From: Vulcanimicrobiota bacterium | GTDB lineage: Bacteria; Vulcanimicrobiota; Xenobia; Xenobiales; JADMJV01 | Direction: 5' to 3' | NCBI GenBank assembly: GCA_022842865.1 | Contig: JALHOV010000017.1 | Location: forward strand, 1-32,087 | Length of the DNA: 32,087 nucleotides | The notes under the pieces: model-generated | The model's database searches: none | What the model was told of the DNA's origin: nothing | What the model saw: the letters and a program-made list of their open reading frames with translations, nothing else | Made by a program: the position numbers and the translations under genes | Shown: one piece after another, positions 1-32,087 of the stretch | Position numbering within the stretch: the first letter of the stretch is position 1 | Layout of the letters: every line of letters begins with the position of its first letter

Positions 1-90
1 AGATAGCGTCTGCTCTCCCAGACCGGCTAGAGCCTGCATCCTCCAGCCTCCCGCGGTCGACCTGGGTCCCCACTGGCGCCGCACCTGCCC

Positions 91-852
91 ATGCGGGGCC
101 CCCATCACTTCCGATTGGAAGATCCCTACACGGGACTCCTGGTCGACGGCTTCGATTTCGACCCTCACTTTCTCATGAGCTATAACCCACCCTACTACGA
201 AGAACTTCTGGCGCAGGCCGGTTTACAGAAGTCGATGGACCTCTACACCTATCGCTTTGTGCAGGACAAAATCAAGCCCGACTTGATGAAAGGCCGCGCG
301 GAGCGAGCGGCCGCCAAGGGCATCGTGGTGGAACCGATGCGCAAGGGCGACTTGCGCCGTCAGGTGCAGCAAATCGCCGATGTCTTTAACGACGCGCTTT
401 CGCAAAACTGGGGTTTTGAGCCCATTGAAGGCGCTCAGTTAGATGACCTGATGTTGCTGGCTCGTTTTGTGCTCGACCCCAACTTCGTCTTTCTGGCTTA
501 CAAAGACAGCCACCCGATCGGCTGCGTCATCGTGTTGCCCAACTTGAACCCCATGCTGAGCGCCTGCAACGGATCGCTAACGCCCAAACTGATTTGGAAA
601 TATTTGACTCGCTCACGCTGGGTCGACAGCCATCGTGGCTACGCCCTGGGTGTGCGCAAAGAATTCCGCGCTGACGAAGTATCAGCAGCACTCATTCACG
701 CAGCCACTCAACACGGCATGAGTCTTCGCTGGCGCGAACTCGAAGTCAGCTGGGTATTAGAGACCAATAAGCCCATGAACGCCATGTCGACCGCTCTGGG
801 AGGCCACCGCAACAAAACTTACCGACTTCTCGAAAAACCTCCTCTGGCGTGA
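91..852 (+). CDS. GNAT-family N-acyltransferase, N-terminally incomplete (possible bacterial ceramide synthase-like)
   Basis: The 253 residues match the C-terminal two thirds of a GNAT-like family usually about 370-390 aa long: a GLLVDGFD block near residue 16, then SYNPPYYEELL and KSMDLYTYR, then an acyltransferase core ending in ALGGHRNKTYRL. Family members normally carry another 120 or so residues before the RGP motif that here follows the first Met. No Shine-Dalgarno precedes the ATG at 91, and the same frame has stops at 4-6 and 28-30, so the upstream part is either frameshifted or lost. The Caulobacter bacterial ceramide synthase belongs to the GNAT superfamily, and the next gene is a ketosphinganine reductase look-alike, so acylation of a sphingoid base is my inference. 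The stop overlaps the GTG start of the next gene, indicating translational coupling. Another N-acyl transfer role remains possible. Confidence 0.7.
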   Translation: MRGPHHFRLEDPYTGLLVDGFDFDPHFLMSYNPPYYEELLAQAGLQKSMDLYTYRFVQDKIKPDLMKGRAERAAAKGIVVEPMRKGDLRRQVQQIADVFNDALSQNWGFEPIEGAQLDDLMLLARFVLDPNFVFLAYKDSHPIGCVIVLPNLNPMLSACNGSLTPKLIWKYLTRSRWVDSHRGYALGVRKEFRADEVSAALIHAATQHGMSLRWRELEVSWVLETNKPMNAMSTALGGHRNKTYRLLEKPPLA

Positions 853-1631
853 ACCCTTACTATCGCGACAAGCTGGCCTGGGTTTTCGGAGGCAGTCAGG
901 GGATCGGACTGGCCATCGGCGAGGAACTGGTCAAGCAGGGTTGCCGGGTGCGCTTATGGGCGCGCCGGGCCGAATTACTGCTGAGCGAAGCAGCCCGTAT
1001 CCGAGCAGACTGGACGAGTCTGGACGTGTCCGACTACACCGCCACAGAAACCGCCATCCAGGCGGCCCTCCAAAGCGACGGCACGCCCCAGTTCGTTTTC
1101 AACTGCGCCGGCCTGGCACTTCCTGGCTATTTACTGGACCTCAGCGCCGTGGATCTCGCCACCATGAATGAGGTGAACTATTTGGGCACGGCCTATGTAT
1201 GCAAAGCCGTGCTCCCCGCGCTGTTCGAGCAGCGTGGCGGACATATCGTCAATGTTTCCTCGCTGGGCGGCGTGATGGGCTTGTTTGGTTACACCGGCTA
1301 CTGCGCCAGCAAATATGCGGTGATGGGCTTTTCGGAGGCCTTGCGTCGCGAAGTTTCGGGATACGGCATCCGCGTGTCGGCCCTTTGTCCGCCCAATACC
1401 CGCACGCCGGGCCTGGAGCAGGAGAACCTGCGCAAACCCCCCGAGGTGCTGGCCCAAGAAGAGAAAGTCCAGGTGCTCGAGGCCGCTCAGGTGGCCCGTT
1501 ATCTGCTGAAAGCCCTGCCCAGCAACCCGTTTACGGTCATTCCAAGCTTTGATGGGCGACTGGCTCACCTGCTATCCCGCTGGGCTCCAGGGATCCTGAA
1601 TCTCTTCCTAAAGCGGCCTCCAGCCAAATAG
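849..1631 (+). CDS. Short-chain dehydrogenase/reductase, 3-ketodihydrosphingosine reductase-like
   Basis: This is a classical SDR of 260 aa. The NAD(P)-binding glycine motif GGSQGIG is at residues 14-20, NCAG at 85-88, and the catalytic tetrad is N110, S138, Y151 and K155. The segment from NCAG to the C-terminus resembles eukaryotic 3-ketodihydrosphingosine reductases (KDSR/Tsc10), especially the CPPNTRTPGLEQEN stretch, which parallels the PPDTDTPG..EEN signature after the active site. That enzyme reduces 3-ketosphinganine to sphinganine with NADPH. Translation starts at a GTG overlapping the upstream stop (GTGA). The neighbours (acyltransferase, PAP2 synthase, CDP-alcohol transferase) support a lipid role. 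The 3' end overlaps the convergent minus-strand gene by 95 bp. The SDR assignment is certain; the sphingolipid substrate is inferred from motif resemblance and context. Confidence 0.85.
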   Translation: MNPYYRDKLAWVFGGSQGIGLAIGEELVKQGCRVRLWARRAELLLSEAARIRADWTSLDVSDYTATETAIQAALQSDGTPQFVFNCAGLALPGYLLDLSAVDLATMNEVNYLGTAYVCKAVLPALFEQRGGHIVNVSSLGGVMGLFGYTGYCASKYAVMGFSEALRREVSGYGIRVSALCPPNTRTPGLEQENLRKPPEVLAQEEKVQVLEAAQVARYLLKALPSNPFTVIPSFDGRLAHLLSRWAPGILNLFLKRPPAK

Positions 1632-2466
1632 CCGCCAGCATGCCGTAGCCGGCCCACAGCAGTTGCCGACAACGCCTTAACAGACCCACCTGAAATCCGA
1701 TCTCGGCACCCAGGCCCAACTCGGTGCAGGCCAGCATCAGCGCCTTCTCCTGAACACCAAGACCGCCGGGCACGAAGGCGAAGAGAAAAGTGCTGGCAGC
1801 CAGACAGGCCTGGATCAAGAGAACTCGCTCAGCGGTCACGGCTTGCCCCAGCAAAAACAGAATAAAGGCCACTTCCACCACCTGAAAAAGGCGGCTGACC
1901 AACTTGGGCAGCTGCCCTCGCACCAGGGTGGCTAGCGGAAACGGCCGCCACCACAGCAGTGCACCCACCAGAATAAGCATCACGCCCACGGCAAGCGCCA
2001 CTAAATGCAGCCAGGAGTGACCAGGGGAAATTCCGGAGTAGGCGCACAGGGCCGCCCCAACCAGCGTGGCCGCCAGTCCAGAAATGGCATGAAACATGCG
2101 GTAGGCCAGCACCACTTTGGCCGGCTCTTCGGTCATCGCGCGCAGATGGCGATAGCGAAAAGGCTCCCCTCCTAAGCCCGCCGAGGGAATCAATCGAGAA
2201 AAACCGTCGCTGCTCCACTCCAACAAAAAAAGACGGCCCCACTGGCGCGGTGCCGGCAGCAGTGCGGCGGTGGTGAGCACATCCCATCCCATCCAGACCA
2301 GGCCAAGCAGGCCCAACGGTATCAGCCCCCAACCTGCTTGCATTAAGGCCTGGCGCACCAGATCGAGAGAAAACTGCGCCCACAACCACATCAACAACCC
2401 CAGGCCGATGATCAGCATCAGGGTGTTGAGGGCGCGTGGCTTTTTTCTATTGACGGTCGGGGTCAC
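1537..2466 (-). CDS. LPBD/UPF0104 flippase-like membrane protein
   Basis: A 309-aa polytopic membrane protein with about eight hydrophobic segments. The pattern fits the lysylphosphatidylglycerol synthetase/AglD membrane domain (UPF0104, YbhN-like): an early R-x-x-P-x-x-G-L-G-G-E block around residues 90-102 and the diagnostic PGGLGVQEKAL loop near residue 235. Proteins of this family are thought to move lipids or lipid-linked sugars across the inner membrane. The GTG start at 2466 lies inside the end of the PAP2 gene (20-bp overlap), so the two are translationally coupled. The tail after residue 285 is encoded in the overlap with the convergent SDR gene. A role in translocating the lipid made by its neighbours is inference. 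Confidence 0.8.
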   Translation of the reverse strand: MTPTVNRKKPRALNTLMLIIGLGLLMWLWAQFSLDLVRQALMQAGWGLIPLGLLGLVWMGWDVLTTAALLPAPRQWGRLFLLEWSSDGFSRLIPSAGLGGEPFRYRHLRAMTEEPAKVVLAYRMFHAISGLAATLVGAALCAYSGISPGHSWLHLVALAVGVMLILVGALLWWRPFPLATLVRGQLPKLVSRLFQVVEVAFILFLLGQAVTAERVLLIQACLAASTFLFAFVPGGLGVQEKALMLACTELGLGAEIGFQVGLLRRCRQLLWAGYGMLAAIWLEAALGRDSGSLEPSGIAGEPVAHQSLE

Positions 2467-3352
2467 GAAAGATGACGAGACCGGCGCAAAAGGCGGCCAG
2501 CAGTGTTCCGGCCAGGACGTCGACGCTGTAATGGAAGCGACCGTAGATGGTAGCCGAAACCACTCCCGCTGCCCACAGCCCGTAGACCGGAAAAAGCTTA
2601 CGATCCCAGCGCCAGGCCATGAAGGCGGTGGCCATCGAAAGGGAAGTATGCCCGGAAGGAAAGGCGGCCGCTCCGGCTGCCCCTTTCTTCAACATGGCGT
2701 GACAAAAAGTCCAAATGGGTCCGTGTAGGCCATCGGCCAGAGGGGGAAACAGCGGCCTGGGTCCGCGCACCGGGATCAAGATGTTGACAAGATAGCAGCA
2801 GACCAGGCTGGAGACAGCGCCAGCCAGGGCCAGGCGGGCCAGATCGTCGCGCTCCCGATGGAGCAGGCGGATGATCAAAAGGGGAGCCATACCGTAATAG
2901 GTGATGTAACAGAGATGAATGCTCTCCGAGAACCAGGGCCACGGCCAGGCCTGGCTCCAGTCCAGGGCCGGAGTGATGTTCCCCCAAATCGCCCGCTCCC
3001 ATCCCTGAATCAAGGCATCCTGAGTAGGCCAGCCCAGCGCCTTGTGCACTTTGTCGATATTTCCGTAAGTCCAGAAGAAGAAGGGTGCCCAGGGAACCCA
3101 GAAAAGCCAGGCAAAACTGGCGTGGCGATCGCACCAGCTGGATAAGATGAACAGGAAGGCGGCGGCCAGCAGTTGCAGCATGGCCAGTTGGATACTGGCG
3201 CCGGAAGAGAAGGGACCGAAAAGGAGCAAACCGCTGGTCAGGACCCAGTAACCGGCCAGCCAGGCTTCTCCCCATCGGTAAGTCTTCGGTTCCACCCTTT
3301 TACAAGCCAGCTTGTTCGATTTGCCGGCGAGCATGCTGCACTCGCTGCACAC
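2447..3352 (-). CDS. PAP2-superfamily membrane enzyme, inositol-phosphorylceramide synthase-like
   Basis: A 301-aa protein with six or so membrane segments and the PAP2 signatures: RGPRP (196-200), FPSGHTS (231-237, catalytic H235) and GRFHYSVDVLAG (271-282, H274 and D278). The last motif and the ESIHLCYITYYG stretch (143-154) recall the AUR1/sphingomyelin-synthase side of the superfamily more than simple lipid phosphatases. Such enzymes transfer a phospho-head group between phosphatidylinositol and ceramide. The adjoining CDP-alcohol transferase and KDSR-like reductase fit this. The start is uncertain: besides position 3352, an in-frame ATG lies at 3334 and a GTG at 3295, just after the upstream stop. 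The gene overlaps both minus-strand neighbours. PAP2 membership is secure; synthase activity is inferred, and an ordinary lipid phosphatase remains the alternative. Confidence 0.82.
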   Translation of the reverse strand: MCSECSMLAGKSNKLACKRVEPKTYRWGEAWLAGYWVLTSGLLLFGPFSSGASIQLAMLQLLAAAFLFILSSWCDRHASFAWLFWVPWAPFFFWTYGNIDKVHKALGWPTQDALIQGWERAIWGNITPALDWSQAWPWPWFSESIHLCYITYYGMAPLLIIRLLHRERDDLARLALAGAVSSLVCCYLVNILIPVRGPRPLFPPLADGLHGPIWTFCHAMLKKGAAGAAAFPSGHTSLSMATAFMAWRWDRKLFPVYGLWAAGVVSATIYGRFHYSVDVLAGTLLAAFCAGLVIFRDPDRQ

Positions 3353-3881
3353 AACCCACTAAAGACACCAGCACGAGAATCCAGAGAAGCAGGCGGCTCC
3401 AGGGGCTGACCGGGCCCAGGGCAACGGCACTCAACAGCAAGAGCATTCGATCGGGACGGTCGCCCCAGCCAGGCCAGTCGCTATTATCCGTCGCCATCAC
3501 CAGCCCCAGCCGGGCTTTGGTGTAGCTCACCAGGCTGCTTAGAATGATGGCCAGAGAAGCGGCCAGAGGGTAACTAGGAATAAAGCCCACCAGCAAGATG
3601 CCATCCACCCAACGGTCCACAAGCGCTTCCAGGTAGTTCCCGAAGGCCGAAGCTCGATTTTGTAATCGAGCCACCTCGCCATCCAAAAAATCCATGGCGG
3701 CGGCCAACAGGGCGAGCACCAGCGCCCAGCGCCCATAACCCAGGTATAGAACCCAGGCCGCAGCAGAGCTGAGCGGGATGGCCGCCAACGTAATCCAATT
3801 AGGGTGCACCCCCAGCGCCACCAAGGGCTTGGCCAGGGCCACCCGTAGGGGCCGTGTGGGTTCTCGCAACTGACTGATCAT
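3300..3881 (-). CDS. CDP-alcohol phosphatidyltransferase
   Basis: A 193-aa membrane protein carrying the CDP-alcohol phosphotransferase motif DxxDGxxAR-x8-GxxxD-xxxD: D64, D67, G68, A71, R72, G81 and D89. The third aspartate position is Glu (E85), a conservative change at a metal/catalytic site. Length and hydrophobic layout fit the phosphatidylinositol or archaetidylinositol-phosphate synthase size class, which joins a CDP-activated lipid to an alcohol or inositol phosphate. In Bacteroides inositol-lipid loci a CDP-alcohol transferase sits beside a PAP2-type ceramide transferase, as here. The substrate cannot be read from the sequence; phosphatidylglycerophosphate or other head groups are possible. 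The ATG at 3881 has no obvious Shine-Dalgarno. The end overlaps the PAP2 gene by 53 bp. Confidence 0.85.
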   Translation of the reverse strand: MISQLREPTRPLRVALAKPLVALGVHPNWITLAAIPLSSAAAWVLYLGYGRWALVLALLAAAMDFLDGEVARLQNRASAFGNYLEALVDRWVDGILLVGFIPSYPLAASLAIILSSLVSYTKARLGLVMATDNSDWPGWGDRPDRMLLLLSAVALGPVSPWSRLLLWILVLVSLVGCVQRVQHARRQIEQAGL

Positions 3882-3925
3882 GAATGGCCGAGGGGGTTCG
3901 GGTTCTGCTCGTTCCTCCCTCCTGT

Positions 3926-4879
3926 CTAAGAAGAGCCCTTCTCCGAATGAGCATTCAGCCAGTTTTCCCGCAGGTGACGAATGGCGATGGTATTGTTGCG
4001 CGTCAGAGGATCGCCGTCGCCCCGGTTGAGCCGGCCCAGACTGCCGGCTTTCATCATTTTACGCATTTTCCAACGCTCAAAGCAGTAGCGGGGGGCGGGG
4101 AAAACCGCCTTGGGCGCGAGGCATTGAGCGCTCAACCAGACGTCGTCCACCCAGCGGCATGCGTCCGGAGCCCCGCTATAATCTTGCAGACGAGTCGAGT
4201 TATAAAAGCGAGGGAGTGTGAGAAAGCCAGAATAGCCCTGCACGATATCAATCGGGTAGGGCTCGCGGACTCGGGTACATTTGACGGGTACCGGGGCTTT
4301 CTGGCGCAAATTGTCCCACAGCGTGGTTGGCCGGTCGATCAGGTCTTCGGGCACAACCCAGCCGCTCGAACAGGTCACCTGGTCGGGGCAAAGTTGGGAA
4401 TGACTTAGCAAGGACTGAGTCAGACTGGCCGGATAAAGCATGTCGTCGTCCACCACCAGCAGGCGCTGATCGGGAGGCAGATCCAAAACCGCCGGAATGA
4501 GCTTGGTGGCCGGTCCATAATCCTGGCAAGTGACAATTTCCAGCCACTCTCGGCCGCGCAGTCCCTCGGGAACTACGTAAGCGGTTCCCTCGCGGGCGGA
4601 ATACTCGGGCAAGTGCAGACGGATTTTTTGCAGCGCCCAATTTTGGTAAAGCAAGCTTTTCAGGGTCAGTTCCAGGTAGGGCAGGCGACTGGGAATGGTG
4701 GTCAGGCAAGCGATGATTTGCGTAGGAGGTCGATGACGCCAGATGTCTTCCCAATATTCCAGGGGTTGCGTCACCAATTGAAACTGGTCCCAGCTGTCCG
4801 CGATCAAGTTCCGGCCACTCAAAAAATTGTAGCCAAGCACTCCCAAACCTGCGGTGGCCGCCAGACCGGGCAAAATCAC
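3926..4879 (-). CDS. Membrane-anchored GT-A-like glycosyltransferase (DDD motif)
   Basis: A 317-aa protein with one N-terminal hydrophobic segment (residues 1-20). It then shows a GT2-like start (ACLTTIPSRLPYLELTLKSL, 58-77), a conserved DYGPATKL (120-127), the nucleotide-sugar/metal site VVDDDMLYP (142-150) and a later WVDDVWLS that could hold the catalytic base. The fold is probably GT-A. It starts with GTG overlapping the upstream stop (GTGA) and lies 44 bp before the CDP-alcohol transferase, so it belongs to the same transcription unit. A natural guess is that it adds sugar to the inositol- or ceramide-type lipid made next door, as mannosyl or hexuronyl transferases do in other sphingolipid makers. 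Donor and acceptor are unknown. Confidence 0.75.
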   Translation of the reverse strand: MILPGLAATAGLGVLGYNFLSGRNLIADSWDQFQLVTQPLEYWEDIWRHRPPTQIIACLTTIPSRLPYLELTLKSLLYQNWALQKIRLHLPEYSAREGTAYVVPEGLRGREWLEIVTCQDYGPATKLIPAVLDLPPDQRLLVVDDDMLYPASLTQSLLSHSQLCPDQVTCSSGWVVPEDLIDRPTTLWDNLRQKAPVPVKCTRVREPYPIDIVQGYSGFLTLPRFYNSTRLQDYSGAPDACRWVDDVWLSAQCLAPKAVFPAPRYCFERWKMRKMMKAGSLGRLNRGDGDPLTRNNTIAIRHLRENWLNAHSEKGSS

Positions 4880-5619
4880 GGCAAGACCTCGGGATGCACG
4901 GACCGCAAGCGCTCGGCGCGGCTCAGAAGCCCGCGAGACATCAGCCAGGAATAAAGTTCCACCAGGTCGGCCGGGGTTTGTGCGACTGACTCCCAGGCTA
5001 ACAAATGCACTCGCTCCTCATCGGTAAGCACCTCCAGCTTTTGCTCCCCCGCCTCCACCACGCGCTCGGGACTGAAGCCTCGCAGACTGACGAGATACTT
5101 TTGACCGGCTTCCAGTTGCAGCGGTAATGACTCTTGCGGCGCTACGGTGCCTTTGTAGACTCGGCGATAGTCGGGTAAATGCTCGACCAATACTTCCAGC
5201 TCTTGCAAGTCGGCGGGAACCTCCCACCGCAATTGAGCTTGCGGTTCCAGCCAGGTAGGATCGCCGGTATAGCGGAGCTCGTCGCGCCGCACCCCGGCCA
5301 TTTCATCCCAGTTGATCCAGGGACTGGGAGTGAGGGCGGCACGCGCTTCGTTCCTTTCCCATTGGACCGAGCCGGATCCATCGGTCAAAGTCATCCCGGT
5401 CAGACCCACTTGAAAAACGCCCGGTCCCTTGCAGTGACTGCGCCCACCTCCCTGCAAGAAGCCGACGGTCAGCTCGCTGCCGGCGGCCAGGGTGACTTTC
5501 TGTCCTGCCTGCAAAGTGGTCAGCACCCTGGTTGGAACCGTCCCTTTGGTCGCCACCACCATAGCGGGCGCAGGGTCGCCGGCCAGCGCCATCGCCAGGA
5601 AAAAGGCCATCCATTTCAT
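4876..5619 (-). CDS. Exported FecR-like protein of unknown function
   Basis: A 247-aa protein with a short Sec-type leader (MKWMAFFLAMALAGDPAPA). Residues 20-95 read like a FecR-type beta-sandwich: repeated V-x-L-x-x-G-x-x-V strands, LAAGSELTVGF and a CKGPGVFQV strand. A middle beta-rich part (130-190) contains LRWEVPADL and YLVSLRGFSP. The C-terminus (200-247) is helical and resembles a TPR-like hairpin. Nothing in it is an enzyme motif. It lies 13 bp after the DUF4173-type gene stop and overlaps the glycosyltransferase start, so it is cotranscribed with the lipid genes. FecR-like domains without an anti-sigma N-terminus are common in exported surface proteins. Function unknown. Confidence 0.7.
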   Translation of the reverse strand: MKWMAFFLAMALAGDPAPAMVVATKGTVPTRVLTTLQAGQKVTLAAGSELTVGFLQGGGRSHCKGPGVFQVGLTGMTLTDGSGSVQWERNEARAALTPSPWINWDEMAGVRRDELRYTGDPTWLEPQAQLRWEVPADLQELEVLVEHLPDYRRVYKGTVAPQESLPLQLEAGQKYLVSLRGFSPERVVEAGEQKLEVLTDEERVHLLAWESVAQTPADLVELYSWLMSRGLLSRAERLRSVHPEVLP

Positions 5620-5632
5620 CCAGTCGGTTTAC

Positions 5633-6952
5633 TCAGAGGCCCGCCTGCTTCCTTCGTTGGGCGGAGTAGTAGCTCCAGCTAAACTCGCGCCAATCGCGCG
5701 GCGGGTTGTGGACCAGAACAGCAGCCAGCAGCTCTTTCCGTCCCTCGAGCGCAGGCGCAATGTCGCTGCTCAATCCTTGCAAGTAGGCCAGGTCCACCTG
5801 GTTGCGCGCAAGATTGGTGCGGGCCACCCAGGCTTCCACGTTGGTGAGCCCGACCCCGGTCAAGGAGAGCATCCCGAGCAAGAGAAGTCGGGCCCGCAAC
5901 CACTGGGGACTGCGACCCTGGGCCAGAGCCCAGCAGCACAAGACCAGCGTGGCTACGATGCCGATCAGCGCCGCCAACACGTAGGCTCGCGTCAACGTGA
6001 GACCGAAATTTTGCACATACAAAGTCATGCGTTGGGTGGAGGAGGCTACCAATCCGAAGGTGAGCAGCAGCAGGCCCTGACAGGCCAGCAAGGCGCCCCG
6101 GCCGTTTTCGGTGCGATAAGTGGCCCCCTGCACCCAGACCACCAGAGCGACCACCAGCAGAGTGGCCACAAAAAGTTCGAAGAACCCGTGGCGGGCGTAT
6201 TCGGCCAGGGTCATGCCGGCCGGGGCCAGACCTGCGAATAGATAGCGAGCCTGACAGCCTAAGAAGGTGACAAAAAGCAGATTGGTAGCATGCAGAGCCA
6301 CGGCCCAACTGGCCGGGTCCCCACTCCCGTCGCGGTCATTCGGCTGGGGGTTGCAGTCAAAGCGGGCTTCCAGCCAGATGGCCCCCCCCAGCCAGGCCCA
6401 CAGGCTCCAACGCAGCAAGCGCCCCAACAACAACCTGGGGGAGTCGCCCAGCCATGAAGTCAGGAAACCTTGAAAAGCGGGGTCGGCCTGAACAAACAAC
6501 AGGCCGAAGAGCATGAGCAGGGGGAGAGCCATGCCCAATCCTTTGAATGTGGACGGAGAGAGACGAGGCAGTTGTGAGCTGGCCATATGCACGGCTTCGC
6601 TGGCCGAACCCCAACTGCACAGGGTCGTCGTGGTCAAGGCCTCCAAAGGCCTGGGCAACGCCACGGTGTGGTAGCAGGCCAGGACCAACGTGGTAAAACA
6701 GAGCGGCGGGGCCACCCAGTGAACCAGTTCGGCGTGATACAGGAAAGGGGAAGCGCCCAATCCTGTCGCTCCCAGCCAGAGCCAGTTGGCCCAGGCGTTG
6801 CCGGGACGTTCCAGCTTCCAGCGCAGAAATTGACTGAGCAAGAAGCCCGTTGCTACCAACAGCAACCATCCGGGACCACTTCTCACTCCCCATAGGACCG
6901 TTTCCACCAGGGTAGCCAGAATCAAGCACGAGCCCAAGAACCAACGAGACAT
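5633..6952 (-). CDS. DUF4173/DUF4153-type integral membrane protein
   Basis: About 439 aa with roughly ten to twelve membrane segments. The conserved landmarks of the DUF4173 family are visible: LLFVQADPAFQGF in the first half, CQARYLFAG followed by LAEYARHGFFELF, and TLYVQNFGLTLTRAYVLA. The molecular role of this family is not established; members are often found beside PadR-like regulators. I chose the ATG at 6950-6952, because GGGAGG lies 7 nt upstream; the two in-frame TTG codons before it are too close to that site. It is the first gene of the minus-strand run that continues into the lipid genes, and a double palindrome sits just upstream of its ribosome site. Confidence 0.8.
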   Translation of the reverse strand: MSRWFLGSCLILATLVETVLWGVRSGPGWLLLVATGFLLSQFLRWKLERPGNAWANWLWLGATGLGASPFLYHAELVHWVAPPLCFTTLVLACYHTVALPRPLEALTTTTLCSWGSASEAVHMASSQLPRLSPSTFKGLGMALPLLMLFGLLFVQADPAFQGFLTSWLGDSPRLLLGRLLRWSLWAWLGGAIWLEARFDCNPQPNDRDGSGDPASWAVALHATNLLFVTFLGCQARYLFAGLAPAGMTLAEYARHGFFELFVATLLVVALVVWVQGATYRTENGRGALLACQGLLLLTFGLVASSTQRMTLYVQNFGLTLTRAYVLAALIGIVATLVLCCWALAQGRSPQWLRARLLLLGMLSLTGVGLTNVEAWVARTNLARNQVDLAYLQGLSSDIAPALEGRKELLAAVLVHNPPRDWREFSWSYYSAQRRKQAGL

Positions 6953-6970
6953 CAACAATCCTCCCGACTC

Positions 6971-7014
6971 ACTTTGTGTCGCAAAGTAGATACTTATACT
7001 TTGTATCGCAAAGT
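6971..7014. promoter_or_regulatory. Double palindromic operator-like site upstream of the DUF4173 gene
   Basis: Two near-identical palindromes, ACTTTGTGTCGCAAAGT (6971-6987) and ACTTTGTATCGCAAAGT (6998-7014), are spaced 27 bp start to start. Each has six-base arms around five central bases that differ at only one position. Read on the minus strand, a TATAAG-like hexamer lies between them. They end five bases before the ribosome site of the DUF4173 gene. A third short palindrome, CTTGCGCAAG, is at 7020-7029. The arrangement is typical of a dimeric repressor (PadR, GntR or MarR type) controlling the minus-strand run, and possibly the divergent Cys-rich genes. No regulator gene is in the window. 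Confidence 0.6.
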
Positions 7015-7068
7015 TCTTTCTTGCGCAAGGTGGGAACCAAATACTCTGCAGGGCCGGTTGGACCAGAT

Positions 7069-7384
7069 GTGAAGCTCTGTTTGCTCCTGGTCTCGCTTGT
7101 GATGGGATGGTCGCTGTGGCATCCGGACTCGTCCTGTTGTTGCCGAGTAGTGGCTGCCAGCTGCTCTTGCGAGCCCCAGATATGCCAGTGCCTGCCCGCT
7201 GACGAGGAGCGCGCTCTCTCGCTGGCGGCCTTGCCCCCCCCTGGTGCTGTGCGCGGGAACTCCGGTTCCGCCGAGAGCTTCCCAGGGAGTTGACCCGGCG
7301 GCCGAAGCGTATCGCTCGCCGCGCCTGGCGGCTCCCGACAGCCCGGAACGCCGCCCCCGAGCTCCCCCGCTCGTCCTCAGCTGA
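7069..7384 (+). pseudogene. Small exported Cys-rich protein, frameshifted at a C8 run
   Basis: From a GTG at 7069 the frame gives a hydrophobic leader (VKLCLLLVSLVMGWSLW), then a Cys cluster (SSCCCRVVAASCSC, QICQC) and LPADEERALSLAALPP. Just there lie eight consecutive C residues (7234-7241). As written, the frame runs into unconvincing sequence and stops at 7293. With one C removed, it continues as LVLCAGTPVPPRASQGVDPA and on through a Pro/Arg-rich tail to a TGA at 7382-7384. The continuation looks like genuine protein and fills the space before the next gene. This is either a sequencing error, real decay or a slippage-prone gene. Upstream start choices and function are unknown. The shared Cys richness links it to the following gene. 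Confidence 0.5.
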
Positions 7385-7423
7385 GCCGTATCACTCCCCG
7401 ACCGTATTTTAGGAGGATTTTTC

Positions 7424-7708
7424 ATGAAAACCATGCTCATTTCCGTATTTGCCTTAACTGGACTGGCTTTCGCTGAGCCCGCTCCGCAACGTCAGCCAGC
7501 CCCCCAGCAGACCCAGGCCGCGACGGCTGCCGCTTCCGATTGCTGCCAGCCAAAGGCCGACTGCTGCAAGCCGGGGGCGGACTGCTGCCCAACAGAGAAG
7601 GCAGACGCCAAGGCAGACTGCTGCAAAGAGAAAGCGGTCGCCAAGGCGGACAGTTGCTGCGCTCCCGGAGCCGCTTGCTGCGTGCCCGGGGCAGCCTGCT
7701 GTGAGTAG
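7424..7708 (+). CDS. Exported protein with seven evenly spaced Cys-Cys pairs
   Basis: A 94-aa protein with a clear Sec leader (MKTMLISVFALTGLAFA) and a Gln/Pro/Ala-rich spacer. A C-terminal half contains seven CC pairs at residues 40, 47, 54, 66, 78, 85 and 92. The spacings are 7, 7, 12, 12, 7, 7, a symmetric pattern; the repeat unit is roughly KADCCKPG. An excellent ribosome site (AGGAGGA, 7411-7417) precedes the ATG, and an intrinsic terminator follows. Regular vicinal cysteines in an exported protein suggest metal binding or disulfide cross-linking, but no known metallothionein or copper-chaperone motif is present. It is the partner of the preceding Cys-rich gene. Confidence 0.8.
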   Translation: MKTMLISVFALTGLAFAEPAPQRQPAPQQTQAATAAASDCCQPKADCCKPGADCCPTEKADAKADCCKEKAVAKADSCCAPGAACCVPGAACCE

Positions 7709-7723
7709 CAGCGCCTGAATCGA

Positions 7724-7754
7724 AGGCCCCCCGGCAGAGCCGGGGGGCCTTTTT
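7724..7754 (+). terminator. Strong intrinsic terminator
   Basis: A perfect 12-bp stem (AGGCCCCCCGGC, 7724-7735, with GCCGGGGGGCCT, 7739-7750) closes a 3-nt loop and runs directly into a T tract. It ends the Cys-rich gene transcript and separates it from the next gene. Confidence 0.9.
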
Positions 7755-7797
7755 AATTTTTCAGCAATTTTTAGTGGAGCAAGCGTATGCTCGGTTT

Positions 7798-8553
7798 ATG
7801 GATATTCGCAATCAATACGCTTTCTCGCAAAACAACTTTGTAGGCCAGACCGCCAGCCGTGACATGACCAACCTGGTCGTCGCCAACGCCGCCAACGGAG
7901 AGCCCGTGGTCAAGCCTTGCAAGCCCGACAGCTTCATTCCGGTCAGCGACCACGTGGCTCTGGCCCACCGCCCCAACGGGGAAAGCGACTGGCAGCCCGT
8001 GCGCAGCCTGGCTCAGTTCCAGGAGATCGTCAAGAACACCCCGGCCGAGCAACTCGGACAGAACCTGGGCGTATGGACCGACAAGAAAAGCTTCTGGATT
8101 ATCGGCAAGCGCGACGGAGTGCCGCAAAGCAGTGAAGTGAAGACTTTCGCTCAGCGCTGGGACGGTATGCAGACCACCGTCACCCGCCCGCTGGTCGACA
8201 AAGGATTTCGCCTGGGCGACACTCCCGCCGCCGACGTCATCGAATGCCAGGTTGGCCTGGACGCGGCGCAGATCACCATCGATCCCAAATCGTTTGAAGT
8301 CAAGACAGGCACCTATCCCGACAAGCAAGTCGGCTTCTTCCACGAAGTCGGCAAGGTCAGCCAGCACGACATTTATCTGCCCAAGGGCCTGGGCCAGCCC
8401 GCCGAAGTCATTAGCAACGGCGGTGAAAAGTCGCTGCTCGACGCCAACCACCCGGACCTCTTCAACCACGGTGGTGCGGCCATGTATGTGATGCCCAAGG
8501 TGCTGGCGCCAGGCCAGGCCGACCCGTCAGCCCAGTTCCAGATTTTCAGCTGA
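7798..8553 (+). CDS. Hypothetical protein, about 251 aa
   Basis: I do not recognise this protein. It has no leader or membrane segment and begins MDIRNQYAFSQNN if the ATG at 7798 is used; an in-frame GTG at 7774 would add eight residues. No good ribosome site supports either. The sequence is a mixed alpha/beta globular one with several DxxF, WxP and G-rich turns and many charged residues, and ends in QADPSAQFQIFS. Codon usage and composition match the neighbours, and it lies between a terminator and the GH19-type gene, probably with its own promoter in the AT-rich stretch 7751-7775. Its acidic, soluble character and the lack of a leader are shared with the lytic enzyme downstream. Confidence 0.7.
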   Translation: MDIRNQYAFSQNNFVGQTASRDMTNLVVANAANGEPVVKPCKPDSFIPVSDHVALAHRPNGESDWQPVRSLAQFQEIVKNTPAEQLGQNLGVWTDKKSFWIIGKRDGVPQSSEVKTFAQRWDGMQTTVTRPLVDKGFRLGDTPAADVIECQVGLDAAQITIDPKSFEVKTGTYPDKQVGFFHEVGKVSQHDIYLPKGLGQPAEVISNGGEKSLLDANHPDLFNHGGAAMYVMPKVLAPGQADPSAQFQIFS

Positions 8554-8667
8554 GTGAAACGTTAACAATCGTTTTACATTTCGTCAGTACTAGAGGGCTC
8601 TGCTTGAGTCGAATTTTTACTTCCAGGCCTATGCTGTCTACAGACAAGCAAGCCCTGGAGGTGACCG

Positions 8668-9636
8668 ATGTATCAAGCAACCATAACCACTCTGCAACTG
8701 AACCCCAACCCCGGCGCGGGTTCTTCCCCCTCGATCGGGATGCCGATGCTCGATTCTTCGGTTTCGCAGCGCTGTATGGGCTTGAACAATACGGGCGGGC
8801 TGCAGCCAATGCCCGGAGCAGGCATCCCCGGTTTCGCTAACACCGGCTACAACGTCGACCCCTCGATGCTGCTAACTCAGCAGATGATGACGATGGAGCT
8901 GATGTTAGACATGATGGCCTTGATGCTCGGCGCTGGCGGCGCTATGCCCAACGCGATGGGGATGAATCCCAATGCCTCGGGTGGCCTGGGCGCTGCAAGT
9001 GGCGTATCCGGTGGCGGTGGCTCTGCGAGCGGCAGCGGCGGTGCCTCCAGCGCAGGCGGAACCCAGGGCGCGCAGGCCTTTGATGCAGCCAAGCCCATTA
9101 CCACCAACATCGACCAAATCGTCAATGCCCTCGACCCGGGCTACCGCGAATACGCTAAAAAGAGCTTTCCCCTGATCCTGGGAGAGTGTCAGAAACAAGG
9201 CGTTACCGACAAGCAACAGATCGCCTACATTCTGGCCACGACCGTGCACGAGTCGGGCGCCGGTAAGTATATGGAAGAAATCGCCTCGGGCTCGGCCTAC
9301 GAAGGCCGCAAAGACCTGGGAAACAACCAGTCGGGCGACGGCGTGCGCTACAAAGGCCGCGGTTTCGTGCAAATCACCGGTCGCAATAACTACACCAACT
9401 GGTCCAAGAAGTTGGGCATGGACCTGGTGGGCAACCCCGAGCAGGCCGAGCGGCCCGAAATCGCCGCGCGTATCCTGGTCCAGGGCATGAAAGAAGGCTC
9501 CTTCACCGGCAAGAAGCTGTCTGACTACATTGGCGGCGGCAAGCAAGACTTCGAAGGCGCCCGGCGCATCGTCAACGGCACCGACAAAGCCGGCACCTTT
9601 GCCGGCACCGCCCGCAAGATTTTGGCCGTATTGTAG
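8668..9636 (+). CDS. GH19 (chitinase/endolysin)-type lytic enzyme without a signal peptide
   Basis: A 322-aa protein. Residues 145-322 form a glycoside hydrolase family 19-like domain: AYILATTVHESGAGKY with the probable catalytic E195, YEGRKDLGN (211-219), GDGVRYKGRGFVQITGRNNY (223-242) and a C-terminal DFEGARRIVNGTDKAGTFA. Related domains occur in phage endolysins and bacterial peptidoglycan or chitin hydrolases. The first 145 residues are unusual: no leader, Pro/Gly/Ser-rich, a Met-rich amphipathic patch (MLLTQQMMTMELMLDMMALML, 67-87, broken by few polar residues) and a Gly/Ser linker. GGAGGTG at 8657-8663 fixes the start. Export would need a holin, a dedicated secretion system or lysis. 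No phage structural genes are nearby. Confidence 0.8.
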   Translation: MYQATITTLQLNPNPGAGSSPSIGMPMLDSSVSQRCMGLNNTGGLQPMPGAGIPGFANTGYNVDPSMLLTQQMMTMELMLDMMALMLGAGGAMPNAMGMNPNASGGLGAASGVSGGGGSASGSGGASSAGGTQGAQAFDAAKPITTNIDQIVNALDPGYREYAKKSFPLILGECQKQGVTDKQQIAYILATTVHESGAGKYMEEIASGSAYEGRKDLGNNQSGDGVRYKGRGFVQITGRNNYTNWSKKLGMDLVGNPEQAERPEIAARILVQGMKEGSFTGKKLSDYIGGGKQDFEGARRIVNGTDKAGTFAGTARKILAVL

Positions 9637-9683
9637 GCTCAAACCGACCACCAGAGGCCAACACAGGGAGTCTGGAGGTCCGC

Positions 9684-10184
9684 TTGGAACTGCCGGGTAT
9701 GCAGAAATTGACTCACGCCCTCGTATGCCTGATTACCGCAACTGCCCTGGCCACCCCGCTGAAGGTGACGGATGCCCAAAGGCTCGGCGACCTGCGCCTC
9801 GGCTTGGAATCGGCCCAGTTAACGCCTCTGCTGGGCAAGCCCAGCAAAGAGGGCAAACCCTTGGAAGAAGGGGCCACCGGCCTGACCGTCAAGGACCAGA
9901 CCTTCAAAAAACAGGGCGTGGTGATTACTCTCTCCCGGGAAAAGAAAGCCCGAGTCTGGCGAGTGGAGCGTTTTGTGGTTACCGCTCCCTGCCCCTGGAA
10001 AACCCCGCAAGGCATCGGCATCGGTTCCAGCGACCAGCAAGTGCGCAAGGCCTACAGCCAGTTGCTGGACAGCGAGAGCCAGTCAGCCACACAACTGGTG
10101 GTCGGCAGCATCTATGATGGTGTCATTTTCCACATCAAAAACGGCAAAGTGGAATCGATCTTCGTAGGCGCCGCCGCTGAGTAG
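9684..10184 (+). CDS. Small exported protein of unknown function
   Basis: 166 aa with an N-terminal leader (HALVCLITATALATP) and a mature part of about 140 residues. It contains two GLxLG/GIGIGSS-type turns, LGDLRLGLESAQLTPLLGKP and GIGIGSSDQQVRKAYSQ, a layout common in small periplasmic proteins with two copies of a G-x-G-x-S-x-x-x-V motif. GGAGG (9673-9677) is correctly spaced for the TTG at 9684, while the ATG at 9699 lies too far from it; either start retains the leader. The gene follows the GH19-type gene by 47 bp in the same direction. The stop codon abuts the G-rich repeat array. Confidence 0.65.
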   Translation: MELPGMQKLTHALVCLITATALATPLKVTDAQRLGDLRLGLESAQLTPLLGKPSKEGKPLEEGATGLTVKDQTFKKQGVVITLSREKKARVWRVERFVVTAPCPWKTPQGIGIGSSDQQVRKAYSQLLDSESQSATQLVVGSIYDGVIFHIKNGKVESIFVGAAAE

Positions 10185-10310
10185 TGGGGGTGCAAGGGGG
10201 AGGCGCGTTAGCCCCCCCTTGATCCCTGAAGTGGGGGTGCAAGGGGGAGGCGCGTTAGCCCCCCTTGATCCTGAAGTGGGGGTGCAAGGGGGAGGCGCGT
10301 TAGCCCCCCT
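10184..10310. repeat. Three-copy G/C-rich tandem repeat between convergent genes
   Basis: Copies begin at 10184, 10231 and 10276 with GTGGGGGTGCAAGGGGGAGG and continue CGCGTTAGCCCCCC TTGATC(C)CTGAA; lengths are 47, 45 and a truncated 35 bp. Each copy can fold (AAGGGGG with CCCCCTT around an 11-base loop) and carries two G5 runs, so G-quadruplexes are also possible. The array starts on the last base of one stop codon and ends past the stop of the facing gene (TTA at 10300-10302 supplies its TAA). It probably acts as a bidirectional transcript end. Confidence 0.85.
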
Positions 10311-10917
10311 CTTCTTCTTCCGGCAACTCGACATAGTCGACCTTGCCCTCTTTAAAAGTGCGAAACGGCACCTTGCTGTGCACCATCTGGTGGTCGTGTT
10401 CGCCGGCCAGCCTCTTGATCTCGCCCAGGAACAGTTCGGGATGGGGAAAGTGGGCCCAGAGCACGGCTTCATCGCTGCCCACAAAGAGAAAGCCGTGATT
10501 GGCGTGCAGCCATTGCAGCAATGGCAGGTCGTCGGGAAAAAAGTCGTCCTCGCTGACCGCCTGCGGGCCAAGGATGTGCAGATACAGTTCGTGACCGAAA
10601 CTTTCCCGTCCCTCGAGAAAGTCGGCATCGAATTGCTGGGCCACCAGATGCCAGGTGCGCTGCTCCGACTCCCAATAGGTTGGGGTCTTGCGATACTCAA
10701 GGGTGGACAAAGTCCAACCCATGCGCTGACAAGCACTGTGAATCGCTTGCGAGATAATTTGTGACCAGGCCAGCTCCGCGTCCTCGTCCAGGTCCTCTTC
10801 CAGGTCGTTTTTAGCGTAGCCGTCGTAGGTAGGCCAGAGGCAGACCAGCTGCTGTACGTGCAAGGGAAACGGAAAGGGGTGTTTCGGCACGGCACAAAAA
10901 CGGATTTCCTGGAGCAT
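10300..10917 (-). CDS. Hypothetical soluble protein, 205 aa
   Basis: I do not recognise a family. There is no leader or membrane segment. The protein is acidic (AKNDLEEDLDEDAELAW, 55-50s region; PEEEEGG tail) with many aromatic residues (WPTYDGY, WESEQRTWHL, EAVLWAHFPHPELFLG), suggesting a compact alpha/beta fold. The C-terminal PEEEEGG and stop codon come from the third copy of the adjacent G-rich repeat, so the repeat has invaded or rewritten the end of this gene. ATG at 10917 has no strong ribosome site. It is transcribed away from dnaE, with about 100 bp between the two starts. Confidence 0.65.
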   Translation of the reverse strand: MLQEIRFCAVPKHPFPFPLHVQQLVCLWPTYDGYAKNDLEEDLDEDAELAWSQIISQAIHSACQRMGWTLSTLEYRKTPTYWESEQRTWHLVAQQFDADFLEGRESFGHELYLHILGPQAVSEDDFFPDDLPLLQWLHANHGFLFVGSDEAVLWAHFPHPELFLGEIKRLAGEHDHQMVHSKVPFRTFKEGKVDYVELPEEEEGG

Positions 10918-10967
10918 TTCTCGATCAAGCCAGCCGATTGAGAAACTGTCAAGGTCGCTTGAAGCAA

Positions 10968-11004
10968 ACTAGGGTTCGACAGGGAGAAAGCGCGGAACCC
11001 TAGT
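10968..11004. promoter_or_regulatory. Palindrome in the dnaE upstream region
   Basis: Perfect 10-base arms ACTAGGGTTC (10968-10977) and GAACCCTAGT (10995-11004) flank 17 bases and end 12 bp before the dnaE ATG. It could be a leader hairpin or an operator. There is no T tract after it, so it is not an intrinsic terminator. Confidence 0.5.
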
Positions 11005-11016
11005 AACAGAGGCCTG

Positions 11017-14000
11017 ATGTCCCAGTTTGTACACCTCCACTGCCACACCGAATACAGCCTGCTTGACGGCTGCAATCGCATCAACGACATGGTCAAACAC
11101 GCGGCCGCTCTGGGTATGCCTGCCCTGGCCATGACCGATCACGGCGTCATGTATGGGGCCGTGCAGTTCTACGACGCCTGCATGAAGCACGGCGTCAAAC
11201 CACTGATCGGTTGCGAAGTCTACGTGGCCCAGCGAGGCATGCTGGATAAGGAGGCGGGCAAAGACAACCGTCCCTACCATTTCACGCTGCTGGCCAAGGA
11301 CCGCGAAGGTTATGCCAACCTGTGCCAACTGGTCAGCGCCGGCAATCTGGAGGGTTACTACTATAAACCGCGTGTCGACCGGGCCATGCTGGAGAAACAC
11401 AGCGGAGGACTGGTGGCGCTCTCGGGCTGCTTGCGCGGCGAGGTGAACGCCGCGCTGCTGGATGGCAATCCCAAGGACGCGCGCCGTCGCCTGGGAGAAC
11501 TGCGCGACATTTTCCGCGACGATCTGTACGTGGAACTGATGGACCACGGCATCGAGGAGCAACGCGTTACCAACATTGAGCTGATCAAGATGGCCCGCGA
11601 CATGAACATGAAGCTGGTGGCCACCAACGACGCTCACTACATGACGCGTGACGACGCCACCATTCAGGACGTGCTGGTGTGCGTGCAGACGGGCAAGCTT
11701 CTCACCGACACCAACCGCATGAAATTTTTCGCTCCCGAGTTCTATATCAAGAGCTACGAGGAAATGGCTCGCAACTTTAGCGAGCTACCCGATGCTCTGA
11801 GCAACACGCTGCTGGTGGCCGAAAAGATCGATCTGAAACTGGACTACGATAGTGTCCATCTGCCGGTCTTTCCTTGCCCGGAGGGCTTCACGTCGGAGGA
11901 ATATCTCAAGAAGCTGTGCCGTGACGGTCTGATCTGGCGATTTAATAGTGACAACCCGAGCCCCGCCATCATGGATCGCATGCAGGTGGAGCTGGACGTC
12001 ATCGTTCCCAAGGGCTTTGCCGACTACTTCCTGCTGGTCTGGGACTTCATCAACTATGCCCGCAGCCAGGACATCCCGGTGGGCCCCGGTCGCGGTTCGG
12101 CGGCCGGCTCACTGGTCGCCTTTCTGTTGGGCATCACCAACATCAATCCCCTCGACCACGACCTGCTTTTCGAACGATTCCTCAACCCCGAGCGCACCGA
12201 ACTGCCCGACATCGACACCGACTTCTGCGTGGAACGGCGCGGAGAAGTCATTCAATACGTGCGCAACAAGTTCGGCCGCGACAAAGTGGCCCAGATTATC
12301 ACCTTCGGCCGCATGAAGGCGCGCGCCGCCATCCGCGACGTGGCCCGCGTGCTCGACGTGCCGCTGGCCAAAGTGGATAAAGTCGCCAAAGCCGTCCCCG
12401 AGGGTCCCCAGGTTTATCTGAAAGACGCGCTGGATTCACCCGAATTCAAGCGCATGATGGAAGAGGATCCGGAAGTCAATAACGTAGTGGAAATGGCGCT
12501 TCGGGTCGAGGGCATGGCACGCAACGCCGGCATCCACGCCGCCGGCGTCATCGTCTGTTCGCAGCCGCTGGCTTCGCTGGTGCCGCTGCAAAAGATGAAC
12601 GGCGATGAAATCGTGGTTCAGTATGACATGAACGACTCCACCAAAGTCGGCATGGTCAAAATGGACTTCCTGGGCCTGCGCAACCTGACCGTCATCAAAG
12701 ACTGCCTCAAGATCATCAAAGAATATCGCGGCATCGAAGTGGATGTGGAGCATCTGGAGCCCTTCCAGGATCCGGGCACCTATCAGCTGCTCTCGGATGC
12801 CGACACCAACGGCGTCTTCCAGCTTGAATCCGACGGAATGAAGCGCTACCTCAAGCAGCTGAAGCCGGACAAGTTCTCCGATATCGTGGCCTTCCTGGCA
12901 CTTTATCGTCCGGGTCCGCTGCAGGGCGGCGTGGTCGATGACTTTATCCGACGACGACACGGTCGCGGCGGCGAGGTCACCTACCCGCACGCCAAACTCG
13001 AACCTATCCTGAAGGATACCTACGGCTTCTTCCTCTATCAGGAGCAGGTCATGCTCACCGCCAACGTGCTGGCCGGCTACACGCTGGCAATGGCCGACGG
13101 GCTGCGCAAGGCCATGGGCAAAAAGAAGATGGACGTGATGGAAAAGCATCGCAAAATCTTCACTGAGGGGGCCGTGGAAAGGGGCGTCGACAAGAAGCTG
13201 GCCGGCGAGATCTTCGAGACCATGGAAAAGTTCGCAGCTTACGGCTTCAACAAGTCGCACTCGGCCGCTTACGCCGTCGTCTCCTACCAGACGGCCTACC
13301 TCAAGGCCAACTATCGCACCGAATATATGGCCGCGCTCATGACCAGCGTGCTCTCCTCGATTGAAAAGGTCAGCTTCTTTATCAAAGAGTGCAACCAGTC
13401 GGGCATCGCTGTACTGCCGCCCGACGTGAACGAGTCCCGGGTGGGCTTCTCGGTTTCGGATAAGGGCATTCGCTGGGGAATGGGAGCGGTGCGCAACGTG
13501 GGCGTGGCCGCCGTCGAAGCCATTATAGAATCCCGCGAAAAAGACGGCCCCTTCAAGGACCTGGCCGATCTGTGTCATCGCATCGACCTCCGACTGTGCA
13601 ACAAGCGCACCCTGGAGGGCCTGATCAAAGCGGGCGGGATGGACAGTTTCGGCGAGAACCGGGCCACCCTGCTGAGCGCCGTAGATGCGTGTGCCGACGC
13701 CGGGCAGCGCGCCGCCCGCGAAGCTCTTACGGGACAATTCGGTCTTTTTGACGACGCCGGCAGCACTCAGGCCAGTTTCGCCGACCTCTGTCCCAAGCGA
13801 CTGGCCGAGTTTCCCAAGCGCCAGTTGCTCGAGATGGAACGCGAAATGCTGGGCGTCTATCTGTCCGATACGCCCCTTTCCGAAGTGCGCGACACCATGA
13901 GGCAGCACGCCACCCACCGCATCGCGATGCTCAACGGAATGGAGAGTGGCGTGCAAGTTTCCATCGCCGGACTGATTTCCACTTCACGCAAGATCATCAC

Positions 14001-14508
14001 CCGCTTCAAAACGCCTATGGTCTTCCTGCAGTTCGAGGATGAAACCGGCACCACAGAGGTAACCATACGACCCGCCACCTATGACAAATGTGCGGCTCTC
14101 TTGCAGGATGGTGCTCTCCTGTTGGTGCGCGGACGCACCGAGATCCGGCAGGCCCGCCGCGATGCCGACGACGACGGAGCCGATGCCCCCCAAGAGCAGG
14201 TCAAAGTGACGGCCGAAGAAATCCTCTGCCTGCAATCGCTGGCCGCCGCCAAAAACGGCAAAGCCAAACTTCGACTCCCCGGGGTACACATCCGCGTGCA
14301 GATGTTCCAGAGTGACTTTATGCCTCAGCTGCGCGACATTCTCTTGCGCCACCGGGGCGACCAGGAAGTCTACCTGCATCTGGTCAGTCCCCAGGGAGAG
14401 ACGGTGATGCACCTGGCCGAAACCTTCAACGTGCGCGACACCAACGACCTCAAATCAGGTGTGCGCCGCTTGTTGGGTCAGGAAGCCATCTGGGAAGAGG
14501 CCAGTTAA
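11017..14508 (+). CDS. dnaE: DNA polymerase III subunit alpha
   Basis: The replicative polymerase catalytic subunit, 1163 aa, the normal length for the DnaE1 type. Domains in order: PHP domain (about 1-290) with HLHCHTEYSLLDG and TDHGVMYG; palm with GPGRGSAAGSLVAFLLG and the acidic motif PDIDTDF (396-402); fingers with the VEGMARNAGIHAAGVIV stretch; the AAYGFNKSHSAAYAVVSYQT stretch; a helix-hairpin-helix region (GLIKAGGMDSFG); and an OB-fold near residues 978-1060 (VSIAGLISTSRKI, MVFLQFEDETGTTEV). The internal beta-clamp motif should lie between HhH and OB-fold (GQFGLFD near residue 906 is a candidate). The PHP metal-ligand histidines appear intact, so proofreading or pyrophosphatase-type activity is possible. 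Start ATG follows AGAGG. Its stop overlaps the convergent gene by the palindrome TTAA. Confidence 0.98.
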   Translation: MSQFVHLHCHTEYSLLDGCNRINDMVKHAAALGMPALAMTDHGVMYGAVQFYDACMKHGVKPLIGCEVYVAQRGMLDKEAGKDNRPYHFTLLAKDREGYANLCQLVSAGNLEGYYYKPRVDRAMLEKHSGGLVALSGCLRGEVNAALLDGNPKDARRRLGELRDIFRDDLYVELMDHGIEEQRVTNIELIKMARDMNMKLVATNDAHYMTRDDATIQDVLVCVQTGKLLTDTNRMKFFAPEFYIKSYEEMARNFSELPDALSNTLLVAEKIDLKLDYDSVHLPVFPCPEGFTSEEYLKKLCRDGLIWRFNSDNPSPAIMDRMQVELDVIVPKGFADYFLLVWDFINYARSQDIPVGPGRGSAAGSLVAFLLGITNINPLDHDLLFERFLNPERTELPDIDTDFCVERRGEVIQYVRNKFGRDKVAQIITFGRMKARAAIRDVARVLDVPLAKVDKVAKAVPEGPQVYLKDALDSPEFKRMMEEDPEVNNVVEMALRVEGMARNAGIHAAGVIVCSQPLASLVPLQKMNGDEIVVQYDMNDSTKVGMVKMDFLGLRNLTVIKDCLKIIKEYRGIEVDVEHLEPFQDPGTYQLLSDADTNGVFQLESDGMKRYLKQLKPDKFSDIVAFLALYRPGPLQGGVVDDFIRRRHGRGGEVTYPHAKLEPILKDTYGFFLYQEQVMLTANVLAGYTLAMADGLRKAMGKKKMDVMEKHRKIFTEGAVERGVDKKLAGEIFETMEKFAAYGFNKSHSAAYAVVSYQTAYLKANYRTEYMAALMTSVLSSIEKVSFFIKECNQSGIAVLPPDVNESRVGFSVSDKGIRWGMGAVRNVGVAAVEAIIESREKDGPFKDLADLCHRIDLRLCNKRTLEGLIKAGGMDSFGENRATLLSAVDACADAGQRAAREALTGQFGLFDDAGSTQASFADLCPKRLAEFPKRQLLEMEREMLGVYLSDTPLSEVRDTMRQHATHRIAMLNGMESGVQVSIAGLISTSRKIITRFKTPMVFLQFEDETGTTEVTIRPATYDKCAALLQDGALLLVRGRTEIRQARRDADDDGADAPQEQVKVTAEEILCLQSLAAAKNGKAKLRLPGVHIRVQMFQSDFMPQLRDILLRHRGDQEVYLHLVSPQGETVMHLAETFNVRDTNDLKSGVRRLLGQEAIWEEAS

Positions 14509-15002
14509 CGCCCGGTGCTGGGTAAACCGTAGGCCGCGGCCACCTCATCGAAGGTCTGGCCTCCCCCATTCAGGTAGCCGCGCATCGGCTTGCCTCCGGC
14601 GAAATAGATCAGCTCAGAGCACTCAAAACAGATCAACAGTTCCGCCTCAACCACCCCATTTCGTTCCAGGCGTAGAGCATGACGAGGATCAAAGCACCAC
14701 GAGACCCCGTTGCTGTAACGGCGCAAAGACTTGCTCAAGGCTCGCAGCAGCCGATCGGTGTCGGCGTCAGCCAACCTCGCCTGGCCGCGGATCGGATGAC
14801 GCCGAAAGTAGCTTTGGGGATGGGCCCTTACCTGCTTTTCGTTCTCCACCGGTTCCGGCTTGATGATGTACAATCTTCCACTGGCCCGAGACCGGTCCAG
14901 CCGATCGGCAACTAACAGGTTCTGGCGCTTCAAGTCCAGCGCTCCTTTGGCACCCACCGGTAGGGCGCTCAAAGCCATTAGCAAAAGCTGACGTCGAGTC
15001 AT
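14505..15002 (-). CDS. Exported hypothetical protein with a TRRQ leader
   Basis: About 165 aa. The leader MTRRQLLLMALSALPVGAKG has a twin-Arg start but lacks the usual F-L-K context, so Tat export is only possible. The mature protein contains a conserved-looking core: SNGVSWCFDPRHALR and AELLICFECSELIYFAG, with three Cys that might bind metal or a cofactor. I do not know a named family. AGGGAGG (15013-15019) serves the ATG at 15002 with 10-nt spacing; an in-frame TTG at 15008 is only 4 nt from it. The gene is convergent with dnaE and divergent from the Pro-rich gene. Confidence 0.7.
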   Translation of the reverse strand: MTRRQLLLMALSALPVGAKGALDLKRQNLLVADRLDRSRASGRLYIIKPEPVENEKQVRAHPQSYFRRHPIRGQARLADADTDRLLRALSKSLRRYSNGVSWCFDPRHALRLERNGVVEAELLICFECSELIYFAGGKPMRGYLNGGGQTFDEVAAAYGLPSTGR

Positions 15003-15076
15003 ATCCAACGAGCCTCCCTGGCAAAATTTGGTTAAGTTTTCATGGTTCTTTGAGGCGGCCGGCGTAGCTTAAGGCC

Positions 15077-15658
15077 ATGATCATTCAGTCAAGGATTCCG
15101 CCGACCCGAGCGACGGCCGTATCCAATACTTGGAACGATGACGAGGGCGACGACGACCCTTGGTCCGGCTATGGCGACACCCTCGAGATGGAGTTGACTC
15201 CCAAGGCCGCAGCCCCTGCCGCCGCCCCTGCGCCAGTGGCTTGTGCGCCGCGCGAAGACGAATTTGCCGCTGCCCAGGCCCGCCTCCAGCAACGCAGCCT
15301 GGAGCTGCAGCAGCAGCACTTGCGCCGCAATGCTCGCCGCCAACAGCAGGCTCCGCAATACTTTCCCCATCTTGAGCAGGGCCCGAATTTTGGGAACGGC
15401 CTCCCCGGTCGCGGTTATGCTCCCGTCCAATATTACCCTCCGCAGCCAGCGGCTCCGGTCCGTTACACCCCTCCCGTCCAGGCCCCGGTCCACCAGGCCC
15501 CGCCGGCGGTGCTCCCAATCGAGCCCGATCCTCTGGCTGCTCCGCAGACTTTACCCTATGAAATCGACGCTTACGGCAATCCGATTTTGCCCGACGGAAT
15601 GGAACTGGACGCCTGGGGCAATTTAGTGCCCCGTAACGACTACTACACCAATTACTAA
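15077..15658 (+). CDS. Pro/Ala/Gln-rich low-complexity protein
   Basis: 193 aa, no leader or membrane segment. An acidic N-terminus (NDDEGDDDPWSGYGD) is followed by an Ala/Pro tract, then a Gln/Arg-rich helix that is probably a coiled coil (residues 70-95, LQQRSLELQQQHLRRN). A Pro/Tyr/Val-rich disordered part comes next. The C-terminus carries two copies of a short motif, EIDAYGNPILP and ELDAWGNLVP. This organisation suggests a scaffold or assembly protein. The stop overlaps the convergent epimerase gene by 4 bp. I cannot name a family; composition alone makes homology searching unreliable. Confidence 0.65.
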   Translation: MIIQSRIPPTRATAVSNTWNDDEGDDDPWSGYGDTLEMELTPKAAAPAAAPAPVACAPREDEFAAAQARLQQRSLELQQQHLRRNARRQQQAPQYFPHLEQGPNFGNGLPGRGYAPVQYYPPQPAAPVRYTPPVQAPVHQAPPAVLPIEPDPLAAPQTLPYEIDAYGNPILPDGMELDAWGNLVPRNDYYTNY

Positions 15659-16440
15659 CCGATCTCGATCCGCACCTGAGCGGTCAGCGACCCGCCGGCG
15701 CATACCTCCAGCACGTCCACTCCGTCGCGAAGGCCAAAGCGCGGACCGGTCCAAGGCTCCAGGCACCAAAACGGCTTGCCGGCCAGATGCCAGATCACCA
15801 AATACCGATAATGGTGGTCATAGTGAACGCGCACGTCCTGCAGGCGGGCCCAGTCGCGCTCCACACCGCCCAACTCCCAATCCAGCACGGGCCAGTCCTC
15901 CGGGATAGGTCCACTCAAGGTTTCCGCCGGTGTTCCCGGTTTCTCATTATCGCGCCGGGTGCGCACCGGAAGATCCCAGTGCAGCGGTCCCTCCTCCACC
16001 AGGAAGTAAGGATGCAGTCCCGTCTGAAAGGGCATGGGCGTAGGGCTATGGTTCAGAAACAGCTGGTCAAGGCCCAGCCCCTTCTCATCCACCCAGAAGC
16101 GGAAGCGCAATTCGAAATCCCAGGGGAAGCATTCCAAGCTGGCCGCCTCCGCGCGCAAACCCAATTCTAACCAGGACGGGTCCTGACCCAGAACCTTCCA
16201 GCGGGCCTGGCGAGCCAGGCCGTGCTGAGGCATTCGGTAAGGGGTGCCTTCCCCCAACGGCCCACAGATCGGGAAAAGAATGGGAATGCCGCCCCGCACG
16301 TTCTTGCTCGGGTCGTCAAACGTGGTCTGGTCCAGATAGAGAAACTCTCGACCGTGGCGCTGCAGCGAAGTGACCAGGGCGCCGCGCTCGGGGGCAATAC
16401 GGGCCTGGACCCCGCTCGCTTGATGGGAAATCGTGATCAT
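15655..16440 (-). CDS. Aldose 1-epimerase / hexose-6-phosphate epimerase-like enzyme
   Basis: 261 aa with the galactose mutarotase beta-sandwich pattern: GGIPILFPICGPLG (50-63), MPQHGLARQARW with a probable catalytic histidine at H73, then QTGLHPYF with the second histidine, and a C-terminal CLEPWTGP. These enzymes interconvert alpha and beta anomers of free or phosphorylated sugars in the cytoplasm. I chose the ATG at 16438-16440 because AAGAGGGG lies just upstream; the longer frame to 16506 runs back through the terminator hairpin. The residue that distinguishes phosphorylated from free sugar substrates is not resolved here. The upstream leader contains a terminator, which could make expression conditional. 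Confidence 0.85.
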   Translation of the reverse strand: MITISHQASGVQARIAPERGALVTSLQRHGREFLYLDQTTFDDPSKNVRGGIPILFPICGPLGEGTPYRMPQHGLARQARWKVLGQDPSWLELGLRAEAASLECFPWDFELRFRFWVDEKGLGLDQLFLNHSPTPMPFQTGLHPYFLVEEGPLHWDLPVRTRRDNEKPGTPAETLSGPIPEDWPVLDWELGGVERDWARLQDVRVHYDHHYRYLVIWHLAGKPFWCLEPWTGPRFGLRDGVDVLEVCAGGSLTAQVRIEIG

Positions 16441-16466
16441 AGACCCCTCTTGTACCCCGCGCGGAC

Positions 16467-16504
16467 AAAAAAAATGCCCTCGCGGCGCAAAGTCCAGCGA
16501 GAGC
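16467..16504 (-). terminator. Intrinsic terminator or attenuator before the epimerase gene
   Basis: On the minus strand, GCTCTCGC (16504-16497) pairs with GCGAGGGC (16483-16476) around a 13-nt loop, followed by A and eight T residues (16474-16467). It lies only 14 bases before the ribosome site of the epimerase gene, so it either ends an upstream small RNA or attenuates the epimerase mRNA. Confidence 0.75.
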
Positions 16505-16762
16505 AACCAAGTTTTGTCATTCAGAGGGAGCGACCTTCAACGTTCATAGTTGACCCGGCTCGAGATTCGAACCGATGAATGTATCTTAGCAGCCGATTCG
16601 CAAGCGATTCCAAAATCGTTGTTAGAAACGTGAACAATGGATGAACTCTTTGAGCCAGGTCCAGGCGCCTGTTTGAGAATCCTTAAGCATCCTTTCTCCC
16701 ACTTGGGCATGGCGTAACAGGAAGTTCACAGATTTGGGCAGCCGAAAACTTATTCTGGGTCA
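16505..16762 (-). other. Non-coding leader or small-RNA candidate
   Basis: No convincing protein is encoded here. On the minus strand GACCTGGCTC (16661-16652) pairs with GAGCCGGGTC (16561-16552) as a 10-bp helix with one G-T pair that would be a mismatch in the plus-strand RNA, closing about 110 nt. Inside are GGTTCGAATC, which looks like a tRNA T-loop, and small hairpins TTGTT/AACAA and TCGC/GCGA. I could not build a tRNA cloverleaf. With the terminator downstream, a small RNA or riboswitch-like leader is plausible. Confidence 0.35.
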
Positions 16763-18706
16763 GTGAACATCCGCGAAGTCCAACTGATGGAACGCAAACT
16801 GCCGCCCCACAAGCCCGGCGAGGTGCTGGCTCGTTTGCGCGAGCCCCAGGACCGCGTCAACATCAGCGGCGTCAAGGTGCTGGAGACCTTCGACATCCCC
16901 CGTCGCACGCCAGCCGGCGACCTGGTCCGCCTCCAGTTACCCTCTGGAATGTCCACCGCCGCCGGCATCGCCTGGCTGGAAAAAGACCACCGCTTCGAAT
17001 ACGTCACCAGCAACGACCTGCGCCAACCCGCCCAGGCCGCTCCGACTCCCCCACCGCTGCCGCCCCTCCCAGGTAAAGTCAGCAACGACTACGACCCGAT
17101 CAAGCTCTATGGCATGGACAAAATCGCCGCCCCCTTCGCCTGGGAAAAGACCACAGGCAGCAATACGGGCCCGGTCATCGCCGTGATCGATACCGGCATG
17201 GACCTGACTCACCCCGATCTGATGGAAAACCTTTGGACCAACCCGGGTGAAATCGCTGGTAACGGAATCGACGACGACGCCAATGGAGTGGTCGATGACG
17301 TGCACGGTTTTAACGCCCAGGCCCAGACCGGCGACCCCACCGACGACATCGGTCACGGCACCCATTGCGCCGGAACCATCGGAGCCCGGGGCGACAACGG
17401 TCAGGGCGTGGTAGGCGTGAACTGGCAGGCCCGGTTGATGCCGATTCGCACCATGGTCAACGGCTCCGGTACGGCCGCCGACAACATCCGAGCTCTGGCC
17501 TACGCCACCAAAATGGGCGCCCGGATTACCTCCAACAGCTATGGCGGGGAGTACAATCAGGCCGAGCGCGATGCTTTTGCCAACTCGCCCCAGCTGCATA
17601 TTTGCGCCGCCGGCAATCAGAATAACGACAACGACACCAGCCCCTACTATCCGTATCAACGCCCGGTAGGCTACCCTGGCAACTACGAGTATGATCACAT
17701 CCTGTCGGTCGCCGCCACCGACGCTCGCGACCGCCTGGCCAGCTTTTCCAACTATGGCCCCCGAAACGTCGATCTGGCCGCGCCCGGTGTGGCCACTCTC
17801 TCGACCGTGCCCGGCGGCGGTTACGAAGCCAAAAACGGAACCTCCATGGCCTGCCCTCACGTAGCTGGCGTTGCGGGTCTGATCGCGACTCTCTATCCGG
17901 AGTCGAGCAACGAGCAAATGCGCACGCGCCTGCTGGCCAACGTGGACAAGGTGGCCAGCTTAAAAGGCCGAGTGGGCACCGGAGGCCGACTGAACGCCCT
18001 GAAGGCGCTGGAGAAAGACGAAATCGCTCCCGACGCCCCCGCCAACCTGACCGTCAAACCCGACGGTGCCTGGCTCGACGTTAGCTGGGTCAACAGTGGG
18101 GATGATGGCCAGAGCGGCCAGGCTTACCAATACCACGTCCAGTGTGGAGAATATCATAGCGTCGGTCCGGCCGGAGAAAGCGGAAAACCGCAGACCATCC
18201 GAATTCCCGCCTCGGCCGGTGAGGTCTCTTTGCGCCTGGAGGACAATGTCGGCAACCTGGGGGCCGAAGCCGTTGTCGAAGGCCATCCCAGCTTGAAGGT
18301 GCTCCGGCCGGGTTGGAATTCCGACGGCAAGTGGGCCCAGGTAGATGAGCCAGGTCGTCCCGGTAGTTGGACCGACAGCCCGGGCAGCAACTATGGGGTC
18401 AACACCAATTCCGCCCTGACCAGCGACTTCGTCGACGTCAGTTCCTTGCAAAAGCCGGTGCTGCGTTTCGCAGCCCGTCACCGGCTGGAGCCGGGCGGTG
18501 ATTTTGTCTACGTGGAAGTCAACAAAAAAGGCAGCGACAGCTGGAAAAAGCTGAAGGACTTCACCAGCTTCCGCGACTGGCAAGACCACACCATCGACCT
18601 GGGCAAATTGCAGGGCGAGGTGCGTTTCCGCTTCCGCCTCAAAAGCGACGGAGCCAAGGTGGAAGACGGCTTCTGGTTGGATCGCCCGGAGATCGCCGGG
18701 GGCTAG
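16763..18706 (+). CDS. Subtilisin-like serine protease (S8) with C-terminal beta-sandwich module
   Basis: 647 aa. The first 100 residues form a prodomain (HKPGEVLARLREP, then an I9-like beta-alpha-beta) and a Pro-rich linker. The catalytic domain (about 110-420) has the intact triad D143 (AVIDTGMD), H198 (GHGTHCAG) and S361 (NGTSMACPHVAG), with the oxyanion Asn in AAGNQNN. A calcium-loop-like NGIDDDANGVVDD is present. Residues 430-510 look fibronectin-like, and 515-647 match the immune-inhibitor-A type jelly roll (GSWTDSPGSNY, DFVYVEV, GFWLD). Such proteases normally carry a signal peptide; none is seen from the GTG at 16763 or the ATG at 16787, and no Shine-Dalgarno supports either start. 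Its stop lies inside a hairpin repeat. Confidence 0.92.
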   Translation: MNIREVQLMERKLPPHKPGEVLARLREPQDRVNISGVKVLETFDIPRRTPAGDLVRLQLPSGMSTAAGIAWLEKDHRFEYVTSNDLRQPAQAAPTPPPLPPLPGKVSNDYDPIKLYGMDKIAAPFAWEKTTGSNTGPVIAVIDTGMDLTHPDLMENLWTNPGEIAGNGIDDDANGVVDDVHGFNAQAQTGDPTDDIGHGTHCAGTIGARGDNGQGVVGVNWQARLMPIRTMVNGSGTAADNIRALAYATKMGARITSNSYGGEYNQAERDAFANSPQLHICAAGNQNNDNDTSPYYPYQRPVGYPGNYEYDHILSVAATDARDRLASFSNYGPRNVDLAAPGVATLSTVPGGGYEAKNGTSMACPHVAGVAGLIATLYPESSNEQMRTRLLANVDKVASLKGRVGTGGRLNALKALEKDEIAPDAPANLTVKPDGAWLDVSWVNSGDDGQSGQAYQYHVQCGEYHSVGPAGESGKPQTIRIPASAGEVSLRLEDNVGNLGAEAVVEGHPSLKVLRPGWNSDGKWAQVDEPGRPGSWTDSPGSNYGVNTNSALTSDFVDVSSLQKPVLRFAARHRLEPGGDFVYVEVNKKGSDSWKKLKDFTSFRDWQDHTIDLGKLQGEVRFRFRLKSDGAKVEDGFWLDRPEIAGG

Positions 18707-18726
18707 TCGGCCGAAGGCCGCTAGCC
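18701..18726. repeat. Hairpin repeat, copy 1
   Basis: GGCTAG and CTAGCC arms enclose an inner GGCC-GAA-GGCC stem; the full element is 26 bp. The protease stop codon TAG (18704-18706) is part of the left arm. A near-identical 27-bp copy is at 24484. It has no T tract, but its position between convergent genes suggests transcript termination or 3'-end protection. Confidence 0.75.
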
Positions 18727-20445
18727 CTAAATAGCCCAAAAAGGCAGGAAGTAACTCCTCAGCCAACGCGGCCAGGTGATCCCCAGCCGCCGCCAGTCCT
18801 CTTCCAGACCGATATTCTCGGCATGGTAAAACTCAGCTCTGGCCAGAGCCCGCCGAGCCTCCCGCCTCCTGCCCTGGGCTGTCCACAAACGGGCCAGCCA
18901 CTGGTGAGCCGAGGCGAACTGCGGGTAGTCTTGCAAACTCTGCTGCCAACTTGCTTCGGCCTCGGATAGTTGACCGCGAGCCTCCAGCGGAAAGGCGGCC
19001 AGAAAAGCCCGCAAATAGTCTGGCATGGGAGTGTCCACAAATTGTCCGGCCAACTCTTTGCGCACATAGAGTTCACCGATCATATCTGAGGAAACGCATA
19101 CCCAGCCACCAGACTGCTTTAGCTGAGACCAAAGAGGCGAGTCGTTCGAGGCCAGACGATTATTCACAACCGCCTGGACCTGATAATCGTCTAGCAGCTT
19201 TAAGGCGTGCGGCCGTCCCAGCCAGATTTCAAAGTAGGCGGCCAGAAAATTGGGCTGCAAATAGACCTGGTCGGTCCGGCTATCCACAAAGACTTTTTGA
19301 CGCCCATCAAAATGGTAGAGAAAATAGCCGCCCGCGTTCATATCCGTAAAGACACGAAGGCCGACCGGACCCTGAGCCGTCTGGGCCGCCAGGCGTTCAC
19401 TGAAAGACTCGCGACGCACCAGGCCTGACAGGGGGAATTGCAGCACGACGAGGGCCGTCAAAGACTGCAGGCTCAACAAGAAGGCCAGCACCCCCGTAAC
19501 CGCCCGGAAGGAACCGGGCAACCTGAGGACGGCCCAGGGCACCAGGGCGACACACAATTGAAACTGATGGCGAACAGCCTGATTCATGAGAAAACCCATG
19601 ACCAGAGTGACCAGCAAGGGGGTCAACTCTCGTTTACGCCAACAGTCCACTGCCCCGACCAGGGACAGCGCCAAAAGCAACCGGGACTGCCAGGCACCAG
19701 GAGTGCCCCAAACGGGAGGTTGGACCTCCAGAATCACGTCACGCCAGGGAGATTTGAAGAGCAAAAAGTGGATCGGGTAATAAACGGTCTTCCAGCCCTG
19801 CGGATTGATCAAGGTGGCCAACGAACTCAAGCCCAGCGAGATCCACCATTTCCAATCGGGACGTTGTCCGGCGCGCAACCGTTCGAGTGCATTTCCCAAC
19901 GAGTAAAGCCCCAGCAAGAGAATGCCGGCCAGACTGGCCACGTGCAGGTTGAACCAGAAAACCATCAGAGGTGGAAGACACCACAGCGCGGAGGGCCTTC
20001 CACGCCGAGCCAGTTCCAGCAGCAACACCCATAAGGTGGTTAGCACCAGGCTAAGGCTGGCGGGGCGCAGAGAGATACTATGAGTCCAGATGGAGGCTAC
20101 CAGCAGCACGAGTAGCCAGGCTTCGGCCCGACCTCGCCGCTGGACTAGAAAGGCCACCATAGCGGCCCCTCCCAGCAGAGCGATGCTGCGCATAAAGATC
20201 AGGGCAGAAAGCCCACCTTGCTGAAAGACGGGAAAGGCAAGCGCCTGAAACAGCCAGTCGATCCGGGTCCAAGGATGATTGGCCTCGGTAAAGGAGTAAG
20301 GGTCGGTCAGTTCCAGTCCGTGCTGCCAGAAGCGTTGCCCTGCAGCCAGGTGCCACCAGATATCGGTCTCCGTGCCCACGATGGGAGCCAGGCTCCAGTT
20401 CAGGATGAGCAGGCCAGCACTCAGCCACCACAACCATTTCGACAC
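18727..20445 (-). CDS. Polytopic membrane protein, GT-C glycosyltransferase-like, with C-terminal TPR
   Basis: 572 aa. About ten membrane helices occupy residues 1-345. The first periplasmic loop has the acidic motif TETDIWWHLAAGQRF followed by TDPYSFT and WTRIDWLFQ, a layout seen in GT-C enzymes whose first loop holds the catalytic acid. Residues 360-470 form a soluble domain (FTDMNAGGYFLYHF, KVFVDSRTDQVY), and 470-560 a TPR-like helical pair (EAEASWQQSLQDYPQFASAHQWLARL). The likely substrate is a polyprenyl-linked sugar. Start GTG at 20445, 57 bp from the divergent second GT-C gene. The family is seen mostly as uncharacterised membrane proteins; sugar and acceptor are unknown. Confidence 0.7.
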   Translation of the reverse strand: MSKWLWWLSAGLLILNWSLAPIVGTETDIWWHLAAGQRFWQHGLELTDPYSFTEANHPWTRIDWLFQALAFPVFQQGGLSALIFMRSIALLGGAAMVAFLVQRRGRAEAWLLVLLVASIWTHSISLRPASLSLVLTTLWVLLLELARRGRPSALWCLPPLMVFWFNLHVASLAGILLLGLYSLGNALERLRAGQRPDWKWWISLGLSSLATLINPQGWKTVYYPIHFLLFKSPWRDVILEVQPPVWGTPGAWQSRLLLALSLVGAVDCWRKRELTPLLVTLVMGFLMNQAVRHQFQLCVALVPWAVLRLPGSFRAVTGVLAFLLSLQSLTALVVLQFPLSGLVRRESFSERLAAQTAQGPVGLRVFTDMNAGGYFLYHFDGRQKVFVDSRTDQVYLQPNFLAAYFEIWLGRPHALKLLDDYQVQAVVNNRLASNDSPLWSQLKQSGGWVCVSSDMIGELYVRKELAGQFVDTPMPDYLRAFLAAFPLEARGQLSEAEASWQQSLQDYPQFASAHQWLARLWTAQGRRREARRALARAEFYHAENIGLEEDWRRLGITWPRWLRSYFLPFWAI

Positions 20446-20502
20446 CGCGGTTGGCTACGACGGAAGGGCAGGGGTCTCCTGGCTGGACTCGAACCGCCCC
20501 GA

Positions 20503-22023
20503 GTGAGGAAAAGCTTGCCGTTGTGGTTCTTGCTGGTCGCTCTGCAACTGCTCTTACTGGCTCCCTACTACACCGGCTGGCTCGATCACATGTTTCAGGA
20601 CGAAGCCTACGTCGTCCTGGGCGTTCGCGCCCTCTTGAAGGGGACTTTCCCCTACCGGGACTGGTATAGTTATCTATCGCCGGGTTCCTATTTCCAGGCT
20701 CTGCCCTGGATGAGCCTGGCGGGCACGGGTCAGTTTGGAACTCGTTCCACCATGGCCTTGCTGGCAGCCGCTCAAGGGCTGGTCATCTGGCGTCTGGCCG
20801 GCCCCTTGAGCTTCTCCTGGCGTGGTTTCGCCTGGCTGGTCTGGGCCTGCCTTGGCATGATGGAAATCCCCATCCTCAATTACCATTGGTTCAGCATTTT
20901 CTGGTTCAGCCTGACGGTGGTGGCCGCCCGACGCTGGGTGAGGGGCGAGCATCGCTTCGCCCCCTGGGTCGGCGCGGGCGTGGCCCTGGCGGGCTGGAGC
21001 CTGCAGTCGGAAGGCCTGGCTGGAGTGCTGCTCATCGCCGCTTGCGGAGTTCTCTTTCGCCCGCCGGGCCTGGCGCGGGCCTGGCTGGGACTGCTGGGCG
21101 CAAGCCTGCTCCTCTGGGGTCCGTTCTTACCCTGGTTGCCCGAGATCTGGCAGCAGAGCGTGCTCTCCCTCAAGGCACACCAGCGCTGGGCCTTTTTTCG
21201 CTACAACTGGTCGGAACTCACCCCCACCTGGGAAGCCGCCCGGGCCAGCCTTCCTGGCGCGGACCCCCTGGGTTGGAGTTACGCCTGGCTTTTGTTTCTG
21301 GTGCGCTCCCTCAAATATGGAGCTCTGCCTCTTTGGGTCGGACTGAGTGCGGTCCAGGCCTGGCGCAGCCGGGACCGGGACCTGCAGGTTCTGGCGCTGG
21401 CAACCATCCTTCTCTTCTTGGCCAACAGCAATCGCCAGACCCTTCACTACCTGTCCTATGAGCTGGCTCTGGCCATTCCCCTGTGTGCTCATCAGCTCTA
21501 CCATCTCCCTCGAGGGACCTGGGTGCGCAATGGCCTGGCAGTTCTGGTCATGGCTTTCTGGACCGCCAATTTTTGCATCTGGCAGCGTGATGCAAAAATT
21601 CCCATCGACACCCCGACCGGACGGTACTGGACGGACTCCGTTTACCAACGCAGGCTCTACGAAATTCTCGGTGGCTGGGCCACCCTCTGCGGCCAGGACC
21701 CGCGCGGAGCACTCTGCCAAGAATATCAACCTCATCTTTACAGTCTTTGGAACATCAGGGTCCCCATCGCGGAAATCACGCTGGTCCCCCTCCAGGCCAG
21801 TCTGGAGTCGGTGCAACAAGCGGCTCGTCGTTTGGATGAACAAGAGATTCCCTGGATCATTTACGTGCCCAGCGACCCGGCAGCGACCGCCGCCGAACAC
21901 ACTCGCATCACGGCCGAGGAATTCGCTCGCTGCCAGGCCGAGTTCTATCAAACTCTCACCCAGCACTATGAAGTCGCGGAACAGGTCGACGTGCTGCAGC
22001 TACTGCGCCGGAAAAAGCGGTGA
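20503..22023 (+). CDS. GT-C (PMT/ArnT-like) membrane glycosyltransferase
   Basis: About 506 aa with ten or more membrane segments. After the first helix comes the periplasmic loop DHMFQDEAYVVLGVRALLKG followed by PYRDWYSYLSPGSY, the typical arrangement of a PMT/ArnT-like enzyme with the DE pair as the catalytic acid. The C-terminal 150 residues are soluble and periplasmic. Such enzymes move sugars from polyprenyl phosphate carriers to protein, lipid or glycan. I chose the GTG at 20503, which begins directly before the first helix (VRKSLPLWFLL); the frame is open further upstream, but that part overlaps the divergent gene. No clear ribosome site is visible. It overlaps the next gene by GTGA. 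Confidence 0.75.
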   Translation: MRKSLPLWFLLVALQLLLLAPYYTGWLDHMFQDEAYVVLGVRALLKGTFPYRDWYSYLSPGSYFQALPWMSLAGTGQFGTRSTMALLAAAQGLVIWRLAGPLSFSWRGFAWLVWACLGMMEIPILNYHWFSIFWFSLTVVAARRWVRGEHRFAPWVGAGVALAGWSLQSEGLAGVLLIAACGVLFRPPGLARAWLGLLGASLLLWGPFLPWLPEIWQQSVLSLKAHQRWAFFRYNWSELTPTWEAARASLPGADPLGWSYAWLLFLVRSLKYGALPLWVGLSAVQAWRSRDRDLQVLALATILLFLANSNRQTLHYLSYELALAIPLCAHQLYHLPRGTWVRNGLAVLVMAFWTANFCIWQRDAKIPIDTPTGRYWTDSVYQRRLYEILGGWATLCGQDPRGALCQEYQPHLYSLWNIRVPIAEITLVPLQASLESVQQAARRLDEQEIPWIIYVPSDPAATAAEHTRITAEEFARCQAEFYQTLTQHYEVAEQVDVLQLLRRKKR

Positions 22024-23420
22024 GAACAGAAACTCCCTTTCGAGCGCTGCTGCTCACGGTCGTTTACGCCAGCCTGGTGGCGCTCACCATGACGTTTCAC
22101 GAGGTGTGGCGGGATGAAACGCAAGCCTGGATGCTGTCACGGGACAGCTCCAGCCTCTCGCAACTCTTCTTCAACCGCCGCTACGAGGGCCATCCACTGC
22201 TGTGGCACTTCTTGCTGTTTCTGCTCAGCCGGGCGACTGGCAGCGCAGCCGCCATGCAGGCACTTCAGCTCGGCATCTGTAGTGCCTCAGTTTACCTGAT
22301 CGCACGATTCGCGCCGCTCTCCTGGACGGACAAAGCGCTGCTAACGGGCGGCTATTTCTTTTTGTTCGAATACGGCGTCATGAGTCGCTCCTATTCCCTT
22401 GCCGTATTGCTGCTGGTCGTCTTCGCGGTTCAGGCCGGCCGTGCCGGAGCCTGGGTCGCCCTGGCGCTACTCGCCCATGTTTCGCTACACGCTCTGATTC
22501 TGGCAGGAGCCTTAGCCCTCTGGTTGCTTAGCGGGAAAGGCCGCTCCGCCTCCGGTTTGCTGCTCTTTACGCTCAGTTGCTTGCTTTCCATCTACTGGAC
22601 CTTGCCTCCCCAAGACCAGGGCATCTACTCTGGTTGGTTTTTGCAATTCAGCCTGCCCCGGCTGTGCCGTGCCGGCTGTCTCATCTGGCAAGCTTTCGTA
22701 CCGATTCCCCTGATTCAGATAGGCTGTTTTGACACCAACATCCTGTCTGAGGTGGACTCGCGTTATGTCTATACGCTTTCTCTGTTCATTCTTGGGGTCA
22801 CTGCGCTGGCCTTGCGCAACCGGTCCACGCGCGCCCTCTACCTGGGCTCCGTACTTCTGCTGCAGGTCTTCGCTTACGTCAAATTTATCGGCTACAACCG
22901 TCATGCCGGGCACTATTTTCTGATCTGGCTGGTCTGTCTCTGGCTCGATGCCCCCCGGGGCTGCGGACCCAGGCGCACACTGGGCCTGCGCCTGCTCTTG
23001 CTGCTGCACCTGGTCGTCGGGCTGGGGATGGTGGCCACCGACTTGCGCTACCCTTTTTCGGCCAGTTATCGTGTTGCCCGGGCTTTAGACCAGGAGCGAC
23101 GTCCTCTGGCGGGTATGCCCGGCTCTATCGTGGCACCCGTTGGTTACTGGCTCAACCGCCCGATTTTTAGTGCCGAGGCCAATCGCTGGGAAACCTTCAC
23201 TCCCTGGGACAGTCAGCGCGCCACCGACACTCCGCCCGACCTGCTGTTGCGATTGAAACAACTGGGCCCTGAAGTCGTTTTAGTGGCCAATCGTCCTTTC
23301 TTTCTCAAGAACGTTCCCAACGTGACCTTTCAGCCGATCGGGGAATTTCCCCACGGAATGGTGCCGGATGAGGGCTACTACCTCTACTTGCTGACCTTTC
23401 CCCCAGCGCAGAGATTTTAA
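22020..23420 (+). CDS. Membrane protein, GT-C glycosyltransferase-like
   Basis: 466 aa with about ten membrane helices. The first loop has FHEVWRDETQAWMLSRDSSS and then RRYEGHPLLWHFLLF; the paired acidic residues (E-x-x-x-D-E) and the EGHP-x-LWH block are typical of an uncharacterised GT-C-like family in bacteria. The last 90 residues form a soluble tail (PVGYWLNRPIF, PEVVLVANRPFFL). The GTG start overlaps the upstream stop (GTGA), so both are translated together. The two plus-strand genes and the divergent one make a three-gene GT-C cluster, perhaps for glycosylation of exported proteins or lipids. Confidence 0.72.
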   Translation: MRTETPFRALLLTVVYASLVALTMTFHEVWRDETQAWMLSRDSSSLSQLFFNRRYEGHPLLWHFLLFLLSRATGSAAAMQALQLGICSASVYLIARFAPLSWTDKALLTGGYFFLFEYGVMSRSYSLAVLLLVVFAVQAGRAGAWVALALLAHVSLHALILAGALALWLLSGKGRSASGLLLFTLSCLLSIYWTLPPQDQGIYSGWFLQFSLPRLCRAGCLIWQAFVPIPLIQIGCFDTNILSEVDSRYVYTLSLFILGVTALALRNRSTRALYLGSVLLLQVFAYVKFIGYNRHAGHYFLIWLVCLWLDAPRGCGPRRTLGLRLLLLLHLVVGLGMVATDLRYPFSASYRVARALDQERRPLAGMPGSIVAPVGYWLNRPIFSAEANRWETFTPWDSQRATDTPPDLLLRLKQLGPEVVLVANRPFFLKNVPNVTFQPIGEFPHGMVPDEGYYLYLLTFPPAQRF

Positions 23421-23493
23421 GACTGGCGTACTATAGCATCGGTATGAGTGCCCCGTGCTTTATCAGGACAGGAAGAGCAGAATAGGGCATCTG

Positions 23494-24480
23494 TTGGCGT
23501 TCCGCGCCCGTAAGGAGAAAACCATTAAACGCATCTGGCTTTGGCTAGTTTGCCTGTTGGCAATGTGCACCCTGGGTTGCGGCAGCGATCCCGACAACTT
23601 TATCGCCGATCCCACCAACCAGTTACCCTTTCACACGAACTGGAATGCTTACAATCTATACCGCTTCGATCCAAATACCCAAAATTGGGTCAGGATCGTC
23701 AGCTTGAGCGTGCCGGTCGCCGATATCCCGGCTCTAGGCAACAAACCCTCCATCCTGGTCCACGGCCTGGGGGGCAATATCAAAGATGGAAGCCTGACTC
23801 CACTGGCCCAGGACTTGCTGGCCGGCAACGAAGCCACCGTCGTCTTCGGCTTTGAATACGACAGCCAGGACGCCATTACCCGGAACTCCACCTACTTCAC
23901 CCAGGCTTTGCAGCTGCTCAACCCCGGAAGCACGCATCCCACCTGGTCGATGTTAGGACACTCCATGGGCGGACTGGTCATTCGCGCCTCGGTGCAGGGA
24001 AACACCTTGCCCATCGCCGACACCGGCAACAGCGTGGTCACCATCGCCACACCGCATTTTGGTTCTCCGGTAGCCAATGCAGTCCAAGGCGCCAACACCG
24101 TTACCCAAGGAGTGCTTACGGGACTCCTCAACCAGGGCGGCTTCACCAACGCCGATGGCAACCCCAGCGAGGCCAGCGTGAACGCCAACGGCATCACCGA
24201 CCTGCGCACCGATTCGGCCTTCCTGGGAAGCTTGAACGCGGCCGGGAACATCGACAACCACCCTCAAGTGAACTACTACACCATTGCGGGCACCGAACGA
24301 GGGGCCTTCAATCAGGCCAACGGACTGCTCGGCGTCAACACCGACGATGGATTTGTGACAGTGGCCAGCGCCAATCCGCCCCAGCTGATGCCCACTGGCA
24401 CGGCCACGGTGGCCGCCGACCACATCAGCATCCAGTCGGATCTGCGGACGTTTAACTTCATCCGCGATTTCCTGCCCTAA
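23494..24480 (+). CDS. Lipase-like alpha/beta hydrolase, probable lipoprotein
   Basis: About 328 aa. The N-terminus KRIWLWLVCLLAMCTLGCGSDPD is a membrane-export leader ending in a lipobox-like TLGC. The mature protein is an alpha/beta hydrolase: oxyanion loop ILVHGLGGN, nucleophile GHSMGG, then TPHFGSP, an acidic candidate in NTDDGFVTV, and a late histidine in ADHIS. This matches triacylglycerol-lipase or PGAP1-like lipases. The start is debatable. A GTG at 23455 lacks a ribosome site, a TTG at 23494 has AGGG 6 nt upstream, and the best Shine-Dalgarno (TAAGGAG, 23511-23517) points to an ATT at 23524. I used TTG. The hairpin repeat copy 2 follows the stop. Confidence 0.8.
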   Translation: MAFRARKEKTIKRIWLWLVCLLAMCTLGCGSDPDNFIADPTNQLPFHTNWNAYNLYRFDPNTQNWVRIVSLSVPVADIPALGNKPSILVHGLGGNIKDGSLTPLAQDLLAGNEATVVFGFEYDSQDAITRNSTYFTQALQLLNPGSTHPTWSMLGHSMGGLVIRASVQGNTLPIADTGNSVVTIATPHFGSPVANAVQGANTVTQGVLTGLLNQGGFTNADGNPSEASVNANGITDLRTDSAFLGSLNAAGNIDNHPQVNYYTIAGTERGAFNQANGLLGVNTDDGFVTVASANPPQLMPTGTATVAADHISIQSDLRTFNFIRDFLP

Positions 24481-24483
24481 AGA

Positions 24484-24510
24484 GGCTAGTTAGGCCGAAG
24501 GCCGCTAGCC
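24484..24510. repeat. Hairpin repeat, copy 2
   Basis: Reads like copy 1 at 18701 with one inserted base: arms GGCTAG and CTAGCC around GGCC-GAA-GGCC. It lies 3 bp after the lipase-like stop codon. Two copies within 6 kb, both at gene ends, mark a dispersed family. Confidence 0.75.
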
Positions 24511-24527
24511 TTCACTTGAGTTGTGGT

Positions 24528-24605
24528 CTAAATTGGCCCACTAACAGCACGCGGGAGTGGAGCTCGCTTGCGAGCGACCGACCGCTTATGCTGGGGCCAA
24601 TTTAG
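24528..24605. repeat. 78-bp imperfect palindrome
   Basis: Outer arms CTAAATTGGCCCA (24528-24540) and TGGGGCCAATTTAG (24592-24605) match except for one extra base. Further in, AGCA/TGCT and GCGG/CCGC also pair, and the centre is GCTCGC-TT-GCGAGC (24562-24575). The whole can fold into one long hairpin. It has no coding sequence and lies 39 bp before the carboxypeptidase start. Confidence 0.65.
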
Positions 24606-24644
24606 GGCTGGAAGGAGAGACCGGCCCAAGGCGAAGGCAGAAGA

Positions 24645-26408
24645 ATGAAAATTCTTCTGCACTGCCTGGCCGGTCTTTTTTTGTTGGCGGGCGCCGCCGC
24701 GGCGACACCGGAGAACCTGAAAACCCAGGCGGAGGAGTCCGGATTCCGGCGCACCGGCCGCTATGCGGAAGCAGAGCTTCTCTGCCGGGCCTTTGTGGAA
24801 CGATGGCCGGAATACTGCGCGACCTCGACCTTTGGAACCACTCCCGAAGGCCGTCCCATGCAGGTCCTTGTCGCCTCCCAAACCGGTGCGCTGAGCCCTG
24901 AGCAAGCCCGCGCGGCCGGCATTCCGGTGCTGCTTTTCCAGGGAGGCATCCACGCTGGCGAAATCGACGGCAAAGATGCGGGCTTCCTGGCTCTCCGCCA
25001 ACTGCTGGAAAGCGACGGTCTGCGCCAGGTGGTGGTGGTTTTCGTGCCGGTATTCAACATTGATGGCCACGAGCGCTTCGGGCGCTATAACCGTCCGAAC
25101 CAGGTCGGGCCGGAGGAAATGGGTTGGCGGGTTACCTCCCAAAATCTGAACCTCAACCGCGATTACACCAAGGCCGAGGCCCCCGAAATGCAGGCTATGC
25201 TGGGCCTGCTCAACCGCTGGGATCCGATTCTCTATGTCGATCTGCATGTGACCGACGGAGCCGAGTTTCAACCCGAAATCGCCAACCTGATCGAACCCCT
25301 TTTTGTGGGCGACCCCAACCTGCAGCCTCTGAGCAAGGCTCTACAAAGAGATGTCAATCGTCGCCTGTCCGAACAAGGCTGCATGGCGATCGATTTTTAC
25401 CCCTCCCTGCGCGACCCCAAGGACCCCGCTTCCGGATTTGGCGACGGAGCTTACACCCCGCGTTTCTCTACCGGCTACTGGGCCTTGCGCAACCGGCTTG
25501 CCATGCTGGTGGAGACACACTCTTGGAAAGACTACGCCCGCCGCGTAGAACTCACGCGCAAGACCATCCTGGCGCTGGTGGAGTTAGCCAACCGAGATGG
25601 CCTGAGGTGGGTGCAGGCGGCTGCCAGCGCCGACCGGGCCGCCCTGCTGCTGGGAGGGCAAACCATTGCCTTATCGCACAAAAGCACCCAACACCATCGA
25701 GACATTTACTTTCCTGGCTATGCCTATAAGAAAACTGCCTCTCCGTTGTCCGGAGACCCGGCGGCGCTGAGTTACGATGCCAAAACTCCAGAAATCTGGA
25801 AGATTCCGTTTTACGACGAGGTGGTGCCGGATCGGGTCAGTGAAGCGCCACGAGGGGGCTATCTGGTGCCCGCCGGCCAGGCTAGCTGGGTAGCCGCCAA
25901 GCTCAAGCTCCACAACCTGCGATATCGAGTGCTGGAAACCGGCCTGAGCGAGCGTCCCTTGGAAGTGTTTCGCGCCGATAGCGCCGACTTCACCAAACGC
26001 TCCTTTGAAGGGCGACAGATGCTCGCCGTCCAGGGTCACTGGCGCAGCGAAAAACAGGCGTTGGCTCCCGGCAGTCTTTGGGTCCCGATCGCCCAGCCTA
26101 ACTCCAGGCTTTTACTGGCTCTGCTCGAACCGATGGCTCCTGATTCCCTTCTAAGCTGGGGCTTCTTTAACGCTCATTTCGAACAGAAGGAGTACATGGA
26201 GGAATACGTGGCCGAAACCGTCGCCAAGGAGATGATGGCTCGGCCGGAAATCGCCAACGAGTTTCGCCAGAAACTGGCCTCCGATCCGGAGTTTGCCAAG
26301 AGCCCGACGGCCCGGCTCGACTTTTTCTACCGCCACCATCCCTCGTATGACCAGCGCTTCAACCTTTACCCGGTCATGCGCAGCGCGGAGGCCTTGCCCG
26401 GGCCTTGA
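24645..26408 (+). CDS. Exported M14-family zinc carboxypeptidase
   Basis: 587 aa with a Sec leader (MKILLHCLAGLFLLAGAAAA). The M14 zinc site is intact: HAGE (H103, E106) and H201 in DLHVTDG, with NLNRDYTK (169-176, substrate Arg) and the catalytic Glu E290 in ETHSWKDY. Members remove C-terminal residues from peptides or, in some branches, act on peptidoglycan peptides. Residues 330-587 are an additional domain of unknown function, beta-rich then helical, and longer than in simple carboxypeptidases. The ribosome site is weak. The long palindrome lies upstream and no partner gene overlaps. The substrate cannot be read from the sequence. Confidence 0.9.
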   Translation: MKILLHCLAGLFLLAGAAAATPENLKTQAEESGFRRTGRYAEAELLCRAFVERWPEYCATSTFGTTPEGRPMQVLVASQTGALSPEQARAAGIPVLLFQGGIHAGEIDGKDAGFLALRQLLESDGLRQVVVVFVPVFNIDGHERFGRYNRPNQVGPEEMGWRVTSQNLNLNRDYTKAEAPEMQAMLGLLNRWDPILYVDLHVTDGAEFQPEIANLIEPLFVGDPNLQPLSKALQRDVNRRLSEQGCMAIDFYPSLRDPKDPASGFGDGAYTPRFSTGYWALRNRLAMLVETHSWKDYARRVELTRKTILALVELANRDGLRWVQAAASADRAALLLGGQTIALSHKSTQHHRDIYFPGYAYKKTASPLSGDPAALSYDAKTPEIWKIPFYDEVVPDRVSEAPRGGYLVPAGQASWVAAKLKLHNLRYRVLETGLSERPLEVFRADSADFTKRSFEGRQMLAVQGHWRSEKQALAPGSLWVPIAQPNSRLLLALLEPMAPDSLLSWGFFNAHFEQKEYMEEYVAETVAKEMMARPEIANEFRQKLASDPEFAKSPTARLDFFYRHHPSYDQRFNLYPVMRSAEALPGP

Positions 26409-26521
26409 AGGAGAGCCAGGCTACCTCTGACTGAAAGTTCCATTCAACCAGGAGTGCTGAGCAGGGGTCCGGTCTGGCAACAACAAAGCTTTCCCTTCAA
26501 TCAAGAAGGGACAAATGTGCG

Positions 26522-26995
26522 ATGCCATTACCCGAGGATCGGCTCACCAAGCTCGTAGCTGAAAGCGAGCTATTGAGCGAGTTGCGCTACGAGATGGAAC
26601 GGGCCAGACGCTACGGTTGGGACCTGGGGCTGTTCCTGGTGGAACCGGACATCCCGGCCGAAATCAGCGCCGACATGCATTACCCGATTTTGAAACGCCT
26701 GGCATCGGTCTGCGCCCAGGTGATGCGCTCGGTGGACAAAGGCATCCGCTACCAGAGCGGCGTGCTCTATCTGCTTCCTGAAACGCCTTTAAGCGGTGTC
26801 GAAACCGCTTCCGGAAAAGTGCGTAAGATGTTCGTCGAGCTAAACTTTGAACACCCAGACGGCACCGGCTCTTTTGGCTGCAACGTGCGTCGGGCCATCA
26901 AAGTCTTCTCGGGCAAATCGCAAAAAGACGCCTCCACGGAAGACGGCGCCCTGAAGCTGATGCTAGGCCAGCTGCGAGACGCTCTCAAAGCATAA
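26522..26995 (+). CDS. Degenerate GGDEF-like domain protein
   Basis: 157 aa, no leader. The start fits the N-terminal half of a GGDEF fold: LLSELRYEMERARRYGWDLGLFLVEPD, then LKRLASVCAQVMRSVDKGIRY, and YLLPETPLSGVETASGKVRKMF, which parallels the ILLPxTxxxxAxxxAxKIR pattern. Where the GG(D/E)EF loop should stand, the sequence is RYQSGVLYLL, so the catalytic motif is missing and cyclic-di-GMP synthesis is not expected. It may bind nucleotide or act as a dimerisation module. The C-terminus overlaps the convergent methyltransferase by 11 bp. Confidence 0.65.
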   Translation: MPLPEDRLTKLVAESELLSELRYEMERARRYGWDLGLFLVEPDIPAEISADMHYPILKRLASVCAQVMRSVDKGIRYQSGVLYLLPETPLSGVETASGKVRKMFVELNFEHPDGTGSFGCNVRRAIKVFSGKSQKDASTEDGALKLMLGQLRDALKA

Positions 26996-27632
26996 GATCC
27001 TTGCGCTGCAAATAAGTCTCGCTCCAACCCCAGCTATAGGGAAGCTTTCTTTTCTCGAGAATCTGCCATTTGGGCAGCGGCTCGCTGAGCACCAGCGCGC
27101 GAGCACCCGCCGGGGCCTTTTCCATTTCTCGGCACACCCGTTGCCAGTTCTGGACGCCCCAGGTAGTCGGAGTCAAGAAATACAGGTCGGCCGATCCGTA
27201 GGGACCCTCCTCGCGGATGCTTATGCCCCCCTCTATCTGTAGGGCGCGCGCCAGCCAGCGGGCCTTGTCGGCTAGCGCAGGCACCTTTTCAAAGCTACTG
27301 ACTTGGGCGCCGAAGACCAGGTGGGCCACCAAACCGACCACACCGCGTCCGCAGCCTATTTCGCAGAAGCGCTCCCCTGGTAGCAGGCCTGCCCAGCTGA
27401 GCAACTCATGAGCAGTGCCCAGCGGCGTCTCCCCGTAGAAGAAGTCCTCCGCTTGCCAGCCAGGCGGTGGACAGGTAGCCAGGCCGGGGCGATGGGCGGC
27501 CCCCCGCAAGCTTTCCAACCAAAGCGCGTAGCCCAGTCGCCAATACCAATGACGACCGCTCCAGCGTGCCCCATAGCGTAGAGCCAGAGAGGCGCGGTGG
27601 CCGAGGTTCTCGATGCCAACCCACAATGCCAT
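26985..27632 (-). CDS. Class I SAM-dependent methyltransferase
   Basis: 215 aa. SAM motif I is FCEIGCGRGVVGL near residue 90, followed by an acidic end of strand 2 (SSFEKVP) and a later SADLYFLTPTTWG that takes the place of motif IV. The first 60 residues are rich in Trp and Arg and contain FYGETPLGTAHELL just before motif I, a pattern reminiscent of histone-lysine-type Dot1 or PrmA-like enzymes. There is no clear NPPY, so a DNA or release-factor methylase is unlikely. The substrate is unknown. It is divergent from proB with 53 bp between starts. Confidence 0.78.
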   Translation of the reverse strand: MALWVGIENLGHRASLALRYGARWSGRHWYWRLGYALWLESLRGAAHRPGLATCPPPGWQAEDFFYGETPLGTAHELLSWAGLLPGERFCEIGCGRGVVGLVAHLVFGAQVSSFEKVPALADKARWLARALQIEGGISIREEGPYGSADLYFLTPTTWGVQNWQRVCREMEKAPAGARALVLSEPLPKWQILEKRKLPYSWGWSETYLQRKDLML

Positions 27633-27685
27633 CCCATCAGAACTTACTGGAGGCTGGGGCGCGGAACCTGCCGAACGCGGCCCTT

Positions 27686-28780
27686 ATGAGTTCCAGGCGA
27701 GTGGTGGTGAAGTGCGGCACGGCCGTGATGTTGGGCAGCGAAGGAAAACTGCAGGGAGCGCTGTTGATGTCGCTAGCCCGGCAGATTCGCGAATTGCGCG
27801 ACCTGGGCTGGGAAGTGGTGGTGGTGAGTTCCGGGGCAGTGGGAATGGGGCGTAGCCTGCTCAAGACCGGCCAGGAGAACTTGCGAGAGAAACAGGCTCT
27901 GGCGGCTCTGGGGCAGGTCGAGCTGATGAACGTGTGGCGGCGCCTCTTCGATCTCCTCGAAGTCCAGGTGGCTCAGGTGCTTTTGACCCGAGAAGATCTG
28001 CGGGCTCGGGAACGCTACCTGAACGCCCGTCATACCCTGGTCACGCTACTTTCGGCCGGGGTGCTGCCCGTCATCAACGAAAACGATTCGGTGGCGGTGA
28101 CGGAAATTCGTTTTGGTGACAACGACATTCTTTCGTGCCTGGTGGGATCCTTATTGGATGCGGAGATGGTCATCAATCTCACCCAGGCCCCCGGTTTACT
28201 CGACTTCGCCCAGGAACCACCCCGTCGCTTGCCGCTGGTTCAGGCAATCACTCCAGAGATTATGGGACTGGTGCGCAGCGAAACCTCCCGCGGCGGTACG
28301 GGCGGCATGCTCTCCAAGCTGGAAGCGGCCAAAGTCGCGCTGGAGTGTGGCACTTCCATGGTCATCGCCAGGGCTCAGGAGACCGACGTGATATTGCGTG
28401 TGGTGCGTGGCGAGGACGTGGGCACGCGCTTCGTGCCCGGCGGCAGGCGTCTGAACAGCCGCAAGCGTTGGCTGGCCGTCGGCGGAGCTCCGCGCGGCAA
28501 GTTGCACCTGGATGCGGGAGCGGCTCGCGCTCTATCCGCCGGTGGCAGCGTGCTTCCGGTGGGAATTCGTCTGATCGAAGGAGAGTTCGGCATCGGCGAC
28601 CTGGTCAGCCTGATCGATCCGGACGGTCTCGAAAAGGGCCGCGGGCTGGTCAACTATCCCAGTCATGAGCTCCAGAAACTCAAGGGACAACCCAGCTCTC
28701 GGCTGGAGGAATTGCTGGGCTACCGGGGCCACCCGGAAGCCGTCCATCGTGACCATCTTTACGCCCGGGAGAGTGTATGA
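27686..28780 (+). CDS. proB: Glutamate 5-kinase
   Basis: Phosphorylates glutamate to gamma-glutamyl phosphate in the first step of proline synthesis. 364 aa, the length of the two-domain type. The amino-acid kinase domain has VVVKCGTAVM (the usual K-x-G-[ST] start), VVSSGAVGMG, INENDSVAV and FGDNDILSCLVG; the C-terminal PUA domain starts near LAVGGAPRGKLHLDAGA. I start at the ATG 27686, which puts the kinase strand at the expected distance from the N-terminus; the open frame back to 27566 overlaps the divergent gene. GGAGG at 27649 is too far from it. The stop overlaps the proA ATG (ATGA). Confidence 0.95.
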   Translation: MSSRRVVVKCGTAVMLGSEGKLQGALLMSLARQIRELRDLGWEVVVVSSGAVGMGRSLLKTGQENLREKQALAALGQVELMNVWRRLFDLLEVQVAQVLLTREDLRARERYLNARHTLVTLLSAGVLPVINENDSVAVTEIRFGDNDILSCLVGSLLDAEMVINLTQAPGLLDFAQEPPRRLPLVQAITPEIMGLVRSETSRGGTGGMLSKLEAAKVALECGTSMVIARAQETDVILRVVRGEDVGTRFVPGGRRLNSRKRWLAVGGAPRGKLHLDAGAARALSAGGSVLPVGIRLIEGEFGIGDLVSLIDPDGLEKGRGLVNYPSHELQKLKGQPSSRLEELLGYRGHPEAVHRDHLYARESV

Positions 28781-30018
28781 GCGAGCTTCGTCGACAGGCC
28801 CAAGACTGCAAAGCTGCCAGCCGGAAACTGGCCTGGCTGGCCACAGCCGAAAAAGACCGAATTCTTACACAGTTGGCGGCCCAACTGCGGGCAAGGGCGG
28901 ACGAATTACTGGAAGCCAATGCGCGCGATTGCGAGGCGGGTGCGGCGGCCGGCTTGAGCGACGCCTTGTTAGACCGCCTGCGCCTGAACAAACAACGCAT
29001 CGAGGCCATGGCCCAGGGCTGCGAGCAGGTGGCTCGGCTGACCGACCCGGTCGGACGCGAAATCGCCTGGACCCGACCCAATGGGCTGCTCATCCGCAAG
29101 GTGCGCGTGCCTCTGGGGGTGCTTTGCATCGTCTACGAAGCGCGGCCCAATGTCACCATGGAATCCGCCTGCCTGGCCATCAAGTCCGGCAATGGGGCTC
29201 TCTTGCGCGGCTCCCGCTCCGCCCTGAACTCCAATCAAGTTTTACTGAAGATCATTCAAGAATGCCTGGTCGAGGCCGGGCTGCCCGCCGAGGCCATCGC
29301 CGGCGTAGCCGATCTCAGCCACGAGTCGATTACCACGCTGGCACGCATGAACGGCCTGATCGACCTGGTGATTCCGCGTGGCGGCGCGGATTTAATCAAG
29401 CGGGTGGTAGAGACGGCTACGGTGCCGGTGCTCGAAACAGGCGTGGGCGTCTGTCATCTGTTTGTAGAAGCGAGCGCCGACCTGGACCTGGCCGTGCCGG
29501 TCATTCTCAACTCCAAGTGTTCGCGCCCCGCCGTTTGCAACTCGCTGGAGACGCTACTCCTCGACGAAACGGTGGCTTCCGAAACGCTCCAGCGCTTGGA
29601 GCCTGAGCTCAGGGGCAAAGTGCGCGTGCAGGCGTGTGAACGGACGCTGGGATTAGTGCCCTGGGCGACGCCGGCCACGGCTGAGAACTGGGACACCGAG
29701 TCCATGGACATGATCTTGAATATCAAGATCGTCGACGGTCTCGAGCAGGCGCTCGAACACATCGCCCGGCACAGCACCGGCCATACCGAAGCAATTTTAA
29801 CCAAAGACCTCGAATCGGCTCGTCGCTTTCAACGCGAGGTCGATGCCTGCGCGGTCAACGTCAACGCCTCCACCCGCTTCACCGACGGCGGCGAGTTTGG
29901 ATTTGGCGCCGAAATTGGCATCTCCACTCAAAAAATGCACGCCCGCGGCCCGGTCGGCCTGGACGAACTGACCACCTACAAGTTTTGGGTGGAAGGTCAG
30001 GGCCAGGTCCGAGTTTGA
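28777..30018 (+). CDS. proA: Gamma-glutamyl phosphate reductase
   Basis: NADPH-dependent reduction of gamma-glutamyl phosphate to glutamate semialdehyde, the second step of proline synthesis. 413 aa, normal length. Visible landmarks: PLGVLCIVYEARPNVT, the cofactor region AIKSGNGALLRGS, IPRGGADLIK, and the catalytic Cys in RPAVCNSLETLLLDE. The C-terminus has VNASTRFTDGGEFGFGAEIGI, strongly conserved in ProA. It starts with ATG overlapping proB, so the pair is translationally coupled and one operon. proC is not in the window. Confidence 0.97.
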   Translation: MSELRRQAQDCKAASRKLAWLATAEKDRILTQLAAQLRARADELLEANARDCEAGAAAGLSDALLDRLRLNKQRIEAMAQGCEQVARLTDPVGREIAWTRPNGLLIRKVRVPLGVLCIVYEARPNVTMESACLAIKSGNGALLRGSRSALNSNQVLLKIIQECLVEAGLPAEAIAGVADLSHESITTLARMNGLIDLVIPRGGADLIKRVVETATVPVLETGVGVCHLFVEASADLDLAVPVILNSKCSRPAVCNSLETLLLDETVASETLQRLEPELRGKVRVQACERTLGLVPWATPATAENWDTESMDMILNIKIVDGLEQALEHIARHSTGHTEAILTKDLESARRFQREVDACAVNVNASTRFTDGGEFGFGAEIGISTQKMHARGPVGLDELTTYKFWVEGQGQVRV

Positions 30019-30049
30019 TAAAGTAGCCACCGGTAGCGACCTTTAACTC

Positions 30050-30180
30050 AGTGAATACGTGCGTCTGGCGGCCGCTGGCGAGACCATCCCATCACCAGCG
30101 CCATCCCCTGGGCTTCCGCTCCGGTGGCGCCCCTGGAACAACTACTGGAGGAGCTCTCCCAAGACCGAGGTGAACGCTGA
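30050..30180 (+). pseudogene. Phd/VapB-type antitoxin remnant
   Basis: The frame from 30050 reads SEYVRLAAAGETI, the classic Phd/YefM-type N-terminal region, and a one-base shift later (30091) continues ITSAIPWASAPVAPLEQ to a stop at 30178-30180. Restoring one C at 30089 gives a continuous GETIPITS. An in-frame TAA at 30044 blocks the upstream part and no start codon remains. The antitoxin is dead, and a toxin remnant follows directly. Confidence 0.75.
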
Positions 30181-30390
30181 TTTATCTGGACACCTCCATC
30201 GCTTTTGGTGAGCCCGGTCCTGAGCCGAGCCCTGCAGCCCTTTCCGCTGCCCGTGCGCACGCTCGACGGACTGCACCTGGCCACCATGGATTTTTTGCAG
30301 CGCCAGGGATAGGTGATCGAACTGGCTTCTTATGACGACCGCTTAAGCGAAGCGGCCACGGCGTTGGGTTTCGCCAGCGCGCGCTGTTAA
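30180..30390 (+). pseudogene. VapC-type PIN toxin remnant
   Basis: After the antitoxin stop, ATT TAT CTG GAC reads IYLDTSIAF, the first strand and acidic residue of a PIN domain. A second frame then continues SRALQPFPLPVRTLDGLHLA, the usual C-terminal PIN motif, then LASYDDRLSEAATALGFASA and a TAA at 30388-30390. Comparison with typical VapC proteins of about 130 residues implies that some 60 central residues are deleted, and a TAG at 30310-30312 interrupts the rest. The toxin cannot be made. The last bases overlap the rtcB stop. Confidence 0.75.
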
Positions 30391-31781
30391 TCTTCGGCCT
30401 TTTCGCCTTCGGGGGCCATTTTCACAATTTTGGGATGGAACTCGCCGACGATCTCGACCAGGTCCTGCTGGGCCTTCATCACTTCTCGAATGTCTTTGTA
30501 GACCCGGGGGTTCTCGTCAATTCCTGCCGAAACCAGCGTCACTCCGGCTTCGTCTAAAAGATGACGCACGTCTTTCCAGCGAAAGGTCCGGGTCGCCTCG
30601 GTGCGAGACATGGCGCGTCCGGCCCCGTGCGAAGCCGACATCAGCGAATCCGGCTGACCCAGACCGCGCACCACGTAAGCCGGGCTGGCCATGGAACCGG
30701 GAATTACGCCCAGAACCCCTTGGCCGGCGGGAGTTGCGCCTTTGCGATGCACAATCAACTCCTCGCCGTGGTGTACTTCTTTCCAGGCAAAATTGTGATG
30801 ATTTTCCACATCGGCCAGCACTCTGGCCTTGAGGGCCCGCACCATCTCGCGGTGGATGACGGCGTGATTGGCGGCCGCATACTCCCCCATCAGATTCATG
30901 GCCGCCCAATACTCCTGACCTTCTTCGCTATCCAGGTCCAGCCAGGCCAAATTCTTGAGCTCGTTGGGGAGCTCCGGATGCAAATCTTTGGCCAATTGGC
31001 TGTAATAAGCGGCCACCTCGGCTCCACTGCCCCGGCTGCCGCTATGAGAAAGCAGGGCGACATATTCGCCGGCCGGCAAGCCCAGCTCCGGCTGGCCCAA
31101 CCGAAAGATGCCATACTCGACGAAGTGGTTGCCGGAACCGCTGGTCCCTAGCTGATTGCGCGCCTTTTCTTTCAACTTGCCGGTCAACCCGGTCACCGAC
31201 CAGTTCAGGTCCATGGCTGCGTGATCGTGAGGCTTGCGGAAATGCGCCCCCACTCCGAAGCGGGTCTGCTCTTCGAGAACGTGAATCAAATGCTGTTTCT
31301 GCGTTTCCAGCTCCTTCACCGGAATGTCGGTTACCGTCAGTTTCATGCGACAGGCGATATCGACTCCCACCGCATACGGAATGACGGCGTTGCGGGTGCC
31401 CAGCACGCCCCCGATGGGAAGACCATAACCAACGTGAGCATCGGGCATCAACGCGCCCGAGACGGCCACCGGCAGGCGGCAGGCGTTGCGCATCTGGTCG
31501 ATGCTCAGATCATCCAGATCCACCCCCCACTGGCGGTACGGGGCGGGCCGCTCTCGCTCCTCAAACTTGGGAACGTCAGCTTCCTCCAGGATGGCGCGGG
31601 CCACCGGCCCGAAAATGGGGTCCTCGGTGTGACCGGCCGGATCGGCGGCGATCGCCCGCAAACGCTCGACGATCTGGTTCTTTTTTAGGCCCGATTTACT
31701 GGCTTCCCCCAGGCCCATTTGCACCCAGCGCAGCGGTTTGCCGGCGGGAATGCCAGCTTCACGGATCTCTCTAGGTTTCAT
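30387..31781 (-). CDS. rtcB: RtcB-type RNA ligase
   Basis: Joins 2',3'-cyclic phosphate and 5'-OH RNA ends in a GTP- and Mn-dependent reaction, used in RNA repair. 464 aa, normal length for the family. The metal ligand Cys is C144 in GVDIACRM; further ligands lie in GNHFVEY and HSGSRG, with ENHHNFAW (326-333) also conserved; HRKGATPA and the guanylylated H385 in SASHGAGR are intact. It lies 18 bp after the response-regulator gene and is probably cotranscribed with it. No rtcA or archease is seen. The start ATG at 31781 has only a weak AAGAG site. Confidence 0.96.
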   Translation of the reverse strand: MKPREIREAGIPAGKPLRWVQMGLGEASKSGLKKNQIVERLRAIAADPAGHTEDPIFGPVARAILEEADVPKFEERERPAPYRQWGVDLDDLSIDQMRNACRLPVAVSGALMPDAHVGYGLPIGGVLGTRNAVIPYAVGVDIACRMKLTVTDIPVKELETQKQHLIHVLEEQTRFGVGAHFRKPHDHAAMDLNWSVTGLTGKLKEKARNQLGTSGSGNHFVEYGIFRLGQPELGLPAGEYVALLSHSGSRGSGAEVAAYYSQLAKDLHPELPNELKNLAWLDLDSEEGQEYWAAMNLMGEYAAANHAVIHREMVRALKARVLADVENHHNFAWKEVHHGEELIVHRKGATPAGQGVLGVIPGSMASPAYVVRGLGQPDSLMSASHGAGRAMSRTEATRTFRWKDVRHLLDEAGVTLVSAGIDENPRVYKDIREVMKAQQDLVEIVGEFHPKIVKMAPEGEKAED

Positions 31782-31799
31782 AACTCTTGGATTTCGCCT

Positions 31800-32087
31800 C
31801 TAGAACTCGAGAGTCATCCCCAGGGCAACGCCCACGGTGTCGAGCAACTCCTGAGGTTCAAAGGGCTTGGCCAGAAAAAAACTGGCTCCCCCTTCCAGGC
31901 TCTCGATCAGATGATGGTTCTCGCTGCGAGCGGTCAGCATGATCACGGGAATGTCCTGGTTGCGAGTGCTCTGGCGCAAAATTTTGATGACTTCTACGCC
32001 GCTCATGGCAGGCATGGTGTAATCAATCAGCAGCAACTGATAATCCACTTGAGACAGTTTCTCCAGCGCACTGGGGCCGTCTTCGCT
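31800..32087 (-). CDS. Response regulator receiver domain (partial, cut by window end)
   Basis: 95 residues visible, with the N-terminus beyond the right edge. Visible features: SEDGPSALEKLSQVDYQLLLIDYTMPAMSG, where the D in LIDYTMP is the phosphoacceptor, MLTARS with the switch Thr, and LAKPFEPQELL with the conserved Lys. The first strand with the acidic pocket is outside the window. The protein ends directly after the receiver domain (GVALGMTLEF), so it is a stand-alone CheY-like regulator unless a preceding domain lies further upstream. It reads into rtcB. Confidence 0.9.
   Translation of the reverse strand, partial: SEDGPSALEKLSQVDYQLLLIDYTMPAMSGVEVIKILRQSTRNQDIPVIMLTARSENHHLIESLEGGASFFLAKPFEPQELLDTVGVALGMTLEF

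Follow-up and report, generated by a model that had tools for sequence, protein, structure and literature searches.

Do the six genes at the left end of a contig from Candidatus Eremiobacterota encode a bacterial route to an inositol phosphoceramide and, if so, with which enzyme would such a route begin? The window that we analyzed is the entire contig of 32,087 nucleotides, taken from a draft genome of 8.0 Mb; the Candidatus Eremiobacterota here are a little-studied group from wastewater. A sequence-only reading had proposed candidates for making, head-grouping, translocating and glycosylating such a lipid. All six of its open reading frames are present where it had placed them, and Pfam matches back its family assignments for the GNAT (weakly), SDR, PF03706 flippase-like, PAP2 and CDP-OH_P_transf proteins. 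The interpretation as a lipid locus fared less evenly: the backbone genes and the PIP-synthase type of the transferase lend it support, the assignment of the PAP2 protein as an inositol-phosphoceramide (IPC) synthase is no more than putative, as are flipping of the lipid by the LPBD protein and its glycosylation by the last gene, and a PKS fusion had been overlooked. The two outcomes that it had named as contrary, absence of a serine palmitoyltransferase (SPT) from the genome and firm placement of the SDR and PAP2 proteins in non-sphingolipid families, were not seen.

A conserved block of eight genes

Four other genomes of the genus contain the same six genes, arranged identically, with protein identities of 55–93%. 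In these four, an ACP gene and a gene for a fused protein of 1,292 aa are located immediately upstream of the GNAT gene, and the full block comprises eight genes in identical order; in G003 the two extra genes are divergent from the GNAT gene, at a distance of ~77 bp. The window genome carries the two extra genes on another contig (C460), with the fusion at an estimated ~270 bp from the window, as judged by synteny. An SPT-type enzyme is thus found where the sequence-only reading had advised searching for one, to the left of the window, in the four relatives and, on C460, in the genome itself. We set the other end of the block at the glycosyltransferase because the genes past it in one genome (G004) are unlike those of the other genomes.

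The grouping of these genes exceeds chance. Several neighbors overlap: the GTG start of the SDR gene overlaps the GNAT stop codon (GTGA), the 3' ends of the SDR and flippase-like genes share 95 bp, and the CDP-alcohol phosphotransferase and PAP2 genes overlap by 53 bp. Against the nearest NCBIfam equivalogs, every score of the locus proteins was under the cut-off.

The fused protein and the genes for the proposed ceramide backbone

The fused protein consists of ketosynthase (KS), carrier (ACP), dehydratase (DH) and alpha-oxoamine synthase (AONS) domains, and the domain analysis found no AT, ER or KR in it. The PKS-AONS fusions of Planktothrix and Streptomyces anthocyanicus plasmids are surrounded by genes of other kinds. 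Full sets of catalytic residues for all four domains are present in five of five genus genomes, including H661 and D814 of the DH domain and the catalytic His (H1105) and PLP lysine (K1137) of the AONS domain, whose motifs are conserved throughout. In a phylogenetic tree, the AONS domain falls in the SgaB clade (support 100/99) with SgaB-like proteins encoded beside PKS genes, to which it is 45–47% identical. This clade is sister to eukaryotic SPT2 (support 97/91), KBL and HemA stand apart, and the canonical SPT clade of Sphingomonas and Sphingobacterium is separate from the domain; two rows, Methylobacterium and L069, were disregarded because they sit poorly placed on long branches and probably stem from misread frames. 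The canonical SPT models NF047599, NF047600 and NF047603 were all missed, with 274, 287 and 212 bits against cut-offs of 500, 640 and 670. The top-scoring model was bioF (332 bits, cut-off 426), yet the grouping with SgaB and SPT2, in a tree that contained no confirmed biotin BioF, led us to reject an identity as BioF or KBL. The placement identifies the domain as a predicted SPT of the SgaB/PKS-linked type, rather than of the canonical bacterial type; SgaB has been tested biochemically and has an almost exclusive preference for serine (PMC12134224). Among the bacterial sphingolipid pathways so far described, a PKS fused to an SPT is not known.

The window contains the 3' part of the GNAT gene (positions 57 to 852, plus strand), as its left end removes ~98 N-terminal codons. 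The reading frame from 91, earlier taken as the gene, is a fragment of a protein of ~362 aa, and a start at 91 is ruled out by homology to 362-aa relatives from base 57 onward, interrupted by a gap of one base near base 73; bases 1–56 match nothing there. The identity to the full-length 362-aa proteins within the genus is 82–92%, and the Pfam match is weak, at 14.5 bits for the truncated and 20.3 bits for the full-length protein. For comparison with bCerS, we used GNATs from other phyla whose genes neighbor SPT genes, and found the genus proteins to be 25–31% identical to them over the full length (E = 1e-24 to 1e-43). Homologues adjoin SPT, epimerase or LptFG genes in Roseomonas, Sphingomonas, Streptomyces and Rubrobacter. 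The homology upholds the earlier assignment to the ceramide-synthase type, and we regard the protein as a putative, bCerS/YghO-like ceramide synthase. A profile scan of the genome contigs with the GNAT alignment returned nothing beyond the four same-genus genomes already known. GNAT and SPT occur in the same genome in the genus and in G005, a second genus of the same family; G015, a relative at the class level, has a GNAT homologue of 45% identity, a PIPS relative and an inositol-3-phosphate synthase, and a search for AONS there detected none. The GNAT family therefore appears not to be strictly tied to SPT.

The SDR gene (849 to 1631, plus strand; PF00106, 140 bits) encodes both the catalytic YxxxK (YCASK) and the GxxxGxG (GGSQGIG) motif, and we compared it with the KDSR features listed in PMC9278070. 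The protein pairs best with SDRs whose genes neighbor SgaB-like ones (126 and 119 bits, vs. at most 88.6 for the genome's other readable SDRs), and the motif PPNTRTP (PP[DN]TxTP) is present in 1 of the 20 readable SDRs of the genome. Its description as KDSR-like stood in so far as it is closest to SgaC-like reductases; the KDSR equivalog NF049977 was missed, at 103 bits against a cut-off of 400. We consider the protein a putative 3-ketosphinganine reductase, KDSR/SgaC-like.

Genes for the proposed head group and the membrane proteins

The CDP-alcohol phosphotransferase (3300 to 3881, minus strand; CDP-OH_P_transf, 54 bits) appears to be of the PIP-synthase/archaetidylinositol-phosphate-synthase type. 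It scores 103 bits with NF040950 (under the cut-off) and 85 bits with NF045883 (cut-off 170), and matches PDB 6h53 with an E-value of 2.7e-12. The MtPIPS residues S132, Y133, K135, R137, R155 and R195 are all conserved, as S119, Y120, K122, R124, R145 and R180, and these acceptor residues support its earlier designation as an inositol-lipid enzyme. The signature DxxDGxxAR...GxxxDxxxD is retained at seven of eight positions, with the third Asp replaced by Glu (E85) in six of six sequences; the same variant is seen in paralogues of the same genomes. Inositol-3-phosphate synthase, which the sequence-only reading had wanted looked for, is present in every genus genome. Profile matches revealed no PgpA-like PIP phosphatase among the eight genes of the locus, and neither the SDR nor the CDP-alcohol transferase had a match on plasmids at the limits used.

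The PAP2 gene (2447 to 3352, minus strand) encodes a PAP2_3-type membrane protein matching PF14378 over its full length (55.5 bits, gathering score 27), a putative IPC synthase or PIP phosphatase. The His/His/Asp site is present (H235, H274 and D278), the lysine of the K-x6-RP motif of PAP2 phosphatases is missing, and the locus protein is the single full-length PAP2_3 protein of each genus genome. For the label IPC-synthase-like, the profile check goes no further than family resemblance: the score against the BT_1522 model NF052609 is 14.9 bits with a cut-off of 480. The PAP2 relative in G005 has a PI-dihydroceramide synthase as its best NCBIfam model (28.6 bits, cut-off 480). A plasmid search gave weak matches only, the best, in Bacteroidaceae, being next to an epimerase-like gene and not fitting the BT_1522 model. 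AlphaFold2 models of the PAP2 protein and the glycosyltransferase had pLDDT of 39 and 30, low because the alignments contained only four or five close sequences.

The LPG_synthase_TM/HpnL-like membrane protein (1537 to 2466, minus strand; PF03706, 46.6 bits), a putative lipid flippase, reaches 64 bits with the HpnL model TIGR03476 (cut-off 196). The last gene of the block (3926 to 4879, minus strand) encodes a GT-A-like putative glycosyltransferase with the motifs TTIPSR and VDDDMLYP, 75–92% conserved in the genus; no Pfam or NCBIfam family matched it, and a glycosyltransferase family 2 protein is among its distant matches (E = 5e-4). Family resemblance makes the roles of these two and the PAP2 protein putative.

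Outside the genus, G005 clusters an SPT-type AONS, PIPS, inositol-3-phosphate synthase and GNAT within 6.7 kb, without a PKS and with the PAP2 relative on another contig, and this clustering independently supports an inositol head group. In G006, separate genes for AONS, AT, a FabA-like protein and KS follow one another.

The proposed pathway, its alternatives and known systems

From the observed gene content, conserved order, homologies and active-site residues, we infer all substrates, the order of the steps and the product: the block probably encodes an inositol-phosphoceramide pathway begun by a minimal PKS-SPT fusion. The fusion, with the free ACP and a trans-acting acyltransferase and ketoreductase, would add one or more units to an acyl chain, which its AONS domain would then join with serine, giving a 3-keto long-chain base. 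The SDR would reduce the 3-keto group and the GNAT would N-acylate the base to ceramide. The CDP-alcohol transferase would form phosphatidylinositol phosphate from CDP-DAG and an inositol phosphate, the latter coming from the inositol-3-phosphate synthase of the genome. Once the PAP2 protein or another enzyme had taken off the terminal phosphate, the PAP2 protein would move phosphoinositol onto ceramide, and the HpnL-like protein and the glycosyltransferase would translocate and decorate the product. The PAP2 step and the translocation and decoration are the weakest of the scheme. More tentatively, the fusion may perform one extension and its DH, following a trans-acting reductase, may dehydrate the chain before AONS release with serine, giving the base a 4,5 double bond (or 5-hydroxyl) without a desaturase and, as the product, a sphingosine-type inositol phosphoceramide; the conserved H661 and D814, the lack of an ER and the gene row of G006 suggest this possibility.

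It is unlikely, we estimate, that the block makes a ceramide but no inositol phosphoceramide, with the CDP-alcohol transferase and the PAP2 protein producing ordinary phosphatidylinositol for another use, or with another polar alcohol as the head group. The PAP2 protein could then be the PIP phosphatase, as the locus has no separate one, and its weak match to the IPC-synthase model, the Glu signature in the paralogues and the fact that the PIPS relatives in G015 and G017 are not near sphingolipid genes are in line with this. Against it, in each of the five genus genomes the PAP2 and PIPS-like genes overlap and belong to the sphingolipid block, and the PAP2 protein lacks the phosphatase lysine, matches PAP2_3 over its full length and has the G005 relative with PI-dihydroceramide synthase as the best model.

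The PKS architecture, and the plasmid fusions with their different neighbors, would also suit a secreted long-chain amino-alcohol natural product, prodiginine- or sphingofungin-like, exported or modified by the membrane genes. That is improbable given that the block also contains a GNAT of the bCerS type, a KDSR-like SDR and a PIPS-type transferase, and that in G005 the SPT, PIPS, inositol synthase and GNAT genes cluster without a PKS. An accidental adjacency of genes from unrelated pathways is hardly credible: the genes of each strand make up a transcription unit of their own, the two converging tail to tail, and the genomes are drafts, but the order is held in five genomes while the G004 flanks change, the genes overlap, four of the functions cluster independently in G005, and the chance of a given single gene being within 5 kb of another is ~0.0012 in an 8.3-Mb genome.

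The inositol-phosphoceramide pathway that we favor shares parts with several known systems. SgaABC of Pseudomonas fluorescens MYb115, which yields sphinganines and phosphoglycerol sphingolipids, likewise combines a PKS with a serine-using SgaB-type alpha-oxoamine synthase and a nearby KDSR-like SDR (PMC12134224). SgaA-like PKSs, however, are full iterative enzymes with AT, DH, ER, KR and ACP and a separate AONS, whereas here the AONS shares a polypeptide with a minimal KS-ACP-DH and the locus adds inositol-lipid genes and a GNAT of the ceramide-synthase type. BT_1522-1526 of Bacteroides thetaiotaomicron (PMC9246714, PMC8791184) similarly provide a PIP synthase and a PAP2-type IPC synthase candidate, with an inositol-phosphate synthase in the genome; there, the SPT (BT_0870) is elsewhere and the cluster includes a PgpA-like PIP phosphatase, while the present block has the SPT, KDSR-like and GNAT genes, no phosphatase, and a PAP2 protein far from the BT_1522 model. 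Caulobacter Spt-bCerS-CerR (PMC11087976) has a GNAT-superfamily ceramide synthase candidate next to an SPT-type enzyme as well, but the present SPT is outside the canonical clade, an SDR replaces the CerR-type protein and the block has no LptFG genes. The PIP synthases of Mycobacterium tuberculosis and Renibacterium (PMC4634129, PMC6506517) belong to the same family as the present transferase and share all inositol-phosphate contacts, from which it differs by the Glu at the third signature Asp and a score under the family cut-off.

A literature search of limited scope found no paper tying Eremiobacterota to sphingolipid synthesis. If the scheme is correct, inositol sphingolipids, which are characteristic of eukaryotes and among bacteria are known chiefly from Bacteroidota, would reach Candidatus Eremiobacterota, and PKS-type sphingoid-base synthesis and GNAT-type ceramide synthesis, formerly described separately, would be united in one locus. 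A built-in 4,5 double bond would mean a sphingosine-type lipid in a bacterial phylum without known sphingolipid synthesis. The minimal PKS-SPT fusion, whose AONS is of the type closest in the tree to eukaryotic SPT2, would make chain building and serine condensation assayable in a single polypeptide.

A conserved block crossing the contig edge

The window is a complete contig (C17) of an 8.0-Mb draft genome, 82% complete, and matches to JAHBVR010000003, JAFEBA010000057, JAFKGI010000004 and JADMJV010000117 place its genus in Candidatus Eremiobacterota. All six open reading frames that a sequence-only reading had taken for an inositol-sphingolipid locus are present: GNAT (57–852, with its frame open from 91) and SDR (849–1631) on the plus strand and, on the minus strand, flippase-like (1537–2466), PAP2 (2447–3352), CDP-alcohol transferase (3300–3881) and glycosyltransferase-like (3926–4879) genes. 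GNAT and SDR overlap by GTGA, PAP2 overlaps both the CDP-alcohol transferase and the flippase-like gene, and the convergent SDR and flippase-like genes share 95 bp at their 3′ ends.

Homology to the relatives begins at base 57, bases 1–56 having no match there, and the window lacks one base near base 73. As the GNAT of the relatives has 362 amino acids, the frame at 91 is missing its first ∼98–109 codons (98 when counted to the homology start). Upstream of GNAT, four of four same-genus relatives encode a divergent protein of 1,291 or 1,292 amino acids with ketosynthase (KS), carrier-site (ACP), PS-DH (DH) and alpha-oxoamine synthase (AONS) domains (in relative G004, an open frame of 1,375 amino acids with undefined start). 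The search for a serine palmitoyltransferase (SPT) left of the window led to this PKS-AONS fusion, the genome's own copy of which lies on contig C460. The end of C460 aligns to GNAT codon 7, and the window joins it through a gap of ∼270 bp, by synteny rather than by an assembled join. A divergent gene for an 83-amino-acid acyl carrier protein (PF00550) also lies upstream of GNAT in the four same-genus genomes, except that in G004 it is not listed as a separate frame. Because these two genes precede GNAT in the relatives and G004 has different genes past the glycosyltransferase, we consider the conserved block to comprise eight genes: PKS-AONS, ACP, GNAT, SDR, flippase-like, PAP2, CDP-alcohol transferase and glycosyltransferase-like.

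Elsewhere in the window, a 94-amino-acid protein with repeated CC pairs (SDCCQPKADCC...; 7424–7708), encoded by short tandem repeats, had no Pfam match and is 58–65% identical in three same-genus genomes. The gene at 8668–9636, also kept in three such genomes, matches chitinase class I (PF00182) weakly (24.9 bits, just under the cut-off). A 45-bp GC-rich unit is tandemly repeated at 10183–10310 (2.8 copies, 97% match), and another contig of the genome has repeat-like proline-rich reading frames too (L094, 2504–3889).

Putative start enzyme and backbone partners

The fusion is the sole full-length match to the AONS model TIGR01825 in the window's genome, the one other match being a 21-bit fragment, and its KS, ACP, DH and AONS catalytic residues are all kept in five of five genomes. 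In the phylogenetic tree, its AONS domain shares a clade (support 100/99) with two further PKS-AONS fusions and with SgaB-like enzymes whose genes adjoin PKS genes; the sister of this clade is eukaryotic SPT2/LCB2 (97/91), and the canonical bacterial SPTs fall elsewhere, in a clade of their own. One Pseudomonas SgaB is a demonstrated serine-specific SPT (PMC12134224). SgaA-like proteins contain AT, KR and ER domains, whereas the domain search found none of the three in the fusion. In a genome of the same order (G006), AONS, acyltransferase, FabA-like and KS proteins are encoded by separate, consecutive genes (C64, 596–4601; L091), which suggests an unfused form of the partnership, with the two AONS sequences just 34% identical. 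The two other fusions, on a Streptomyces anthocyanicus plasmid (L097, 7001–11824) and Planktothrix plasmid p3 (L096, 2605–10203), are annotated merely as aminotransferase or polyketide synthase.

The GNAT is homologous along its length to GNATs next to SPT, epimerase or LptFG genes in Roseomonas, Sphingomonas, Streptomyces and Rubrobacter; YghO is a further homologue. Caulobacter bCerS belongs to the GNAT superfamily, and the likeness to it is drawn at that level. It is this enzyme that acylates the base in Caulobacter (PMC11087976). The SDR is closest to SgaC-like SDRs adjoining SgaB genes and is the only one of 20 readable SDRs in the window's genome to carry the motif PP[DN]TxTP. Eukaryotic KDSR has a similar motif.

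Probable head group and the block as a whole

Aligned with PIP synthase (PIPS) structures (E 2.7e-12), the CDP-alcohol transferase retains S132, Y133, K135, R137, R155 and R195 of the Mycobacterium tuberculosis enzyme (residues from PMC4634129 and PMC6506517). Glu replaces the third Asp of the signature across the genus, and likewise in some paralogues and in G005, which represents another genus of the family; the donor may for this reason be altered. A second CDP-alcohol transferase, with the same Glu and an SYTKPR/DHADR acceptor motif, occurs in the genus genomes (L127, L128, L134, L135 and L136). Inositol-3-phosphate synthase, which the earlier reading had wanted sought, was found in every genus genome. 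Bacteroides has a PgpA-like phosphatase, BT_1525, acting on PIP (PMC9246714), whereas no such gene is among the eight of the block.

The strongest independent support for the head-group reading comes from G005, in which AONS, a PIPS-like protein (49% identical), inositol-3-phosphate synthase, a MacB/FtsX-type permease and GNAT lie inside 6.7 kb, adjoined by an ABC ATPase. In a class-level relative (G015), GNAT and inositol-3-phosphate synthase are both present, as is a PIPS relative, and a search of its genome for AONS found none. Its GNAT homologue (C30, 6212–7273; L090) is 45% identical; near it lie a PAP2 gene truncated where the contig ends and an ABC ATPase with 51% identity to its counterpart in the G005 cluster.

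PAP2 is a candidate for the IPC synthase: none of the genus genomes encodes another full-length PAP2_3 protein, and PAP2 is without the K-x6-RP lysine, but it scores far under the BT_1522 model of the Bacteroides enzyme, and the role is therefore putative.

Judged from sequence, the block very probably encodes a sphingolipid backbone pathway, and its product would probably carry an inositol head group; for the full picture, including IPC transfer and glycosylation, we put the chances at about even.
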